The position numbers were made by a program, and so were the translations under genes. Of a stretch of DNA of 64,000 nucleotides, positions 1 to 64,000 are shown piece after piece (within the stretch, counting starts at the first letter, position 1; each line of letters begins with the position of its first letter). The stretch lies in the NCBI GenBank assembly GCA_947626395.1, contig CANQRU010000010.1, positions 1-64,000 of the forward strand, in the 5' to 3' direction. Origin of the DNA: an uncultured Lachnospiraceae bacterium. Lineage in GTDB: Bacteria; Bacillota; Clostridia; Lachnospirales; Lachnospiraceae. The notes under the pieces were generated by a model. The model had not been told where the DNA came from and did not search any database. It was given only the letters and a program-made list of their open reading frames with translations.

Positions 1-18
1 AAAAGATACAAAAAGAAA

Positions 19-75
19 CCCCTAATTCCCCCATGAATGGGGGCTAGGGGGTTGATGTGTCGAAGACACTTTTTT
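19..75 (+). terminator. Terminator of the gene upstream of the window
   Basis: Two hairpins lie in series. The first pairs CCCCTA (19-24) with TAGGGG (45-50) and contains an inner C-run/G-run stem. The second is GTGTC-GAA-GACAC (57-69) followed directly by six T (70-75), the form of an intrinsic terminator. No coding sequence is visible before it, so it probably ends a gene outside the window. Confidence 0.7.
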
Positions 76-133
76 ATGAAAATCCCAGCAGTACGATGTT
101 TGGCAAAAAATGCAATTTATTTCTAATCAGGGC

Positions 134-162
134 TTGAAAAATCGGCAAAAACCACATAGAAT
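134..162 (+). promoter_or_regulatory. SigA-type promoter for pduL-ackA
   Basis: TTGAAA at 134-139 and TAGAAT at 157-162 are separated by 17 bp. Transcription would start near 170, leaving a leader of about 75 nt before the pduL start. No riboswitch-like structure was recognised in the leader. Confidence 0.6.
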
Positions 163-244
163 AGATTTTAATGGAGACGTGTCTGCAAGGAACGGCTCCC
201 CCGGCCCATGGGCCTTATATCACAGGAAAAGGAGAGGATTCATC

Positions 245-814
245 ATGAAATTCATCGTTGAGACCAGTGCGCGTCACATTCATCTGACTCAGGCTGATCT
301 GGAGACTCTGTTCGGAGAGGGCTACCAGCTGACCAAGAAGAAAGACCTGTCCCAGCCCGGACAGTTTGCCTGCGAAGAGAGAGTTACCATCGTGGGAAGC
401 AAGAAAGAACTGAAAGGCGTATCGATCCTTGGCCCGGTGAGAAAGGCCACCCAGGTGGAACTGTCCCTGACCGACGCCCGTTCCATCGACGTTGTGGCAC
501 CGATCCGTGAGTCCGGCGATGTTGCCGGCAGCGGTGCCTGCAAGATCATTGGCCCGAAGGGTGAGATCGAGATCACCGAGGGCGTGATCGCTGCGAAGCG
601 CCACATCCACGCGACCGTTGCGGACGCGAAGGAGCTGGGCGTGGAGAACGGCGACATCGTGAGCGTGAAGGTTGACACCGAGGGCAGAAGCCTGATCTTC
701 GGCGATGTGGTCGTGCGTGTGAGCGACAGCTACGCGCTGGCGATGCACATCGATACTGACGAGTCCAACGCGGCCGGCTGCGCAGGCGTTGTGATGGGCG
801 AGATCGTGAAGTAG
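245..814 (+). CDS. pduL: Phosphate acyltransferase PduL (phosphotransacylase)
   Basis: A 189-residue PduL-family enzyme that interconverts acyl-CoA and acyl-phosphate (acetyl or propanoyl). The two His-x-His pairs that bind metal in this family are visible as RHIH (H11, H13) and KRHIH (H120, H122), one in each half of the double-barrel fold. The ATG at 245 is chosen because GGAGAGG lies just upstream and translation begins directly with the conserved MKFIVETSARHIHL start; a longer in-frame ORF from 110 has no ribosome site. It lies 192 bp before ackA, so the pair would form acetate or propionate with ATP synthesis, PduL replacing the unrelated Pta. The length suits a stand-alone enzyme, and no microcompartment genes are present here. 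Substrate preference cannot be read from the sequence. Confidence 0.9.
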   Translation: MKFIVETSARHIHLTQADLETLFGEGYQLTKKKDLSQPGQFACEERVTIVGSKKELKGVSILGPVRKATQVELSLTDARSIDVVAPIRESGDVAGSGACKIIGPKGEIEITEGVIAAKRHIHATVADAKELGVENGDIVSVKVDTEGRSLIFGDVVVRVSDSYALAMHIDTDESNAAGCAGVVMGEIVK

Positions 815-838
815 GCATTGAGCGCTTAGCGAGCGCGA

Positions 839-987
839 GCTGCAGGCGAAGCGCGGGGTTAGTGTGAATTGAACATACCATACGAAATACACGGGCTGCC
901 GTGCATAAGGCAGCCCGTGTGAAGTCATATTGCGTACAGAGGAGAAAGGCTGCAGGCGTGCGCGCCGCCAGCCCGTGTGATTGAACA
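839..987 (+). repeat. Diverged direct repeat with hairpin between pduL and ackA
   Basis: A segment starting GCTGCAGGCG and ending near TTGAACA occurs at 839-875 and again, altered, at 949-987. Between them a perfect 12-bp inverted repeat, ACACGGGCTGCC (889-900) with GGCAGCCCGTGT (909-920), has an 8-nt loop. No T-run follows it, so it may be a processing or mRNA-stability hairpin rather than a terminator. Confidence 0.6.
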
Positions 988-1006
988 AAAAGGAGAGTAG
1001 ACCAAG

Positions 1007-2200
1007 ATGAAAATATTAGTCGTTAACTGCGGAAGTTCTTCTTTAAAGTATCAGCTGATCGATATGGACAATGAGGGCGTTATCGCCAAGGGCCTCTGCG
1101 AGAGGATTGGCATCGACGGTTCCAAGCTGACCCACCAGCCGGCGGGCAAGGACAAATATGTCGTTGAGAAGCCCATGCCGGATCATCATGTAGCTATCGA
1201 GCTGGTTCTGGAAGCTCTGCAGGACAAAGATCACGGCGTGATCGCCAGCACCGACGAGATCACCGCCATCGGCCACCGCGTACTCCACGCGGGCACCAAG
1301 TACAGCGATTCCTGCCTGGTCACCGAGGACGTGAAGGCAGTCATCCGCGAGTGCTTCCCGCTGGGGCCGCTGCACAACCCGGCCAACCTGATGGGAATCG
1401 AGGCCTGCGAGGCCGCCATGCCCGGCAAGCCCAACGTGGCTGTCTGGGATACGGCGTTCGGTATGAAGATGCCGGAGAAGGCCTATATGTACGCGATTCC
1501 CAAGGAATATCTTGAGAAATACAGCATCCGCCGCTACGGTTTCCACGGCACCAGCCATATGTTCGTGTCCGGCGAGGCCATCAAGTTCGGCGGACTGGAT
1601 CCGAAGAATGCGAAAGTGATCGTCTGCCACCTGGGCAACGGCGCCAGTATTTCCGCTTCCATCGGCGGCAAGTGCGTGGACACCAGCATGGGCCTGACCC
1701 CTCTTGAGGGCCTGATCATGGGCACCAGAAGCGGCGACATCGACCCGGCTGTTGTCCAGTTCATCTGCAACAATGAAGGCAAGACCGTGGACGAGGTGCT
1801 GAACATTCTGAATAAGAAGTCCGGCGTTCTCGGCATGAGCGGCGTATCCAGCGACTTCCGCGATCTTGGCGCGGCCGCCGAGGCGGGCAACCATGACGCG
1901 CAGGTGGCTCTGGACGCGTTCATTTACCGGGTCGCCAAGTACATCGGCGCTTATACCGCGGCCATGAACGGCGTGGACGCGATTGCTTTCACCGCCGGCG
2001 TGGGCGAGAATGACAAGAAGACCCGCAAGGCTGTCTGCGCTTACCTGGGATACCTGGGCGTGGAGATCGATGATGAGGCCAACGATGTGAGAGGCAAGAA
2101 CGCGGTCATTTCTTCCGCAAACTCCAAGGTCAAGGTCATGCTGATCCCGACCAACGAGGAATTGGCCATCGCCCGCGAAACCCTGAGGCTGGTGCAGTAA
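1007..2200 (+). CDS. ackA: Acetate kinase
   Basis: A 397-residue acetate kinase, the family's usual length. It converts acetyl-phosphate and ADP to acetate and ATP in the cytoplasm. The protein starts with the ASKHA phosphate-binding strand MKILVVNCGSSSLKYQLID. It also carries GHRVLHAG, the FHGTSH motif, HLGNGAS, and GTRSGDIDP, all characteristic of the family. The start is preceded by AAAGGAGAG. It probably shares a transcript with pduL, completing an acyl-CoA to acetate route. The next gene has its own consensus promoter. Confidence 0.97.
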   Translation: MKILVVNCGSSSLKYQLIDMDNEGVIAKGLCERIGIDGSKLTHQPAGKDKYVVEKPMPDHHVAIELVLEALQDKDHGVIASTDEITAIGHRVLHAGTKYSDSCLVTEDVKAVIRECFPLGPLHNPANLMGIEACEAAMPGKPNVAVWDTAFGMKMPEKAYMYAIPKEYLEKYSIRRYGFHGTSHMFVSGEAIKFGGLDPKNAKVIVCHLGNGASISASIGGKCVDTSMGLTPLEGLIMGTRSGDIDPAVVQFICNNEGKTVDEVLNILNKKSGVLGMSGVSSDFRDLGAAAEAGNHDAQVALDAFIYRVAKYIGAYTAAMNGVDAIAFTAGVGENDKKTRKAVCAYLGYLGVEIDDEANDVRGKNAVISSANSKVKVMLIPTNEELAIARETLRLVQ

Positions 2201-2264
2201 TAAGAGGTAAGTCGGTAAGCTGCAGTCATGAAAGCAGATTTCTGCGCCGACGTGAAAAAACCAG

Positions 2265-2293
2265 TTGACAAACATTGCGCCCCTTTGTATAAT
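2265..2293 (+). promoter_or_regulatory. Perfect-consensus SigA promoter for yceD-rpmF
   Basis: TTGACA at 2265-2270 and TATAAT at 2288-2293 have a 17-bp spacer, an exact match to the vegetative consensus. Transcription would begin near 2300, only about 20 nt before the yceD start. It should be very strong, in keeping with expression of ribosomal protein L32. Confidence 0.9.
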
Positions 2294-2318
2294 GTTAGGG
2301 TGCGTGTTAGGAGTTATT

Positions 2319-2846
2319 ATGCAGATAAACCTGACCGAACTGTTTACCAGAGACGGGAAAGAGCTGGATGTGACCGCGGATTTGGACATGACCAGTCTCA
2401 GTACCCCGGAAGGCGAGTATGAACTGGCGGAGGCGGAGCCGGTGAGGCTTCACTTCGTGAATATCGGGGATCGAACGCTGACGGCGGAAGGAAGCGTAAA
2501 GCTTTCTCTGATGATTCCGTGCAGCCGCTGTCTGGAACCGGTGAAGGTTCCATTCTCACTGGATCTTGCGAGGACATTTGATATGAAGCTGTCGTCGCGG
2601 GAGCGGGCCGAGTCTCTGGAGGAACAGCCCTATTTGCAGGGGTACACGCTGGATGTGGATCAGCTGGTATGCGATGAGTTGTATCTGAACCTGCCGATGA
2701 AGGTCCTGTGCAAGGAAGACTGCAAAGGGATTTGTAATAGATGTGGGGCCAATCTTAATAAGACCGCCTGCGACTGTGACAGGAGTTCGTTGGACCCAAG
2801 AATGTCTGTTATCCAGGATATTTTCAATCAGTTTAAGGAGGTGTAA
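2319..2846 (+). CDS. yceD: YceD/DUF177 family protein
   Basis: A 175-residue DUF177 protein, the family tied to 23S rRNA accumulation and almost always found just before rpmF, as here (3-nt gap). Cysteine pairs typical of the family are visible: CSRC in the middle, and CKEDCKGICNRCG with CDCD near the C-terminus, possibly binding zinc. The ATG at 2319 follows TAGGAG and the start site implied by the promoter. The longer in-frame ORF from 2265 begins inside the -35 box and cannot be translated from this promoter. Confidence 0.88.
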   Translation: MQINLTELFTRDGKELDVTADLDMTSLSTPEGEYELAEAEPVRLHFVNIGDRTLTAEGSVKLSLMIPCSRCLEPVKVPFSLDLARTFDMKLSSRERAESLEEQPYLQGYTLDVDQLVCDELYLNLPMKVLCKEDCKGICNRCGANLNKTACDCDRSSLDPRMSVIQDIFNQFKEV

Positions 2847-2849
2847 ACC

Positions 2850-3038
2850 ATGTCTATCTGCCCAAAGAACCGGACTTCCAAAGCCAGGAGAGATAAGCGG
2901 AGATCTGCCAATTTTAAGATGGGTTCCGTGAATCTGGTGAAGTGCTCCAGATGCGGCGCGCTGATGATGCCGCACAGAGTCTGCAAGGCCTGCGGAACTT
3001 ATAATAAGAGAGAGATCGTCAAAGTTGACGAGGACTAA
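2850..3038 (+). CDS. rpmF: 50S ribosomal protein L32
   Basis: A 62-residue L32 of normal length. The basic N-terminus (MSICPKNRTSKARRDKRRS) is characteristic. The two Cys pairs, CSRC and CKAC, form a zinc ribbon, so this is the zinc-containing (C+) form. It starts 3 nt after yceD with AAGGAGGTG overlapping that gene's end, which indicates translational coupling. A strong terminator follows at 3113. Confidence 0.97.
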   Translation: MSICPKNRTSKARRDKRRSANFKMGSVNLVKCSRCGALMMPHRVCKACGTYNKREIVKVDED

Positions 3039-3112
3039 TTGGCGTGTGACGCGCGGCGACGCGCGGAATGCGGCGGCCGGAGCGGTCCGGCCGTGTGATT
3101 AAGATGTTCAGG

Positions 3113-3147
3113 GCGGTGCAGCCGTAAGGCTGCGCCGCTTTTCTTTT
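3113..3147 (+). terminator. Intrinsic terminator after rpmF
   Basis: GCGGTGCAGCC (3113-3123) pairs with GGCTGCGCCGC (3128-3138) across a GTAA loop with one G-T pair, then TTTTCTTTT. It separates the yceD-rpmF unit from plsX. A GC-rich stretch just before it contains a second small hairpin, GGCCGGA/TCCGGCC (about 3075-3092). Confidence 0.88.
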
Positions 3148-3182
3148 GTCGACGGAAACATTGTTTCCGCGTGAAAAACTGG

Positions 3183-3211
3183 TTGATTTCTATTTTGATA
3201 TGATATATAGT
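3183..3211 (+). promoter_or_regulatory. Promoter for plsX
   Basis: TTGATT (3183-3188) and TATAGT (3206-3211) are spaced by 17 bp and lie just after the rpmF terminator and about 40 bp before plsX. In Firmicutes, plsX-led fatty-acid genes are often controlled by FapR; I could not identify a clear FapR operator here. Confidence 0.65.
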
Positions 3212-3251
3212 ATGGGTAGATGAATCCGAAGGATTAAAAGGAGCTGCAGAG

Positions 3252-4283
3252 ATGATCAGAGTAGCGGTAGACGCCATGGGAGGTGACAACGCTCCGGGCC
3301 AGATCGTGGCAGGAGCCGTGGACGCGGCGGCGCAGCGGACGGATATAGAGGTCCTGCTGGTGGGTCAGGAGGCGGCGGTCAGCGCGGAACTTCAGAAGCA
3401 CCAGTATGATAAGACCAGGATCAGCGTGGTGAATGCCACGGAGGTCATCGAGACCGAAGAGCCGCCGGTGAACGCGATCCGCCGGAAGAAGGATTCCTCC
3501 ATCGTGGTGGGCATGAACATGGTAAAGCGGGGTGAGGCGGACGCCTTCGTCTCGGCCGGAAGTTCCGGCGCCGTGCTGGTCGGCGGGCAGGTGATCGTTG
3601 GTCGCATCAAAGGCGTGGAACGGCCGCCGCTGGCGCCTCTGATCCCCACGGAGAAGGGCGTGTCCCTGCTGATCGACTGCGGGGCCAATGTAGACGCCCG
3701 TCCTTCCCATCTGGTGCAATTTGCCAGAATGGGTTCTATCTATATGGAGAACGTCATAGGTATCAAGAAGCCAAGGGTTGCGATCGTCAACATCGGCGCC
3801 GAGGAGGAGAAGGGCAACGCCTTGGTCAAGGAGACATTTCCTCTTCTGAAAGCCTGTGGGGATATCAATTTCATCGGCAGCATCGAGGCAAGGGAGATTC
3901 CCCATGGGTACGCGGACGTGATCGTCTGCGAGGCGTTTGTGGGGAATGTGATCTTAAAGCTTTACGAAGGAGTCGGCGCGACGCTGATCAGCATGGTGAA
4001 GAAGGGCATGATGACCAGCCTGCGCAGTAAGATCGGCGCTCTTCTGGTGAAGCCGGCGCTTAAGACGACCCTGAAACGGTTCGACGCCAGCCAGTACGGC
4101 GGCGCTCCGCTTCTGGGACTGAACGGACTGGTGGTGAAGGCCCATGGGAATTCGACGGCCACGGAGATCTGTCATTCCATCATCCAGTGCGTTTCCTTTA
4201 AAGAGCAGGATATTAATGGAAAGATAAAAGAAAGTCTGACGGTGGGGGCCCCCGAGCCAGGTGGGTCAGACGGACAAATCTGA
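3252..4283 (+). CDS. plsX: Phosphate acyltransferase PlsX
   Basis: A 343-residue PlsX, which converts acyl-ACP and phosphate to acyl-phosphate at the membrane surface, the first step of phospholipid synthesis in most Firmicutes. The N-terminal DAMGGDNAPG motif is diagnostic. SAGSSGAVL and the C-terminal YGGAPLLGLNG and VKAHGNS stretches are also typical. The start follows AAAAGGAGCTG. It is followed by acpP, encoding the carrier protein of its substrate, after 21 nt. Confidence 0.96.
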   Translation: MIRVAVDAMGGDNAPGQIVAGAVDAAAQRTDIEVLLVGQEAAVSAELQKHQYDKTRISVVNATEVIETEEPPVNAIRRKKDSSIVVGMNMVKRGEADAFVSAGSSGAVLVGGQVIVGRIKGVERPPLAPLIPTEKGVSLLIDCGANVDARPSHLVQFARMGSIYMENVIGIKKPRVAIVNIGAEEEKGNALVKETFPLLKACGDINFIGSIEAREIPHGYADVIVCEAFVGNVILKLYEGVGATLISMVKKGMMTSLRSKIGALLVKPALKTTLKRFDASQYGGAPLLGLNGLVVKAHGNSTATEICHSIIQCVSFKEQDINGKIKESLTVGAPEPGGSDGQI

Positions 4284-4304
4284 GGGAGAAAGGAGTGACG
4301 CAGA

Positions 4305-4535
4305 ATGGAATTTGAGAAATTACAGAGTATAATCGCAGAAGTCCTCAATGTAGACGCCGAGGACATTACCATGGCCACGACTTTTGTAGACGACCTTGGT
4401 GCAGATTCTCTGGATGTTTTTCAGATTATCATGGGAATCGAAGAAGAATTTGATATTGAGATTCCCCAGGACGCTGTGGAGAGCATCGTGACGGTGGGCG
4501 ACGCAGTCGAGCAGATCAAGAATCTGGCCAACTAA
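4305..4535 (+). CDS. acpP: Acyl carrier protein
   Basis: A 76-residue acidic carrier protein. The DSL motif in GADSLDVFQ carries the serine that receives the 4'-phosphopantetheine arm. The four-helix spacing and the VTVGDAV segment are typical of fatty-acid ACP. It lies between plsX and rnc, as in many Firmicutes. Confidence 0.96.
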   Translation: MEFEKLQSIIAEVLNVDAEDITMATTFVDDLGADSLDVFQIIMGIEEEFDIEIPQDAVESIVTVGDAVEQIKNLAN

Positions 4536-4553
4536 GATGATCAGACGGTGAGC

Positions 4554-4591
4554 AGGCGCTGCGGGGGCCTAAGAACCCATACGCAGCGCCT
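4554..4591 (+). terminator. Hairpin between acpP and rnc
   Basis: A perfect 10-bp inverted repeat, AGGCGCTGCG (4554-4563) with CGCAGCGCCT (4582-4591), has an 18-nt loop. The following ACTTTG is a poor T-run. It probably ends part of the transcripts, so that abundant acpP mRNA is uncoupled from rnc, or it is an RNase processing site. Confidence 0.55.
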
Positions 4592-4626
4592 ACTTTGTTC
4601 GTATTAACGTGGATGGGAGGAATGGA

Positions 4627-5325
4627 ATGAACAGGGATCTGAGAGAACTGGAACAGGAAACCGGCTATATTTTCCGGGACAGGGATCTGTTTAAGCAGGC
4701 GCTGACCCACAGCTCCTACGCCAACGAACACCGGCTTTCGAAGGCGGACTGCAATGAGCGTCTGGAGTTTCTGGGGGATGCGGTGCTGGAGCTGGTATGC
4801 AGCGATTATCTGTACCGGAACTACGGGGATAAGCCGGAAGGGGAAATGACGAAGCTGCGGGCCAGTATCGTCTGCGAGCCGACGCTGGCGCTGTGCGCGG
4901 AAGAGCTGAAGCTGGGAGAGTATCTGCTTTTGGGCCGGGGCGAGGAGGCCACGGGCGGCCGGGGCCGGGCGTCGGTGGTGTCGGACGCGATGGAAGCCCT
5001 GATCGGGGCGATCTATCTGGATGGTGGTTTTGCTAGCGCAAAGGAGTTCATTCACGGATTTGTGCTGAACGATATCGAGCATAAGCAGCTCTTTTATGAT
5101 AGCAAGACTATCCTGCAGGAGATGGTGCAGGCGGAGGACGAAGGCGAATTAAGCTACGAGCTTCTGCGCGAAGAAGGGCCGGATCACAATAAGCGGTTCG
5201 AGGTGCGGGCCCTTGTGGGTGATAAGGAAGTGGGCCGTGGAACCGGCCGCACGAAGAAGGCGGCGGAGGCCATGGCCGCTTACCGGGCGATCCTTGAGAG
5301 AAAGGAAAGCCGCGAAGGCGGCTGA
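4627..5325 (+). CDS. rnc: Ribonuclease III
   Basis: A 232-residue RNase III that cuts double-stranded RNA in rRNA and mRNA processing. The signature NERLEFLGDAVLEL carries catalytic acidic residues in the N-terminal endonuclease domain. The C-terminal 70 residues form a dsRNA-binding domain (LQEMVQAE through RTKKAAEAMAA). ATG 4627 is chosen because GGGAGG (4615-4620) is 6 nt upstream; a GTG at 4609 is in frame but has no ribosome site. It lies directly before smc, a standard order in Firmicutes. Confidence 0.95.
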   Translation: MNRDLRELEQETGYIFRDRDLFKQALTHSSYANEHRLSKADCNERLEFLGDAVLELVCSDYLYRNYGDKPEGEMTKLRASIVCEPTLALCAEELKLGEYLLLGRGEEATGGRGRASVVSDAMEALIGAIYLDGGFASAKEFIHGFVLNDIEHKQLFYDSKTILQEMVQAEDEGELSYELLREEGPDHNKRFEVRALVGDKEVGRGTGRTKKAAEAMAAYRAILERKESREGG

Positions 5326-5358
5326 ACATTTACAGACGAAAGAACATGCAGGTGGATT

Positions 5359-8300
5359 ATGTATCTGAAAAGCATCGAGGTGCAGGGATTTAAGTCCTTC
5401 GCGAATAAGATCGTATTTGAATTTCATAACGGTATTACCGGTATTGTGGGACCCAACGGCAGCGGCAAGTCCAACGTGGCCGACGCGGTTCGCTGGGTGC
5501 TGGGCGAGCAGCGTGTGAAGCAGCTGCGCGGCGCCAGCATGCAGGACGTGATCTTCTCCGGCACGGAGATGCGCAAACCCCAGGGTTTCGCCTATGTGGC
5601 GATCACATTGGACAATTCCGACCATCAGCTGGCGATCGACTACGAGCAGGTCACGATCGCCCGGCGGATATACCGCTCCGGCGAGAGCGAGTATCTGCTG
5701 AACGGCAGCGCCTGCCGTTTAAAGGATATCAACGAGATGTTCTACGACACCGGCATCGGCAAGGAAGGCTATTCCATTATCGGACAGGGCCAGATCGATA
5801 AGATCTTAAGCGGCAAGCCGGAGGACCGGCGCGAACTGTTCGATGAAGCCGCCGGCATCGTCAAATTCAAGCGGCGCAAGAGCATTGCCGTGAAGAAGCT
5901 GGAGGACGAGCACCAGAATATGGTGCGCGTGGAGGACATCCTGTCGGAGCTGGAGAAGCAGGTGGGGCCGCTGAAAGTACAGTCGGAGAAAGCCAGGGAG
6001 TATCTGCGTCTTCGGGATGAGCTGAAACGTTACGATGTGAACCTGTTTCTGAATGAGACGGAAGTCCTGCAGTCCCAGTTAAAGGAGCTTACGGAGAAAG
6101 AGGGCATTGTCTCCGCGGATCTGGCGGAGACCCGCGAGGAGTCGGACAGGCTTCGCGCTACCTATGAGGAACTGGATCAGGCGGTCGCGGAGTTAAGCGG
6201 CCGGATCGAGGAAAACCGGAACCAGCGGAATATGGAGGACGTTCTGAAGGGGAATCTGGAAGGCCAGATCAACGTCCTTCTGGAACAGATCAAGACGGAG
6301 CAGCTGAACGCCGAACACCTCAGCCAGAGGGTCCAGGCGATCGACCGGGATGTGGCCGGAAAGCGGGAGCAGATCGGTCAGTATCTGGCGGATAACGCGG
6401 ATATCGCCGGACAGGCGGAGGCCAGCAAGAAGAAGCAGGAGGAAGCGGAAGAGGATCTTCGTCAGGCGGATGAGAGGATCATGATGCTGGACGCGAAGAT
6501 CGAAGGCCATAAGTCGGGCATTATTACCAATCTGAATGAACGGGCGTCTCTGACCGCCAGGCAGCAGCATTATATGACGATGCTGGAACAGGTGCAGGTG
6601 CGGCATTCGGAGGTGGCCCAGCGCCTTCTGCGGATCAAGAGCGACGAGTCAGCCCAGGCGGAGTTAAAGGACGCGGCTGAAGAGGAACTTAAGCAGGCGG
6701 AGGAAGAGATCGCCGGACTTACCGCGAAGCAGGAGACCTGCGCGGAAGAGATCGCCGGCTGCGAGCAGGAGAGCCGCCGCTTAAGCCGGAATCTGAACGA
6801 GAAGCAGCAGGAGTACAGGGCGGATTACGCCAGGCTGGAATCGCTCAGGAATCTGGCGGAGCGCTACGACGGCTACGGCGGCAGCATCCGGCGGGTCATG
6901 GAGGTCCGCGACCGTGTGAAGGGCGTCCACGGCGTGGTCGCCGATATCATTACTACGAAGAAGGAATATGAGACAGCGATCGAGACAGCTCTTGGCGGCA
7001 GCATCCAGAACATTGTCACGGATTCGGAGACGACGGCCAAGCAGCTGATCGAATATCTGAAGAAGAACCGTTACGGCCGGGCTACATTTCTTCCCCTTGA
7101 CAGCGTCGGGAGGAACGGAAGCTTCGGCCCGAAGGAGGCGCTTAAGGAGCCGGGAGTACTGGGGCTTGCCAGTCAGCTGGCGGAGGCGGACAGTCAGTAC
7201 GCGGGGCTGGTGGAGTATCTTCTCGGGCGCGTCGTGGTGGCGGAGGACATCGATCACGCCATCGCGCTGGCGCGCAAATACAGACATTCCCTGCGCATCG
7301 TTACGCTGGAGGGCGAGCTGTTAAGCGCCGGCGGATCCATGACGGGCGGCGCGTTTAAGAACAGCAGTAATCTCCTGGGACGCCGCAGGGAGATCGAGGA
7401 ACTGGAGAATCTCTGCGAGAAGATTCGGAAAGAGACGGAACGGCTGCAGGCGGATCTGGAACTGAACGAGGGCGTTCTTGCCCAGAAGCGGGAAGAACTG
7501 GAAGAGATCAAAGCGGCTCTTCAGAAGACTTATCTGCGGCAGAACACGATACAGGTGAATATGGCCCAGCTGGAGGAGAAGATCCAGGATATCGCCGATT
7601 CCGGCCAGGATCTGGTCATCGAGAACCGGCAGCTGGAGGAGCAGGCGCTGGATCTTAAGAAGAATCAGGAAGAGCTGTCCGCCGACGTAAAGGGCCTGGA
7701 GGATCAGAATCAGCAGGCCAATCAGGATATCGAAGAACTGGCGAAGAAGCTGGAGGAAGAACGGAGCCGCCGCGAGACCATGGCCGAGTCCCTTTCCGCA
7801 ATCCGTCTGGAGACGGCCAACCTGCTGCAGAAATACGGATTTGTCCAGGAAAATGTGGACCGTGTAAATGAAGAGATCCGGCGTCTGGAGGAAGAAAAGG
7901 CGGAGCTGTCCGCGGGCAGCCACGACACAGACGCGGTGATCGGCGGAAAGCAGCGGGAGATCGAGGAACTGAAGGAACATATCCGGGCGTCGGAGGAGCA
8001 TAAGGGCCGGCTTGACGCGCTGATCGAGCAGGACACTGCCGCAAGGGAGGCACAGTCGGCAAAGCAGAAAGGCCTGTTTGAGAAGCGGGAGGAGCTGTCC
8101 GGACGTCTGGCCCAGCTGGATAAGGACCAGTTCCGGCTTCAGAGCCAGCAGGAGAAGGTGAATGAGCGGCTGGACCGCCATGTGGATTATATGTGGACGG
8201 AGTATGAGCTGACATTTACCACGGCCGAGGCGTTCCGGGATCCGGAGCTTCATTCCGTGCCGGAGATGCGTAAGCGCACCGAGCAGCTGAAGGCCGATAT

Positions 8301-8919
8301 CCGTGGTCTGGGGAATGTCAATGTGAACGCCATCGAAGACTATAAGGAAGTCTCCGGGCGCTACGAATTCATGAATACCCAGCATGAGGATCTGGCAAGG
8401 TCCGAGGCGGCCCTGCTTCAGATCATCGAGGAACTGGACGCCGGGATGCGCCGGCAGTTTACGGAGAAATTCCACGATATCCGTCAGGAATTTGACAAGG
8501 TGTTCAAGGAGCTGTTCGGCGGAGGCCACGGCACGCTGGAGCTTGTGGAGGATGAGGATATCCTGGAGGCCGGCATTCAGATCATCGCCCAGCCGCCCGG
8601 CAAGAAGCTGCAGAACATGATGCAACTGTCCGGCGGCGAGAAGGCGCTGACGGCGATCAGCCTGCTGTTCGCGATCCAGAACCTGAAACCGTCGCCGTTC
8701 TGTCTGCTGGACGAGATCGAGGCGGCGTTGGACGATTCCAATGTGGAGCGGTTCGCGAGGTACCTTCACAAGCTGACGAAGAATACCCAGTTCATTGTGA
8801 TCACCCACCGGAGAGGCACGATGGTCAGCGCCGACCGTCTCTACGGGATCACGATGCAGGAGAAGGGCGTGTCGGCCCTGGTGTCGGTGAATCTGATCGA
8901 GGATAAGCTGGACAATTAG
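5359..8919 (+). CDS. smc: Chromosome segregation ATPase SMC
   Basis: A full-length 1186-residue SMC, the core of the condensin-like SMC-ScpAB complex. The Walker A motif GPNGSGKSN is at residues 31-39. Long coiled coils occupy roughly 170-500 and 680-1020, flanking a hinge that includes the Gly-rich stretch around GLASQLAEADSQYAGL (about 600-620). The ABC signature LSGGEKA starts at 1090, followed by the Walker B region FCLLDEIEAALDD. No frameshift or truncation is seen. AGGTGG lies just before the ATG. Confidence 0.98.
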   Translation: MYLKSIEVQGFKSFANKIVFEFHNGITGIVGPNGSGKSNVADAVRWVLGEQRVKQLRGASMQDVIFSGTEMRKPQGFAYVAITLDNSDHQLAIDYEQVTIARRIYRSGESEYLLNGSACRLKDINEMFYDTGIGKEGYSIIGQGQIDKILSGKPEDRRELFDEAAGIVKFKRRKSIAVKKLEDEHQNMVRVEDILSELEKQVGPLKVQSEKAREYLRLRDELKRYDVNLFLNETEVLQSQLKELTEKEGIVSADLAETREESDRLRATYEELDQAVAELSGRIEENRNQRNMEDVLKGNLEGQINVLLEQIKTEQLNAEHLSQRVQAIDRDVAGKREQIGQYLADNADIAGQAEASKKKQEEAEEDLRQADERIMMLDAKIEGHKSGIITNLNERASLTARQQHYMTMLEQVQVRHSEVAQRLLRIKSDESAQAELKDAAEEELKQAEEEIAGLTAKQETCAEEIAGCEQESRRLSRNLNEKQQEYRADYARLESLRNLAERYDGYGGSIRRVMEVRDRVKGVHGVVADIITTKKEYETAIETALGGSIQNIVTDSETTAKQLIEYLKKNRYGRATFLPLDSVGRNGSFGPKEALKEPGVLGLASQLAEADSQYAGLVEYLLGRVVVAEDIDHAIALARKYRHSLRIVTLEGELLSAGGSMTGGAFKNSSNLLGRRREIEELENLCEKIRKETERLQADLELNEGVLAQKREELEEIKAALQKTYLRQNTIQVNMAQLEEKIQDIADSGQDLVIENRQLEEQALDLKKNQEELSADVKGLEDQNQQANQDIEELAKKLEEERSRRETMAESLSAIRLETANLLQKYGFVQENVDRVNEEIRRLEEEKAELSAGSHDTDAVIGGKQREIEELKEHIRASEEHKGRLDALIEQDTAAREAQSAKQKGLFEKREELSGRLAQLDKDQFRLQSQQEKVNERLDRHVDYMWTEYELTFTTAEAFRDPELHSVPEMRKRTEQLKADIRGLGNVNVNAIEDYKEVSGRYEFMNTQHEDLARSEAALLQIIEELDAGMRRQFTEKFHDIRQEFDKVFKELFGGGHGTLELVEDEDILEAGIQIIAQPPGKKLQNMMQLSGGEKALTAISLLFAIQNLKPSPFCLLDEIEAALDDSNVERFARYLHKLTKNTQFIVITHRRGTMVSADRLYGITMQEKGVSALVSVNLIEDKLDN

Positions 8920-8969
8920 CAGAGTGCCGCCGGGCGGCGGAGACGAATAGTCAGAAAAGGAGGACAGCC

Positions 8970-9893
8970 ATGGCAGAAGGCAGGAAGGGATTCTTTGGAA
9001 GACTGGTGGAAGGTCTTCAGAAGACAAGAGATAATATCGTGTCCGGGATCGATTCGATCTTTTCCGGATTTTCGGCCATTGACGACGACTTCTACGAGGA
9101 GATCGAGGAGACCCTGATCATGGGCGATCTGGGGATCGCCACCACCATGAAGGTGATGGAGGATCTGCGGCAGCAGGTGAAGGAGCAGCATATCAAGGAG
9201 CCGTCCGAGTGCAAGACGCTTCTGATGGACAGCTTAAAGCGCCAGATGGATCTGGGCGAGAACGCCTATGAGTTTGAGAACCGGAAGAGCGTGGTCCTCG
9301 TGATCGGCGTCAACGGCGTGGGCAAGACCACATCCATCGGCAAGCTGGCCGGGCAGCTGAAGGACCAGGGAAAGCGGGTGATCCTGGCGGCGGCGGATAC
9401 CTTCCGCGCGGCCGCGGTGGAGCAGCTGACCGAATGGGCCGGAAGGGCCGGCGTGGAGATCATTGCCCATCAGGAAGGTTCCGATCCGGCCGCGGTGGTC
9501 TACGACGCGGTGGCGGCCGCCAAAGCCCGCGGCGCGGACGTGCTGATCTGCGATACCGCCGGGCGCCTTCATAACAAGAAGAACCTGATGGAAGAGCTGA
9601 AGAAGATCGACCGGGTCATCAGCCGGGAATATCCGGACGCTTACCGGGAGACGCTGGTGGTGCTGGACGGCACGACCGGACAGAACGCTCTGGCCCAGGC
9701 AAGACAGTTCATGGAGGCGGCCGATGTGACCGGCATTATCCTGACGAAGCTTGACGGGACGGCCAAGGGCGGCATCGCCGTGGCGATCCAGTCGGAGCTG
9801 GGGATCCCGGTCAAATATATCGGTATCGGCGAGAAGATCGACGATCTCCAGAAATTTGACGCGGACGCGTTCATTAACGCGTTGTTTGCATAA
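8970..9893 (+). CDS. ftsY: Signal recognition particle receptor FtsY
   Basis: A 307-residue SRP GTPase that docks ribosome-SRP complexes at the membrane. The N domain occupies residues 1-90. The G domain shows GVNGVGKTT (P-loop), DTAGR and TKLDG (guanine specificity). The short N-terminus lacks the long acidic A domain, as is usual in Firmicutes. AAAGGAGG precedes the ATG by 7 nt. The smc-ftsY order is conserved in this group. Confidence 0.97.
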   Translation: MAEGRKGFFGRLVEGLQKTRDNIVSGIDSIFSGFSAIDDDFYEEIEETLIMGDLGIATTMKVMEDLRQQVKEQHIKEPSECKTLLMDSLKRQMDLGENAYEFENRKSVVLVIGVNGVGKTTSIGKLAGQLKDQGKRVILAAADTFRAAAVEQLTEWAGRAGVEIIAHQEGSDPAAVVYDAVAAAKARGADVLICDTAGRLHNKKNLMEELKKIDRVISREYPDAYRETLVVLDGTTGQNALAQARQFMEAADVTGIILTKLDGTAKGGIAVAIQSELGIPVKYIGIGEKIDDLQKFDADAFINALFA

Positions 9894-9923
9894 AGAGAGA
9901 CAGGAAGAAAGGAATGATTTACC

Positions 9924-11141
9924 ATGATGACACTTGAGAGTTTCGAGGAAGCAACCGAAGTCGTAGGGAAAGTGATCCAGGAGACCAAGCTGGTTTACAG
10001 CGAATACTATTCCGAGCAGACCGGCAATAAGGTCTATTTCAAGCCGGAGAATATGCAGTATACCGGCGCGTACAAGGTCCGCGGCGCCTACTATAAGATC
10101 AGCACCCTGACCGCCGAGGAAGAGAAGAACGGCCTGATCACGGCTTCCGCCGGCAATCACGCCCAGGGCGTGGCCTACGCCGCCAAGCTGGCTGGCGTGC
10201 CGGCGACGATCGTGATGCCTACGGCGACGCCGCTCATTAAGATCAACCGCACGAAGAATTACGGGGCGGAAGTGATCCTTTACGGAGACGTCTTCGACGA
10301 GGCCTGTGAGTACGCGAAGAAGATCGCCGAAGAGAGGAAGATGGCATTTGTCCATCCTTTCGACGACCTGGCCGTGGCTACGGGACAGGGAACCATCGCG
10401 ATGGAGATCATCAAGGAACTGCCCACCGTGGATTACATCCTGGTACCCATCGGCGGCGGCGGCCTGGCGGCCGGCGTATCTACGCTTGCGAAGCTTCTGA
10501 ATCCGAAGATCAAGGTCATCGGCGTGGAGCCGTCCGGAGCCAACTGCATGCAGGAGTCTCTGAAGGCCGGCCATGTGGTTGCCTTAAAGTCGGTCAGCAC
10601 CATTGCCGACGGCACGGCCGTCAAGTGTCCCGGCGAGAAGATCTTCCCCTACATTCAGGAGAATGTGGACGACATCATCACCGTGGACGACAACGAACTG
10701 ATCGTGGCTTTCCTGGATATGGTGGAGAACCACAAGATGATCGTGGAGAATTCCGGCCTTCTGACCGTGGCTGCCCTGCGCCATATGGATGTGAAGAAGA
10801 AAAAGATCGTATCTATCTTAAGCGGCGGCAACATGGATATCATTTCCATGGCGTCCATCGTCCAGCACGGCCTGATCCAGCGCGACAGGGTCTTCACCGT
10901 CTCCGTGCTTCTGCCGGATAAGCCCGGACAGCTGGCTAAAGTGTCCACGCTTCTGGCGGAGCACCAGGGCAACGTCATCAAGCTGGAGCACAACCAGTTC
11001 ATCAGCATCAACCGCAACGCGGCGGTGGAGCTGCGGATCACGCTGGAGGCCTACGGCACCGACCACAAGAATGAGATCGTCCAGGCGCTGAACGACGCCG
11101 GTTACCGGCCGAAGGTCGTGAAATCGACGGGAGCGTTCTAG
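9924..11141 (+). CDS. ilvA: Threonine ammonia-lyase (catabolic type, with ACT domain)
   Basis: A 405-residue PLP enzyme that deaminates L-threonine to 2-oxobutanoate. The PLP lysine lies in the segment TGAYKVRGAYY, and the phosphate-binding loop is IGGGGLAAG. The SAGNHAQGVA stretch is typical. An ACT domain occupies about residues 325-405. Length and the single short ACT domain resemble the TdcB/biodegradative class rather than the longer biosynthetic IlvA of E. coli. Its product 2-oxobutanoate could give propionyl-CoA, a substrate of PduL, although the two genes are not in one operon. The gene symbol is by family; tdcB is an alternative. Confidence 0.9.
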   Translation: MMTLESFEEATEVVGKVIQETKLVYSEYYSEQTGNKVYFKPENMQYTGAYKVRGAYYKISTLTAEEEKNGLITASAGNHAQGVAYAAKLAGVPATIVMPTATPLIKINRTKNYGAEVILYGDVFDEACEYAKKIAEERKMAFVHPFDDLAVATGQGTIAMEIIKELPTVDYILVPIGGGGLAAGVSTLAKLLNPKIKVIGVEPSGANCMQESLKAGHVVALKSVSTIADGTAVKCPGEKIFPYIQENVDDIITVDDNELIVAFLDMVENHKMIVENSGLLTVAALRHMDVKKKKIVSILSGGNMDIISMASIVQHGLIQRDRVFTVSVLLPDKPGQLAKVSTLLAEHQGNVIKLEHNQFISINRNAAVELRITLEAYGTDHKNEIVQALNDAGYRPKVVKSTGAF

Positions 11142-11175
11142 AGCCGGAAGCATTCTGGAGCCGGGAGCGTTCTGA
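11125..11175 (+). repeat. Three 17-bp tandem repeats spanning the ilvA stop codon
   Basis: Units at 11125-11141, 11142-11158 and 11159-11175 share the pattern AGCCGGGAGCGTTCTGG with two or three changes each. The first unit encodes the last residues and stop of ilvA, and the next two extend past the stop, so the gene end seems to have been copied in tandem. Confidence 0.8.
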
Positions 11176-11204
11176 AGCAGCGAAAATTGAAAATTGAGCC
11201 GGAT

Positions 11205-11243
11205 AATAAGACGGAATATTATAGAATATTTCGTCTTATTTTA
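11205..11243 (+). terminator. Intrinsic terminator after ilvA
   Basis: AATAAGACGGAATATT (11205-11220) pairs with AATATTTCGTCTTATT (11225-11240) across an ATAG loop, with one G-T pair. A-rich sequence before and T-rich after suggest activity in both directions. Confidence 0.85.
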
Positions 11244-11327
11244 ATAAATCGATAGAATTTTTTGTTAAAATATGCTATACTGTAAAGACTAACCGGTAAG
11301 ACATAGAGAGAAAGGGAGGGCTTCGGC

Positions 11328-12119
11328 ATGATGATTGAACTTGGCAGGGCGAAACGGCAGGTTATTCAGTCCATCTGTGAAGGCAGCAGGGATGTGCTGC
11401 TGCGCGGCGCGGCGGAAGGCGCCATCGGCCGGGTGTGGGTGCCCCATCTGACGAATCCTTCCTACTGTCTGGTGGTGGTCGGAGATTTTGCCTACCTTCT
11501 GGGGCTGCCGCCCAGGGGCGAGAAGGCGCTGGATCTGAAGGGCCAGATCTTCGAGTCGGCGCAGCAGGCCTTTCTCTATCCGCAGGATGAGCGGTGGGCC
11601 GACTGGCTGGAAGAACAGTTTCCGGCCCAGCTGCGTATCGTGACCCGTTACGCGCTTAAGAAGGACGAACATCATTTCGATCTGGAGAAGCTTCGGAACT
11701 ATGTGAAGTCGGTGCCGAAGGGCGTCCGGATCCGCCGGATCGATGAGAGGCTCTACCATCAGGTCATGAAGGAGGAATGGAGCCGCGACCTCTGCTCGAA
11801 TTTCGATACTGCTGAGAGGTTTCTGGAGTATGCTTTCGGTTATGTGGCGCTTAAGGGACGCGAGCTGATCGCCGGCTGTTCCTGTTACGGCGTCAGCGAG
11901 GGAATGATGGAGATCGAGGTGGACACGCGGAAGGACTGGCGGCGACAGGGTCTGGCACTGGCCTGCAGCGCGGCGTTCGTTCTGGAGTGTCTGGACAAGG
12001 GACTGGTCCCCAACTGGGACGCGGTCAACCTCCAGTCAGTGGGACTGGCGGAGAAGTTAGGGTATGTATTTGAGAGAGAGTATCAGGTGTATCGTCTGAA
12101 GGAAATGGAGGAAAGGTAA
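11328..12119 (+). CDS. GNAT family N-acetyltransferase
   Basis: A 263-residue protein that appears to belong to the two-part GNAT_acetyltran family of Firmicutes: a variable N-terminal domain (1-125) and a C-terminal acetyl-CoA-binding domain. The segment EIEVDTRKDWRRQGLALACSA carries the R/Q-x-x-G-x-A acetyl-CoA loop. The substrate is unknown. A weak -10-like TATACT at 11276-11281 lies upstream, without a convincing -35. Only 3 nt separate it from deoC, so the two are probably co-transcribed. Confidence 0.75.
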   Translation: MMIELGRAKRQVIQSICEGSRDVLLRGAAEGAIGRVWVPHLTNPSYCLVVVGDFAYLLGLPPRGEKALDLKGQIFESAQQAFLYPQDERWADWLEEQFPAQLRIVTRYALKKDEHHFDLEKLRNYVKSVPKGVRIRRIDERLYHQVMKEEWSRDLCSNFDTAERFLEYAFGYVALKGRELIAGCSCYGVSEGMMEIEVDTRKDWRRQGLALACSAAFVLECLDKGLVPNWDAVNLQSVGLAEKLGYVFEREYQVYRLKEMEER

Positions 12120-12122
12120 TTT

Positions 12123-12815
12123 ATGGACAGAAAGACAATGTTTCAGGCAGTGGATCACACGCTCCTGGCGCAGGGCGCCACATGGGAGGAGATCCGGCAG
12201 CTGTGCGACGACGCGGTAAAATACGGCACGGCGTCCGTCTGCATTCCGCCGTCCTATGTGAAGCGGGCGAAGGAGTATCTGGGAGATAAGATGGCGGTCT
12301 GTACGGTCATCGGCTTTCCCAACGGCTATAATACCACGGCGGTCAAGGTGTTTGAGACCGAGGACGCTATTAAGAATGGCGCGGACGAGATCGACATGGT
12401 CATCAACATCGGCGATCTGAAGGATAAGAATTATCAGAAGATCCTGGATGAGATCCGCGCTCTCAAGACCGTCTGCGGCGGCCATATTCTGAAGGTCATT
12501 ATCGAGACCTGCCTGCTGACCGACGAAGAGAAAGTGAAAATGTGCGAGATCGTGACCGAGGCGGGAGCGGATTACATCAAGACTTCTACCGGCTTTTCCA
12601 AGGCGGGCGCCACGTTCGCGGATATTAAGCTGTTTGCGGAGCATGTCGGACCGGGCGTGAAGATGAAGGCGGCGGGAGGCATCTCGTCCTTCGCGGACGC
12701 GGAGGAATTCCTGCATCTGGGCGCGTCCCGGCTTGGCACCAGCCGCATTGTGAAACTGGCGAAGGCGGAGGAGGAATCCCATGGACAGGAAAAGTCTGAT
12801 CAGAGCGGCTATTGA
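12123..12815 (+). CDS. deoC: Deoxyribose-phosphate aldolase
   Basis: A 230-residue class I aldolase that splits 2-deoxyribose 5-phosphate to acetaldehyde and glyceraldehyde 3-phosphate. The Schiff-base lysine is in IKTSTGF and the second active-site lysine in [18 protein letters not shown] is also typical. The C-terminus overlaps the start of cdd by 35 nt. With cdd and pdp it forms a pyrimidine deoxynucleoside catabolic route. Confidence 0.96.
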
Positions 12816-13191
12816 GAATCTGCCGAATTCCTACGCTCCTTATTCGCATTTCCATGTATCGGCGGCTCTACTGTGTAAGGATGGAACCGTCTATACCGGT
12901 TTCAATATCGAAAACGCCACCTACACGCCGACGGTCTGCGCGGAGCGGAGCGCGTTCTTTCGGGCGATCAATGAAGGGAAACGGGAGTTTGAGGCCATCG
13001 TCATATGCGGCGGCTTAAACGGCGTGATCACCGATTACTGCTCGCCCTGCGGCGTCTGCCGGCAGGTGATGAAGGAATTCTGCGGGCCGGATTTCCTGGT
13101 GATCATGGCGAAGTCGGAAGAGGATTATATCGAGAGGACGCTGGAGGAGCTTCTGCCGCTGTCGTTCGGGGCGGAGATGCTCGGGAAGTAG
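12781..13191 (+). CDS. cdd: Cytidine deaminase
   Basis: A 136-residue homotetrameric-type cytidine deaminase (cytidine or deoxycytidine to uridine or deoxyuridine). The zinc site shows CAERSAF (Cys plus catalytic Glu) and PCGVCRQV (two Cys), the three-cysteine form used in Bacillus. It begins inside deoC in a different frame, with GGAGGAATCCC just upstream, so translation is probably coupled. Confidence 0.96.
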
Positions 13192-13269
13192 CGCGGCGGA
13201 TCTGCCGTCTGCGGGAGTGGTTCGGCGAGTGACGGACGGCGATATATTTCCATGCGAATAAGAGTGGTA

Positions 13270-13298
13270 CAGAAAGGGTGCCGACGGTACGCTTTCTG
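13270..13298 (+). promoter_or_regulatory. Hairpin in the cdd-pdp gap
   Basis: CAGAAAG (13270-13276) pairs with CTTTCTG (13292-13298), and an inner GTGCC/GGTAC stem closes a GAC loop. There is no T-run, so it is more likely an mRNA processing or stability element than a terminator. The 142-nt gap otherwise shows nothing I can name. Confidence 0.45.
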
Positions 13299-13333
13299 CA
13301 AATAAGCATGATGCTAAAAGGGGATAATGAGTT

Positions 13334-14659
13334 ATGATAAGAATGTATGATCTGATCGAAAAGAAGAAGCACGGCGGCGCTCTTTCTGAGGAAGAGATCC
13401 ACGCTATGGTGACCGGTTATGTGGCCGGGGAGATCCCGGACTACCAGATGTCGGCCATGCTGATGGCGATCTATTTTCAGGGAATGAACGCGCAGGAAAC
13501 CACATATCTTACTATGGAGATGGCCCATTCCGGCGATACGGCGGATCTGTCGGGGATCGAAGGCATCAAGGTAGATAAGCACAGCACCGGCGGCGTGGGA
13601 GACAAGACGTCTCTCGTCATCGGTCCGATCGCGGCGTCCCTGGGCGTTAAGATCGCCAAGATGTCGGGGCGGGGGCTGGGCCACACCGGCGGGACCCTGG
13701 ATAAGCTGGAATCGATCCCGGGACTTACGACAAGTATCGATAAGGAGCGTTTTTTCGAGATTGTAAATGAGACCGGCATCGCCATCATCGGACAGACCGG
13801 CAACATGGTTCCGGCGGACAAGAAGCTCTACGCCCTCCGGGACGTGACGGCGACGGTGGACAGCGTGCCGCTGATCGCCTCATCGATCATGAGCAAGAAG
13901 CTGGCGGCCGGCAGCGACGCCATCGTGCTGGACGTAAAGACCGGCAGCGGCGCGTTCATGAAGACGCTGGAGGATTCCATTGCCCTTGCGAAAGAGATGG
14001 TCGCCATCGGTGTCGGCGCGGGACGGAAATGCTGCGCGCTGATCACGGATATGGACGTGCCGCTCGGACGCGCCATCGGCAACGCCATGGAGGTGAAGGA
14101 AGCCGTTTTGACGCTGCGGGGCGAAGGACCGGCGGATCTGACGGAGGTATGCCTGCAGCTGGCCTCGAATATGCTTTTCATGGCGGAGAAGGGAAGTATT
14201 TCCGAATGCCGCGCTCTGGCGGAGAAGGCCATGGCGGACGGCAGCGCCGTGGATGTGCTGGCGGCCATGGTGAAGGCCCAGGGAGGCGATCCGGATTATA
14301 TCTGCGATACGTCCCTGTTCCGTGAGGCGCCGTACAGGAAGGAAGTGCTGTGTCCGGCTGACGGATATATCACCCATATCGATACCGAAGGCTGCGGGAT
14401 CGCGTCCACGATGCTTGGAGCCGGCCGGGCGAAGAAGGAAGACGTCATCGATTACAGCGCCGGGATCTATCTCCATAGGAAATACGGCGACCCGGTGAAG
14501 AAGGGCGATGTGCTTGCAGAAATGTACGCCTCCGACGAAGCGCTCTTTCACGGGGCGGAGCAGAAGTTCCTGGCGTCCTATACGATCGGCGCACAGCCCG
14601 CGGCGGAGAAAAAGCTGGTCTACGCCCGGGTGACGAAAGACGGCGTGGAGCGGTTTTGA
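13334..14659 (+). CDS. pdp: Pyrimidine-nucleoside phosphorylase
   Basis: A 441-residue family 3 nucleoside phosphorylase that converts uridine, deoxyuridine or thymidine and phosphate to base and (deoxy)ribose 1-phosphate. The signature KVDKHSTGGVGDKTSL is the phosphate-binding region. GRGLGHTGGTLDKLE and KTGSGAFM are also diagnostic. The N-terminus MIRMYDLIEKK fits the family start, and AAAGGGG lies upstream. The C-terminal alpha/beta domain is intact. It works with Cdd and DeoC in nucleoside salvage. Confidence 0.95.
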   Translation: MIRMYDLIEKKKHGGALSEEEIHAMVTGYVAGEIPDYQMSAMLMAIYFQGMNAQETTYLTMEMAHSGDTADLSGIEGIKVDKHSTGGVGDKTSLVIGPIAASLGVKIAKMSGRGLGHTGGTLDKLESIPGLTTSIDKERFFEIVNETGIAIIGQTGNMVPADKKLYALRDVTATVDSVPLIASSIMSKKLAAGSDAIVLDVKTGSGAFMKTLEDSIALAKEMVAIGVGAGRKCCALITDMDVPLGRAIGNAMEVKEAVLTLRGEGPADLTEVCLQLASNMLFMAEKGSISECRALAEKAMADGSAVDVLAAMVKAQGGDPDYICDTSLFREAPYRKEVLCPADGYITHIDTEGCGIASTMLGAGRAKKEDVIDYSAGIYLHRKYGDPVKKGDVLAEMYASDEALFHGAEQKFLASYTIGAQPAAEKKLVYARVTKDGVERF

Positions 14660-14718
14660 TCTTTTTTCACTTTTACTAATTATGACAGTTATTTCCACAT
14701 TTTTTTGTGAAAAATTGC

Positions 14719-14747
14719 TTGCCAAGAGGATGCTTATGTAGTATAAT
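14719..14747 (+). promoter_or_regulatory. SigA promoter of the 6S RNA
   Basis: TTGCCA (14719-14724) and TATAAT (14742-14747) are spaced by 17 bp. The start would be near 14754, just before the closing stem of the 6S RNA. Confidence 0.8.
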
Positions 14748-14753
14748 GATCGC

Positions 14754-14950
14754 AACAGAACAGATGTGATTCCTGGGATGTGCGACAACTCTTGCTTTCT
14801 TTGAACCTACATTGTGACAGAAGGGATTCCTATATTTTTCGGTGGATGTCAGGCCTCCGTTTGCAGTGGAAGGCAGAAGCCGGAGTGCGGTTGCCCACCT
14901 AGCTTGGCTAGGCGTCAAATAGTAAGAACCGGCATCTTGGGAGTTACAAA
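14754..14950 (+). ncRNA. ssrS: 6S RNA, RNA polymerase regulator
   Basis: The stretch is non-coding and has the closing elements of 6S RNA. TCCTGGGATGTGCGAC near 14772 corresponds to the CUGAGAUGUUCGC start of the E. coli RNA. CCGGCATCTTGGGA near 14929-14942 corresponds to its GGCGGCAUCUCGGAG end. The two pair as TCCTGGGATG with CATCTTGGGA, including G-U pairs. It has its own -10/-35 and a strong terminator. The length of about 190 nt is normal. 6S RNA mimics an open promoter and holds the SigA holoenzyme. Small reading frames across it have no ribosome sites and are not real. Ends are approximate. Confidence 0.82.
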
Positions 14951-14952
14951 TG

Positions 14953-14982
14953 AAAAAAGCAGCGAGCGATCGCTGCTTTTTG
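14953..14982 (+). terminator. Terminator of the 6S RNA
   Basis: AGCAGCGA (14958-14965) pairs with TCGCTGCT (14970-14977) across a 4-nt loop, extended by flanking A5/T5 and ending in a T-run. Confidence 0.9.
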
Positions 14983-15040
14983 TGTCGGGGGCAGGGCGCG
15001 GAGGCGTATGGATTTCGGCCGGCCGCTTTCTCCGTACGGC

Positions 15041-15069
15041 TTGCGTCCTCCGGCAAAATATGCTATTCT
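15041..15069 (+). promoter_or_regulatory. Promoter for the AI-2E family permease
   Basis: TTGCGT (15041-15046) and TATTCT (15064-15069) are 17 bp apart. The start would be near 15076, leaving a leader of about 70 nt. Confidence 0.55.
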
Positions 15070-15148
15070 ATAGGAAACGGAGATTACTGACATTTTCTCC
15101 GGGAACAGAAGAGTCGGACAACATATTTCTAAGGAACGAGGCATACAG

Positions 15149-16387
15149 ATGAAGGATCATAAATATGGCAAGTACATCGTTTGGGGAGTGACGGCATTTC
15201 TGGTGATCGTGGCCTGTATTCTGGTGACGCTCATGCTTCTGCGCTGGCAGGCGGTCCGGGGCGTGATCGATATGATCAATGAGATCCTGGCGCCGATCAC
15301 CTACGGCGTCATCCTGGCTTATCTGATGTCGCCGGTCTATAACCGCCTGTACGGCTGGACGGGAGCATTGCTTGAAAAGGCGGTGAAGAAGCCGGAGCGC
15401 AGGGCGTCGTTTTCCAAGGCCCTGGCCACGGTGGGAAGCCTGCTGTTTTTGGCGGCGGTCGTCATCGGCCTTATTTCGATGATCATTCCTACGGTGGTGG
15501 AGAGCATCATGGGCATCGTGAATTCCATTCCGTCCTATGTGCAGAAGATCTCCAGCTGGATCCAGACCATATTTGCCAACAACCCGGAAGTAGAGACGGC
15601 GGTGATGAACGCCTACCAGCACGGTGTGGACCGGCTGCTGGAGTGGACGAAGTCCACGGCCAACTGGATGCCGAATCTGGAGACCGCGTTAAGCAGCGTC
15701 TATTCCGGGGTCATGGGGATCGTCAACGTGACGAAGAACAGTCTGATCGGCGTTATCGTCATGATCTACCTGCTGAATATCAAGGATACGCTGACCGCCC
15801 AGGCGAAGAAGCTGGCTTACGGCCTCTTTTCCCTCCGGTTTGCGAATGAACTGGTGGAGAAATGCCGTTTCGTCCACAAGGTGTTCGGCGGGTTTATCCT
15901 GGGCAAGCTGATCGATTCGCTGATCATCGGGATCCTGACCTTCATCATCATGAGCCTTCTTAAAATGCCGTATACCATGCTGATCAGCGTGATCATCGGC
16001 GTGACGAACATCATACCGTTCTTCGGGCCGTTTATCGGAGCGATCCCGAGCGCGGTCCTGCTCCTTTTGGTAAGCCCGAAGCAGTGCCTGATCTTCCTGA
16101 TCCTGATCCTTCTGATCCAGCAGTTCGACGGGAATATCCTGGGACCGAAGATCCTGGGCAATTCCACGGGGCTTTCCAGCTTCTGGGTGCTGTTTTCGAT
16201 CCTGTTCTTCGGCGGCATCATGGGGCCGGTGGGCATGATCATCGGCGTGCCGACCTTTGCGGTGATCAGCCGCCTGCTGGCGGAAGCTGTGGAGAAGCGT
16301 CTGAAGAAGAAGTTATTGTCCGTCAATACGGACGATTACAGGGGACTGAAGCATATCGACGAAGACCGGAAAACTTTTGTCAGGTAG
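15149..16387 (+). CDS. AI-2E family transporter
   Basis: A 412-residue polytopic membrane protein of the AI-2E/YdiK/PerM superfamily. About eight hydrophobic segments are visible: two near the N-terminus (residues 9-60), one near 92-118, and five in the second half, which contains the conserved stretches GVTNIIPFFGPFIGA and GPKILGNSTGLSSFWVL. The region between about residues 115 and 190 is hydrophilic and probably extracytoplasmic. Family members are proposed exporters of small molecules or Na+/H+ antiporters; the substrate here is unknown. The next gene starts 6 nt later. Confidence 0.88.
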   Translation: MKDHKYGKYIVWGVTAFLVIVACILVTLMLLRWQAVRGVIDMINEILAPITYGVILAYLMSPVYNRLYGWTGALLEKAVKKPERRASFSKALATVGSLLFLAAVVIGLISMIIPTVVESIMGIVNSIPSYVQKISSWIQTIFANNPEVETAVMNAYQHGVDRLLEWTKSTANWMPNLETALSSVYSGVMGIVNVTKNSLIGVIVMIYLLNIKDTLTAQAKKLAYGLFSLRFANELVEKCRFVHKVFGGFILGKLIDSLIIGILTFIIMSLLKMPYTMLISVIIGVTNIIPFFGPFIGAIPSAVLLLLVSPKQCLIFLILILLIQQFDGNILGPKILGNSTGLSSFWVLFSILFFGGIMGPVGMIIGVPTFAVISRLLAEAVEKRLKKKLLSVNTDDYRGLKHIDEDRKTFVR

Positions 16388-16393
16388 GGGTGT

Positions 16394-19117
16394 ATGAAGA
16401 GAGAAAAAGGTATCGTGTGGATGCTTGGCGTTCCATTTATTGTACTGGCGCTGGTTCTTGTGATCTTTTATAAGGAGAGACCGGCGCAGGATGGAATATC
16501 AAGGGCCGCGGCCTGTAAGGCAGCGGCTCTTTTTTTGACGACGGCGGATGCGTGCCGCAAGGAAACGGAGACGGAGCGCTCCTTCTTCCCGGCGGCCGAT
16601 CAGCGGCAGTGGTATGTGAAATACATGGACTGTCTGTACCGCCGCGGACTGCTTTCAGAGGAAATGACGCCGCCGGAAGGCAGGGTTGCGGAAGGCCGGC
16701 TGACTTATGAGGAGGCGGAGCGGCTGGCGGAGAAACTGGCGGAAGCGGTCTGGGGAGAAAATGGCGCCGCGGAGAGCGCGGAGGGTCAGCCGGAGACGGA
16801 TTTGTCGGAAATGGCAGCAGCTTTGCTGGAGGCGGGAGAAGTTTCGGCGGCTACGGAAGGTTTGCCTGAGACAAAGAAGAACTTGCTGGGAGCGGCGGAA
16901 ATCTTACCGGGGACTGCCGGTGGGGCGCGGCAGGATACGGAAGGACTGCAGGAAATAAAGCGGCGGCTGGCGGATATTGTGCGAAGGACAAACCGGAACA
17001 GGAATAAGCCGATCCCCGCGGAGCGTTTCTGGGAGATGTACGGGGAGCTTTGCGGGCTGGCGTCCGCGGAACCGGACAAAGGTGAAGAATCGGATAGAAA
17101 TGAGGGATCGGATACCGATGCGGAACCGGATGGGAATGACAGCCCGGTAACCGAGGAGGTACTGCAGATCATCGGTACGCCGGATAATGTGGAAAATGCG
17201 CCGGCCTGGACCGTCTATACCGATCAGGGGATCTATGGCTTTGAAGGACTGGGCCTGGCCGGATACATAGACTGTCAGATCCGGGTACTGGCGAAGGATC
17301 GTGAGCTGATCCGCGTCGTGGAGATCGTTTCGGAGGAAGTCGTCTGCCGGAACGTATGGATCGTGAGCGCTTCCGAGACGGCGGTCACCGGTTTCGCCGG
17401 GGACTGTATGCGGGAGTTCGCGGTGGAAAAGGAACTGGCGCAGGCTGGTGATCTGGTCAATCAGCTGGCGGATCTTCAGCTGGCGGGCGGCAGGGTGGAG
17501 CGGATCGCGCTGAAGAGGGAGAAGATCACCGCGAAGGTTCTGGCTGTCCGGGAGGACGCGATTGAACTGGAAGGTTATGGCGAGATCAGCCTTGATCAGG
17601 ATTTCTGCGTCTATAAGACGTATGGGGAATTTGAAAGGCAGGACATCTCACAGATCCTGGTAGGATATGACACGCAGGAATTTATCGTGGCCGAGGGGAA
17701 ACTGTGCGCCGCGCTGATCGTCAGAAGCTTCGGCGCGGAGTCGATCCGCGTGCTGATCACAGATACAGGCTTCCATTCCATTTTCCATCCGGAGATCCGG
17801 CTGGAGTTCTTAAGCGGCGGGATCATGCGGCAGGGAGAGAAGGAGACGGTTTTCCATGCGGGAGAGAGCATTGTGCTGGCAGCGCGGAGCGGCGATGGGC
17901 AGGAGCCTGAGGCTGGTTCGAACGAAGTCGTGAGCGGGATATCCGGGGAGCTTGCCCCCTCGGATGAACGCATTATTTTCTGCCCGGCGGATGAAAGCGC
18001 CGGGATCCGCGTCGCGAGCGTGACGCGCGGGCAGGGCGCGCCGGTCTGCCCGGGGCGGCTGGAGGTGTCCTGCGAGGAGAACGGTCTGGTGCTGGTCAAT
18101 GAACTGTATATGGAGGATTATCTGAAACGAGTGCTTCCGAGCGAGATGCCGCTCAGCTATGAGCCGGAAGCCCTTAAGGCCCAGGCGGTCTGCGCCCGTA
18201 CCTACGCGTACCGGCAGATCCGCGGCAATTCCTGCCGTCAGTACGGCGCGCATGTGGACGACAGCACCAATTATCAGGTCTACAATAACAGCGAGACCGG
18301 CCGCGAGGCCGCGGAGGCGGTGGACGCGACCTACGGGCAGATCCTGATGTACGGCGACGGCGCAGCAGAGACTTACTATTTCTCCACGTCGTGCGGCCAT
18401 ACGACGGACATGGGGGCCTGGGGACAGGAACCGGAGCGGACGCCGTACCTGCATGCGGTGGAGGTGCGGCCGAACGGCGGGGTGACCGAAGCCGGAAGCA
18501 CCGAAAGTACAGACGACGGCATTGTGAAGAATGAGATTGTCGGGGATGGCATTGCGGTAAACGGTCTTGTCGAATCGTCCGATCCGTCCGCCCTGTCCGG
18601 GGAAGAAGCGTTCGCTGCGTTCATCCGCGGCGGCGGAGAAAACGGCGGGCAGGCCGATTTCGAAGCTTCCTGCAGCATGTACCGCTGGCAGACGCGGATC
18701 ACGGCCGCGCAGCTTCAGGAAAATATTTCCGATATCGGCCGGATCGCGGACGTGCAGGTCAGCGGACGCGGCGCCGGCGGCGTGGCGCAGCGCGTGACCG
18801 TGACCGGTTCCGACGGGACAAAGGAGGTCGAGGGCGAAAGCCGGATCCGCGCGGCGCTTGGACACCCCGGCTCCATGATCACGAAGAACGGCGGCGGCAC
18901 TTTAAGCGGCTGGGGAAGCCTTCCGAGCGCGTTCATTTCCATCGAAGAAAGTACGGCGGAAGACGGTGAAATGTGCTGGCTCATCTATGGCGGCGGCTAC
19001 GGCCACGGCATCGGCATGAGCCAGAACGGCGCCCAGGCCATGGCGAAGCGGGGATGGAAATACGGCGATATCCTGGATTTCTTCTATGAAGGGACGCGGA
19101 TGGAGACGGTGTACTGA
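16394..19117 (+). CDS. SpoIID/LytB-domain membrane protein
   Basis: A 907-residue protein with one N-terminal membrane anchor (residues about 8-27), a long acidic middle part, and a C-terminal SpoIID domain (about 560-905). SpoIID is a lytic transglycosylase acting on denuded peptidoglycan. The motif VLPSEMP carries the presumed catalytic Glu (E584), and LKAQAVCARTYA and GYGHGIGMSQNGAQAMA are family hallmarks. Residues about 695-765 form a Ser/Thr/Gly-rich insertion inside the domain. Residues 95-250 are low-complexity. At 907 residues it is far longer than sporulation SpoIID (about 340), so it is probably a vegetative or cortex-related paralogue rather than SpoIID itself. The first 150 nt contain a terminator-like hairpin (16502-16536). 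Confidence 0.82.
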   Translation: MKREKGIVWMLGVPFIVLALVLVIFYKERPAQDGISRAAACKAAALFLTTADACRKETETERSFFPAADQRQWYVKYMDCLYRRGLLSEEMTPPEGRVAEGRLTYEEAERLAEKLAEAVWGENGAAESAEGQPETDLSEMAAALLEAGEVSAATEGLPETKKNLLGAAEILPGTAGGARQDTEGLQEIKRRLADIVRRTNRNRNKPIPAERFWEMYGELCGLASAEPDKGEESDRNEGSDTDAEPDGNDSPVTEEVLQIIGTPDNVENAPAWTVYTDQGIYGFEGLGLAGYIDCQIRVLAKDRELIRVVEIVSEEVVCRNVWIVSASETAVTGFAGDCMREFAVEKELAQAGDLVNQLADLQLAGGRVERIALKREKITAKVLAVREDAIELEGYGEISLDQDFCVYKTYGEFERQDISQILVGYDTQEFIVAEGKLCAALIVRSFGAESIRVLITDTGFHSIFHPEIRLEFLSGGIMRQGEKETVFHAGESIVLAARSGDGQEPEAGSNEVVSGISGELAPSDERIIFCPADESAGIRVASVTRGQGAPVCPGRLEVSCEENGLVLVNELYMEDYLKRVLPSEMPLSYEPEALKAQAVCARTYAYRQIRGNSCRQYGAHVDDSTNYQVYNNSETGREAAEAVDATYGQILMYGDGAAETYYFSTSCGHTTDMGAWGQEPERTPYLHAVEVRPNGGVTEAGSTESTDDGIVKNEIVGDGIAVNGLVESSDPSALSGEEAFAAFIRGGGENGGQADFEASCSMYRWQTRITAAQLQENISDIGRIADVQVSGRGAGGVAQRVTVTGSDGTKEVEGESRIRAALGHPGSMITKNGGGTLSGWGSLPSAFISIEESTAEDGEMCWLIYGGGYGHGIGMSQNGAQAMAKRGWKYGDILDFFYEGTRMETVY
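16502..16536 (+). terminator. Terminator-like hairpin inside the SpoIID-domain gene
   Basis: AGGGCCGC (16502-16509) pairs with GCGGCTCT (16523-16530), followed by a G-A mismatch, GCC/GGC and a TGTAA loop, then seven T (16530-16536). It lies about 110 nt after the start codon, within codons for AAACKAAALFL. The reading frame continues through it into conserved domains, so it could act as an attenuator when translation is slow. Confidence 0.6.
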
Positions 19118-19131
19118 TGGGAAAAGATGTA

Positions 19132-19201
19132 TTGCAAAAATAGTTTGCATGCTATATAATAAAAAGGATTTTGATTACAGGTCGATAAAATAAGCTTTAT
19201 T
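19132..19201 (+). promoter_or_regulatory. Promoter and small palindrome upstream of the ABC exporter
   Basis: TTGCAA (19132-19137) and TATAAT (19155-19160) are 17 bp apart. Downstream, AATAA-GCT-TTATT (19189-19201) is a perfect 5-bp inverted repeat just before the ribosome site, a possible repressor operator. Drug-exporter operons are often controlled by MarR-type repressors, but no regulator gene is next to this one. Confidence 0.7.
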
Positions 19202-19217
19202 AAAGGGGTTATGTGTT

Positions 19218-20975
19218 GTGAAACTGATCTTTCGCTATATGAAGCCATACGCGAAGGCGATCGCCGCCGTCATGGGACTGAAGCTCGCCGCGACTATGGT
19301 GGAACTCTTACTTCCGTATATTCTGGAGCATATCATCGACGTCACCGTACCGACCGGCAACCTTACGCAGATATTCCTGTGGGGGCTTCTGATGATCCTG
19401 ACCGCCGTCGCCACCCGGCAGCTGAACGTGACGGCCAACCGGGGCGCGGTGGAGAACGCCCACAATGTTTCCTACAACATCCGGCAGGATCTGTTCATCA
19501 AGACGGCCAATCTGTCCGGCAGCCAGTTCGACGCCTTCGGTCTTCCGAGCCTGATCAGCCGTATGACCAGCGACAGCTACAACGTCCAGTCCTGCGCCCA
19601 GTCTCTGCAGACCCTGTGCGTCCGCGCGCCGATCATGCTGGTGGGCGGCATCCTGATCACGATGACCATGGACTGGGTGCTGTCGGCGGTACTCTGCGTG
19701 ATGCTGCCGATCATGCTGGTCGTTATCTTAAGCGTATCCCGGTACGGGATCCCGCTTTACAATAAGGTGCAGGAGAGCCTGGACGACGTGGTGCGGGTCA
19801 TGCGTGAAAATATTACCGGCATCCGCGTGGTAAAAGCCCTTTCCAAGACGGATTATGAGAAACGGCGCTTCGCGGCCAGCAACGACGCCATGACCCGCAA
19901 CGATATTAATGCCAGTACGATTATGGCTTTGCCTGGACCGATCATGCAGCTGTGCCTGAACACCGGCCTGACGCTGGTGGTCTTCATCGGCGCGGTCCGC
20001 GTCAATAACGGACAGATGAACCCCGGCGTGATCCTGGCGTTTCTGACGTATTTCAACATGGTGCTGCAGGGCGTTATGGCGATCAACCGCATTTTCATGA
20101 TGATCAGCAAGGCGTCCGCGTCGGCGAACCGTATCGCTCTCATCATGGCGGCGCCGCAGGATCAGCGCATCCTGACGGCGGAAGAGGCGAAGAAGCCGTC
20201 CGGCGATGAATTTATCCGGTTCGAGCATGTGAATTTCAGCTACGGCGAGGCGGGCACGGCCCAGGCAGAGGCCTTCGGCGGCAGCAGCCGGGAACAGTGC
20301 CTCTACGATATCGATTTTTCCATTAAGAGAGGCGAGAGTCTGGGGATCATCGGACCCACCGGCTGCGGCAAGACGACGATCATTAATCTGCTGATGCGCT
20401 TCTACGATGTGGAAGACGGCGGCGTATTCGTAGACGGGAAGGACGTGCGCAGCTACGAGAAGGACGACCTTCACCGGAAGTTCGGCGTGGTCTTCCAGAA
20501 CGACATGGTGTTCAACGACACCCTGCGCCAGAACATTTCCTTCGGGCGCGACATCCCGGAGGACAGGCTTACCCAGGCGACGAAGGACGCCATGGCGGCG
20601 GAGTACATAGCAGGTCTGGACGGCGGCATCGACTACATGGCGGATATCAAGGGAGCCAATCTGTCCGGCGGGCAGAAGCAGCGGCTCCTGATCGCCCGTG
20701 CCCTGGCGGCGAAGCCGGAGATCCTGATCCTGGACGATTCTTCCTCGGCGCTTGACTATAAGACGGACGCTTCCCTCAGGAAGGCGGTCTTTGAAAATTA
20801 CGGCGGCACGACGACGATCCTGATCGCGCAGCGCGTCAGCTCCGTCATGAACATGACCAACATCCTGGTCATGGACAACGGGCGCTGCATCGGTTACGGA
20901 AACCACGAACATCTGCTGAAAACATGCCCGGAGTACCGGGATATCTTTAATACGCAGATGGGCGCGCTGGCGTAA
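19218..20975 (+). CDS. ABC exporter, half 1 (membrane and ATPase fused)
   Basis: A 585-residue type IV half-transporter with six TM segments (about residues 10-300) and a nucleotide-binding domain. Walker A is GPTGCGKTT, the signature LSGGQKQR, and Walker B ILILDDSSSALD. Here the residue after Walker B is Asp-Ser rather than the catalytic Glu (DDSS in place of DEAT), as in the degenerate half of heterodimeric exporters. The GTG start follows AAAGGGG. The ATPase-competent partner follows at 21048. The substrate could be drug, lipid or peptide. Confidence 0.9.
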   Translation: MKLIFRYMKPYAKAIAAVMGLKLAATMVELLLPYILEHIIDVTVPTGNLTQIFLWGLLMILTAVATRQLNVTANRGAVENAHNVSYNIRQDLFIKTANLSGSQFDAFGLPSLISRMTSDSYNVQSCAQSLQTLCVRAPIMLVGGILITMTMDWVLSAVLCVMLPIMLVVILSVSRYGIPLYNKVQESLDDVVRVMRENITGIRVVKALSKTDYEKRRFAASNDAMTRNDINASTIMALPGPIMQLCLNTGLTLVVFIGAVRVNNGQMNPGVILAFLTYFNMVLQGVMAINRIFMMISKASASANRIALIMAAPQDQRILTAEEAKKPSGDEFIRFEHVNFSYGEAGTAQAEAFGGSSREQCLYDIDFSIKRGESLGIIGPTGCGKTTIINLLMRFYDVEDGGVFVDGKDVRSYEKDDLHRKFGVVFQNDMVFNDTLRQNISFGRDIPEDRLTQATKDAMAAEYIAGLDGGIDYMADIKGANLSGGQKQRLLIARALAAKPEILILDDSSSALDYKTDASLRKAVFENYGGTTTILIAQRVSSVMNMTNILVMDNGRCIGYGNHEHLLKTCPEYRDIFNTQMGALA

Positions 20976-20988
20976 GGAGGAAGACGAG

Positions 20989-21045
20989 ATGAGGAATAAT
21001 TTTCTGAAGAAAAGCGCCGGACTGTGCCCGGAAAGGAGGCGGTGA
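20989..21045 (+). CDS. Possible 18-residue leader peptide between the ABC genes
   Basis: A short frame, MRNNFLKKSAGLCPERRR, has a strong ribosome site (AAGGAGG, 20974-20980) and ends 2 nt before the ATG of the second ABC gene. Its last codons contain that gene's ribosome site (AAGGAGG). It could couple translation of the two halves, or the ribosome site could be chance. There is no conservation evidence here. Confidence 0.35.
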   Translation: MRNNFLKKSAGLCPERRR

Positions 21046-21047
21046 GA

Positions 21048-22826
21048 ATGCCTGGAAGAGGAGATCGGGGCGGCAAAAAGGAGAAGCCCAGAGACGCGAA
21101 GAAATCGCTTCGCCGTATTCTTTCTTACCTGAACGACTACCGGTGGCCGGTGATCGTGCTGACTCTCTGCGCCTTCATCAGCAATTTCGGCAACCTTCTC
21201 GGGCCGAATTTCGCCGGAAAAGCCATCCACGCGGCCGGCGCGGGCGCGGGAAAAGTGGATTTCGACGTGGTATTTTTCTATGGGAAATGTATGCTGGCGG
21301 CCTATCTGGCCAGCGGCCTTCTCACATTTATCATCAATATCGGCATGATGCGGGTCAGCCGCAATGTGGTCCGCAAAATGCGCAAGGACGTATTCGACAA
21401 GCTGATGACCCTGCCGGTCGGGTTCTTCGACCGGAACCAGGCGGGCGACATTATCAGCCGCGTCAGCTACGATATCGACGTGGTAGGCACCAGCCTGGCG
21501 ACGGACGTGGTGCAGATCATCACCAGCGTCGTCACGGTTGTAGGGTCATTTCTCATGATGTGCGCGATCTCCCTGCCGCTCGTTGTGTGTATGCTGGTGA
21601 CGATCCCCATGGCCATCTTTTATACCAGATACATGGGAAGAAGGACCAGGCCCCTCTATTCGAAGCGCAGCGCCGCTTACGGCCGCATGAACGGTTTCGT
21701 GGAGGAAATGTTCACCGGCCAGAAGACGATCCTGGCTTACGCCTACGAGGACGGCGTCTGCGAAGAGTTCAGCGGGATCAACCATGCGGCGGCCGACGCC
21801 TACCGGGACGCGGACACATTGGGCATGACCATGGGCCCGACCGTCGGATTCATCAATAACCTGGGACTTTCGCTGATCGGCCTGGTGGGCGCGCTGTTCT
21901 ATCTGTGGGGAATCGTGGATCTGGGGCAGATTTCTTCCTTCGTGCTGTATTCGAGGAAATTTTCCGGCCCGATCAACGAGATCGCCAATATTATCAATGA
22001 GATCTATTCGGCCCTGGCCGCGGCGGAGCGGGTGTTCCGCCTGCTGGACGAGCCGGAGGAGATCCAGGATATCTATAACGCCAAAGTGCTTACGGAAGTG
22101 GAAGGCGACGTGGAGGCGCAGCATGTATCCTTCGGTTATGTGCCGGGCAGGACGATCCTTCACGACCTGAACCTGAAGGCCAATCCGGGTCAGACCATCG
22201 CCATCGTCGGCCCCACCGGCGCCGGCAAGACGACGATCATCAACCTGCTGATGCGTTTCTACGACGTGGACGAGGGCGCGATCTATGTGGACGGCAATGA
22301 GATCCGCACCGTGACCCGCGACAGCCTCCGGCGGACCTACGCGATGGTGCTGCAGGATACGTGGGTGTTCCGCGGAACCATTTACGACAATATCGCCTAC
22401 GGCAAGGAAGGCGCCTCCATGGATGAGGTGATCGCCGCGGCCAAGGCGGCCCGCATCCACAGCTACGTGATGCGTCTGCCCGACGGCTATCAGACCGTCA
22501 TCAGCGAAGACGGCGGCAATATCAGCAAGGGCCAGAAGCAGCTTCTGACCATCGCCCGGGCCATGCTCTACAATACCCACATGCTGATCCTGGACGAGGC
22601 CACCAGCAACGTGGATACGTCCACGGAGCGGCAGGTGCAGCAGGCCATGCGGCGGCTGATGGCGGGCAAGACCTGCTTCGTCATCGCCCACCGTCTCTCC
22701 ACGATCCAGAACGCGGACCGGATCCTGGTGGTGGATCACGGCGACGTGGTGGAGCAGGGAACCCATGAGGAACTGATGGTGCGGAAGGGGTTCTATTATA
22801 AGCTGTATGCGTCGCAGTTTGAGTAG
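21048..22826 (+). CDS. ABC exporter, half 2 (membrane and ATPase fused)
   Basis: A 592-residue half-transporter with six TM segments after a basic N-terminus (GRGDRGGKKEKPRD). Walker A is GPTGAGKTT, the signature ISKGQKQ, and Walker B LILDEATSNVD with the catalytic Glu present. It therefore carries the canonical ATP site, complementing half 1. The ATG at 21048 follows AAAGGAGGCGG; an upstream GTG in frame at 21024 has no ribosome site. The LSGGQ signature is altered to ISKGQ. Together the two form a BmrCD/EfrCD-like heterodimer. Confidence 0.92.
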   Translation: MPGRGDRGGKKEKPRDAKKSLRRILSYLNDYRWPVIVLTLCAFISNFGNLLGPNFAGKAIHAAGAGAGKVDFDVVFFYGKCMLAAYLASGLLTFIINIGMMRVSRNVVRKMRKDVFDKLMTLPVGFFDRNQAGDIISRVSYDIDVVGTSLATDVVQIITSVVTVVGSFLMMCAISLPLVVCMLVTIPMAIFYTRYMGRRTRPLYSKRSAAYGRMNGFVEEMFTGQKTILAYAYEDGVCEEFSGINHAAADAYRDADTLGMTMGPTVGFINNLGLSLIGLVGALFYLWGIVDLGQISSFVLYSRKFSGPINEIANIINEIYSALAAAERVFRLLDEPEEIQDIYNAKVLTEVEGDVEAQHVSFGYVPGRTILHDLNLKANPGQTIAIVGPTGAGKTTIINLLMRFYDVDEGAIYVDGNEIRTVTRDSLRRTYAMVLQDTWVFRGTIYDNIAYGKEGASMDEVIAAAKAARIHSYVMRLPDGYQTVISEDGGNISKGQKQLLTIARAMLYNTHMLILDEATSNVDTSTERQVQQAMRRLMAGKTCFVIAHRLSTIQNADRILVVDHGDVVEQGTHEELMVRKGFYYKLYASQFE

Positions 22827-22896
22827 AGAGTGTGTGAAGAGGTAACATAAATTGTATGGCTTCGCGGTTTGAGCAGAATATCTGCGAGGCGGAAAC
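22804..22896 (+). repeat. Diverged tandem copy of the ABC gene end
   Basis: About 43 nt at 22804-22846, beginning TGTATGCGTCGCAGTTTGAG and covering the last codons and stop, is repeated with changes at 22853-22896 (TGTATGGCTTCGCGGTTTGAG). A third weaker copy may follow around 22915-22945. It resembles the copy pattern after ilvA. Confidence 0.65.
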
Positions 22897-22957
22897 TGAC
22901 AGGCGGAAATCCGGACTGTCCGGATGAGCAGAAGAGCCGGGAACGGAGGGGAAGACT

Positions 22958-24103
22958 GTGTCTGATGTGATTGAAATTCGGGATCTTTCCGGGCCGGAAC
23001 TGGCGGTGTACAACTGTCGCTCGGAGGTGCAGCTTCTGCGGTATTATGAGCCGCAGCCGGGAATCTTCATCGCGGAAAGTCCGAAGGTGATCATGCGGGC
23101 GCTTGACGCGGGATATGAGCCGGTGTCGCTGCTGGCGGAGCGGAGACTGCTTGGGAAAGCAGAAGAGTTCCTGGCGGCGGAGTCGGAAACTTCTGTAGAA
23201 AATGAACCGCTGAGGGTGAAAAATTCCCGGATGGCAGAGCCTGCTGCTTTGGAGGAAGGTGAGCAGCAGAGAATGGGAAATCCCCTTGTGGCTGCATCGG
23301 TTGCCGGAGAAGATGAATCGGAAAGGATAGTTTCTTCTGACAATGAGGATCAAGCGGTTTTGCTGCATGAAATTCTGTGCCGCTGCGGGGACGTGCCGGT
23401 CTATACCGCAGGGCTGGATACGCTGACGCAGATCACCGGCTTCCATCTGACCCAGGGCGTGCTCTGCGCCATGCGGCGGAGAGAAGTGCCTTCCGCGGAG
23501 AAAGTCTGCGCCGGGGCAAAGCGTATCGCCGTGCTTGAGGATGTGACGAATCAGACGAATATCGGCGCTGTGTTCCGCAGCGCGGCGGCACTGGGATTCG
23601 ACGCGGTGCTGCTGACAGGAGACTGCTGCGATCCGCTGTACCGAAGGTCAATTCGGGTGAGTATGGGAACGGTGTTTCAGATTCCATGGACGTATATTGA
23701 CGATGGAAAACGCGGAGAATATTCGACATGCGGAAATGGTATGGAAGAGCTGCAGAGCAGAAATCGGGAACCGGACGCGAAGAGAAAGTCCGGCAACTCT
23801 CAAGACCGGATAAATATCGAAATACCTTGGCAGTCAGATTATGTAACTCGCCTGCAGAATATGGGCTTCGCCGCGGCCGCCATGGCCTTGCGGGAGGATT
23901 CCGTGCGGATCGATGACCCGCGCCTTCTGGCGGAGGAGAAGATCGCGGTCATACTCGGCAATGAGGGAAGCGGCCTCAGGGACAGCACGATCCGCGCCTG
24001 CGATTATACGATCCGGATCCCGATGGCCCATGGCGTCGACTCTCTGAATGTAGCCGCGGCCGGCGCGGTGGCGTTCTGGCAGCTGGGGCGGCGGGATCTC
24101 TAA
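22958..24103 (+). CDS. TrmH/SpoU-family RNA methyltransferase with low-complexity inserts
   Basis: A 381-residue SPOUT methyltransferase using S-adenosylmethionine on ribose 2'-OH of tRNA or rRNA. Conserved motifs are NQTNIGAVFRSAAALG (motif 1), ILGNEGSGLRD (motif 2) and IPMAHGVDSLNVAAAGAV (motif 3, the knot). Two stretches look inserted: about residues 70-130 (Glu/Ser-rich) and about 245-290 (RGEYSTCGNGMEELQSRN and onward). Close relatives are normally near 260-280 residues. The start is GTG after GGAGGGG. The target RNA is not identifiable. Confidence 0.82.
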   Translation: MSDVIEIRDLSGPELAVYNCRSEVQLLRYYEPQPGIFIAESPKVIMRALDAGYEPVSLLAERRLLGKAEEFLAAESETSVENEPLRVKNSRMAEPAALEEGEQQRMGNPLVAASVAGEDESERIVSSDNEDQAVLLHEILCRCGDVPVYTAGLDTLTQITGFHLTQGVLCAMRRREVPSAEKVCAGAKRIAVLEDVTNQTNIGAVFRSAAALGFDAVLLTGDCCDPLYRRSIRVSMGTVFQIPWTYIDDGKRGEYSTCGNGMEELQSRNREPDAKRKSGNSQDRINIEIPWQSDYVTRLQNMGFAAAAMALREDSVRIDDPRLLAEEKIAVILGNEGSGLRDSTIRACDYTIRIPMAHGVDSLNVAAAGAVAFWQLGRRDL

Positions 24104-24179
24104 GCTTTTGGTATTGAATATAAGAGTAAAGGTCTGAGGATCGGATTGGCGAAACAGTGTTTAGCCAAGCTGTAAAAGA

Positions 24180-24221
24180 AGCATGAAGCACAGAGGCTAT
24201 TTGCTGTGTTTCATGCTTTTT
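24180..24221 (+). terminator. Terminator after the SPOUT methyltransferase
   Basis: AGCATGAAGCACAG (24180-24193) pairs with CTGTGTTTCATGCT (24204-24217), with one G-T pair, followed by a T-run. Confidence 0.85.
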
Positions 24222-24231
24222 CAAATTTTAC

Positions 24232-24282
24232 ATTTTGATATTGACAATATGATATTAAAATGATATCATACAAATATCAACA
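24232..24282 (+). promoter_or_regulatory. Promoter embedded in GATAT repeats, before the SPFH gene
   Basis: TTGACA (24241-24246) and TATCAT (24264-24269) are 17 bp apart. The -35 lies within the palindrome ATATTGACAATAT, and TGATATCA overlaps the -10. TGATAT or its complement recurs about every 10-16 bp from 24236 to 24279, which looks like a multi-site operator. The leader to 24436 is A/C-rich (many CACA and ACAC steps), about 160 nt, with no recognisable riboswitch. Confidence 0.7.
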
Positions 24283-24436
24283 CAGGAAAGTACTCGGCGC
24301 GGCTGTCAATCTATTCGCGGGGTCGCACAGAAGTACAGAAAACACCATAGCGAAGCACACACCACAGTACAACACGCAAAGAGCGCGGAAAGTACCGTGC
24401 GGAAACACCACGGTACACAGAATGGAGGTAAAGATC

Positions 24437-25474
24437 ATGAAGGAGAAAGTATTAAACGGCAATCGGAACGGCATGCAGATGCTTCTGCTTTTCGGCCTGC
24501 TTTACATCGCTGCGGTCGTGACGATCGTGATTGGCGGATTGCAGCTGGATCACGGCTCGAAGACACTTGGGGCGGTTCTGCTGAGCGTGGGCATCTTCTG
24601 GGCGGCAGTGGGGTGGATCCCCTTCTGCGGTCTGACGGTCATTAAGCCCCAGGAAGCGGTGGTGCTGACGCTGTTCGGCAACTATGTGGGGACGCTGAAG
24701 GAGCCGGGATTCTATTTCGTCAATCCGTTCTGCTCCGCGGTGAATCCTGCGGCGAAGACAAGACTTCGGCAGAGCGGCGATGTGGACGGCGACGGGGGGA
24801 AATCCATGCCCGTGATCGTAGCGGGCAGCTCGTCCGGCGCGGGCTCCTCGGAGACGCCGAGCAAAAAGATTTCCCTTAAGATCATGACGCTGAACAACAA
24901 CCGTCAGAAGATTAACGACTGTCTGGGCAATCCGATCGAGATCGGCATCGCGGTCATGTGGCGGGTGGTGGATACGGCGAAGGCCGTGTTCGTAGTGGAT
25001 AATTACAAGGAATATCTGTCCCTGCAGTGCGACAGCGCCCTGCGCAATATCGTCCGCATTTATCCCTACGACGTGGCGCCCGGCGTGGATACCACCGGCG
25101 ACGGCGTGGCCGACGAGGGGAGCCTGCGCGGCTCCAGCGAGATCGTAGCGGCCCGCATCCGGGACGAGATCCAGGAGAAGGTGAAGGAAGCCGGCATCGA
25201 GATCATCGAAGCCCGGATCACATATCTGGCTTACGCGCCGGAGATCGCGGCGGTCATGCTGCAGCGGCAGCAGGCCTCGGCCATCATCGACGCCCGGAAG
25301 ATGATCGTGGACGGCGCTGTGGGCATGGTGGAGATGGCATTGGAGCAGTTAAGCAGGAAGCAGGTGGTGGAACTGGATGAGGAGCGTAAGGCGGCTATGG
25401 TCTCCAATCTGCTGGTAGTTCTCTGCGGCAACCGGGACGCCCAGCCTATCGTGAATTCGGGCAGCCTCTACTGA
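24437..25474 (+). CDS. SPFH/Band 7 (prohibitin-like) membrane protein
   Basis: A 345-residue protein with two N-terminal membrane segments (about 15-35 and 42-62) followed by an SPFH domain. The segment [29 protein letters not shown] is typical of the actinobacterial/clostridial branch. The region after about residue 240 is Ala/Glu-rich ([16 protein letters not shown]), as in flotillin-type stalks. The ATG at 24437 follows GGAGG with 8-nt spacing. The next gene starts one base after the stop, so they are translated together. SPFH proteins organise membrane microdomains; the specific role is unknown. Confidence 0.88.
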
Positions 25475-25475
25475 T

Positions 25476-25679
25476 ATGGCGGATAACCAGAAGAAGCAGA
25501 TCCCGCTGCGCCTGTCGGCCAAACTCTACGACGCCATCGCTGCCTGGGCGGAGGACGATTTCCGGTCGGTCAACGGCCAGATCGAATATTTGCTGACCGA
25601 ATGCGTGCGGCAGCGGAAGAAGAACGGGAAATACGTATCCGAGCATCTGGATGAGCCGCCTGAGCTGGATATCGAATGA
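25476..25679 (+). CDS. Small Arc-type ribbon-helix-helix protein
   Basis: A 67-residue basic protein with the ribbon-helix-helix pattern: a beta strand ([16 protein letters not shown]) then two helices ending in the RQRKKNG region. It begins one base after the SPFH stop. It may be the repressor that binds the GATAT repeats upstream of the pair, which is an inference. Arc-like proteins next to SPFH genes are common in clostridia. Confidence 0.75.
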
Positions 25680-25757
25680 TCGCGGATACGCATGAAGAAC
25701 GCGGTTGCAGATGGATAGATAATGCGATTGCATGTATAAAAGAAGAATGTGTATGAA

Positions 25758-25791
25758 GGGACGGTTGTTGTTGAAACAGCCGTCTCTTTTT
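25758..25791 (+). terminator. Terminator after the SPFH-RHH pair
   Basis: GGGACGGTTGTT (25758-25769) pairs with AACAGCCGTCTC (25775-25786), with G-T pairs, followed by TTTTT. A 65-codon frame at 25732-25929 runs through it and is probably not a gene. Confidence 0.85.
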
Positions 25792-25925
25792 GATAGAATA
25801 TTTGATAGAAAATCAGACTGGAGAAGCGCAGGCGCACAGTTGGCCGCGGCGCCTATGCGGGAAGAGGCTGTTGTGGTGAGGCAGCCGCTGCGGAGAGGAC
25901 GTCGTCCGAAGAGAGGAGTACGATC

Positions 25926-26672
25926 ATGACGCGCGAGGAAGTATTGACATACGTAAAGGAACAGTATGATACCGAACCGGATTATCCCTGGCAGGGCGAT
26001 CCGGACAGCGCGGTCCTGCGCCATGCGGACACCCGCAAATGGTACGGCCTTCTCATGTATGTGAGCCGCCGCAGGCTGGGGCTTGCAGATCCGGAACCGG
26101 CGGATATCCTGAACCTGAAATGCGATCCTGCCATGGGAGATATCCTGCGGTCGGAGCCCGGCATTTTCCCGGCCTATCATATGAGCCATACAGAATGGAT
26201 CTCCGTCCTTCTGGACGGAACCGTCCCGAAGGACCGGGTCATGGATCTGATCGACATAAGCTACGCGCTTACGGCTTCGAAGAAGAAAAAGGAGCGGCTG
26301 CGCGGCCCGGCGGACTGGATCATCCCGGCGAATCCGAAGTATTACGACGTGGAAGCAGGCTTCCGGGAGAACCCCGTGATGGAGTGGAAGCAGACTGCCG
26401 GTATCAAAGTGGGCGATACGATTTACATGTATATGGCCGCCCCGGTCTGCGCGGTTCTCTATAAGTGCAGGGCCGTGGAAGTGAATATTCCGTATTCTTA
26501 TGAGGATGAGAACCTGACGATCCGAAAAGCCATGAAGATCGAGCTTCTGGAGCGTTACGCGCCGGACCGCTTTACCCGCGATTTTCTGAAAGGCTTCGGC
26601 GTCTACGCGGTCCGCAGCCAGAGGAAGATTCCTCACAGTCTGAGCTGTGAGATGAGCGGACAGCCGGGCTGA
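25926..26672 (+). CDS. MmcQ/YjbR-domain protein fused to a PUA-like domain
   Basis: A 248-residue protein. Residues 1-115 match the MmcQ/YjbR fold (CyaY-like DNA-binding): an N-terminal helix, DSAVLRHADTRKWYGLLM, then KCDPAMGDILRSEPGIFPAYHMS and WISVLLDGTV. Residues about 130-245 resemble a PUA/EVE-like domain (WIIPANPKYYDV, then IKVGDTIYMY and a C-terminal strand). EVE-type domains bind modified bases. No partner gene is adjacent. The fusion is family-typical in Lachnospiraceae as far as I know; its function is unknown. Confidence 0.75.
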   Translation: MTREEVLTYVKEQYDTEPDYPWQGDPDSAVLRHADTRKWYGLLMYVSRRRLGLADPEPADILNLKCDPAMGDILRSEPGIFPAYHMSHTEWISVLLDGTVPKDRVMDLIDISYALTASKKKKERLRGPADWIIPANPKYYDVEAGFRENPVMEWKQTAGIKVGDTIYMYMAAPVCAVLYKCRAVEVNIPYSYEDENLTIRKAMKIELLERYAPDRFTRDFLKGFGVYAVRSQRKIPHSLSCEMSGQPG

Positions 26673-26765
26673 GCGGAATGAATTTTTCAGCGAGTTTAAA
26701 ACGGCCCGCTGCAAGTATGGATCCGGATGAAAAAGGGTATCCTAATCCTGCAAACGTAATCAGGA

Positions 26766-26820
26766 GGCTGCCGCGAAACGGCGGAATCTCTGTCAGAGAG
26801 GATAACGTTTCGCGGCGGCC
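26766..26820 (+). promoter_or_regulatory. Long nested hairpin before the DUF1540 gene
   Basis: GGCTGCCGCGAAACG (26766-26780) pairs with CGTTTCGCGGCGGCC (26806-26820), with one G-T pair. An inner stem, TCTCT-GTC-AGAGA (26787-26799), is enclosed. Only TTCATTT follows, so termination would be weak. It may end the MmcQ-like gene or regulate the DUF1540 mRNA, whose ribosome site is 16 nt further on. Confidence 0.65.
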
Positions 26821-26849
26821 TTCATTTATCCATGCAGGAGGACATGATC

Positions 26850-27164
26850 ATGACCAAACTGGAATGCAGCGTAACAAACTGCCTGCACAACGCGGAAAAC
26901 CGCTGCTGTAAACAGGCGATCATCGTGGACGGGAGCGAGGCGCACAAAAACAGCGAGACATGCTGCGGAAGCTTCGATGAGAGCAGCGACGGTTCGTACA
27001 AGAATCTGTTCAAGTCGCCGGAGAGCCGGCTGGAGATCGACTGCGAGGCCGTCAACTGCGTCTACAACCGGGAACGCCGCTGCGAGGCGGAGCGGATCGG
27101 AATCGTAGGCGACGGGGCTTCCGAGGCCGAACAGACGGAGTGCGCCACGTTTCTGCTGAGGTGA
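26850..27164 (+). CDS. Protein with two DUF1540 cysteine domains
   Basis: A 104-residue protein made of two DUF1540 units, each beginning C-x4-C (CSVTNC and CEAVNC), then a Cys or two after about seven residues (NRCC, RRC), and ending in a further Cys (TCCGSF, ECATF). The pattern suggests metal binding; the role is unknown, though DUF1540 proteins recur in spore-forming clostridia. The ATG at 26850 has AGGAGG 8 nt upstream; earlier in-frame ATGs at 26832 and 26844 overlap or crowd that site. Confidence 0.75.
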   Translation: MTKLECSVTNCLHNAENRCCKQAIIVDGSEAHKNSETCCGSFDESSDGSYKNLFKSPESRLEIDCEAVNCVYNRERRCEAERIGIVGDGASEAEQTECATFLLR

Positions 27165-27191
27165 AGGATTTAAGAAAATGGTTCCGCAAAG

Positions 27192-27226
27192 GTCCTCCGT
27201 GATTCTTATCATGGAGGACTCTTTTT
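27192..27226 (+). terminator. Terminator after the DUF1540 gene
   Basis: GTCCTCCGTGAT (27192-27203) pairs with ATCATGGAGGAC (27208-27219) across TCTT, with one G-T pair, followed by TCTTTTT. Confidence 0.9.
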
Positions 27227-27347
27227 GCGGAAGAAGATTTCACAGTCTGCCGGGATGGTCGGAGGACTATGTAAATTTCATTTTTCAGGCCTGGCGATGA
27301 TTTTCAGATCTGACAAAAAGGGCCTGACAAAAATTTTCACAAAAGGC

Positions 27348-27376
27348 TTGACAATTTACAAAACAGCATATATACT
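27348..27376 (+). promoter_or_regulatory. Promoter of the tRNA-Val/tRNA-Met unit
   Basis: TTGACA (27348-27353) and TATACT (27371-27376) are 17 bp apart, 31 bp before the first tRNA. An imperfect copy of the -35 neighbourhood (AAAAGGGCCTGACA) lies at about 27316-27329. Confidence 0.85.
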
Positions 27377-27407
27377 GATTAGGCAGTCGCGAAAGACGCG
27401 TTGTTAT

Positions 27408-27480
27408 GGGGTCATAGCTCAGCTGGGAGAGCACCTGCCTTACAAGCAGGGGGTCACAGGTTCGAGCCCTGTTGGCCCCA
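27408..27480 (+). tRNA. tRNA-Val (anticodon TAC)
   Basis: A 73-nt cloverleaf. The acceptor GGGGTCA pairs with TGGCCCC, the discriminator is A, and CCA is not encoded. The anticodon stem CCTGC/GCAGG encloses the loop CTTACAA with anticodon TAC. The T arm has GGTTCGAGCCC. Confidence 0.96.
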
Positions 27481-27491
27481 TATCCCACGAT

Positions 27492-27565
27492 GGCGGAATA
27501 GCTCAGTTGGCTAGAGCACACGGTTCATACCCGTGGTGTCGAGAGTTCGAATCTCCCTTCCGCTA
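27492..27565 (+). tRNA. tRNA-Met (anticodon CAT)
   Basis: A 74-nt cloverleaf. The acceptor GGCGGAA pairs with TTCCGCT (G-T at the first pair) and the discriminator is A. The anticodon stem CACGG/CCGTG encloses TTCATAC with anticodon CAT. Its sequence resembles the Bacillus elongator Met tRNA (GGCTAGAGC D loop, ACGGTTCATACCCGT), rather than initiator or the lysidine-modified Ile tRNA. Confidence 0.93.
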
Positions 27566-27572
27566 TTTTATG

Positions 27573-27603
27573 AATACCAGCTGGCAGAACAGCTGGTATT
27601 TTT
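27573..27603 (+). terminator. Terminator of the tRNA unit
   Basis: AATACCAGCTG (27573-27583) pairs perfectly with CAGCTGGTATT (27590-27600), which runs into TTTT. Confidence 0.9.
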
Positions 27604-27713
27604 GTGCGTTTCTGTTTCTTGCTTTCCTGAACGATTTGCAGTAAAATCTGATCTATACAGGACAGACCGGCTGCCGAAAAATTCCGAAAAGCTGATCGGG
27701 GATATCGGCGGGA

Positions 27714-27783
27714 AAACAGAGAAGTAACAGAAAGAAAAACGACGAGCGGAAACAGAGCAGTAACAGGAAGAAAAGTCAACGGG
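27714..27783 (+). repeat. Tandem duplication upstream of the SGNH hydrolase
   Basis: A purine-rich unit starting AAACAGAGAAGTAACAGAAAG (27714-27749) is repeated with changes at 27750-27783. It reaches to about 25 bp before the start codon and contains no coding sequence. Confidence 0.75.
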
Positions 27784-27806
27784 AAATCCGGGGAGAAGAG
27801 GAGAAT

Positions 27807-28508
27807 ATGGCAGAGACAAAGGAATCCATGAACGAAACGATGAAAGCCATCGGCGAACAGATGGCGGCACATATGAAAAAGGAGCAGGCCGGTAAGGTGC
27901 GCAGCTATCGGGCCCTGAACCGCGTGGCAAAGAAGGGGCAGATCCTTTTCACCGGTTCGTCCCTGATGGAGCAGTTTCCGGTGGCGGAGCTGGCCGCGAG
28001 TCACGATCTTGGGAAGACCGTCTACAACCGCGGCATCGGCGGTACGACGACCGAGGATTTCCTGCGGGAGATCGATGCGGTACTCTTTGACCTGGAGCCG
28101 TCGGTGGTATTTATCAATATCGGCACCAACGATATCCGTGAGTGGGACGACGGCCGCGACTGGATGGAAAGCCTTCTTGCCAATTACGAGAAGATCCTTA
28201 AGCAGTGCAGGGAGCGTCTGCCGCAGACAAAGGTATATGTGATGGCGTATTATCCGGTGAACGCGGGCGTGGACTTAAGTCCCGGCGCTCAGGGGATGCT
28301 GAAGGTGCGTACCAATGAGAATGTCCGCCTGGTTAACGGGAAAGTGGCGGAGCTCGCCGCCCGGTACGGTTATGAGTACATTGATGTCAATGAAGGTCTG
28401 ACGGACGCGGATGGGAACCTGAAGGCGGAATATACGATCGAGGGCGTGCATATGTACGCGGAGGCGTATGAGATCGTGTACCGGAATCTGCAGAAATATC
28501 TGGAGTAA
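27807..28508 (+). CDS. SGNH/GDSL-type hydrolase
   Basis: A 233-residue esterase or lipase-like protein of the SGNH fold. Block I reads FTGSSLMEQFP (Ser nucleophile, GSS in place of GDS), block II NRGIGGTTT, block III NIGTNDI, and block V EGVHM, where the usual Asp is Glu. There is no signal peptide, so it is cytoplasmic. Substrate is unknown; relatives act on acyl esters or as PAF-acetylhydrolase-like enzymes. The ATG follows GAGAAGAGGAG. The YbaK gene follows 2 nt later. Confidence 0.85.
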   Translation: MAETKESMNETMKAIGEQMAAHMKKEQAGKVRSYRALNRVAKKGQILFTGSSLMEQFPVAELAASHDLGKTVYNRGIGGTTTEDFLREIDAVLFDLEPSVVFINIGTNDIREWDDGRDWMESLLANYEKILKQCRERLPQTKVYVMAYYPVNAGVDLSPGAQGMLKVRTNENVRLVNGKVAELAARYGYEYIDVNEGLTDADGNLKAEYTIEGVHMYAEAYEIVYRNLQKYLE

Positions 28509-28510
28509 TT

Positions 28511-28984
28511 ATGGAAGAGAAAACAAATGTCATGCGTGTTCTGGATCAGAAGAAGATCCCGTACAGAAGTCACACCTACGACCTTCCGGCCGCGACCAGC
28601 GGCGAGGAGATCGCCAGGGCGCTTGGGGAGGATGTGAGCCGAGTCTTCAAGACCCTGGTGACGGTCGGAAAGAGCGGGCAGAATTATGTCTTTGTGATCC
28701 CTGTGGCGGAGGAGCTGGATCTGAAAAAAGCCGCGAAGGCGGTGGGGGAAAAGTCCATCGATATGGTTAAGGCGAAAGAACTGCTGCCGCTGACCGGTTA
28801 TATTCACGGCGGCTGCTCGCCCATCGGCATGAAGAAATTCTTTAAGACCACGATCCACGAGTCGGTGAAAGAGATGGACGTATTCTATTTCAGCGCCGGG
28901 AAGGTGGGCTGCCAGGTAGAAGTGAGCCCGGCGGATCTGGCAAAGGTGATCCGGTACGGGACGGCGGATGTAGTGGTGAAGTGA
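28511..28984 (+). CDS. ybaK: YbaK-type aminoacyl-tRNA deacylase
   Basis: A 157-residue Cys-tRNA(Pro)/Cys-tRNA(Cys) deacylase-like protein that hydrolyses misacylated tRNA. The typical segments VFKTLV, VFVIPV and GGCSPIGMKK are present, and length is normal for the family. It starts 2 nt after the SGNH hydrolase stop, so the two are co-transcribed. Confidence 0.9.
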   Translation: MEEKTNVMRVLDQKKIPYRSHTYDLPAATSGEEIARALGEDVSRVFKTLVTVGKSGQNYVFVIPVAEELDLKKAAKAVGEKSIDMVKAKELLPLTGYIHGGCSPIGMKKFFKTTIHESVKEMDVFYFSAGKVGCQVEVSPADLAKVIRYGTADVVVK

Positions 28985-29050
28985 GAGGCAGGCGTTAATG
29001 CCGATAAAGGGGAATCGGTATCTGCGATAAGGCTGCGAATGAACATTATA

Positions 29051-29079
29051 TGGACTTTTCTGCAAGAATATGTTAATAT
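29051..29079 (+). promoter_or_regulatory. Putative promoter of the kinase/FHA cluster
   Basis: TGGACT (29051-29056) and TAATAT (29074-29079) are 17 bp apart, about 60 bp before the kinase start. It is the only plausible vegetative promoter for the seven-gene cluster. The match is moderate and another sigma factor could be involved. Confidence 0.4.
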
Positions 29080-29140
29080 TTATCCATAAATAGTCGGAAA
29101 AGTCACGAACTCAAGAGAAAAATAATTGGGAGAAACAGCA

Positions 29141-32100
29141 ATGAGTAATGATCTTTGCTATAATTGCTTTAGAGAGAAGCCGGAAGATACCGCGGGAAGC
29201 AGCTGCCCTTATTGCGGATATGATCCGAATACCGATCTGCATAAATATCCGCTGGCACTGCCGGGCGGAACGATCCTTGCCGGCCGCTACATTCTGGGAA
29301 GGGTTCTGGGGCAGGGCGGTTTCGGGATTACCTATGTGGCGCAGGACTGGCAGACAAAGTCGCTGGTCGCGGTCAAGGAATACCTACCGGATACTATGGC
29401 GACCAGAACAGGCGGCGCTTCCGTGTCTCCGTATTCTGGTGAACGCGAGGAGAGCTTCCGGTACGGTAAGGAGTGCTTCCTGCAGGAAGCGCAGACGCTC
29501 GCAGAATTTATCGGGAACCCCAATATCGTTCGGATACACAGCTATTTTGAGGAAAACGGAACGGCTTATTTCGTTATGGATTATGTCGCCGGGATCAGTT
29601 TCCAGAAATACATCGAAAACAATGGCGGCAAGATTTCCTGGGAGGATGCGGAGCGGATCCTCCTGCCGGTCATGACTGCGCTGGGCGCGGTACACAGCAG
29701 GGGAATCATTCACCGGGACGTGACGCCGGATAATATTTATATCACAGCAGACGGGACAGTAAAGCTTTTAGACTTCGGCGCTGCCAGATACAGTCTGGGC
29801 AATCAGAGCCGGAGCCTTGATGTGGTCTTAAAGCATGGTTTCGCGCCTAAAGAACAGTATACCCGGAAAGGGCGGCAGAGCAGTTACACGGATGTGTATT
29901 CTCTGGCGGCTACTTTTTACTATGCGGTTACGGGGCGCACACCGCCGGATTCTGTAGACCGCGTGGATGAGGATGACCTGTTTTCTCCAAGTTCTCTCGG
30001 AATTAAGATACCAAAACAGGTAGAAGACGCGATCTTGAAAGGAATGAGCGTACAGGCGGCGGATCGTTTCCAGACCATGGACGACTTCCGAGCGGCGCTG
30101 ACAGGGAAGGCCGGACAGGACACGGAAGACAGTGCTGACCATATACGGTCCGATGATCCCGGGAAGGATATTTCGGAAACCCTGAAGGAGTCTATTGAAG
30201 AAAAGAGCATCGGGGGAAAAGAGATTAGCACAAATGACGGCTGGAACGACAGAAAGAGCGGCAGCAGGAAGTGGCTGCGCCCTGTGGCCTTGGGGGCTGT
30301 CGGCGTTCTTGTGCTTGCCATTGTTCTGGCTGTGGTCCCGAGGGGCAAAAAGGAAGCGGCTTATCAGGGAGATACGACGCGGACGACAGCTGCGGCGGCC
30401 GGATCTGACGGGCGCCGCCTGACCGGAGGACAAGGGAATGGGGCTGCCGTGAGCGGCGGATCCCAGTCGGGAACGGCCACTGAGACGGTTACAGGCAATA
30501 CCTCCGGCAATCTGAGCAACGGCGGATATCTGTGCAGTCAGGGATCGGCAGTTTATATGTGGCTTCCGGGCAGCGGTATGATCCATGTGCTGGCGAACGG
30601 CGGCGGAGACGCAGAAGTATATAAAGAAGGCGATATCAGCGCAGTCAGCATGGTCAATGATATGCTGTATTTTCTGGATGCCGATCATCAGGTCTGCCGG
30701 ATGAACCGGGACGGTTCGCAGGAGGAGGTTCTGCTGACAGGTAGTGATACAGGCGATATCTGGAATCTGATCATGTCGGAAAAGGCTGCTTATATAGTGT
30801 GTATCGGATCGAGCGGGACTCATATTTACCGATCGGAACTGGATGTCAGCGGCAGACTGGGAGACACGCGCGAAATCACGGATAACTGTTACAATATTAA
30901 TTCCGTCGTATTGGATGACGGATGGCTGTATTATCCGGACAGAACAACTTACGGAAAAGATATCTGCCGCATACCGGCGGATGGTTCCGAAGAGCCTGAG
31001 GTGCTGTGCAGCTTTGACGGCGTCTGTGCTTCCCTGGTGGAAGAAGGCGGTTATCTTTATGCGGCGGTAAGCCCTAACAATATATACCGGATCGATCCGC
31101 AGGATGGATCTGAGGAACTTCTCGCAGCGCAGGTGGGCGGGGATGGCTCTTCTGTTTCAACTCTCAATGTGTATCGGGGGAATGTACTCTGCGCAGTCAG
31201 CTATCCGCCTGCGGATGACCGGACCAACTGCCTGGTCCGGATATCGTCGGGAGTGCAGAAGGTGATCTATCAGGCAGCCGCTTCAGAATCTCTGTCCGAT
31301 ATCAATCTTGCAGACACGGATCCGAATGCTATCAAGGTTATGGCGCTGATCGATAACGGCGTAGGGACGCGTATTCTGCTGACAGATATGAACGGAAGCG
31401 ACGCATCGGTGTACGGCGCGGCGTCATCCGGCATAGAAGGTAATATCCAGGCGAATCTGGTCAATGGCAGCTTCGCGGTCGAGGATGAAGATTCCTACTA
31501 TTACGCGATAAGATCCGGTATCGTCAAAGTTGATAAATCCTCGGGAAATGCTGTGATACTGACCGGAAGGGATGCCGAATATCTGAATGTTTATGGTGAT
31601 TCGCTTTATTATCTGAGCAATGGCGATCTGTGGGGCATCGGTAAGGATGGCAGAGATGAGGCATGCCTCCTGGAAGGCCAGAAATATGAAAGCATGATCA
31701 TAGTTGACGGATATTGTTATGTATATAATGGAGATCCGGGGTGTTTGACCCGGATTCCGCTGAACAGCAATTCGTCGGCGAACGTTGTGGCGGATGATAT
31801 GCTGGGTGAGGAGAAATATCTGATTCTTGACGATTACGTTTATTATTGTGATGACGCCGATATGGATGTGTATCGGGTACATACGGATGGAAGCGGCAGG
31901 GAATTCCTCTGTAAAGATCTTGGACATTGGCCTAATTTCTATGACGATTGGATTTACTGGAGCGATCTTACCGGCGGAATATGGAGGATGAGGTTAGACG
32001 GCAGCCGGGTTGAGACCAGCTGGACCAGAACCGGCGGTGTATCGTGTTGCTGGAATCTGGCTATATATAAGGATACTTTTTATTTCATGGATACCGATGA

Positions 32101-32605
32101 TTCGATCTACCGCATGAACATGGACGGAAGCGGGCTGAGAAAAATTGCAGATCCGAATGAACTGGGATGCACTTATATTTACGACATTAATTTTGTGGAT
32201 GAATGGATGCTGGTAGACGCCTATTCATCGGTAATCGCGATCAATCTTAACGACGGCAGGAAGGTCGTAAATCCGGGTCTGGAGAACGGCGAGGTGACGC
32301 CGATCGAGCCAGTATCGCAGGCACAGAATGACAACAGCGAATACATACTGCCGGAAAGCGATTCCAGGTATTATACGGCGGCTGAACTTAGGGGATACTC
32401 TGCCGATGAGCTCCGCCTTGCCAGGAACGAGATCTATGCACGGTACGGATGCACGTTTAAGTCAGCGGATCTGCAGGCGTACTTCGATTCCAAATCCTGG
32501 TACCGGAAGGGCACCAGGGCGGCGAGCAGCTTTTCAACTACCGAGTTCAATCCGTATGAGAGGGCTAATATTGATATGATCAAGAGTGTTGAGGCCGAAA
32601 AATAG
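29141..32605 (+). CDS. Transmembrane receptor-like Ser/Thr kinase with propeller and YARHG domains
   Basis: A 1154-residue protein. Residues 1-30 hold a zinc ribbon (CYNC and CPYC). The kinase domain (about 45-325) has LGQGGFGITY, the ATP-binding Lys in VAVKEY (K79), HRDVTPDN (H191, D193; Thr replaces the usual catalytic-loop Lys) and DFG. A Ser/Gly-rich linker surrounds one TM helix (about 378-400). The outer part consists of repeats of the form YWSDLTGGIWRM-x-DGS, suggesting a DUF5050-like beta propeller. A YARHG domain closes it (about 1075-1150, LRLARNEIYARYG). Its sensor is quite unlike the PASTA domains of PrkC. It begins the seven-gene cluster. ATG 29141 follows GGGAG; a TTG at 29126 is less likely. 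Confidence 0.88.
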   Translation: MSNDLCYNCFREKPEDTAGSSCPYCGYDPNTDLHKYPLALPGGTILAGRYILGRVLGQGGFGITYVAQDWQTKSLVAVKEYLPDTMATRTGGASVSPYSGEREESFRYGKECFLQEAQTLAEFIGNPNIVRIHSYFEENGTAYFVMDYVAGISFQKYIENNGGKISWEDAERILLPVMTALGAVHSRGIIHRDVTPDNIYITADGTVKLLDFGAARYSLGNQSRSLDVVLKHGFAPKEQYTRKGRQSSYTDVYSLAATFYYAVTGRTPPDSVDRVDEDDLFSPSSLGIKIPKQVEDAILKGMSVQAADRFQTMDDFRAALTGKAGQDTEDSADHIRSDDPGKDISETLKESIEEKSIGGKEISTNDGWNDRKSGSRKWLRPVALGAVGVLVLAIVLAVVPRGKKEAAYQGDTTRTTAAAAGSDGRRLTGGQGNGAAVSGGSQSGTATETVTGNTSGNLSNGGYLCSQGSAVYMWLPGSGMIHVLANGGGDAEVYKEGDISAVSMVNDMLYFLDADHQVCRMNRDGSQEEVLLTGSDTGDIWNLIMSEKAAYIVCIGSSGTHIYRSELDVSGRLGDTREITDNCYNINSVVLDDGWLYYPDRTTYGKDICRIPADGSEEPEVLCSFDGVCASLVEEGGYLYAAVSPNNIYRIDPQDGSEELLAAQVGGDGSSVSTLNVYRGNVLCAVSYPPADDRTNCLVRISSGVQKVIYQAAASESLSDINLADTDPNAIKVMALIDNGVGTRILLTDMNGSDASVYGAASSGIEGNIQANLVNGSFAVEDEDSYYYAIRSGIVKVDKSSGNAVILTGRDAEYLNVYGDSLYYLSNGDLWGIGKDGRDEACLLEGQKYESMIIVDGYCYVYNGDPGCLTRIPLNSNSSANVVADDMLGEEKYLILDDYVYYCDDADMDVYRVHTDGSGREFLCKDLGHWPNFYDDWIYWSDLTGGIWRMRLDGSRVETSWTRTGGVSCCWNLAIYKDTFYFMDTDDSIYRMNMDGSGLRKIADPNELGCTYIYDINFVDEWMLVDAYSSVIAINLNDGRKVVNPGLENGEVTPIEPVSQAQNDNSEYILPESDSRYYTAAELRGYSADELRLARNEIYARYGCTFKSADLQAYFDSKSWYRKGTRAASSFSTTEFNPYERANIDMIKSVEAEK

Positions 32606-32663
32606 AAAAGCCGAAGATCAATGGCGCAGGATAAGCCCGGAAATGGGGGAAGGAAAGGGAACC

Positions 32664-34061
32664 ATGGGGAACCGGACATTTTTTGTGAAGGCCGGCAGCA
32701 AGGTCTCCAGGATCACCTGGAAGGATGTTTTCTCGGAGTACAGAGTAAAACACTCAAAGCAGGATCTGGAGTATGCGCTTTTGGCGGGAAGTTCGCTCGA
32801 TACGGCGACGGATGCTACTATGCTGCAGAAATGGCAGAGACCCTGGATTTTTTATCCGTTGCTGAAAGGCGGAATCGCGCTGATCGTGCTGATCTATGTG
32901 CTGCTTTACGGATCTTTCCTGCTGTTCGGCATGTCGGCCGTGTCCCTGATCCAGATGGCAGAGATCATTCCGCCGCTGATACCGCCCCTGATCCTGCTGG
33001 TGTTTTTCTGGGAGATGAATATTCCCCGCAATCTGTCTATCTATGAGGTGCTGGGAATCTTCCTGGTCGGCGGGCTTCTGTCCTTTACAGTCACTGGGTT
33101 TATGTTCCGGATGATAGACAGCGGTCTTCCCGCCGGGTACGCAGCTTTGCGGGAAGAACCGGCCAAGCTGGCGGCATCGGTGATCTTTCTAGCATTTCTG
33201 AGCAGAAAGAAGAAAATATACGGCATTACCGGTCTGGCGGTCGGGGCGGCGGTAGGCGCCGGATTCGGTGCGTTTGAATCGGTTTCTTATGCGATCGATT
33301 CAGCGGTGACGATCGATTCGATGGTATGGAACCAGCTTCTGCGGGGCGTACTTGCGCTGGGCGGCCATACGCTGTATTGCGCTCCCTATACGGCGGCAAT
33401 TGCCCTGCATATGAAAGATGGCAGGATGAGCGGCGAAAGCTTTCTGAACGCTGACTTTGCCCTTGCGTTCCTGTTCTCCTGCGCAGCCCATTTCTGCTGG
33501 AATACGGCGTTTTTCGATTCGGACGTTCTGGAGTTTGCCAAGATGGTCGCGATTACGGCGGCGCTATGGATGTTTGTGTTAAAGATTCTGCAGAAATGTC
33601 TCTACCAGGTAACGCAGGCTGCGGCCGCAGCGGGCGGACAGCTTCCGGTGGGCGGCACGGCATTCGGACGGGCCGCTTATAGCACAGTTAAAAAACAGGC
33701 GGCAGGGAAAGAGGCAGGACAGGCTGCGGGTACGCTCCGTTTGCGTTGTGTTCGGGGAAGCCTGCAGGGAAACGTCTGGGATGTGCCGGCAGGAAAGACG
33801 GTCACTGTGGGAAGAAGCGCTGATTGCGGCGTCTGTTTTCCGGATGCCGCCGCGGGTGTCAGCCGGCATCACTGCAGCGTTCAGTACACGGAATTTGGCT
33901 GGACCGTGAAGGATCTGAATTCCAGCTACGGGACATTCCTGGATAGGAAGACACAAGTGCTTCCGGATACAGAGATCAGGCTTCGTTCAGATAATCTGAT
34001 CTATATAGGAGGAAAGGAAAACGTACTGCAGGTCACCATTTTCCAAGGCGACAGCAGATAA
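32664..34061 (+). CDS. PrsW-like intramembrane protease fused to an FHA domain
   Basis: A 465-residue protein with about eight TM segments between residues 65 and 315, then a cytoplasmic linker and an FHA domain (about 355-460). PrsW hallmarks are visible: REEPAKL (E164, E165, K168, the EExxK motif), then FGAFESVSYA, and HTLYCAPY and HFCWN for the last motifs. PrsW cleaves anti-sigma factors such as RsiW. The FHA part contains GRSADCGVCFP, SRHHC and SSYGTFLD, with the Arg, Ser and Asn-type contacts used to bind phosphothreonine. ATG 32664 has GAAGGAAAGGG upstream; GTG 32586 and ATG 32643 have poor sites. Confidence 0.82.
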   Translation: MGNRTFFVKAGSKVSRITWKDVFSEYRVKHSKQDLEYALLAGSSLDTATDATMLQKWQRPWIFYPLLKGGIALIVLIYVLLYGSFLLFGMSAVSLIQMAEIIPPLIPPLILLVFFWEMNIPRNLSIYEVLGIFLVGGLLSFTVTGFMFRMIDSGLPAGYAALREEPAKLAASVIFLAFLSRKKKIYGITGLAVGAAVGAGFGAFESVSYAIDSAVTIDSMVWNQLLRGVLALGGHTLYCAPYTAAIALHMKDGRMSGESFLNADFALAFLFSCAAHFCWNTAFFDSDVLEFAKMVAITAALWMFVLKILQKCLYQVTQAAAAAGGQLPVGGTAFGRAAYSTVKKQAAGKEAGQAAGTLRLRCVRGSLQGNVWDVPAGKTVTVGRSADCGVCFPDAAAGVSRHHCSVQYTEFGWTVKDLNSSYGTFLDRKTQVLPDTEIRLRSDNLIYIGGKENVLQVTIFQGDSR

Positions 34062-34085
34062 AAATTATATTCAAGGAGGTCAACA

Positions 34086-34748
34086 ATGCCGAAGACAGAA
34101 TGTGGAAGAGGTCATATTTATGATACGGATCTGTATCCGTCCTGCCCGTACTGCAATGGAGGCGGAAAGATGATTTCTTTTGATGACGTGGGGAAGACCG
34201 CACCTCTCGGCGGGGGAGAAAGCCTGGGAGGTGGCATGTCGGATCAGCCGCGTACGTCGTTGGGAAAGACGGAGGCGCTTCGTCCTGCACAGATGGAGCC
34301 GGCATCAAGGAAAACCGTCGCTCCGGAAGAATACCGTAACCGGGAGGAGAAGGAGAATAAGACGGTCAGCTTAAGCCGTAAGAAGATGGACATAGAGCCG
34401 GTCGTCGGCTGGCTGGTCTGCATCGATGGCGCCGACAAGGGGAAAGATTATCGTCTTCTTGACAAGCAGAATACCGTCGGCCGCAGTTCAGAAATGGATG
34501 TCTGCATTAAAGGGGACAATACGATTTCCCGTGACAGGCACGCGAGGATCGCTTATGATTCCCGCCATAATTATTTTACGCTGATTCCGGCGGAAAGCAC
34601 CAATAATATTTACGTCAATGATGAACCGGTCTATATGCCGGTGAAGCTTGAGCCGTACGACTGCATCGAATTCGGTGAGAGTAAATTTGTTCTGGTCGCT
34701 CTGTGCGGCGAGCGTTTTAACTGGCAAGACGGTTTACAGGGAAGGTGA
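34086..34748 (+). CDS. Zinc-ribbon FHA-domain protein
   Basis: A 220-residue soluble protein. The N-terminus has CGRGHIYD and CPYC, a zinc-ribbon-like pattern resembling that of the kinase. Residues 25-105 are a flexible stretch with Thr in GKTAP, GKTEAL, RKTVAP and NKTVSL contexts, which are candidate phosphorylation sites. An FHA domain spans about 110-210 (VGRSSEMDV, ISRDRHARI, STNNIYVN). It looks like the phosphorylated adaptor of the cluster, an inference. AAGGAGG precedes the start; the PP2C gene follows after 6 nt. Confidence 0.85.
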   Translation: MPKTECGRGHIYDTDLYPSCPYCNGGGKMISFDDVGKTAPLGGGESLGGGMSDQPRTSLGKTEALRPAQMEPASRKTVAPEEYRNREEKENKTVSLSRKKMDIEPVVGWLVCIDGADKGKDYRLLDKQNTVGRSSEMDVCIKGDNTISRDRHARIAYDSRHNYFTLIPAESTNNIYVNDEPVYMPVKLEPYDCIEFGESKFVLVALCGERFNWQDGLQGR

Positions 34749-34754
34749 CGGCAC

Positions 34755-35591
34755 ATGTGGATTTTTTCCGGAAAGAAACAGAAAACGCCGCCTAAACCGG
34801 CGGATCTGTCTGCACCTGATACGCCGTCCAGACGGAGGCTCAGTTATCAGGTCGCTTCTCTGCAGGGGATCGGAAGGAGAGAACGTCAAGAGGATGATTT
34901 TCTGATCATCAACGGCGACGATGTCGTTGAGATGGGCGCGAAGGGTCTTCTTGCTGCCGTTGCGGATGGAATGGGCGGCATGAAGGACGGCAGCCTGGCG
35001 AGCAGGACAGCGATCGAATGTCTGCAGAGCGGTTTTGACGGGCTGGACCGCAGCACGGATCTGGCGGACCAGCTTTCAGACATTGTGTTCCGGGCTGGCG
35101 GGCAGATCCGCGCGCTGCTGGGCGGAGACGGCGGAAGTACGGTGGTCGTCTGCCTGATCTTCGGGGAGAAGCTGTATTTTGTCAGTGTCGGAGACAGCTA
35201 TCTGTATCTGAAGCGGGGCACGCAGCTTTACCGTCTGAACCGGGAGCATACGTATCGCAGCTTGCTGTATCTGCAGCAGATTCGTTCCGGAAAGATGGAT
35301 CCGAAGGCGGCGGAGGAAGACAAGGAATCGGGAGCGCTTGTTCAGTTCCTGGGTATGAGCGGGATGGATGAAATCGACGGTTTTAAACACCCTTATCCGT
35401 TAAAGGACGGCGATGTGCTGCTTTTGTGTTCGGACGGTGTCGGCGGCGTCCTTTCCGAGGAGCAGATCCTTGGCTGCCTGAGCTGGCCGAAGCCGACGGA
35501 AATATGCGCGAATCTGGAGGAGAACGTGCTGAAGCAGGGACTCTCTTACCAGGATAACTATACGGCGGTTGTGGTCCGCTGTGGATATTAA
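34755..35591 (+). CDS. PP2C-type protein phosphatase 1
   Basis: A 278-residue metal-dependent Ser/Thr phosphatase. Residues 1-30 are a basic/proline-rich tail (KKQKTPPKP). The catalytic domain shows GRRERQEDD, AVADGMGGMKDG, VSVGDSYLYL, LLLCSDGVGG and DNYTAVVV, the metal-binding Asp residues of PPM family members. No TM helix. It could remove phosphates placed by the upstream kinase. The next gene is 18 nt on. Confidence 0.9.
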   Translation: MWIFSGKKQKTPPKPADLSAPDTPSRRRLSYQVASLQGIGRRERQEDDFLIINGDDVVEMGAKGLLAAVADGMGGMKDGSLASRTAIECLQSGFDGLDRSTDLADQLSDIVFRAGGQIRALLGGDGGSTVVVCLIFGEKLYFVSVGDSYLYLKRGTQLYRLNREHTYRSLLYLQQIRSGKMDPKAAEEDKESGALVQFLGMSGMDEIDGFKHPYPLKDGDVLLLCSDGVGGVLSEEQILGCLSWPKPTEICANLEENVLKQGLSYQDNYTAVVVRCGY

Positions 35592-35609
35592 ACAGAGGGG
35601 AGATTTCAG

Positions 35610-36926
35610 ATGAAAAAGAAAAGAGGTTTTTTGCTGTTAACGTGTTTGTTTATGGTAAGTTCGGTGATCCTGTCTTCGGCCAGCAGCTTCCGTACAGAGG
35701 TGAGAGAGAGCGTGGCTGCCATTGCCACTTATCTGGAAATCGACGGCGTGGGAGATCTCTATAGTTCCGGCACGTGCTTTTTTGTGGGAAAGAAGGACGA
35801 GAATCCGCAGTATCTGGTAACGAACAATCACGTGATAGCGGATTATATTGATTTCGGATCCGGCGAGGCGCAGACCCTCACTTTGGAGGATGGTTCGCAG
35901 CATGCTGTAAGAGTCACGATGCGGGTTTACTATGACGCCAACGATTATGAAGAAGCTTATGTGGTCGCTCATGACGAGATCAAAGATATTGCTGTGCTGC
36001 GGCTGGGCAATCCTACCATGAAGCGCAAGGCGATCGTTCTGGAGATACCCACGGAAAATGTCGTAGGAGCGACGGTGTACGCAGTCGGATATCCCGGTCT
36101 CTCAGATAATGCAGCCATGTCTCCGGTATCCCAGTGGGGAGTAACGGACGCCACCGTTACGACGGGAACCGTCAGCCGTCTGCTGACCGCTTCCGGAACC
36201 GGCGTTCGTCAGCTTCAGCTGGACGCCGTCATTCAGCATGGAAATTCCGGCGGTCCGCTTGTGAACGTCGACGGATATCTTATCGGCATTAACGCCAGTG
36301 GGGTTACCAATACGTCTGTGACCGGAAACAGTATTGAGATCGAGAGCGTCAATTACGCGATCAATATCGAAGAACTGATTCCCATGCTGGACAATAATGG
36401 TGTGCCGTATGAGATCCGGCCTGATAAGAATCTGGTGTTGCCGCTGATTTTGGGCGGCGCGGCTGTGATCGTCCTTTTGGTGGTATTGGTTATCGCTTTG
36501 GCAGGCAGGAAGAAGACGACGGCAAAGAATACTTCACCGGCTTCACCGGAACAGATCGCGCCGGGAAACGGCGCAGTGGGGAGTATCCACCCCGCGGCCG
36601 CTCTGCATCCTGCGATACGTTCTATGGCGGTCCAGCATAACGGCGGAAGGATTTCGATCGGAAATGATCCGGTTCTGATCGGCAGGGATACAACTGCCTG
36701 CAAGATCGTCTATAAAGAGGGGACGCCGGGAATCAGCGCGAGGCACTGTTCTGTTGTCTGGGAACCGCAGACCGGCGATTTCCTGCTGACGGATCTGCGG
36801 TCAACATACGGAACTTATCTGTCTGACGGACAAAAACTTACGCCGGGTGTTCCGTACCGGTTAAGGGCCGGCGACAGCTTCTATCTGGGAGAACCGGCGA
36901 ATACGCTTCGGGTCGAGATGGGGTAA
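35610..36926 (+). CDS. Membrane trypsin-like serine protease with cytoplasmic FHA domain
   Basis: A 438-residue protein. Residues 1-26 form a signal peptide or anchor. An S1C-like protease domain (about 30-265) shows the triad: H74 in NNHVIA, D126 in IKDIAVL, S213 in HGNSGGPL. A TM helix follows at about 275-298, then a linker and an FHA domain (about 345-430: IGRDTTACKI, SARHCSV, STYGTYL). The protease part faces outside and the FHA part inside, linking extracytoplasmic proteolysis to phosphothreonine binding. It differs from HtrA by lacking a PDZ domain. Confidence 0.88.
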   Translation: MKKKRGFLLLTCLFMVSSVILSSASSFRTEVRESVAAIATYLEIDGVGDLYSSGTCFFVGKKDENPQYLVTNNHVIADYIDFGSGEAQTLTLEDGSQHAVRVTMRVYYDANDYEEAYVVAHDEIKDIAVLRLGNPTMKRKAIVLEIPTENVVGATVYAVGYPGLSDNAAMSPVSQWGVTDATVTTGTVSRLLTASGTGVRQLQLDAVIQHGNSGGPLVNVDGYLIGINASGVTNTSVTGNSIEIESVNYAINIEELIPMLDNNGVPYEIRPDKNLVLPLILGGAAVIVLLVVLVIALAGRKKTTAKNTSPASPEQIAPGNGAVGSIHPAAALHPAIRSMAVQHNGGRISIGNDPVLIGRDTTACKIVYKEGTPGISARHCSVVWEPQTGDFLLTDLRSTYGTYLSDGQKLTPGVPYRLRAGDSFYLGEPANTLRVEMG

Positions 36927-36932
36927 CTGTCT

Positions 36933-37658
36933 ATGAAGATGGATGGATTCCTTTACACCAGCCAGGGAGGAAGGGAATATAATGAGGACTCGGTCTCGTT
37001 CCGCTGCGAAGGAGATACAGGTATTTTCGTGGCGGCGGACGGACTTGGCGGTCATGATAACGGTGCATTGGCGTCTTCCTGCGTGGTAGATACGCTGTTG
37101 GAAGCGTGGAATGCAAAATCGCAGGCTGGGGAAGAACGCCGGCAATGGCTGCTCTTACAGATCGAACAGGCCAACCAGAAGCTACTCACGCTTCAGAAAG
37201 AGGCTAATTCCAGGATGCGCAGCACGGTCTCGGCGCTTTTGATCGACGGCGGCCAGGCAGTCTGGGGACATGTGGGCGATTCCCGCCTGTATTATTGCCA
37301 TGACAGCGGTATATGCAGGGTCACGGAGGATCATTCGGTTGCTTATAAAAAATATAAGGCCGGAGAGATCACCAAACAGCAGATCGGTCAGGATGAAGAT
37401 CAGCCCAGTCTTCTGAGAGCGCTTGGAAATCCCGACAGGAATGAACCGGATCTGGACGGTGCGGCGTTAGAAAACGGAGACGCGTTTTTGCTCTGTACGG
37501 ACGGTGTATGGGAGTATTTGGATGATGAAGAAATCCTCATTGATCTTTTGAAGGCGGAAACAGCGCAGGAATGGGCGGAGTTGCTCCTCCTGCGTGTGAT
37601 TGCCCGCGTTCGTCCGGATCACGATAATCTAAGCCTGATAACGGTTTTGATAGAGTAA
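36933..37658 (+). CDS. PP2C-type protein phosphatase 2
   Basis: A 241-residue phosphatase with the PPM motifs GGREYNEDS, VAADGLGGHDNG, GHVGDSRLYY, LLCTDGVWEYL and DHDNLSLI. It has the compact length of PrpC-type enzymes and is only moderately similar to the upstream phosphatase (different N-terminus and loops), so a recent tandem copy is unlikely. Six nt after the protease-FHA gene. Having two phosphatases with one kinase suggests separate substrates or locations. Confidence 0.9.
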   Translation: MKMDGFLYTSQGGREYNEDSVSFRCEGDTGIFVAADGLGGHDNGALASSCVVDTLLEAWNAKSQAGEERRQWLLLQIEQANQKLLTLQKEANSRMRSTVSALLIDGGQAVWGHVGDSRLYYCHDSGICRVTEDHSVAYKKYKAGEITKQQIGQDEDQPSLLRALGNPDRNEPDLDGAALENGDAFLLCTDGVWEYLDDEEILIDLLKAETAQEWAELLLLRVIARVRPDHDNLSLITVLIE

Positions 37659-37682
37659 TGCTATGCGAGGGAGGAACCTTCA

Positions 37683-39464
37683 GTGAGAAGACGTTTGTTT
37701 ATTTTTTGGCTGACAATGCTGGCAATGTCCTGGACGGTATGCCTGACGGCCGTCGCTTCGGCTGTGGGGGACGCGGCTGCGGAAGAGACGGCGTCTGACG
37801 GAGCGGACACGGAGGCAGGAACTTTGGCATCGGCGGAGGAACGTTCGGGAGAGACAGCCGCGGAGATGGGGAATCTGTCGTATGGTCCGCGGCTGACAAC
37901 GGTTTCGGCATACGGAATAGACAATAAGCTGTATACGTTCGTGCAGGCAGAGGGGGAGCATGATCCGGCGCAGATGAAGGCATCTCTGAAGCTTGAGAAT
38001 AATACTCTGTTGGATGCGATGACAGATCCTAAGAAATTAACGGATTGCGACACGATTGTCCGTTATCTCCTGATGGTCGATTTGTCCGGCTCCATGCGGA
38101 AGTATTCATCCGTGATAGAACCGTTCATTTATTCGTTAATGGAGCAGGAGAAACAGGATGTTGTATTCACGGTAGCGGGTTTTGGAGAGAAATTTGAGCA
38201 GGTTCACGAGAATCTGACGGATCCCGCAGCTGTTGCAGATGCCGTCCGTAATCTGGAATATAATCAAATGCTGACGGATCCCTATAACGGTCTTGTTTAT
38301 GCGCTGAATTATATCGGTTCCACATCCAGGCTTGGAGGCGATCTGGTTAATCTGGTCATTATCACGGATGGAGTTCCGGATCTCGGCAAGCAGGGAGAGG
38401 AAGAACAGACGGCTGAGAAAGCTGCGGCAGAGACGACTCTGATGGCCCTGGGCGAATCAGCGGAAACGGTTGTGCATACGGTATGCGTATCGGAATGGGA
38501 TGACCTGGCGCAGCAGACGTTGTCGCAGGGGAGCGGCCTGGATCTTATGATTACAGACGCTGAAGACGCGGAGAGCGCCGGAAAAGAAATGGCAGAGTTT
38601 ATCGACGGGCTGTATCGTATCGATTTCCCCTGCCCGGCGCATTCAGCCATGGAACGGTTCCCTGTGGAGATGCGTTTTGTTGGCCGGATCAACAATAATA
38701 TCGCGGTTTCCGAGACCCGGATCTCTGGTGTTACGGTACTGCGCAGCGGAGTTGCCGCACCGGTCGTTCCTTCGAAGCAGGAACAGACGGAAGGCGCGGA
38801 GAATGGCGAGACGCCTTCGGAGCCGGCCTCTTCAGCGGCTGAAGGCGATTTGCCGGAGATAACGGTTCCCGCGACAGAGAATCCGATGGAGACAGAGAGC
38901 GTATCGGGAACGGAAGATTCGTCAGAAACAGAGACTGCTCCGGAAACAGATGCAGACGGGACGATATCCGAAGGGGAATCATCGGATGCGGCTTCGCTGC
39001 CTGATAACGAGGCGGATGATCCAGAGAATGGCGGCGGAAAACGAAAGCTGTTTTTGATCCTGGGGATCGCGGCAGGGGTTCTGCTGGCGGCCGTCGCCGC
39101 GGTTTTGGTATTTCTTAAGGGGAAGAACAGGAAAGCGGGAGAGAATGGCGGGTCTCATGACGGCAGCGGAATATTCATGAAAATGGAAGTCATTTCCGGC
39201 AGGTATGCTGGTTCCAGAACGACATTCCTGCTGAAGGATCAGCTCTTGATCGGGAGCGGGAAAAACTGTGATATGATCTGGAACGATGCAGGGGTGGCTC
39301 CGCAGAATACAAGAGTATTCCTGAAGGATCAGGTCGTCTATGTGGAGGATCTGAATTCGCCGGAAGGAACCTTCCTTTGCGGAATGCGGATATATTCACC
39401 GAACCGTCTTCGGAGCGGAAATGATATTTCCATAGGCGGTGTCAGTTTCCGGCTGCGGTTCTGA
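37683..39464 (+). CDS. Surface VWA-domain protein with TM helix and cytoplasmic FHA
   Basis: A 593-residue protein starting with GTG after GGGAGGAAC. It has a signal peptide (residues 1-28). A von Willebrand A domain (about 125-330) carries the MIDAS motif DLSGSM (D133, S135, S137). An acidic Ser/Thr/Glu-rich stalk spans about 360-450, a TM helix about 456-480, and an FHA-like domain about 505-593 (LLIGSGKNCDM, SPEGTFLCG). In this FHA the usual Arg and His contacts are changed (GSGKN, APQNTRV), so phosphothreonine binding may be lost or altered. It is the last gene; a terminator follows at 39495. Confidence 0.87.
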   Translation: MRRRLFIFWLTMLAMSWTVCLTAVASAVGDAAAEETASDGADTEAGTLASAEERSGETAAEMGNLSYGPRLTTVSAYGIDNKLYTFVQAEGEHDPAQMKASLKLENNTLLDAMTDPKKLTDCDTIVRYLLMVDLSGSMRKYSSVIEPFIYSLMEQEKQDVVFTVAGFGEKFEQVHENLTDPAAVADAVRNLEYNQMLTDPYNGLVYALNYIGSTSRLGGDLVNLVIITDGVPDLGKQGEEEQTAEKAAAETTLMALGESAETVVHTVCVSEWDDLAQQTLSQGSGLDLMITDAEDAESAGKEMAEFIDGLYRIDFPCPAHSAMERFPVEMRFVGRINNNIAVSETRISGVTVLRSGVAAPVVPSKQEQTEGAENGETPSEPASSAAEGDLPEITVPATENPMETESVSGTEDSSETETAPETDADGTISEGESSDAASLPDNEADDPENGGGKRKLFLILGIAAGVLLAAVAAVLVFLKGKNRKAGENGGSHDGSGIFMKMEVISGRYAGSRTTFLLKDQLLIGSGKNCDMIWNDAGVAPQNTRVFLKDQVVYVEDLNSPEGTFLCGMRIYSPNRLRSGNDISIGGVSFRLRF

Positions 39465-39494
39465 TGGTATTCCGAAATGTATACAGTACAGGAG

Positions 39495-39528
39495 TAAAAA
39501 AGGCGGCGGAGAGATCTGCCGCTTTTTT
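39495..39528 (+). terminator. Terminator after the kinase/FHA cluster
   Basis: AAAAAGGCGGC (39496-39506) pairs with GCCGCTTTTTT (39518-39528), with one bulged G. It separates the cluster from the ECF sigma gene. Confidence 0.75.
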
Positions 39529-39630
39529 GATACTTTTTTCGTGCGGTGTAATTTATGGGAAAATAGTAATCATTCCACATCATCCCGGACGTTACAGTAT
39601 ATGAGGGGACGCCCTCCGGAGGAAATGACA

Positions 39631-40233
39631 TTGACGCGCGAAGATGAACTGATGAAACGAATAGAGGCCGGCGACGGAAAGGCGGCGGAGGAACTGGTGG
39701 AAATGTACTACGGCCGGATCCTGCGGTACTGTCTCTGGCATGTGCCGGACAGAACGCTTGCGGAGGACGCCGCGCAGGAGACCTTTTTAAAGGCGATCCG
39801 ATACTTTGACCGGTACGTCCACCGGGGGCATTTCAAAGCCTTTCTTTATAAGGTGGCGGGAAATGTCTGCGCGGATATGCGGCGGAAGCGCTGGAACGGG
39901 GAAGTGCCGTTAGAGGGAGAGGAATTGCGCGGGAGAGCGAATGGAAATGAGGATCCGGCCATGGAAGGCGGACTATCGGGAGACTGTGAGGCAGCGGAAT
40001 CCGCATATATGGAGGAAGGGTTCGCTCAGGCGGAGTCGGCCCTGGCGCTCCGGCAGATGGTGTCCAAACTGCCGCTGCAGCAGCGGGAGATCGTGATCCT
40101 GCGGTTCGGACAGGAACTGACCCTGCGGGAGATCGCCGCGGTGACGGAGACGCCACTTCGGACTGTGCAGTCGCGGCTGAGGGCTGCGCTGAAGGAGCTT
40201 CGGAGGCAGATGGAAGACGGAGGTGAGAGATGA
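39631..40233 (+). CDS. ECF-type RNA polymerase sigma factor
   Basis: A 200-residue extracytoplasmic-function sigma factor. Region 2 includes LAEDAAQETFLKAI, and region 4 includes QREIVILRFGQELTLREIAAV and TVQSRLRAALKEL. A Glu/Gly-rich linker, about residues 92-125, is long for this class. The TTG at 39631 is chosen because GGAGG (39618-39622) is 8 nt upstream; ATG 39625 is too close to that site and ATG 39601 has none. It overlaps the next gene by 4 nt (ATGA), which suggests that gene may regulate it. Confidence 0.85.
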   Translation: MTREDELMKRIEAGDGKAAEELVEMYYGRILRYCLWHVPDRTLAEDAAQETFLKAIRYFDRYVHRGHFKAFLYKVAGNVCADMRRKRWNGEVPLEGEELRGRANGNEDPAMEGGLSGDCEAAESAYMEEGFAQAESALALRQMVSKLPLQQREIVILRFGQELTLREIAAVTETPLRTVQSRLRAALKELRRQMEDGGER

Positions 40234-41204
40234 TGAGCGGCGGGAAGATGAGCAGCAGGGAGTTTGAGAAATGTCTCTGCGTGGCGATGAGGGGAAGCGT
40301 ACCGGAGCGGATGAAGCTGCCTGGCGGTCAGAAATGGGAAACTGCAGAGCAAGGAAAGCAGTTTGGCAACGGACGGCGGAGAGTGCATGAGCAGGAAAAG
40401 CGGCTTTGCGATGAGCAGCGGAAAATGGCAGAACGCGGGGAACTGCTGCCCGGGGAAACTGTGTGTATGCGCCGGACTGCCACCCTGGCCAGGCAAGAGA
40501 CGGAAACGTGTTTCGGCAGGCACGATGACTGTTCGGTAATGAGAGAAACTGGTTTACGCAGTTCCTTCCGAAAATTTCTGCTTCTTCAGATCCGTTTTAT
40601 CGGTTTGCGGATGTGGGCGGTACAGACGGCGCTGTTTACTGCTTTGGGGAGCGTCCTGTGGGTTCTTATGGGCCGGGGATTCTGGCAGGAGGAACGTTAT
40701 GTAGCACGCTTTCTCTGCGGGCTGTCTCTGGCGGCGTCAGTCAGCGCGCTGCCGTTCATCTATCGTTCGTTCCGGTACCGGATGCATGAGACCGAGGCGT
40801 CTTCCCGGTATTCTTTCGCGGGAGTTCTGCTGGCAAAAATGCTGATGACCGCGATGGGGGATGTCGTGCTGCTGGGAGCGGCTTTTCTGGGGGTATTTCT
40901 GCGGACGGAGCTATCGGTTGGAAGCATCCTGCTGTATCTGCTGCTGCCGTTTCTGCTGGCAAGATGGCTGAGTCTGAGCATGATGGGAAGGGTTTCCGCT
41001 GCGGCATTCCCTGCGGCGTGTATGGCGGCGGGCGCTGTGCTCCTCGTGGCGTTAGGCATAGCGGGCCGTCTGTGGGACGGGCTTTATCTGCAGACGCTTA
41101 CGCCGGGCTGGCTGGCAGTATGTACAATGGTTGCGCTGCTCTGTATCCGGCAGGTAAAGAGAACAGTGCTGGACGCGGTGCATCCGGAACTGCGTATGGC
41201 GTGA
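40230..41204 (+). CDS. Membrane protein, possible partner of the ECF sigma factor
   Basis: A 324-residue protein of unknown family. Residues 1-110 are hydrophilic with a low-complexity section (about 25-95), and about six TM segments lie between 125 and 310. The overlap with the sigma gene and the cytoplasmic N-terminus fit an anti-sigma role, but no ZAS motif (H-x3-C-x2-C) is present. It could equally belong to the ABC transporter that follows. Function is unknown. Confidence 0.6.
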   Translation: MMSGGKMSSREFEKCLCVAMRGSVPERMKLPGGQKWETAEQGKQFGNGRRRVHEQEKRLCDEQRKMAERGELLPGETVCMRRTATLARQETETCFGRHDDCSVMRETGLRSSFRKFLLLQIRFIGLRMWAVQTALFTALGSVLWVLMGRGFWQEERYVARFLCGLSLAASVSALPFIYRSFRYRMHETEASSRYSFAGVLLAKMLMTAMGDVVLLGAAFLGVFLRTELSVGSILLYLLLPFLLARWLSLSMMGRVSAAAFPAACMAAGAVLLVALGIAGRLWDGLYLQTLTPGWLAVCTMVALLCIRQVKRTVLDAVHPELRMA

Positions 41205-41222
41205 TAGGAGGAAAACAAGAGA

Positions 41223-42224
41223 ATGGAACTGCAGATCGAACATATTTCAAAATCATTTAAGGATAAGCGGGCCGTGGACGGCGTGTCCATGACCCTTAGG
41301 CCCGGCGTGTGGGGACTTCTGGGCGCCAACGGCGCGGGGAAGACCACGCTGATGCGCATGATCGCCGGGATCATGGAGCCGGACGCGGGGCAGATCCGCT
41401 ACGACGGGCTGCCGATCGGTACGCTGAAGGGCAGATACCGGGAGATCTTCGGGTATCTGCCTCAGGAGTTCGGCTTCTATCCGGAATTTACGGTGAAGGA
41501 TTATCTGGAATACGCGGCGGCGCTTAAGGGCCTGCCGGCCCGGGATACGAAGCGGCGGATCATGGAGCTTCTGGAAATGCTGAGCCTTTCGGATGTGTAC
41601 CGCAAGAAGATCGTCAAACTGTCCGGCGGCATGAAGCGCCGTGTGGGAATCGCCCAGGCTCTGTTAAATGAACCGGAACTGCTGATCATGGACGAGCCTA
41701 CCAGCGGCCTGGATCCGGGAGAGCGGGTGCGTTTCCGCAATCTGCTGTCGGAATTCGCCAAGGATCGGATCGTGCTCATTTCCACCCATATCGTGTCGGA
41801 TGTGGAGTATATCGCCACCCGCAACGCGGTGATGAAGGACGGACGGCTGATCGCGGAGGGAACGACGGAGGAACTGGTGAAGCTGGTGGACGGAAAGGTC
41901 TGGCAGTGTGTGATCCCGGCGGAACGGCTGCCGGAATACGAGCGGCAGCTGAGGCTCGTGAACCTGCGAAACGAAGCGGACGGCCGGGTGTCGGTCCGGT
42001 ATCTGGCGGAGAATGCGGAGACTGCAGTGGCGTTGCGGATGACGGGGGCCGGAGCGGAGGCGAACGCAGGAACAGCGCCGGTTCCGGCGGCTCCGAGGCT
42101 TGAAGATCTGTATCTGTGGCTGTTTCCGCAGGATACGGCGCATGATGCGGCCGGTGAATCGCGGAAAATGGGGACGGATCAGCATTCCGAATCCGGCCAA
42201 AAGAAGGGAGGCAGAAACGCATGA
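41223..42224 (+). CDS. ABC-2 type transporter ATP-binding protein (first)
   Basis: A 333-residue ATPase with Walker A GANGAGKTT, signature LSGGMKRR and Walker B LLIMDEPTSGLD. A C-terminal extension of about 100 residues follows the core domain. AGGAGG precedes the ATG. It overlaps the permease gene by 4 nt (ATGA), so the two form one transporter. Confidence 0.9.
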   Translation: MELQIEHISKSFKDKRAVDGVSMTLRPGVWGLLGANGAGKTTLMRMIAGIMEPDAGQIRYDGLPIGTLKGRYREIFGYLPQEFGFYPEFTVKDYLEYAAALKGLPARDTKRRIMELLEMLSLSDVYRKKIVKLSGGMKRRVGIAQALLNEPELLIMDEPTSGLDPGERVRFRNLLSEFAKDRIVLISTHIVSDVEYIATRNAVMKDGRLIAEGTTEELVKLVDGKVWQCVIPAERLPEYERQLRLVNLRNEADGRVSVRYLAENAETAVALRMTGAGAEANAGTAPVPAAPRLEDLYLWLFPQDTAHDAAGESRKMGTDQHSESGQKKGGRNA

Positions 42225-43444
42225 GAGTATTCTATCTGGAACTAAAACGCATCTTAAAAACCCGCCTCACCTGGATCCTTCTGCTGGCGTCCCTGGCGAT
42301 GACGCTTCTGATGGCGTGGCTCCCGACGACATTTGTGGAGGTGGACGGTCTGAAGGGGCTGGCGGCTGTCCGGCGGCTCAAGGAGCTTCAGGCGGACACG
42401 GAGGGGGAGGTCACGCCGGAGAAACTTGAGGCCGCGCTTGCCGCCTATCAGCAGTGCCTGAAGGAATACGGCGCGGAAACGGTCTATGACCTTCCGGACG
42501 ATGTCTATACCCGGCGGATCCTGCCGGTGACAGGCATGCTCCACGGTGTGAACGAAGTCTATGCCGACCCGGATACCGGTATCGGCCTGGGACTTCCGAA
42601 TATCGATCCGGCGGGGCTTGGCGATTATTACGCCGCCTGCCGCGCGCGGCTTATGTCCCTGATGCGCATGGAACAGAAAGATCACCCGGCGGCCCGGGCG
42701 GAGGCCATGCGGCTTTACGAAAAGGTGGAGACGCCCTATCATTTTTATCCGGGCTTTAACACGGACGCGCTGGATTATCAAATGCTTCTGGGATTTGTGC
42801 TGACACTTTTTGCCGCGGTCATCGCGGCGCCGGTATTTTCCTCGGACTATCAGACCGGGGCGGACGATATCCAGCGCTGCATGCGCCACGGGCGGCTGGA
42901 GCTGGGCGCGGCGAAGGCAGGGGCGGCCATTCTGGTATGCGGCGTCACATTCTCTGTCTGCATGGTTCTGTTTATTGTGATCACGGACAGCCTGTTCGGC
43001 TGGGAGACGGTGGGGACGTCGGTCCAGATGCTGTATTCCGCCACAATGCTGGCGGATATGACGGTTCTTGAGATCCAGTGGTTCACGGCGGGAGCCAGCC
43101 TGCTCTCGCTGCTGGCGACAGTCGCTCTGATCGTATTTCTGTCGGCCCGGATCCGGACGACGGTGGCGGCTTTGGCCGCGGCGCTTTTTGGCTGTGTCCT
43201 GCCGGTTTTCGTCTATTTCGCGGCGCCGGAGAGTGTGGGACTGTGGCTGCGGGCGTTGATTCCATCCAGCGGCGCGGCCGGCGTACAGACCAGCATGCTG
43301 TATACGATGCTGGATTATGACTTCTTAAATGTTGTTTCCCTTGCCGTATGGCTGCCGAAAGCCATGGTGACGGCGACGGCGCTGGAGCTGCCGCTGTTTG
43401 CCGCGGCGGGAGTGTGGTCGTATGTGAAGCATACACTCCGGTAA
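42221..43444 (+). CDS. ABC-2 type permease (first)
   Basis: A 407-residue membrane protein with an N-terminal TM segment (about 13-33), a large hydrophilic loop (about 34-185), and five more TM segments from about 190 to 400. The arrangement is typical of ABC-2 permeases used for export of lipids, drugs or peptides. The substrate is unknown. It begins inside the ATPase gene's last codon. Confidence 0.82.
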   Translation: MRVFYLELKRILKTRLTWILLLASLAMTLLMAWLPTTFVEVDGLKGLAAVRRLKELQADTEGEVTPEKLEAALAAYQQCLKEYGAETVYDLPDDVYTRRILPVTGMLHGVNEVYADPDTGIGLGLPNIDPAGLGDYYAACRARLMSLMRMEQKDHPAARAEAMRLYEKVETPYHFYPGFNTDALDYQMLLGFVLTLFAAVIAAPVFSSDYQTGADDIQRCMRHGRLELGAAKAGAAILVCGVTFSVCMVLFIVITDSLFGWETVGTSVQMLYSATMLADMTVLEIQWFTAGASLLSLLATVALIVFLSARIRTTVAALAAALFGCVLPVFVYFAAPESVGLWLRALIPSSGAAGVQTSMLYTMLDYDFLNVVSLAVWLPKAMVTATALELPLFAAAGVWSYVKHTLR

Positions 43445-43555
43445 AATACATTTCACATTATCTCCATAAACGATTCAGATTCACTAAAGGTTTCCGCTTT
43501 ATGATGGGTCTCAGAAACAAAAGCCGTGTTCCATAAACGGCAAAAGGAGGAGACT

Positions 43556-44788
43556 ATGTCATATTTCATGAATCGAAACGGAGAATCGGATTCTGTTGCA
43601 GTTTTGAAGAGGCCGCGGACGGCGCGTCTGTTTCTGGCGCTGCTGGCGGCCTTTTGTCTGTGCGCGGCCTGGGTCGTTCCGGCCAGAGCGGAAGGGGGAC
43701 TTGCGCTTTACACGAATTATCCCGGAATGTCGGTGGAACCCGGAGACAGCCTGAGTCTGACGGTCAATATGGACAATCTGACCGGCGCGGCGCTGGACGC
43801 GGACGTGACCATCACATCCATGCCGGACGGCTGGGACGGCTATCTGCAGGGCGGAAGCTATCAGATCAGCCGGATCCATGTTCCGGCGGGCGAGAACAGC
43901 GCCACGATGACGCTGCATCTCACGGTTCCCGGAGAACTGGAGGAAGGAAGCTATAAGGTGAAGGTTCACGCGCAGGCCGTGGGTCTGGAAGCGTCCGACG
44001 ATGTGGAATTTAATTTCCAGGCGGCGAGCCAGGAGGCGGGCCGCGGTACATTTACTTCCGAATATCCGGAGCAGGAAGGCGCGTCCGGGACCAATTTCAG
44101 CTTCAGCGCCACGCTGATTAACAACAGCTTAAAGCCTCAGACCTATAACCTGTCCTCCAACGCGCCGGCGGGCTGGAGCGTCAGTTTCCTGCCCTCCGGA
44201 GAGACCACGGCGGTGGCCGCTATCGATGTGGAGGCGGGAGCCAGTCAGGCGCTCACCGTATCGGTGAAGCCTCCGGAAAGAGTGGAGTCCGGCGAGTACC
44301 GGATTTCCTGCAGCGCCGTTTCGGCGGCGGAGACATTGTCCACGGACCTCAGTGTGACGATCACCGGTACCTATGGTCTGGAAATGTCCACGCCGGACGG
44401 CCGGTTAAGCTTTGACGCCAACGCGGGCAAGGCTTCGGACGTGACTCTTTACATCACCAACACAGGCAATGTGGATCTGGAAAATGTGTCCCTGAATTCC
44501 TCCGCTCCCAGCGGCTGGACGGTAACCTATAACCTGGATGATAATATCATCGAGTCCCTGCCGGCCGGCAGCACTTCAGAGGTTGTCGCCAGCGTGAAGC
44601 CGGGCAACGACGCCATTACCGGAGATTATGTGACTTCCTTCAGCGTCACCAGCGAGCAGTCTTCGGATCAGCTGGAATTCCGCGTGTCGGTAAAGACCAG
44701 CACCATGTGGGGCATCGTAGCCGTGGCCATCGTGGCGGTCGTGGCCCTGGGGCTGGAATACGTATTCCGCAAATTCGGCAGGCGCTAG
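43556..44788 (+). CDS. Exported NEW3-domain protein with C-terminal anchor
   Basis: A 410-residue protein with a signal peptide (about 28-50, ending PARAEG), three immunoglobulin-like repeats of the NEW3/CARDB type (for example PEGGLALYTNYPGMSVEPGD-like starts, PAGWSVSFLP, PSGWTVTYNL), and a C-terminal TM helix (about 385-402) with a basic tail. NEW3 proteins next to ABC-2 transporters are thought to act as extracytoplasmic partners. ATG 43556 follows AAAGGAGGAG; the upstream GTG at 43526 has no ribosome site. It lies between the two ABC transporters. Confidence 0.82.
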   Translation: MSYFMNRNGESDSVAVLKRPRTARLFLALLAAFCLCAAWVVPARAEGGLALYTNYPGMSVEPGDSLSLTVNMDNLTGAALDADVTITSMPDGWDGYLQGGSYQISRIHVPAGENSATMTLHLTVPGELEEGSYKVKVHAQAVGLEASDDVEFNFQAASQEAGRGTFTSEYPEQEGASGTNFSFSATLINNSLKPQTYNLSSNAPAGWSVSFLPSGETTAVAAIDVEAGASQALTVSVKPPERVESGEYRISCSAVSAAETLSTDLSVTITGTYGLEMSTPDGRLSFDANAGKASDVTLYITNTGNVDLENVSLNSSAPSGWTVTYNLDDNIIESLPAGSTSEVVASVKPGNDAITGDYVTSFSVTSEQSSDQLEFRVSVKTSTMWGIVAVAIVAVVALGLEYVFRKFGRR

Positions 44789-44811
44789 AGTGCCGGAGAG
44801 GAGGAACTACG

Positions 44812-46011
44812 ATGGATGTGACAGAGAGGAGTCCGGGAATCGAGGCGGACACGGCCGCCATGGCAGATGCGGTCGTGAAGGCTCCGTTCAGTCAGACAGA
44901 CGCCATGGCTGATGAAACCGGAAAGACATTGTCCGGTCAGAAACCAGCCGCAGCAGGAGAAGGTGCGTCTGACCGGGCTGCGGCGTCTGACCTGACAGAT
45001 GCGTCAGGCCGTCGGCCGATTATCCACACGGAAGGCCTGACCAAAAAATACGGCTCCAAGGTGGCCGTATCCGACCTGAACCTGGACATTTATCCGGGAG
45101 AAATTTTCGGTCTGCTGGGCCCCAACGGCGCTGGCAAGACCACGACGACGTTAATGCTTCTGGGGCTTTCGGAGCCTACCTCCGGGAAAGCCTGGATTGA
45201 CGGAAAGGACTGCACCAGGGAGCCCATCGCGGTGAAGCGGATCGTCGGCTATCTGCCGGACAACGTAGGCTTCTACGGCGATATGACCGGCAGGGAGAAC
45301 CTGCGGTTTACCGGGCGGCTGAACGGACTGCCGGACGACCTGATCGAGAAGCGGATCGATGAACTTCTGGACAAGGTAGGCATGACGGAAGCGGCGGATC
45401 AGAAGACCGGAACCTATTCCCGCGGTATGCGCCAGAGGCTGGGCGTGGCGGATGTGCTGATGAAGGACCCGAAGGTGGTCATCATGGACGAGCCGACCCT
45501 GGGCATCGACCCGGAGGGCATGCGGGAACTGATGGAACTGATCCGGCGTCTGGCGGCGGACGACGGCCGGACGATCCTGATCTCCTCCCACCAGCTGTAC
45601 CAGATCCAGCAGATATGCGACCGGGTGGGGCTGTTCGTGGAAGGCAGTCTGGTGGCCTGCGGCAAGATCGACGAGCTGGCCCGCAGCATGCAGCAGGAAG
45701 GCGTCAGCATTCTGGAGACGGCGGCGTTTCCGGACGACGCGGGCTTCCGGGAGCTGCTTCAGAGCCTTGGAAATGTGGAGAGCGTGGAACGGACGGGCGA
45801 TTTCTATGTGGTCCGGTCCCGCTATGATGTGAAGAGAGAACTGCTGCGCAGATCTCTGGACGCCGGATACACGCTTTCTCTGATCCGTCAGAGGGAGAAC
45901 GATCTGGACGAGATCTACCGCAGATATTTTGAGGAGGCAGGTGAGGAGCATGAAGGCGGAGACGGTAAGAGAGCAAAGCGTTTCGGAATCTTCGGCAAAG
46001 CCGGCAGATGA
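44812..46011 (+). CDS. ABC-2 type transporter ATP-binding protein (second)
   Basis: A 399-residue ATPase. Walker A is GPNGAGKTT, the signature SRGMRQRLG and Walker B VVIMDEPTLGIDP. Residues 1-72 are a disordered Ala/Asp-rich extension before the usual start (PIIHTEGLTKKYGSK), absent from normal members. The signature begins YSRGM instead of LSGG, as in Ccm/Nod-type exporters. GAGAGGAGG precedes the ATG. Confidence 0.88.
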   Translation: MDVTERSPGIEADTAAMADAVVKAPFSQTDAMADETGKTLSGQKPAAAGEGASDRAAASDLTDASGRRPIIHTEGLTKKYGSKVAVSDLNLDIYPGEIFGLLGPNGAGKTTTTLMLLGLSEPTSGKAWIDGKDCTREPIAVKRIVGYLPDNVGFYGDMTGRENLRFTGRLNGLPDDLIEKRIDELLDKVGMTEAADQKTGTYSRGMRQRLGVADVLMKDPKVVIMDEPTLGIDPEGMRELMELIRRLAADDGRTILISSHQLYQIQQICDRVGLFVEGSLVACGKIDELARSMQQEGVSILETAAFPDDAGFRELLQSLGNVESVERTGDFYVVRSRYDVKRELLRRSLDAGYTLSLIRQRENDLDEIYRRYFEEAGEEHEGGDGKRAKRFGIFGKAGR

Positions 46012-47059
46012 TATGGGGCAGGCGGGAGAAACCGTTTTTCAAGCTGGTACGTCAAAACACAGTCAGGAAAAAGCAGTGCGGAGTGGCAAAAATAGCAGAC
46101 ATGCCGGTAACGGCCGCGCCCGCAGCGGTCTCTACGCCCTCTACCGCAAGGAGATGGCGGACCATCTGCACAGCGGAAGATTTCTGATCGTGCTGGCGCT
46201 GATCATTCTGACCAGCTACGCCAGCCTGTACGGCGCGGTCTCCAATCTGTCGGACGCGGTGGCCGCGGATTCCGACTATATTTTCCTGAAGCTGTTTACG
46301 TTAAGCGGAAGCACGATCCCGTCGTTTACGACATTTATCGCGCTGCTGGGGCCGTTCGTGGGTCTGACGCTGGGCTTTGACGCCATCAACAGCGAGCGGT
46401 CGGAGGGAACGCTGAACCGCCTGATCTCCCAGCCCATCTACAGGGACGCGGTGATCAACGGCAAATTCCTGGCGGGGGCTACGATCATCCTGGTCATGGT
46501 CCTGTCCATGGGGCTGTTCATCGGGGCTGTTGGGATCTTAAAGACCGGAATTCCTCCTACCGCGGAGGAAGTGGGCCGGGCGGCGGTATTTCTGCTGTTT
46601 ACGGCAGTGTATATCTGCTTCTGGCTGTCGCTGTCGATCCTGTTCTCCGTGCTGTGCCGCCACGCGGCCACATCGGCCATGTTGGGGATCGGGCTTTGGA
46701 TCTTCTTCGCCCTGTTCATGAGCCTGGTGGCGTCGATTGCGGCCGGCGCGCTGTATCCGATCAACGATACGGCCACGGTGGGCCGGGTGCTCGATAATTA
46801 TGAGTGCCAGACCATGATCAACCGGCTGTCGCCTTACTATCTGTACAGCGAAGCGGTGTCCACGATCATGGACCCGTCGGTGCGGACCACCAACCTGGTC
46901 CTGCCGCAGCAGCTGTCCGGCGCGATCACCGGCTATCTGTCCCTGGGACAGAGCGTGCTGCTGGTCTGGCCGCATCTGACCGGGCTTGCGGCGCTGACCG
47001 CCGTTATGTTCGCCGGTTCCTACATCGGCTTCATGCGCAGGGAGGTCCGGAGCCGCTGA
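45950..47059 (+). CDS. ABC-2 type permease (second)
   Basis: A 369-residue membrane protein whose first 60 residues are hydrophilic and low-complexity (rich in Ser, Gln, Lys), followed by six TM segments. LYALYRKEMADHL marks the usual ABC-2 start. It overlaps the ATPase gene by 62 nt in another frame. The start is uncertain: GTG 45941 and TTG 45929 are also possible; ATG 45950 is favoured. It pairs with the second ATPase. Confidence 0.82.
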   Translation: MKAETVREQSVSESSAKPADDMGQAGETVFQAGTSKHSQEKAVRSGKNSRHAGNGRARSGLYALYRKEMADHLHSGRFLIVLALIILTSYASLYGAVSNLSDAVAADSDYIFLKLFTLSGSTIPSFTTFIALLGPFVGLTLGFDAINSERSEGTLNRLISQPIYRDAVINGKFLAGATIILVMVLSMGLFIGAVGILKTGIPPTAEEVGRAAVFLLFTAVYICFWLSLSILFSVLCRHAATSAMLGIGLWIFFALFMSLVASIAAGALYPINDTATVGRVLDNYECQTMINRLSPYYLYSEAVSTIMDPSVRTTNLVLPQQLSGAITGYLSLGQSVLLVWPHLTGLAALTAVMFAGSYIGFMRREVRSR

Positions 47060-47141
47060 CGTTTGGGCCGCTCTGTGAAAGTTTTGTGAAACTTGAGGCG
47101 CGGGCCTTGATTTCATGGAGAAAAAGAAGGAAAATACAGAT

Positions 47142-47816
47142 ATGCGGGTATTGATCTTGGGAAATGAAAAACATACAGCTGCATATGTGGAGGAGGCGCT
47201 GCGCCAGGTCTGGTGCGAGACGGAGATCTGCGCGGATGCGGATCAGGGATACTTTGCCTTAAAGCAGGATGATTACGACGCGGTGATCCTGGGAGAGGCG
47301 CTGGACGGAATGGACTGGTCCGCGTTTCTGGAAAAGACGCGCAGGGACGGGTGCCAGATGCCGGTGATCGTACTTTTTTCCGGAGATCCGGGCGCCCAGG
47401 CGCGGATCCGCGCGCTGGAGAACGGAGCGGATTATTGTCTGCACATGCCGGTGGACGAAGGGGAGTTCCTGGCAGTTCTGAAAGCGGTCGAAAGACGCCG
47501 GGGCAGCCTTCTTCCGGAGCGGCTTTCGGCAGGCGATCTGTATCTGGATCAGTCTACCTTCACGCTGTCGGGCCCGGCGGGTACGATCCAGCTGGGCAGG
47601 CGCGAATTCGACGTGATGCGTCTTCTGATGGTCAACCGCGATATCGTTGTGTCCAAGGAAATGATGCTGAACCGGATCTGGGGAGGCCGGCCGGACGCCG
47701 TGGATAATAACGTGGAGGTCTATATCTCATTTCTGAGGAAGAAGCTGGAAATGCTGAAGGTCCACGCGTCGATCGTGACCATGCGCCGTCTCGGCTATAA
47801 GCTGACGGCGGAGTGA
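47142..47816 (+). CDS. OmpR-type regulator with degenerate receiver domain
   Basis: A 224-residue protein with a receiver-like domain (1-118) and a winged-helix DNA-binding domain (about 130-224: LGRREFDVMRLLM, VDNNVEVYISFLRKKL). The phosphoacceptor Asp is replaced by Gly (G51 in VILGEALDGMDW), the acidic pair near residue 8 is GNEK, and the switch Lys is Met (CLHMP). It should not be phosphorylated in the normal way. No histidine kinase is next to it. It probably controls the ABC-2 operon. ATG 47142 has AGAAGGA upstream; ATG 47115 lacks one. Confidence 0.87.
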   Translation: MRVLILGNEKHTAAYVEEALRQVWCETEICADADQGYFALKQDDYDAVILGEALDGMDWSAFLEKTRRDGCQMPVIVLFSGDPGAQARIRALENGADYCLHMPVDEGEFLAVLKAVERRRGSLLPERLSAGDLYLDQSTFTLSGPAGTIQLGRREFDVMRLLMVNRDIVVSKEMMLNRIWGGRPDAVDNNVEVYISFLRKKLEMLKVHASIVTMRRLGYKLTAE

Positions 47817-47874
47817 GCGGACGGCCGTAATAACAGCAGGACGATTTTGAAAACAGAGAAGGGTTTCAGGAAGG

Positions 47875-47910
47875 CAGCTGCGGCCGGGATTCGGCCGCGG
47901 CTGTTCTTTG
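47875..47910 (+). terminator. Terminator after the degenerate regulator
   Basis: CAGCTGCGGCCG (47875-47886) pairs with CGGCCGCGGCTG (47892-47903), with one G-T pair, followed by TTCTTTG. Confidence 0.7.
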
Positions 47911-47920
47911 CATATTTCTT

Positions 47921-47949
47921 TTGTCAAATACGCAAATGTGTGTTATACT
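47921..47949 (+). promoter_or_regulatory. Promoter for the lipid kinase
   Basis: TTGTCA (47921-47926) and TATACT (47944-47949) have a 17-bp spacer, about 70 bp before the start codon. Confidence 0.75.
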
Positions 47950-48020
47950 TTACACGTCGGCGGTATACGGCGCGGATCCGTTGGGAAATGCCGTGTAAGG
48001 CCGCAGTGTTGGAGGGCGTC

Positions 48021-48938
48021 ATGTACCATTTTATTATAAATCCCAATGCCAGCGGAGGGAAAGGTCTTAAGGCCTGGCGGCGGGCCGAGAAGGAACTGAA
48101 GCGCAGAGGCGTGGAATACCGGGCGTTTCTGACGGAGAAAAAGGGCGATGCCGAAAGATTCGCCGCAGAATTGACGGACGGCTGCAGGGAGCCGCTGACG
48201 ATCGCCGCTGTCGGCGGGGACGGTACGGTCGGAGAAGTCGCCGGAGGGCTTGCCTTCAGCGGCCCGGTGACCATGGGGTATATCCCGGCCGGTTCCGGCA
48301 ACGATCTGGCGAGAAGCTTAAAGCTTTCAAAGAGGCCCATAAAGTGCCTGCAGAAGATTCTGGATCCATCTGCCTATAAGCTGCTGGATTACGGCGTGGC
48401 ATCCTACGGCGGCCAGTCGGAACACCGCCGCTTTATGGTGAGCGCGGGGATCGGCATGGACGCGGCGGTCTGCCATAATATCGCCGCGGTTCGGGACAAG
48501 AAGAAAGGCATTTTTCTCGGCAAATGGAACTATCTGGTGTTGGGGATCCGGCAGCTGATCCTGGCGAAGCCGGTGAAGGGGTATCTGCTCCTGGACAGCA
48601 TGAAGAGAGTGGAATTCAACCATATTTATTTTGTATCGTTTCATATTCATTCCTATGAAGGCGGCGGGTTTCTGTTCGCGCCCGGGGCGGATCCCGGCGA
48701 CGGCAGGCTGGACGTGCGGGTGGTCCATCAGGACCATAAGCTCCGGCTGATACCGATCCTTCTGGGGGCGCTTCTTGGGAGTAAGAAGAATTATCCCGGT
48801 TCCAGGCTGTACAGCTGCCGGGAGGCGGAGATCCATCTGGAGCGCGAGATGCCGGCGCATTATGACGGGGAGAGCTGCGGAAGACAGAAGGATCTGCACG
48901 TCCGGTGTATTTCGAGCAAGATCCGGATGATCGTGTAG
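48021..48938 (+). CDS. Diacylglycerol/lipid kinase family protein
   Basis: A 305-residue DagK/YegS-type lipid kinase that uses ATP to phosphorylate diacylglycerol or a related lipid. The nucleotide site is [13 protein letters not shown], and [10 protein letters not shown] near the N-terminus and [10 protein letters not shown] are also family motifs. ATG 48021 follows GGAGGG; the upstream frame from 47847 crosses the terminator and promoter, so it is not real. Substrate undetermined. Confidence 0.88.
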
Positions 48939-48990
48939 AAGATACGGCGGCGGGAGCCGGAGAAAAACAGATAAGAGGGACAGTTGCAGT

Positions 48991-49566
48991 ATGAGGATCG
49001 GACAGGGATACGACGTACACCGCCTGGCAGAAGGGCGGGATCTGATACTTGGGGGAGTGAAGATCCCCTATGAGAAGGGACTTCTGGGGCATTCGGACGC
49101 GGATGTGCTGATCCACGCGGTCATGGACGCGCTTCTGGGCGCGGCGGCGCTCGGCGATATCGGACAGCATTTTCCGGATACGGATCCGGCCTATGAAGGG
49201 ATCTCCAGCGTGGAGCTTCTGAAGCGCGTAGGCGCGCTGCTGGAAGAGCATGGTTATGTGATCGAGAACATCGACGCCACGATCATCGCCCAGCGGCCGA
49301 AGCTTGCGGCGTGGCGGCCGCAGATGGCGGAGAATATGGCGGAGGCGCTGCATATCGGCGCGGACCGCGTCAGCGTGAAGGCGACCACCGAGGAGGGACT
49401 TGGGTTCACGGGGAGCGGCGAAGGAATTTCGGCCCAGGCCATTTGCCTGTTGACATCGGTGGAGGATTACTGTTATGATGACAGGATGAACGCGGCGCAG
49501 CCCCAGTGCGCGGGCTGTCCCGGCTGCGGGCAGAGGATGGAAGCGTATTCGGATCGGGTTAAGTGA
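48991..49566 (+). CDS. ispF: 2-C-methyl-D-erythritol 2,4-cyclodiphosphate synthase with Cys-rich tail
   Basis: A 191-residue enzyme of the MEP isoprenoid pathway. The start [12 protein letters not shown] with metal-binding Asp-x-His, the [19 protein letters not shown] segment and [20 protein letters not shown] are diagnostic. The usual protein is about 157-160 residues and ends near AICLL; here about 30 residues follow, with [11 protein letters not shown] containing four Cys. This tail may bind metal or be a chance extension. IspD is not adjacent. Confidence 0.93.
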
Positions 49567-49692
49567 GATAGATGCCGCAGATGGAACCGACGTGGCTGAG
49601 CAGCGCGGAAATGTGCCGGAGCGCAGAAGGACAGCGCTGATGGGGCAGAACAGTAATCAGAAGCCGCAGGAAGGACAGCAGGGACGCATTGT

Positions 49693-49740
49693 GCGCATGT
49701 AAGAAAGTGTCATCAGGCGCATGTAAGAAAGCGTCAAAAG
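49693..49740 (+). repeat. 24-bp tandem repeat between ispF and cysS
   Basis: GCGCATGTAAGAAAGTGTCATCAG (49693-49716) is repeated with changes at 49717-49740. The 232-bp gap (49567-49798) has no T-box or other leader that I recognise. Confidence 0.85.
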
Positions 49741-49798
49741 AAACAGAAAACAGGTCATAGATATACGGAACAGAGTTCAGGGAGGAATCATTTCAGAT

Positions 49799-51211
49799 AT
49801 GAAGATCTTCAACACATTGAGCAGGAGAAAAGAAGAATTTGTGCCGCTGGAGCCGGGCAAAGTCAAGATGTATGTCTGCGGCCCCACGGTCTACAACTAT
49901 ATCCACATCGGCAACGCCAGACCCATGATCGTCTTCGACACGGTGCGGCGGTATTTTGAGTATAAAGGTTACGAGGTTAATTTCGTATCCAATTTCACCG
50001 ATGTGGACGACAAGATCATCAATAAGGCGCTGGAGGAGGGCGTGGACGCGTCCGTGATCTCCGAGCGGTTCATCGCCGAGTGCAGAAAGGACATGGCGGG
50101 CCTGAATGTGAAGCCGGCCACGACCCATCCCCAGGCGACGAAGGAGATCGAGGGGATGCTCGCCATGATCCACACGCTGATCGAGAAAGGCCACGCCTAT
50201 GTGGCTGCGGACGGAACCGTGTATTTTCGGACGGAGTCATTTCCGGAATACGGAAAGCTTTCTCACAAGAACCTGGATGAGCTGCAGTCCGGTTTCCGCG
50301 AGATCAAGGTGACCGGCGAGGAAGGCAAGGAGGACCCGAACGATTTCGTTCTGTGGAAACCGAAGAAGGAGGGCGAGCCATACTGGGAATCGCCCTGGTG
50401 CGAGGGTCGTCCCGGCTGGCATATCGAGTGCTCGGTCATGGCGAAGCGCTATCTGGGCGATGAGATCGACATCCACGCCGGCGGCGAAGACCTGATCTTC
50501 CCCCATCACGAGAATGAGATCGCCCAGAGCGAGTGCGCCAACGGCAAGCCGTTTGCGAAGTACTGGATGCACAACGGTTTTTTGAATATTGACAATAAGA
50601 AGATGTCCAAGTCCCTGGGGAATTTCTTCACGGTCCGGGAGATCAGCGAGAAATACGACCTGCAGGTGCTGCGATTCTTCATGCTGGGTGCTCATTACCG
50701 CAGTCCGCTGAATTTCAGCGCGGAGCTGATGGAGGCGTCGAAGAACGGTCTGGAGCGGATCCGGACGGCGGTCGGGAAGCTGGCGGAGCTTCAGCAGAAG
50801 GCGCAGGGCGCGGTTTCCATGACGGCGGCCGAGCAGGAGAATGCGGCCGCGGTAAAGGACCTGGTCGCCAAATACGAAGCCGCCATGGACGATGATTTCA
50901 ACACGGCCGACGCCGTCTCCGCCATCTTTGAGCTGGTGAAGCTCAGCAATTCCACGGCGGATGAGAAGAGCAGCCCGGCGTACGTGTCGTATCTGAAGGA
51001 GACGATCGAGAAGCTCTGCGATGTGATGGGCATCGTCACCGAGGTAAAGCATGAGGCGCTGGATGCGGAGATCGAGGCCATGATCCAGGCGCGGCAGGAG
51101 GCCAGGAAGGCGAAGAATTACGCGCTGGCCGACGAGATCCGCGGGAAGCTGTCCGATATGGGCATCATTCTGGAAGATACGAGAGAGGGCGTGAAATGGA
51201 AACGCGCGTAG
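49799..51211 (+). CDS. cysS: Cysteinyl-tRNA synthetase
   Basis: A 470-residue class I synthetase. The HIGH-type motif is YIHIGNARP and the KMSKS motif is intact (KKMSKSLGN). Zinc ligands are seen in MYVCGPTVYN and CSVMAK, with HHENEIAQSE. The DALR/anticodon part is in the last 120 residues. It uses Cys, ATP and tRNA-Cys. It overlaps mrnC by 16 nt. Confidence 0.97.
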   Translation: MKIFNTLSRRKEEFVPLEPGKVKMYVCGPTVYNYIHIGNARPMIVFDTVRRYFEYKGYEVNFVSNFTDVDDKIINKALEEGVDASVISERFIAECRKDMAGLNVKPATTHPQATKEIEGMLAMIHTLIEKGHAYVAADGTVYFRTESFPEYGKLSHKNLDELQSGFREIKVTGEEGKEDPNDFVLWKPKKEGEPYWESPWCEGRPGWHIECSVMAKRYLGDEIDIHAGGEDLIFPHHENEIAQSECANGKPFAKYWMHNGFLNIDNKKMSKSLGNFFTVREISEKYDLQVLRFFMLGAHYRSPLNFSAELMEASKNGLERIRTAVGKLAELQQKAQGAVSMTAAEQENAAAVKDLVAKYEAAMDDDFNTADAVSAIFELVKLSNSTADEKSSPAYVSYLKETIEKLCDVMGIVTEVKHEALDAEIEAMIQARQEARKAKNYALADEIRGKLSDMGIILEDTREGVKWKRA

Positions 51212-51807
51212 GCGATGGCCGGATGGCGGGAGCCGCTGCCGGGGCAACTGTCTGTGAGACGGTCGTCGGTGCAGCAGCTGGCGGCAAGGCAGGCGCTGGC
51301 GAATCGGGTGCTGGCAAAGAGACGGCCGATAGGGCAGGCGCCGGCGAGACAGTTCCGGCCGGGCAGGAACCCGCGGCGCTTCCAGCTCATTTCAAGGAAA
51401 TATTCCACCTTCATGCAGTGGACGCAGCGGCTTATTCGCCGCTGGCGCTCGCCTATATCGGCGACGCGGTCTACGAGGTGATGATCCGTACACGCGTCGT
51501 GAACCTGGGCAATATGCAGGTCAACAAGATGCACCGCCACGACGCGAATCTGGTAAAGGCGGAGACGCAGGCGCGCATGATCCGGCTTCTGGAGCCGGAG
51601 CTTACGGAGGAGGAGGACGCCGTCTACAGGCGGGGGCGCAACGCCAAGTCTGCTTCCGGCGCCAAGAACGCGTCGGTCATCGACTACCGCACAGCCACCG
51701 GCTTTGAAGCGCTGGTGGGCTATCTGTACCTGACGGAGCGGCTGGACCGGCTGGCGCAGCTGGTTGGCCTTGGGCTTGAGAAGATAGGAGAATTTGACGG
51801 AGAATGA
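51196..51807 (+). CDS. mrnC: Mini-ribonuclease 3
   Basis: A 203-residue protein whose residues about 75-200 match Mini-III, an RNase III-like nuclease that matures 23S rRNA in Firmicutes. The catalytic segment is ALAYIGDAVYEVMIR and the second motif YRTATGFEALVGYLYL. There is no dsRNA-binding domain, as usual. Residues 1-70 are an Ala/Gly/Glu-rich extension overlapping cysS by 16 nt; standard Mini-III is about 140 residues. No better downstream start was found. rlmB overlaps the end by 4 nt. Confidence 0.9.
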   Translation: METRVGDGRMAGAAAGATVCETVVGAAAGGKAGAGESGAGKETADRAGAGETVPAGQEPAALPAHFKEIFHLHAVDAAAYSPLALAYIGDAVYEVMIRTRVVNLGNMQVNKMHRHDANLVKAETQARMIRLLEPELTEEEDAVYRRGRNAKSASGAKNASVIDYRTATGFEALVGYLYLTERLDRLAQLVGLGLEKIGEFDGE

Positions 51808-52610
51808 GCAGATACAGGGATGAGAAAAACGGCGCCGGTGCGCGGCCGCGCCCGGAAGAAGCGGAGAGCGGGCCGACATTGATCGAGGGCCGCAACGCGG
51901 TGCTGGAGGCGTTCCGCTCCGGCAGGACCATAGACAGGCTGTATGTGCTGGACGGCTGCAAGGACGGTCCGGTGCAGACGATCCTGCGGGAGGCCAGAAA
52001 GCAGCCGGACCTGATCCTGAATTTTGTTAAGAAGGAACGGCTGGACCAGATGTCGGCGTCCGGCCATCACCAGGGCGTGATCGCCCAGGCGGCGGCTTAC
52101 GAATACGCCGCGGTGGAGGATATCCTGGAGAACGCCAGGAAGAAGGGAGAACCGCCGTTTGTGATCCTTCTGGACGGCATCGAGGATCCCCATAATCTGG
52201 GCGCCATTATCCGCACGGCGAATCAGGCCGGGGCCCATGGAGTCATTATCCCAAAGCGGCGGGCCGTGGGACTGACCGCGACGGTGGCGAAAACCTCGGC
52301 GGGAGCGTTAAACTACACGCCGGTTGCCAAGGTGACGAACCTGACGGCCGCTATCGAGCAGCTGAAGAAGGAAGGACTCTGGTTTGTCTGCGCCGACATG
52401 GAGGGAGAGGTCATGTACGATCTGAACCTGACCGGGCCTATCGGCCTGGTGGTGGGCGGCGAGGGCGACGGCGTGAGCAAGCTGGTGAAGGAGAACTGCG
52501 ATATGGCCGCGCGGATCCCGATGAAGGGCGACATCGACTCGCTGAACGCATCTGTGGCGGCGGGAATCCTAGCCTATGAGATCGTGCGCCAGAGACTGAA
52601 CGGAAAGTGA
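51804..52610 (+). CDS. rlmB: 23S rRNA (guanosine-2'-O-)-methyltransferase RlmB
   Basis: A 268-residue TrmH-family enzyme. Residues about 28-105 form the substrate-binding domain (LIEGRNAVLEAF) and the rest a SPOUT domain with DGIEDPHNLGAIIRTA, GGEGDGVSKL and IPMKGDIDSLNASVAAGI. It methylates G2251 of 23S rRNA. The mrnC-rlmB order after cysS is common in Firmicutes. It starts within the last codon of mrnC (ATGA). Confidence 0.93.
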   Translation: MSRYRDEKNGAGARPRPEEAESGPTLIEGRNAVLEAFRSGRTIDRLYVLDGCKDGPVQTILREARKQPDLILNFVKKERLDQMSASGHHQGVIAQAAAYEYAAVEDILENARKKGEPPFVILLDGIEDPHNLGAIIRTANQAGAHGVIIPKRRAVGLTATVAKTSAGALNYTPVAKVTNLTAAIEQLKKEGLWFVCADMEGEVMYDLNLTGPIGLVVGGEGDGVSKLVKENCDMAARIPMKGDIDSLNASVAAGILAYEIVRQRLNGK

Positions 52611-52640
52611 ATGCAGAATAAACGGCGGAATGCAGAGAAA

Positions 52641-52731
52641 TGACTGGATGCAAATGAATGACCGAGTGCAAATGAATGACCGAATGTAAATAAATGACCG
52701 AATCCGGCCGGGCCGCGCGATCCGCGCGGCC
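52641..52731 (+). repeat. 18-bp tandem repeats and GC hairpin after rlmB
   Basis: Three 18-bp units on the model TGACCGAATGCAAATGAA lie at 52641-52658, 52659-52676 and 52677-52694, with a partial fourth to 52705. A hairpin follows: GGCCGCGCG (52711-52719), loop ATC, CGCGCGGCC (52723-52731), without T-run. The remaining gap to ldh (about 230 bp) has no clear promoter that I can assign. Confidence 0.85.
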
Positions 52732-52959
52732 TGAACGCGTTAACGCTGATATGCGGGAAAACATCAGCGGCACATTTTCTGCGGTCCTGCTGATTTATGG
52801 AGAAAAGCGCTGGCGATATTCCGGCTGTATCATATCGGCAGGCAGAAAAAACTGCCATATCAAAAGACGCATTGTGACATCCGGAGAAAACCATACGGCG
52901 TACGTTATATTTTGCAAGAGGACAGAGATACTAAGGAAAGGATAAAAAGGAGGCCAATC

Positions 52960-53907
52960 ATGACAAGATCGGAAAGACGGAAAGTAGTGCTGGTAGGCAC
53001 CGGCATGGTGGGCATGAGTTACGCCTACTGCCTGCTGAACCAGAATGTATGCGGGGAACTGGTACTCATTGATATCGACAAGAAGAGGGCCGAGGGCGAG
53101 GCCATGGATCTGAACCACGGTCTGGCGTTTGCAAGCGGGAGCATGCGCATCTACGCGGGCGATTACCGGGACTGTCAGGACGCGGACATCGTGGCGATCT
53201 GCGCCGGCGTGGCCCAGCAGCCGGGCGAGACCCGTCTGGATCTTCTGAAGCGCAACGAGAAGGTATTCAAATCCATCGTGGATCCGGTGACTGCTTCCGG
53301 CTTCAACGGGATCTTCCTGGTGGCCACAAACCCGGTGGATATCATGACGCGGATCACCTACGCGCTGTCGGGCTTTAATCCCCGCCGGGTGCTGGGAAGC
53401 GGCACGGCCCTGGATACGGCCAGGCTCCGCTATCTGCTGGGCGAATACCTGAACGTGGATCCCCGCAATGTCCACGCCTATGTGATCGGGGAGCACGGCG
53501 ACAGCGAGTTCGTGCCGTGGAGCCAGGCGTTTCTGGCGACGAAGCCGATCGTCGATCTGTGCGACAGCAGCGAAGACGTCTGCATGGACAGGCTCAGCGA
53601 GATCGCGGCGGAAGTCCAGGGGGCGGCCTATAAGATTATCGAGGCTAAGAAAGCCACCTATTACGGCATCGGTATGGCGATGACCCGGATCACGAAAGCG
53701 ATCCTGGGCGACGAGAACAGCGTGCTGACGGTCTCCGCCATGCTGCGCGGCGAGTACGGCCAGACCGACGTATTTGCTGGCGTTCCCTGCATCATCAACC
53801 GAAATGGTATCCAGCGTGTTCTGGAAATATCGCTGAATGAAGAGGAGCAGCAGAAGTTTGAGGACTCCTGCCGGATCCTCCGCGACAGCTACGATCAGAT
53901 GCGGTGA
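52960..53907 (+). CDS. ldh: L-lactate dehydrogenase
   Basis: A 315-residue NAD-dependent lactate dehydrogenase (pyruvate to L-lactate). The Rossmann motif is VGTGMVGMSYAYCL. The catalytic His is in GEHGDSEF and substrate-binding Arg in PGETRLDLLKRN. The coenzyme specificity Asp is in VLIDIDKKR, and Gln in VAQQPGETR marks lactate rather than malate dehydrogenase. ATG 52960 follows AAAAGGAGG. A terminal fermentation enzyme, in keeping with the acetate genes at the start of the window. Confidence 0.95.
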   Translation: MTRSERRKVVLVGTGMVGMSYAYCLLNQNVCGELVLIDIDKKRAEGEAMDLNHGLAFASGSMRIYAGDYRDCQDADIVAICAGVAQQPGETRLDLLKRNEKVFKSIVDPVTASGFNGIFLVATNPVDIMTRITYALSGFNPRRVLGSGTALDTARLRYLLGEYLNVDPRNVHAYVIGEHGDSEFVPWSQAFLATKPIVDLCDSSEDVCMDRLSEIAAEVQGAAYKIIEAKKATYYGIGMAMTRITKAILGDENSVLTVSAMLRGEYGQTDVFAGVPCIINRNGIQRVLEISLNEEEQQKFEDSCRILRDSYDQMR

Positions 53908-53923
53908 ACCGGCCAGCCGCATA

Positions 53924-53953
53924 TTGACATATGCTCCGCGCCGGTGGTAAAAT
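53924..53953 (+). promoter_or_regulatory. Promoter for the hybrid histidine kinase
   Basis: TTGACA (53924-53929) and TAAAAT (53948-53953) have an 18-bp spacer, directly after the ldh stop. Confidence 0.65.
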
Positions 53954-53988
53954 ACTATAGTTAAAATACTGTCTGGAAGGTGGTAGGT

Positions 53989-56130
53989 ATGTCAGCCAGA
54001 GTATGGAAATATATACTCACAATGGCCGCCGTCATGGGACTTATTGTGGGCAGTATTGGAATGAACGCGCAGGACGCACGCGCGGAAGAACTGGAGAGGC
54101 GCGTCTACAAAGTCGGGTATGTTCAGGACCGGAAGCCGGTATCCTATATGAATGAGGACGGCGAGCTGGGGGGCATTACCCGCTACATATTGGATCGGAT
54201 CTCAGAGCTGAGCGGCGTGGAATTTGAATACGTGGCCCTTCCGAACGGTGCAGTCACATATGATTATCTGCTGGGTGAAGGCTTCGATCTGGTTACCAGC
54301 GTGGAGTACAACGAGGAGAACAAGAAGGCCAGAGGAATCCTGATCAGCGATCCCTATCTTTCCGGGCAGAAAGTGATCGTAGCCCGGGAGGGAGTCGAGT
54401 TTTCCTTCAATGCGGATCTGAAAGTGGCTGTCTCGACCGGTTCCCAGACTCTGAAAAAGGTGCTCGCCCGTCTTTTTCCTAATTTTGAACAGGTTGATTA
54501 TGATTCGGTAGAGGACTGCTTAAACGCCATGAAGCGGGGCGAGGCGGATCTGCTGATCCAGAACCAGTACGTGGCTGAATACTGGCTGTACCGGCCTTCC
54601 TACGAGAGCCTGAAGGTGGTTCCGATCATGGGACTGGAAGACAAGCTCTGTTTCTCGGCGGTGGTGCCGTTAGAGCATACGGATGATTCGCCGGAATGGC
54701 AGCAGAAGGAACTGCTGATCGAAAAGATCGACGACGCCATTTCCCGGATGACTGAGGACGAGACGGCCATGTATATCATCGAGGGCACGATGGAGAGCCC
54801 GTACCAGTTTACTACCGGCGATCTGCTGTACCGTTACCGCTACGCGGCCATGGTGCTGGCGGCGGCCTTCGTGCTGATCATCGTATTGATCTGTCTGCTT
54901 CTGCGGGCACGGATCCGTTCGATGGAGGACCGGGCGGATGCCAGGGCCAAGGGACGTTTCCTTTCCACCATGAGCCACGAGATCCGTACGCCGCTTAACG
55001 GTCTGGTCGGTTTAAATTACCTGATGACCCAGAATATGGATGATCGTTCAAAGCTGGAGGGTTATCTTAAGCAGTCCACGGCCACGGTCAAGTATCTGAT
55101 GTCCCTGGTCAATGATATTCTGGACATGTCCAGACTTCAGGAAGAGACCATGGAACTGGGCTCCAGTCAGTTGAATCTGCGCCTTCTGGCGACGACGGCC
55201 GCTTCGCTTGTCCGGGGCGGCATGGGTGAGAAGGGGATCAATTTCCAGATCGACGTGGAACTGCCTTATCCGGGAATTCTGGGGGACCAGGTCCGTATCG
55301 AGCAGATCCTTCTGAACATTCTGGATAACGCGAGGAAATTTACTCCGATCGGCGGAAATGTGGATTTCACCGCCAGGCAGGAGCTTCAGGACAATGAAAC
55401 GGTGCTCACCGTATTTACGGTCCGGGACAATGGGACCGGCATGAGCGAGGAATTCCAGAAGCATATTTTTGATACATTTACCCGGGAAATGGAGACCGTG
55501 TCCAAAGGCAATCAGGGTACCGGCCTCGGCATGGCGATCAGCCACAGCCTGGCGAAGCTGATGGGCGGCGACCTGACCGTTACGAGCCATAAGGGAGAAG
55601 ACAGCGAGTTCACATTCTCTTTCCCGGCGCCGCTTGCTATCGCCGATGAGGAAGGCACCGAGTGGGAGAAGAAGGCGGAGCGGGAAGCGGAGGCGCAGAC
55701 CAGAGACGCGGCGAGCGGGTATGAAGAAACGCCGGAGCCGGGCATGCCGGAACATTCCCTTCATGTCCTGATAGCCGAGGATAATGAACTGAACGCGGAG
55801 ATCCTTCTGGAACTTCTGGAAGATGCGGGAATCACTGCCGATCTTGCTGTGAACGGCCGGGAAGCGGTGGAGAAATTCGCGCATTCCGCGGCGGGAACCT
55901 ACAGTCTGATCCTGATGGATCTGCTGATGCCGGAAATGGACGGTTTCATGGCGGCCAGGGCGATCCGGGCCATGAAGCGGCCGGATGCCGCGAAGGTGAA
56001 GATATTTGCCTGTACGGCCAACTCCTACCAGGAGGATAAGGAGAAAGCCATGGAGAGCGGCATGGATGATTTCATCACGAAACCTATCGATATCAGGGCA
56101 CTGCTGGATAAACTGAAAGAACTGGGCTGA
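53989..56130 (+). CDS. Hybrid histidine kinase with solute-binding sensor and receiver
   Basis: A 713-residue protein. Residues 1-35 are a signal peptide. A type 3 solute-binding domain (about 38-265) follows, then one TM helix (about 282-305). The HisKA/HATPase part shows H330 in MSHEIRTPLNG, NILDNARKF, DNGTGMS and GTGLGMAIS. A C-terminal receiver (about 590-713) has D644 in LILMDLLMPEMDG and TKPID. The EvgS/BvgS-like layout suggests it senses a ligand such as an amino acid. No separate output regulator is adjacent. ATG 53989 follows GGAAGG; GTG 53980 is an alternative. Confidence 0.92.
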   Translation: MSARVWKYILTMAAVMGLIVGSIGMNAQDARAEELERRVYKVGYVQDRKPVSYMNEDGELGGITRYILDRISELSGVEFEYVALPNGAVTYDYLLGEGFDLVTSVEYNEENKKARGILISDPYLSGQKVIVAREGVEFSFNADLKVAVSTGSQTLKKVLARLFPNFEQVDYDSVEDCLNAMKRGEADLLIQNQYVAEYWLYRPSYESLKVVPIMGLEDKLCFSAVVPLEHTDDSPEWQQKELLIEKIDDAISRMTEDETAMYIIEGTMESPYQFTTGDLLYRYRYAAMVLAAAFVLIIVLICLLLRARIRSMEDRADARAKGRFLSTMSHEIRTPLNGLVGLNYLMTQNMDDRSKLEGYLKQSTATVKYLMSLVNDILDMSRLQEETMELGSSQLNLRLLATTAASLVRGGMGEKGINFQIDVELPYPGILGDQVRIEQILLNILDNARKFTPIGGNVDFTARQELQDNETVLTVFTVRDNGTGMSEEFQKHIFDTFTREMETVSKGNQGTGLGMAISHSLAKLMGGDLTVTSHKGEDSEFTFSFPAPLAIADEEGTEWEKKAEREAEAQTRDAASGYEETPEPGMPEHSLHVLIAEDNELNAEILLELLEDAGITADLAVNGREAVEKFAHSAAGTYSLILMDLLMPEMDGFMAARAIRAMKRPDAAKVKIFACTANSYQEDKEKAMESGMDDFITKPIDIRALLDKLKELG

Positions 56131-56154
56131 GCGCGAAAGCGGCTCAGCCCTTTT
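56124..56154 (+). terminator. Terminator overlapping the kinase stop codon
   Basis: GGGCTGAGC (56124-56132), which contains the TGA stop, pairs with GCTCAGCCC (56142-56150), followed by TTTT. It lies between convergent genes. Confidence 0.88.
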
Positions 56155-56162
56155 GATAAGAC

Positions 56163-57476
56163 CTAGTCTTCGACGGTCAGCACCCGGAAATTCAGATCTG
56201 ACCAGCTGTTTCCGATCAGGTAAGAGGTGTAGTTCTTGCCCGCGGCGATATCCGCCGAGTAGGAGACCAGCGGATTGCCGGAGAGAGACAGGTTGCCCGC
56301 GGCGCCGATGATCAGAACCGGCAGTTCCCGGATCACGGAGTAGTTGGTGGAGTTGGTGATATAGAACTGATAGCTGCCTGCAATGGCCTGCTTGTAGGAC
56401 GTGACTTCCTGGAAGCCGACATTTTTGAAGACAGCGTCATGGCTGTAGAGGAACACGTCGAAGGAAGAGCCGCTGTAGGCCATATTGGCCACCCGGTAGC
56501 AGCCGGTATTGGAGCTTAAATTGCTGCAGCCGGTGTCGTCCACCTGGATCAGGTTCACGCCGCCGGCCGCGGTGTCCACCAGGACCAGTGTGTATTTCTG
56601 ATTGGCAGCGAACGGGAAGCTCTGCTGGACTACCAGCGCCTGCAGACCGGTGGTACGGCGCACGGAGACTGTGTGGAAGCCGTCGGCGATGGGCCGGTAT
56701 GCGGAGATTGTACCAAAACCGATATTAGTCGCATAGATTGTATTATCGAAGGTAACGCTGACGCTTGTGTTGGCGGTAGAGGCGTTCAGGAAGCGGACCT
56801 GGCCGAGGGTGGAACTGCCGGGGTTTCCGGAGCCGGAATTGCTGCCAGAACCGGAATTACAGCCGGGACAATTGCCGCAGGATAAGCATCCGCCGCAGCT
56901 GGGACAGGTGGGGAACCACGGAAATACCGGCCAGATGGTGGTGCCGCCGGAGCTGCCTGAGCCGGAATTACCGGAACCGGAATTACCGGAGCCTGAATTG
57001 CCGGAGCCGCCGCCCGAACCACTGCCTGAGTTGCCGCCGGAGGTATTTCCTCCCGGCCACACGGGAGAGCCTCCTTCCGGAGCGATCGGATGGGTCAGAC
57101 CGTAGTCGTTGTCGGAGTTATTGCCGGAGCTGCCGCCGGAACTGCCGATTCCGGGCCAGACGAGAACGCTGCCGGAAGGCGTCGCGGAGGGAGTGGAGCC
57201 CTGGCTGGAATCGGCTCCGCTGCCGGCGGTGGAACCTGGGAAGACAGGAAGACCTCCTTCCGGAGCCATCGGTGTAGTCAGGCCGTAGTCGTTGTCTGAG
57301 GCGGCGCGGACCATGGAAGAGTTCGTGTTCGCGGCAGTTACCGCAATGCTGCCTGCCGAGTTGTCTGTCTGCCGGGTATTTATCCCCTGGGCGGGCATCA
57401 GCGGCATGCCGTTCTCGCAGGCCATGGCTGTGACGCCCTGATCTGCTGAAGATGAGGCGGAATTATTGGAAACCAT
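56163..57476 (-). CDS. Gly/Ser-rich DUF4397-domain protein
   Basis: A 437-residue protein. The first 80 residues are Ser/Ala-rich without an obvious signal peptide. Two near copies of SDNDYGLTxPxAPEGGxPVxPG occur at about residues 60-80 and 121-142. A Ser-Gly-Asn repeat (GSGNSGSGNSGSGN) and a Cys cluster, CPSCGGCLSCGNCPGC, come next. The C-terminal half, from QVRFLNASTAN onward, matches DUF4397, a surface/beta-sandwich domain present as two copies. The strand change, repeats and SigK-like promoter suggest a spore-surface protein, which is inference. The start follows GAGGT on the minus strand. Confidence 0.78.
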   Translation of the reverse strand: MVSNNSASSSADQGVTAMACENGMPLMPAQGINTRQTDNSAGSIAVTAANTNSSMVRAASDNDYGLTTPMAPEGGLPVFPGSTAGSGADSSQGSTPSATPSGSVLVWPGIGSSGGSSGNNSDNDYGLTHPIAPEGGSPVWPGGNTSGGNSGSGSGGGSGNSGSGNSGSGNSGSGSSGGTTIWPVFPWFPTCPSCGGCLSCGNCPGCNSGSGSNSGSGNPGSSTLGQVRFLNASTANTSVSVTFDNTIYATNIGFGTISAYRPIADGFHTVSVRRTTGLQALVVQQSFPFAANQKYTLVLVDTAAGGVNLIQVDDTGCSNLSSNTGCYRVANMAYSGSSFDVFLYSHDAVFKNVGFQEVTSYKQAIAGSYQFYITNSTNYSVIRELPVLIIGAAGNLSLSGNPLVSYSADIAAGKNYTSYLIGNSWSDLNFRVLTVED

Positions 57477-57502
57477 AGATGTACCTCAATGTTGTTTTAC
57501 TC

Positions 57503-57530
57503 TAGTGTATGAAGGCAGGCATGTTCCGGT
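57503..57530 (-). promoter_or_regulatory. SigK/SigE-like sporulation promoter
   Basis: Read on the minus strand, CATACACTA (57511-57503) fits the SigK -10 pattern CATA-N3-TA and also the SigE CATACA-N-T pattern. AC (57530-57529) lies 17 nt before it, the SigK -35 spacing. The predicted start near 57496 is followed by GAGGT and the ATG at 57476. It is a short-motif match and could be chance. Confidence 0.5.
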
Positions 57531-57624
57531 GAACGATTTGTTTTCCCGAGTAAAACGACGTTACGACATTACTATAAGAGAAAAGCGTCAAAAGAAGAAG
57601 CGCTTCAAATGCTTAATGCTGTAT

Positions 57625-57643
57625 AGGTCGACTTAGGTCGACT
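57625..57643 (+). repeat. Direct AGGTCGACT pair
   Basis: AGGTCGACT occurs at 57625-57633 and 57635-57643, each containing the palindrome GTCGAC. It may be a two-site operator between divergent units (DUF4397 protein and tRNA-Thr on the minus strand). No regulator is evident. Confidence 0.6.
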
Positions 57644-57658
57644 CTGTTCCCGATACAC

Positions 57659-57697
57659 AAAAAGAGCCGGAAACCTTATAAAATCAAGGTTTCCGGC
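57659..57697 (-). terminator. Terminator of tRNA-Thr
   Basis: GCCGGAAACCTT (57666-57677) and AAGGTTTCCGGC (57686-57697) form a perfect 12-bp stem. On the minus strand the stem is followed by CTCTTTTTG. Confidence 0.88.
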
Positions 57698-57709
57698 GTT
57701 AAACATAAG

Positions 57710-57782
57710 AGCTGGCGACGGGACTCGGACCCGTGACCTCCTCACTACCAATGAGGTGCGCTACCGCCTGTGCCACGCCAGC
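57710..57782 (-). tRNA. tRNA-Thr (anticodon GGT)
   Basis: On the minus strand the acceptor GCTGGCG pairs with CGCCAGC and the discriminator is T. The anticodon stem CCTCA/TGAGG encloses TTGGTAG with anticodon GGT. The T arm reads GGGTCCGAGTCCC. CCA is not encoded. Confidence 0.93.
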
Positions 57783-57950
57783 CTTTTACGGCTCCTCAAC
57801 GAGCCGTATGTTATATTAGCACGAGATTTTCTTTTTGTCAACCAGAGATTCGAAAAATTCTTGAGAGTGGAATTTCGGGGAAGGAGTGCTCCGTGTGATA
57901 ATTGTACAGTCTTTTTTCCGGCGGCACCGAAATTTTGTGCCGGATACCTC

Positions 57951-57979
57951 TTTCCAATCATACGGAAATGTGTTATGAT
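57951..57979 (+). promoter_or_regulatory. Putative promoter of glnS
   Basis: TTTCCA (57951-57956) and TATGAT (57974-57979) are spaced by 17 bp, about 45 bp before the start. A hairpin (CGGCAC/GTGCCG, 57922-57942) lies just upstream. No T-box leader is seen. Confidence 0.55.
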
Positions 57980-58025
57980 AACCTATTATTGGAAAGAAAG
58001 ACAAGACAGATCGCTGGAGGAGATT

Positions 58026-59723
<1,698 letters not shown>

Positions 59724-59816
59724 GTCTTTGCGGCAGGGAAACATATCTGGCGATAAACTGGTTAGAGAGTGATTACGAACGGACTGTCACCGACGTTCTG
59801 TTCGCACAGAAATACG

Positions 59817-59850
59817 AAGGCTGAAACGCGAAAATGGTGCTTTCAGCCTT
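59817..59850 (+). terminator. Hairpin after glnS
   Basis: AAGGCTGAAA (59817-59826) pairs with TTTCAGCCTT (59841-59850), with a weak T-run after it (CTTGT). Confidence 0.65.
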
Positions 59851-59862
59851 CTTGTACGTTAC

Positions 59863-59938
59863 GCTGAACGCCAGAGGCCGTACTGAGCGTCAGAAACCGC
59901 GCTGAACGCCAAAGGCTGTACCGAGTGTCAGAATCCGT
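59863..59938 (+). repeat. 38-bp tandem duplication before the MORN-like gene
   Basis: A unit beginning GCTGAACGCCAGAGGCCGTA (59863-59900) is repeated with several changes at 59901-59938. The 265-bp gap otherwise holds only the glnS hairpin. Confidence 0.8.
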
Positions 59939-59988
59939 GCCGGGATGTCAGCGGCATACGAAAAGAGGAGCAACAGAGGGGGAAGAAA

Positions 59989-60927
59989 ATGAAGAAGCAG
60001 CTGAACCAGAAAGTTCTTCTGCTGGCGCTGGTCGGCATTCTGTGCCTGACCGCGGGACTGGCGGCAGGGATCGGCCTGGCCGGGCGGTACCATGATGAGC
60101 AGAGCGCCAGCCGGGAGGCATACCATAGTCTGCAGGACGATCTCAATGAGAGCGTCCAGGAATCCAGCGCTCACGCGATGGCGGAGTCCGCGGCGGAGTC
60201 TGCCGCTGAATCTGCCGCGGAGGAGGTGCGCAGGGAGATCGAGGAGAGCCTGGCGGAGGAAGCCCTTCCGCCGGAACTGACGCGGGACCAGAAGGATCTT
60301 CTGGATCTTCTGACAGAGTATATAGAAGCCGGAGAATATGAGAAAGCGGCCCGGCTGATGCTTTCACAGGCGGAAGCGTTATCGGATCTGTTCTATGCGA
60401 CGCTGGAAGAGAAACGTTACCTTTACCATGACGGTGAACTGACCAAAGATGTGGAAGGGGAAGGTCTTGTGCTGGCGCGGTCGTCGCTTCTGTTCCTGGG
60501 AGAGTTTTCTTCGGGACGTCCGGTCGGGCAGTGCATTGCCTTCCAGGCGGTTGAGATGGACAGTCCCCGTTACGACTATGCCTCGGGAGAATGGAAGGAC
60601 GGCCGTCTGAACGGAGAGGGAGAGACCGGTTATTGCTGCTATGAAGGCGCCGGCGAGGAAAACCGCAGTCTGACGCGCCGAGGGATATTCCGGGACGACC
60701 GGATGAACGGGGAACTGCTCCTGACTACCGTGAACGCGCAGGGGGAGGAAGCCGGCTGGACCATGCAGGCGGAAAACGGCGTTCTCGTGATTGACGATTC
60801 ATGGCAGTATGACAGTTCTCAGGACGCTTATCAGCTTCCGTCTGACGGGGATGCGTCGCATGCCTATACGGTTCCTGCGGACCGGATTGAAGAACCTTAT
60901 TTTCAGAATCTCCTGACCTGGGAATGA
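59989..60927 (+). CDS. Exported or membrane-anchored protein with MORN-like repeat
   Basis: A 312-residue protein with an N-terminal signal anchor (about 9-31), an Ala/Glu/Ser-rich coiled-coil-like section with repeated ESAAESAAE (about 50-90), and a C-terminal domain. That domain includes YASGEWKDGRLNGEGETGY, a MORN-type repeat. Function is unknown. The GGGGG-containing leader AGAGGGGGAAG serves as ribosome site. It is convergent with the amphipathic membrane protein gene. Confidence 0.72.
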   Translation: MKKQLNQKVLLLALVGILCLTAGLAAGIGLAGRYHDEQSASREAYHSLQDDLNESVQESSAHAMAESAAESAAESAAEEVRREIEESLAEEALPPELTRDQKDLLDLLTEYIEAGEYEKAARLMLSQAEALSDLFYATLEEKRYLYHDGELTKDVEGEGLVLARSSLLFLGEFSSGRPVGQCIAFQAVEMDSPRYDYASGEWKDGRLNGEGETGYCCYEGAGEENRSLTRRGIFRDDRMNGELLLTTVNAQGEEAGWTMQAENGVLVIDDSWQYDSSQDAYQLPSDGDASHAYTVPADRIEEPYFQNLLTWE

Positions 60928-60928
60928 T

Positions 60929-60998
60929 ACAGGAAGATCGCCACCGGCGCTTTTCCTGTATGGAAATACAAACAGAGCGTCACCGGCGCTCCGTTTGC
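60929..60998 (+). repeat. Two related hairpins after the MORN-like gene
   Basis: ACAGGAA (60929-60935) pairs with TTCCTGT (60953-60959) around an inner CGCC/GGCG stem. A diverged copy, AACAGAGCG with CGCTCCGTTT, follows at about 60970-60995. Both contain CACCGGCGC and are followed by TGGAAATA, indicating a tandem duplication. Confidence 0.65.
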
Positions 60999-61011
60999 AT
61001 GGAAATAAAAC

Positions 61012-61040
61012 AGCAGAGGGCATAAAAACCCTCTGCTTCT
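61012..61040. terminator. Bidirectional terminator between convergent genes
   Basis: AGCAGAGGG (61012-61020) pairs with CCCTCTGCT (61029-61037); TCTT follows on the plus strand and TGTTTTATT on the minus strand. Confidence 0.75.
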
Positions 61041-61083
61041 TAACATTACGGCTTAACAGGCGCCGGCTTTGCGGCGGAAGGAA

Positions 61084-61674
61084 TTACTCCTGATCGTCCT
61101 CGATGGTAGCGCTTCCGGGCGCTTTCTTTGTATCGTCGTCTTCCGAACCGCTGCCGAACAGATCGAGTTCGCCGTCGTCCTCGTCCTCAAATACTTCGGC
61201 GACCGCCTCGGCTGTCTCCGCCGCGGCGTCTTTCACGGCCTCTGCGGTATCTTCCAGGGCATCCGCCGCAGCTTCCGCTGCGTCCGCCGCGTTCTCTGCG
61301 AGATCCGCCGCGGTATCTTCCGCCTCCTCCTGAATGGAATCGGCCGCTTCTTTGCCGGAATTCTTCGCCTTTTCCGCTGCGCTTTTCACGGTTTCCTTCA
61401 CGACTTTGGCGGCGTTTTTGGCCTTCTCCTTAGCCTGGCCCGTTACCTCTTTCAGCGTCTCCTTCGCTTCCTCGACCTTCGGCGGCAGCGTCACATAATT
61501 CCTTTTGGGGGCGGCTTCCTCCGCGTCGTCCTCGTCCCCGCCCTCGAAATCATGGAAGTCTTCGTCCAGCTCCCTGCTGAAGGATCTGTACTTCAGATAA
61601 TAAGAAACCGCAGCCGCGGCCGCCCCTGCAACCGCAGCCAGCGCGACAAATCTGCCGAATTTTTTCTTTGCCAT
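61084..61674 (-). CDS. YtxH-like membrane protein with amphipathic helices
   Basis: A 196-residue protein. A basic start (MAKKKFGRF) precedes a TM helix (about 8-27). The remainder is Ala/Glu/Lys-rich with 11-residue-like periodicity (AKEKAKNAAKVVKETVKSA), resembling LEA or apolipoprotein-type amphipathic helices, and ends in an acidic tail. Stress-related proteins of the YtxH type have this form; the role is unproven. The start at 61674 follows AAAGGGG; an upstream in-frame ATG at 61704 has no ribosome site. Confidence 0.72.
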   Translation of the reverse strand: MAKKKFGRFVALAAVAGAAAAAVSYYLKYRSFSRELDEDFHDFEGGDEDDAEEAAPKRNYVTLPPKVEEAKETLKEVTGQAKEKAKNAAKVVKETVKSAAEKAKNSGKEAADSIQEEAEDTAADLAENAADAAEAAADALEDTAEAVKDAAAETAEAVAEVFEDEDDGELDLFGSGSEDDDTKKAPGSATIEDDQE

Positions 61675-61712
61675 AACAGATACCCCTTTCCGTAGCATGA
61701 TCATTTTTCACT

Positions 61713-61741
61713 ATTGTAATACCATTATTCCAAAAATGGAA
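61713..61741 (-). promoter_or_regulatory. Promoter of the YtxH-like gene
   Basis: On the minus strand, TTCCAT (61741-61736) and TACAAT (61718-61713) are 17 bp apart. TTCCA-AAAA-TGGAA (61728-61741) is a perfect small palindrome over the -35, a possible operator. Confidence 0.6.
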
Positions 61742-61843
61742 GTGATATATTAAGAAAAATTTTATAAAATGTGTTTTTGGGCGGTTGCATTTCCGGATAA
61801 CCTGTGACAAAATTAAGAAAAGCGGCTTCAAAGGGGGGTTATT

Positions 61844-63712
61844 ATGATATTGCTTCGGGGAACCGGCGTGTCCGGCGGGACCGCGGCCGGGCGGCTTAAG
61901 TTTTTTAAAAAGACGGAGGCGGAGATACCGCGCTACAAAGCCATGGACAGCGAAAAGGAATGGAGCCGTTTCGACAGCGCCCGCAGGGAAGCGGTCAGGC
62001 AGATCCATGAACTGACGGAAAAGGCGCAGGAACTGCCGGGCGGGGCTTCCGGGGAAGACGCGGCGCAGATCCTCGCGGCGCATGAGATCATGGCGATGGA
62101 TCCGGAATATGAGGAAGATGTCGGCGGGCGTATCAGCCGCGATCATATCAATGCCGAAGCGGCGGTCATGGATGCGGCCAGGGAGGCGGCGGCCCGGATC
62201 ACGGCGGTGGACGATGAATATATGAAGGCGCGGGCGGCGGATGTGGAAGATGTGGCGCTGAGGATCGTGGCGGCCATGGAGCGTACGGGGGAGACGGCGG
62301 AAGGAGCAGAGGCGCAGCCGGAGCTTACGGCCCCGGATGCTCCGGCCAGTCCCGTTATTCTGGCGGCGGATGATCTGGCGCCCAGCGATACGCTGCGTCT
62401 CGACCGTGCGAAGATCCTGGGATTTATCACCGCAGGCGGCTCCGCCGCGGGACATACTGCGATACTGGCGCGCACCATGGGAATACCGGCCATTATCGGA
62501 GCCGGCTGTCAGATGAAGCCGGAATATGAGGGGCAGGAGATCCTTATGGACGGAGACACCGGGGAGATCGTGATCGCGCCGGATGAGCGGGAGCGGGCGC
62601 GTTTCCTGGCGAAGACGGAGCAGCGGCGGCGGGAGACGGAGGAGCTGGCGGCGTTAAAGGGCAGGAAAACGGTCACGAAGGACGGAAGAACGGTCCGGCT
62701 TTACTGTAATATCAGTTTTCCGGCAGACGTTCCGGCAGTTCTGGACAATGACGCCGATGGCATCGGACTGTTTCGGAGCGAGTGCCTGTTCCTTCAGCGT
62801 GACAGCGCTCCGTCCGAGGAGGAGCAGTTTGAGGCGTACCGTCAGGTACTTTCCGCGATGAATGGCCGCCGCGTGATCATCCGCACGCTCGACGCGGGAT
62901 CTGATAAGCAGGCGGATTATCTGGGACTTGCCGCCGAGGCCAATCCGGCCCTGGGGAACCGCGGCATCCGGTTCAGTCTCAGCCGTCCGGAACTGTTCAA
63001 GATTCAGCTTCGCGCGCTGGCCCGTGCTTCTGTATATGGAAACCTGGGGATCATGTTTCCGATGGTAACCTCAGTATGGGAGGTTACAGAGGCGAAGAAG
63101 CTATGGAGAGAGGTACAGGAAGAGCTGCGGAACGAAGGGGCCGCGTTTGATCCGGAAACTCTGGCTGGGATCATGATCGAGACGCCTGCGGCCGCGCTTT
63201 TAAGCGACCGGCTGGCGGAAGAGGCGGATTTCTTCAGCATCGGGACCAATGACCTGACCCAGTATACGCTGGCCTGCGACCGGCAGAGAAGCGGGGAAGC
63301 CGCATATGGGAAAATGCTTACGGCGCCCGGAAAGACGTCGTCGGTGTACGGGATGGCATCGAGCGGCATGCAGCGCGAATATGTCAACGATGATTCCCGG
63401 GCAGAATCAGCAGAGAATGAAAGGCAGACTGGAGGGAATGAACCATCCGTGCCGTCCGGCCTGTGTGGATCTACAGAGAATGCGTCCGCTTCGGGGCATC
63501 CGCCCGTCTGTGACCCGCGCCATCCCGCGGTCCTGCGGCTCATTGAAATGACAGTAAAGAACGCGCGCAGCGCCGGGATCCCGGTGGGGATCTGCGGAGA
63601 ACTGGCCGCCAATCAGATGATGACGGAATATCTCCTGTCCATCGGCGTTGATGAACTCAGCGTTCCGCCCCGCGATATCCTGCCTCTCCGGAGAAAAATA
63701 AGAGCAATTTAA
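61844..63712 (+). CDS. ptsP: Phosphoenolpyruvate-protein phosphotransferase (EI-like) with insertion
   Basis: A 622-residue Enzyme I of the PTS, which transfers phosphate from PEP to HPr. The phosphorylated His is H204 in SAAGHTAILARTMGIPA, with Gly before His where Ser/Thr is usual. The PEP-binding barrel shows FRSECLFLQR, RTLDAGSDKQ, FFSIGTNDLTQYT and ICGELAAN (C584). Residues about 490-555 are a Ser/Gly/Asn-rich insertion between the conserved DRQ and the HPAVLRLI helix, making it about 50 residues longer than usual. No ptsH is adjacent. AAAGGGGGG precedes the start. Confidence 0.9.
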   Translation: MILLRGTGVSGGTAAGRLKFFKKTEAEIPRYKAMDSEKEWSRFDSARREAVRQIHELTEKAQELPGGASGEDAAQILAAHEIMAMDPEYEEDVGGRISRDHINAEAAVMDAAREAAARITAVDDEYMKARAADVEDVALRIVAAMERTGETAEGAEAQPELTAPDAPASPVILAADDLAPSDTLRLDRAKILGFITAGGSAAGHTAILARTMGIPAIIGAGCQMKPEYEGQEILMDGDTGEIVIAPDERERARFLAKTEQRRRETEELAALKGRKTVTKDGRTVRLYCNISFPADVPAVLDNDADGIGLFRSECLFLQRDSAPSEEEQFEAYRQVLSAMNGRRVIIRTLDAGSDKQADYLGLAAEANPALGNRGIRFSLSRPELFKIQLRALARASVYGNLGIMFPMVTSVWEVTEAKKLWREVQEELRNEGAAFDPETLAGIMIETPAAALLSDRLAEEADFFSIGTNDLTQYTLACDRQRSGEAAYGKMLTAPGKTSSVYGMASSGMQREYVNDDSRAESAENERQTGGNEPSVPSGLCGSTENASASGHPPVCDPRHPAVLRLIEMTVKNARSAGIPVGICGELAANQMMTEYLLSIGVDELSVPPRDILPLRRKIRAI

Positions 63713-63737
63713 ACAGTCACAAAAAGTTCACAAAAAT

Positions 63738-63780
63738 TTAGCACTCGCCTCTTGACACTGCTAACAAAGCGTGATATAAC
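63738..63780 (+). promoter_or_regulatory. CIRCE operator and SigA promoter of groES
   Basis: TTAGCACTC (63738-63746), a 9-nt spacer and CACTGCTAA (63756-63764) form a CIRCE element, the HrcA binding site; the right half differs from the consensus GAGTGCTAA at two positions. TTGACA (63752-63757) and TATAAC (63775-63780) with a 17-bp spacer overlap it, so HrcA would block polymerase. Confidence 0.88.
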
Positions 63781-63840
63781 ATATTCTGGAAATGAAAAAA
63801 GCCTATCGAAATTCATTTTTCATCAAGGAGGAATAAACAT

Positions 63841-64000
63841 ATGAAGCTGACACCATTATTTGACAGAGTCGTCTTAAAGCAGCTGGTAGCGGAAGAGACC
63901 ACCAAGTCGGGCATCGTTCTTCCGGGCCAGGCCAAGGAGAAGCCCCAGCAGGCGGAAGTGATCGCCGTGGGTCCCGGCGGCGTTGTGGACGGCAAGGAAG
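63841..64000 (+). CDS. groS: Co-chaperonin GroES, N-terminal part (cut by the window edge)
   Basis: The first 53 codons of GroES, which caps the GroEL chamber. [15 protein letters not shown] and [17 protein letters not shown] (mobile loop) and VIAVGPG are typical. The gene continues past the window; groEL is expected next. AAGGAGG lies upstream. Heat-shock control by HrcA is indicated by the CIRCE element. Confidence 0.95.

Follow-up and report, generated by a model that had tools for sequence, protein, structure and literature searches.

What might a transmembrane kinase, two phosphatases and a series of FHA proteins, two of them membrane proteases, accomplish together in an uncultured Lachnospiraceae bacterium? 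The window analyzed here, a 64,000-nt stretch of DNA from this organism, contains seven ORFs between positions 29141 and 39464, all on the + strand. The initial annotation described them as a cluster encoding a receptor-like Ser/Thr kinase, PrsW-FHA, zinc-ribbon FHA, PP2C, trypsin-like protease-FHA, PP2C, and VWA-FHA protein, in that order, ended by a terminator. The ORFs, Pfam matches, and a terminator-like stem-loop that follows the last gene (39497–39528, + strand) bear out this description, including the close spacing of the genes, with 58 nt after the kinase gene and gaps of 24, 6, 18, 6, and 24 nt between the subsequent genes. The kinase, PP2C, FHA, VWA, and protease motifs were likewise found with Pfam, the VWA match lying under its cut-off (22.1 versus 27 bits) with its residues kept. 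Four of the six FHA matches, two of the four PP2C_2 matches, and one of the six Pkinase matches in the 3.46-Mb genome fall inside the cluster's 10 kb, and the clustering is thus not due to chance.

The cluster occupies an island of 10.6 kb (28985–39565, ends approximate) between YbaK and an ECF sigma gene. Comparison by blastn with six sister loci revealed that in these congeners the island is absent and YbaK adjoins the ECF sigma gene. The G+C content of the island is 0.530 versus 0.574 for the remaining window, which is below that of all 65 equal-length overlapping comparison stretches. Exact direct repeats of at least 8 nt were not found between its two end regions, and Pfam detected no integrase among the seven genes. 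The seven-gene block was apparently acquired as one unit, and the module is apparently mobile.

The ECF gene directly downstream had been put forward as a plausible target of PrsW, which performs the site-1 cut of RsiW in Bacillus subtilis (PMC3482391, excerpt). PrsW would then free the neighboring sigma factor by cutting its anti-sigma factor, with the kinase relay gating the cut, and in one relative (L101) the kinase gene is indeed followed immediately by an ECF gene. However, this is the only such case among 53 PrsW-FHA loci, none of the 38 longer loci has an ECF gene, and the six congeners have the ECF/ABC genes at this position although they lack the cluster. A terminator-like stem and a step in G+C also part the cluster from the ECF gene. 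The ECF factor as PrsW target was set aside because of the empty site and the longer loci, with L101 as the exception, and we consider this explanation very improbable. An ECF gene is also found near two clusters without PrsW-FHA (L021 and L085).

The initial annotation had proposed a search for co-occurrence of the seven architectures. The 53 PrsW-FHA relatives, 38 of them with at least 15 kb of context, come from contigs, mostly MAGs, and not only from complete genomes. All 38 longer loci have a kinase in the neighborhood and 37 of them a PP2C, the cluster genes share a strand (306 versus 1), and all seven kinds occur together in 11 of the 53 loci; 4 of 38 loci do not have the core trio of a kinase, a PP2C, and a further FHA protein. 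The seven genes form a conserved, co-inherited module, and the co-occurrence and shared strand support the earlier view of a co-inherited kinase/PP2C/FHA membrane system. Many gut bacteria, as well as bacteria of other kinds, carry related clusters, including one on an Azospirillum plasmid and one on a Leisingera plasmid, so that relatives exist in at least two phyla, Proteobacteria included. Among the carriers is a cultured species, [Clostridium] asparagiforme (L119). When PrsW-FHA and trypsin-FHA served as queries, no plasmid record covered 80% of the query. Proteolysis would not be the sole output of these clusters, because some relatives have a degenerate trypsin domain, which is recurrent (hhalign probability 92.5), or lack PrsW-FHA; FHA-ABC proteins were found by Pfam in some related clusters (L029 and L082).

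The patchy distribution of the island also fits a defense or conflict system, in which infection would activate the kinase and membrane proteolysis would halt growth. Dynamin-like genes adjoin the nearest relative and are present in the Leisingera plasmid cluster, and published vWA-MoxR conflict systems likewise mix VWA, trypsin (often inactive), kinase, and FHA domains (PMC7159879, excerpt). In PADLOC, the kinase resembles phage-defense kinase models PD-T4-6 (best E 9.8e-51, a kinase-domain similarity), the trypsin protein resembles RT-Protease models (6.8e-18), and the second PP2C resembles PDC-M21C (1.6e-15), but these similarities are to common enzyme domains, and PrsW-FHA, the adaptor, the first PP2C, and VWA-FHA have no PADLOC match. 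The adaptor was also unmatched in 50,697 phage records, and the surface-like ectodomains fit external sensing better. A role in defense is improbable in our estimation.

The sensor kinase (29141–32605, + strand) consists of an N-terminal zinc-ribbon-like motif, a Ser/Thr kinase domain with HRD and DFG motifs, one TM helix predicted by crude hydropathy, and an ectodomain with DUF5050 and YARHG (Pfam architecture Pkinase + DUF5050 + YARHG). As had been claimed, it is separate from PrkC/PrpC. It contains no PASTA domain and scores 153 bits against the cut-off of 450 for the PASTA kinase PrkC/PknB equivalog, and the genome's PASTA-confirmed kinase, with its neighboring PP2C, sits elsewhere (G000:C13). 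The ectodomains differ between loci (DUF5050 in 15 of 49, LRR_5 in 12 of 49) while the relay is constant, and we read the kinase sensors as interchangeable across related clusters. Both phosphatases (34755–35591 and 36933–37658, + strand) match Pfam PP2C_2 and have the metal-site residues.

Two of the membrane proteins are protease-like and carry FHA domains. The PrsW-family intramembrane protease with a C-terminal FHA domain (32664–34061, + strand; Pfam PrsW and FHA) has an ORF that can start at 32586, which would overlap the kinase gene; the ATG at 32664, which gives MGNRTFF and the 58-nt gap, is the better-fitting start because MGNRTFF resembles the MGNT of its relatives. Its PrsW domain passed the Pfam cut-off (47.0 versus 23.5 bits), and the protein falls below that of NCBIfam intramemb_PrsW (21.8/225 bits). 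Residues E190, E191, K194, E231, H261, and H302 (numbered from 32586) are conserved in 49–51 of 56 PrsW-FHA proteins. The second protease (35610–36926, + strand) is composed of a signal peptide, a trypsin/HtrA-like domain (Pfam Trypsin_2), a TM helix, and an FHA domain. Its H, D, and S catalytic triad is intact, as these residues are in 26, 27, and 26 of 30 trypsin-FHA proteins, and it reached none of the HtrA/DegS NCBIfam cut-offs. No substrate of the two proteases was found.

The final gene (37683–39464, + strand) encodes a signal peptide, VWA domain, TM helix, and degenerate FHA domain, the signal peptide and single TM helix of this and the trypsin protein being assigned by crude hydropathy. 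VWA residues D133, S135, T198, and D229 are conserved in 29 of 29 VWA-FHA proteins, that of the window included. The TerY-P triad consists of a small cytosolic VWA protein, a kinase, and a PP2C, and a link to the Ter stress systems had been suggested. In partial agreement, four of the PrsW-FHA genes have a small VWA gene as neighbor; a kinase accompanies three of these pairs (L105, L114, and L115) and a PP2C two (L105 and L114). In contrast to TerY-P, the VWA protein of the window is a secreted membrane protein with a signal peptide, TM helix, and FHA domain, and no Ter genes were identified.

Recruitment through FHA domains, as the initial annotation envisaged, would depend on the phosphothreonine-binding residues G-R, S-x-x-H, and N-G (PMC1262709, excerpt). 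The Arg, Ser, and His residues are present in 52, 55, and 56 of 56 PrsW-FHA domains, and every one of the 30 trypsin-FHA domains (30 of 30) has all three. The window's PrsW and trypsin FHA domains retain G, R, S, and H and have Tyr for Asn, a replacement of the N-G Asn that counts against such recruitment and is shared by 42 of 56 PrsW-FHA domains and by 25 of 30 in the trypsin-FHA set. The proposal is weakened for the VWA protein, whose FHA domain has G-S, A, and N at the G-R, S, and H positions, is also missing the Asn, and, judging from this alignment, has lost its phosphate-binding residues.

The component on which the membrane proteins may gather, once it is phosphorylated, is the zinc-ribbon FHA adaptor (34086–34748, + strand; Pfam FHA). 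Its FHA domain contains R, H, and N, and its S-to-H spacing is one residue longer than in the S-x-x-H motif. The linker, which is variable and probably disordered, carries repeated T-x-[PAG]-hydrophobic motifs (T38, T62, and T93 in the window). Across 73 distinct adaptor linkers, 166 Thr motifs were observed versus 27.7 expected from shuffles, although these shuffles overstate significance because the pattern was chosen after inspection of the linkers and the adaptors are related to each other. The serine control in the same linkers gave 20 versus 23.7 expected, while a reduced set of 56 linkers contained 123 Thr motifs versus 20.9 expected, and 16 linkers from loci picked via an adaptor search contained 16 versus 4.9 expected. 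One Thr located N-terminal to the FHA domain is invariant in 40 of 40 adaptors, and another is conserved at ≥90%. Loci with more additional FHA proteins tend to have longer linkers (rho 0.55, p 4e-5), a correlation that could stem simply from gene-rich loci; motif number shows no significant trend of this kind (rho 0.23, p 0.12). We read the adaptor, from these motif patterns, as a putative conserved, multivalent scaffold whose phosphothreonines would hold FHA-tagged membrane proteases. The array is absent from adaptors that a sorting rule of this analysis places in a second group (1 motif versus 0.9 expected), and, by eye, from the Azospirillum and Leisingera adaptors. The second group sits in an uncharacterized gene set, and a PDB search with a 141-aa neighbor of its adaptors gave no match.

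In the PDB, the adaptor profile matches GarA/OdhI best (E about 1e-5), and the adaptor falls under the NCBIfam cut-offs for OdhI (29.4/200 bits) and FhaB (40.9/125). Like this adaptor, GarA and OdhI of the actinobacterial PknG/GarA-OdhI system are small, cytosolic FHA proteins; the region ahead of their FHA domain accepts phosphate, as it may in the adaptor. GarA/OdhI homologs have an ETTS motif in common that can be phosphorylated (PMC8546545, excerpt), and excerpted accounts describe these proteins as binding metabolic enzymes. The adaptor differs in its several motifs, its zinc ribbon, and its presumed membrane partners. Homology of its invariant Thr with the GarA phospho-Thr was set aside, as the profile alignment does not place this residue at ETTS.

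Together, these features suggest that the island may encode a self-contained membrane relay, a reading to which we give an even chance. The transmembrane kinase would sense an outside signal through its ectodomain and phosphorylate threonines in the adaptor linker, and several phosphothreonines would turn the adaptor into a multivalent dock. The cytoplasmic FHA domains of the PrsW-type and trypsin-like proteases could then bind the phosphorylated adaptor, which would concentrate the proteases around the activated kinase, where they would cleave a substrate. The two PP2C enzymes would remove the marks.

A close precedent is the T6SS threonine phosphorylation pathway (PpkA/PppA/Fha), which also encodes a membrane kinase, PP2C, and FHA scaffold together, and in which the phosphorylated scaffold gathers membrane components and PpkA/Fha form condensates (PMC6082577, PMC12607579, excerpts). 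By this precedent for envelope-machine control, the module might instead steer the assembly of a larger, T6SS-like machine encoded elsewhere, with the protease-like and VWA ectodomains as sensors or scaffolds; the recurrent relative with a degenerate trypsin ectodomain and the gene set around the second adaptor group are consistent with this. Against it, the catalytic residues of both window proteases are intact, and a Pfam scan of representatives of the 15 families that, among 370 unassigned neighboring ORFs, recur in at least 3 of 70 loci revealed no secretion, pilus, or T6SS structural genes, nor are there any among the seven proteins. A secretion machine next door was rejected on this basis, and control of one encoded elsewhere seems unlikely. 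The self-contained relay further differs from the T6SS pathway in having FHA domains on membrane proteases and an adaptor with a zinc ribbon and Thr array.

In Rv1747/PknF, an FHA protein with a disordered linker forms kinase-driven condensates at the membrane that are reversed by the phosphatase PstP (PMC9312465, excerpt), but Rv1747 is an FHA-ABC exporter, whereas here FHA is attached to proteases. Fusions of PrsW to FHA domains and to zinc ribbons were described in 2012 and proposed as likely signaling peptidases, an account that, in its excerpted text, covers the fusions and not the present gene cluster (PMC3482391). Clustering of FHA, kinase, and phosphatase genes was already noted in Mycobacterium tuberculosis, where the excerpt describes no membrane-protease-FHA or Thr-array adaptor (PMC1262709). 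No description of the whole cluster was found in the literature searched, a weak absence, since most subscription papers fell outside its scope. Each domain is already known, as are kinase/PP2C/FHA relays; new, as far as searched, is their combination into a conserved, apparently mobile modular cluster that joins a single adaptor bearing a Thr-specific array with FHA domains on membrane proteases.

More tentatively, the relay may represent a portable signalosome with relatives in at least two phyla. Swappable receptor kinases would mark one adaptor with several phosphothreonines, and swappable FHA-tagged effectors, among them an intramembrane protease, an outside-facing protease, a pseudoprotease, VWA, an ABC exporter, and a dynamin-like GTPase, would cluster on it, placing intramembrane proteolysis under phosphothreonine control in a system that moves between species. 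The eukaryotic scaffold LAT follows the same logic. Should the relay be wired in this way, a handful of purified parts, with sensors and effectors that can be swapped, would allow a direct test of whether phosphothreonine controls intramembrane proteolysis, and the wiring would point to a role for many of the receptor-like kinases found in gut Clostridia.

The seven plus-strand genes at 29141..39464 that the initial annotation had described were each found as stated, and the most likely start of PrsW-FHA is 32664. The catalytic Glu, Lys and His of PrsW are kept in 49–51 of 56 PrsW-FHA proteins, the catalytic triad in 26–27 of 30 trypsin-FHA proteins, the HRD and DFG Asp residues in 130 of 145 kinases (the remainder being mostly gaps), and the PP2C Asp in 111–112 of 114 PP2C proteins. 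The VWA match of the window protein lies under the Pfam cut-off; the metal-site residues align in all 29 VWA-FHA proteins, the window copy among them. The FHA domains of the PrsW and trypsin proteins keep the binding residues Gly-Arg, Ser and His, with Asn mostly replaced by Tyr, and the VWA-FHA family retains Asn in 27 and Arg in 26 of 29 members. Phosphothreonine marks had also been expected to recruit the window VWA protein, which is probably not the case, as Arg, Ser, His and Asn are all absent from its FHA domain.

Conservation was assessed by searching 84,980 species genomes with an alignment of four PrsW-FHA sequences, the neighbouring genes lying outside the query. The search returned 53 loci, which include near-duplicates (e.g., L133 and L136) and two loci from one species (L105 and L119); by their titles, most are from Lachnospiraceae, Oscillospiraceae or other Clostridia. 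To call domains, profiles were built from those of the window and refined iteratively with the loci retrieved; Pfam was run on part of these loci. Among the 38 loci with 15 kb or more, a kinase is present in all 38, PP2C in 37 (at least two copies in 31), the adaptor (the zinc-ribbon FHA protein) in 28 by a strict and 33 by a looser pattern, VWA-FHA in 16, trypsin-FHA in 12, and other membrane FHA proteins in 25; 34 combine a kinase and PP2C with an additional FHA protein. All seven kinds co-occur, which the initial annotation suggested checking, in 11 of the 53 loci (7 of the 38). Over all 53, 306 cluster genes share the PrsW strand and one is opposite. The cluster is very probably one functional system.

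Gene order varies. At L089, the best match, PrsW-FHA, adaptor, PP2C, trypsin-FHA, PP2C and VWA-FHA stand in this order and come before the kinases instead of after. At L105, L114 and L115, PrsW-FHA is accompanied by a kinase and a small VWA gene, and the adaptor is absent; L109, a 6.4-kb contig, has PrsW-FHA with small VWA only. These four loci resemble a TerY-P triad. PP2C is also present at L105 (2021-11347) and L114, and [Clostridium] asparagiforme DSM 15981 carries both L105 and a usual cluster, L119. Other neighbours include a ~367-aa family with no Pfam match (L133:4881-5984; 12 copies by clusters in nine loci) and, in related clusters, Pfam-identified double-FHA ABC-2 exporters (L029:9923-12000, L082:15320-17635) that share the architecture of Rv1747. 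Near one PrsW-FHA cluster lies the gene of a secreted-looking 1689-aa protein (L128:750-5819), in which a Pfam ubiquitin domain close to the N-terminus precedes GLUG repeats; the metagenome-assembled genome (MAG) may be chimeric here.

The adaptor (34086-34748) opens with a zinc-ribbon-like C-x3-H...C-x2-C motif and continues through a variable linker into an FHA domain, whose conserved tail reads F-x-P-x-C-G...F-x-W; among solved structures, most of the nearest matches are to GarA and OdhI (E 5.5e-6 to 6e-3). The pattern T-x-[PAG]-hydrophobic, picked after inspection of the linkers, occurs 141 times in 50 of 52 adaptors (two were too short) vs. 21.8 in shuffles, and 166 times in 73 distinct linkers vs. 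27.7; its serine version shows no such excess in adaptor linkers. Elsewhere, observed and expected counts are 26 vs. 8.0 in PrsW-FHA linkers, 11 vs. 4.0 in trypsin-FHA linkers, 37 vs. 28.5 between kinase and TM (T-x-P form, 19 vs. 7.9), 12 vs. 9.6 in both kinase-FHA and other membrane FHA linkers, 7 vs. 5.4 in VWA-FHA linkers, 10 vs. 11.3 at the kinase N-terminus and 33 vs. 37.0 at the PP2C N-terminus. The Thr array is therefore strongest in the adaptor, though not exclusive to it. The window sites are T38 (KTAPL), T62 (KTEAL) and T93 (KTVSL), the last invariant in 40 of 40 adaptors and outside the strict pattern through its Ser at +2. Some FHA domains favour a hydrophobic residue at +3. On balance, the linker may well serve as a phosphorylated dock.

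The adaptor extends beyond PrsW-FHA. Its 21-row profile, to which nine of the 31 class genomes matched each contributed a row, reached E ≤1e-40 in 31 of 391 class genomes and E ≤1e-50 in 8 of 299 phylum genomes, the window genome counted in each; the remaining matches to 1e-10 (5 class, 21 phylum genomes) resemble ordinary FHA domains. A selection of 28 further loci from these searches carries, beside the adaptor, PP2C (27), kinase (16), trypsin-FHA (9) and VWA-FHA (6), and none carries PrsW-FHA, which is therefore an optional effector. Among close relatives of the window genome PrsW-FHA is uncommon: the full-length protein occurs in one of 119 other family genomes sampled (G095) and in none of 25 other genus genomes; the congener G511 has a related cluster (L084) without it. 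Adaptors of a second group (L204, L208, L227; also L201-L203) have short linkers without the array and sit next to an FHA/2TM gene, a pair of membrane PP2C genes and an unnamed gene set, which at L204 encodes proteins of 725 aa, tandem 141 aa and 875 aa. None of seven L204 proteins scanned matched Pfam, and the set looks like an undescribed complex.

A separate adaptor search returned 19 plasmid records, from Leisingera (12), Ruegeria (5), Azospirillum (1) and Rhizobium (1). All four genera belong to the Alphaproteobacteria, as the plasmid records themselves show for Azospirillum and Leisingera. In the adaptors of these two the zinc ribbon is missing and, judged by eye, so is the Thr array. 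Plasmid AZO_p4 of Azospirillum lipoferum 4B (L259:12297-21036) encodes VWA-TM-FHA, adaptor, PP2C, PP2C, trypsin-TM-FHA, FHA-kinase and kinase-TM in that order; the 28-kb stretch that contains them also has an integrase and transposases. A Leisingera plasmid combines kinase, adaptor and PP2C with two annotated dynamin-family genes (L260:16576-19580), and two dynamin-like genes, one FHA-fused, precede the Lachnospiraceae MAG cluster L089 (L089:4331-8971); the other loci searched have none.

In the window, the cluster occupies an island. YbaK and ECF markers share a contig in 6 of 25 congeners, and in all six ECF-matching sequence follows YbaK within ~75 to 750 nt, the stretch ~28985-39565 being missing. 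Island G+C is 0.530 vs. 0.574 outside, under all 65 overlapping comparison stretches (0.567-0.592), and at third codon positions it is 0.57-0.66 for the seven cluster genes vs. 0.65-0.75 for seven neighbours. Gain of the island is likelier than its repeated loss from congeners. The ECF gene of the window is part of the older neighbourhood. None of the 38 longer PrsW-FHA loci carries an ECF gene; at L101 one directly follows the kinase. ECF sigma genes also lie near the related clusters L021 and L085. Genes for tRNA-Val and tRNA-Met (27407-27566) lie ~1.4 kb upstream of the island. The two other FHA genes of the genome (L031:8216-9709, L032:8167-10484) lie among putative Tad pilus genes, and L032 also carries PP2C and a kinase.

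Ectodomains are diverse. A Pfam scan of 49 of 55 qualifying transmembrane kinases (six left out) found DUF5050 in 15, LRR_5 in 12 and C-type lectin in 4, with YARHG in the window kinase only. In another recurrent membrane FHA protein (22 sequences), the ectodomain can be aligned to the trypsin family with an hhalign probability of 92.5 and E 4.9e-7 (0.9 against VWA), and it is probably a pseudoprotease, because its consensus, by eye, lacks the triad. L092:11371-12597 and 23 aligned relatives are of this probable type. Proteolysis as the output of the window system is conceivable, if somewhat doubtful.

Precedents exist. Portions of PMC1262709 and PMC3482391 record the clustering of FHA, kinase and phosphatase genes, noticed before 2012, and PrsW-FHA fusions, noticed in 2012. 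Kinase-FHA condensates are described for Rv1747 and for T6SS in passages of PMC9312465 and PMC12607579, respectively, and part of PMC6082577 presents a T6SS model in which phosphorylated Fha multimerises. The best-supported reading of the cluster is a scaffold on which the kinase would write phosphothreonine and the phosphatase would erase it, and which would thereby gather FHA-tagged membrane proteins.
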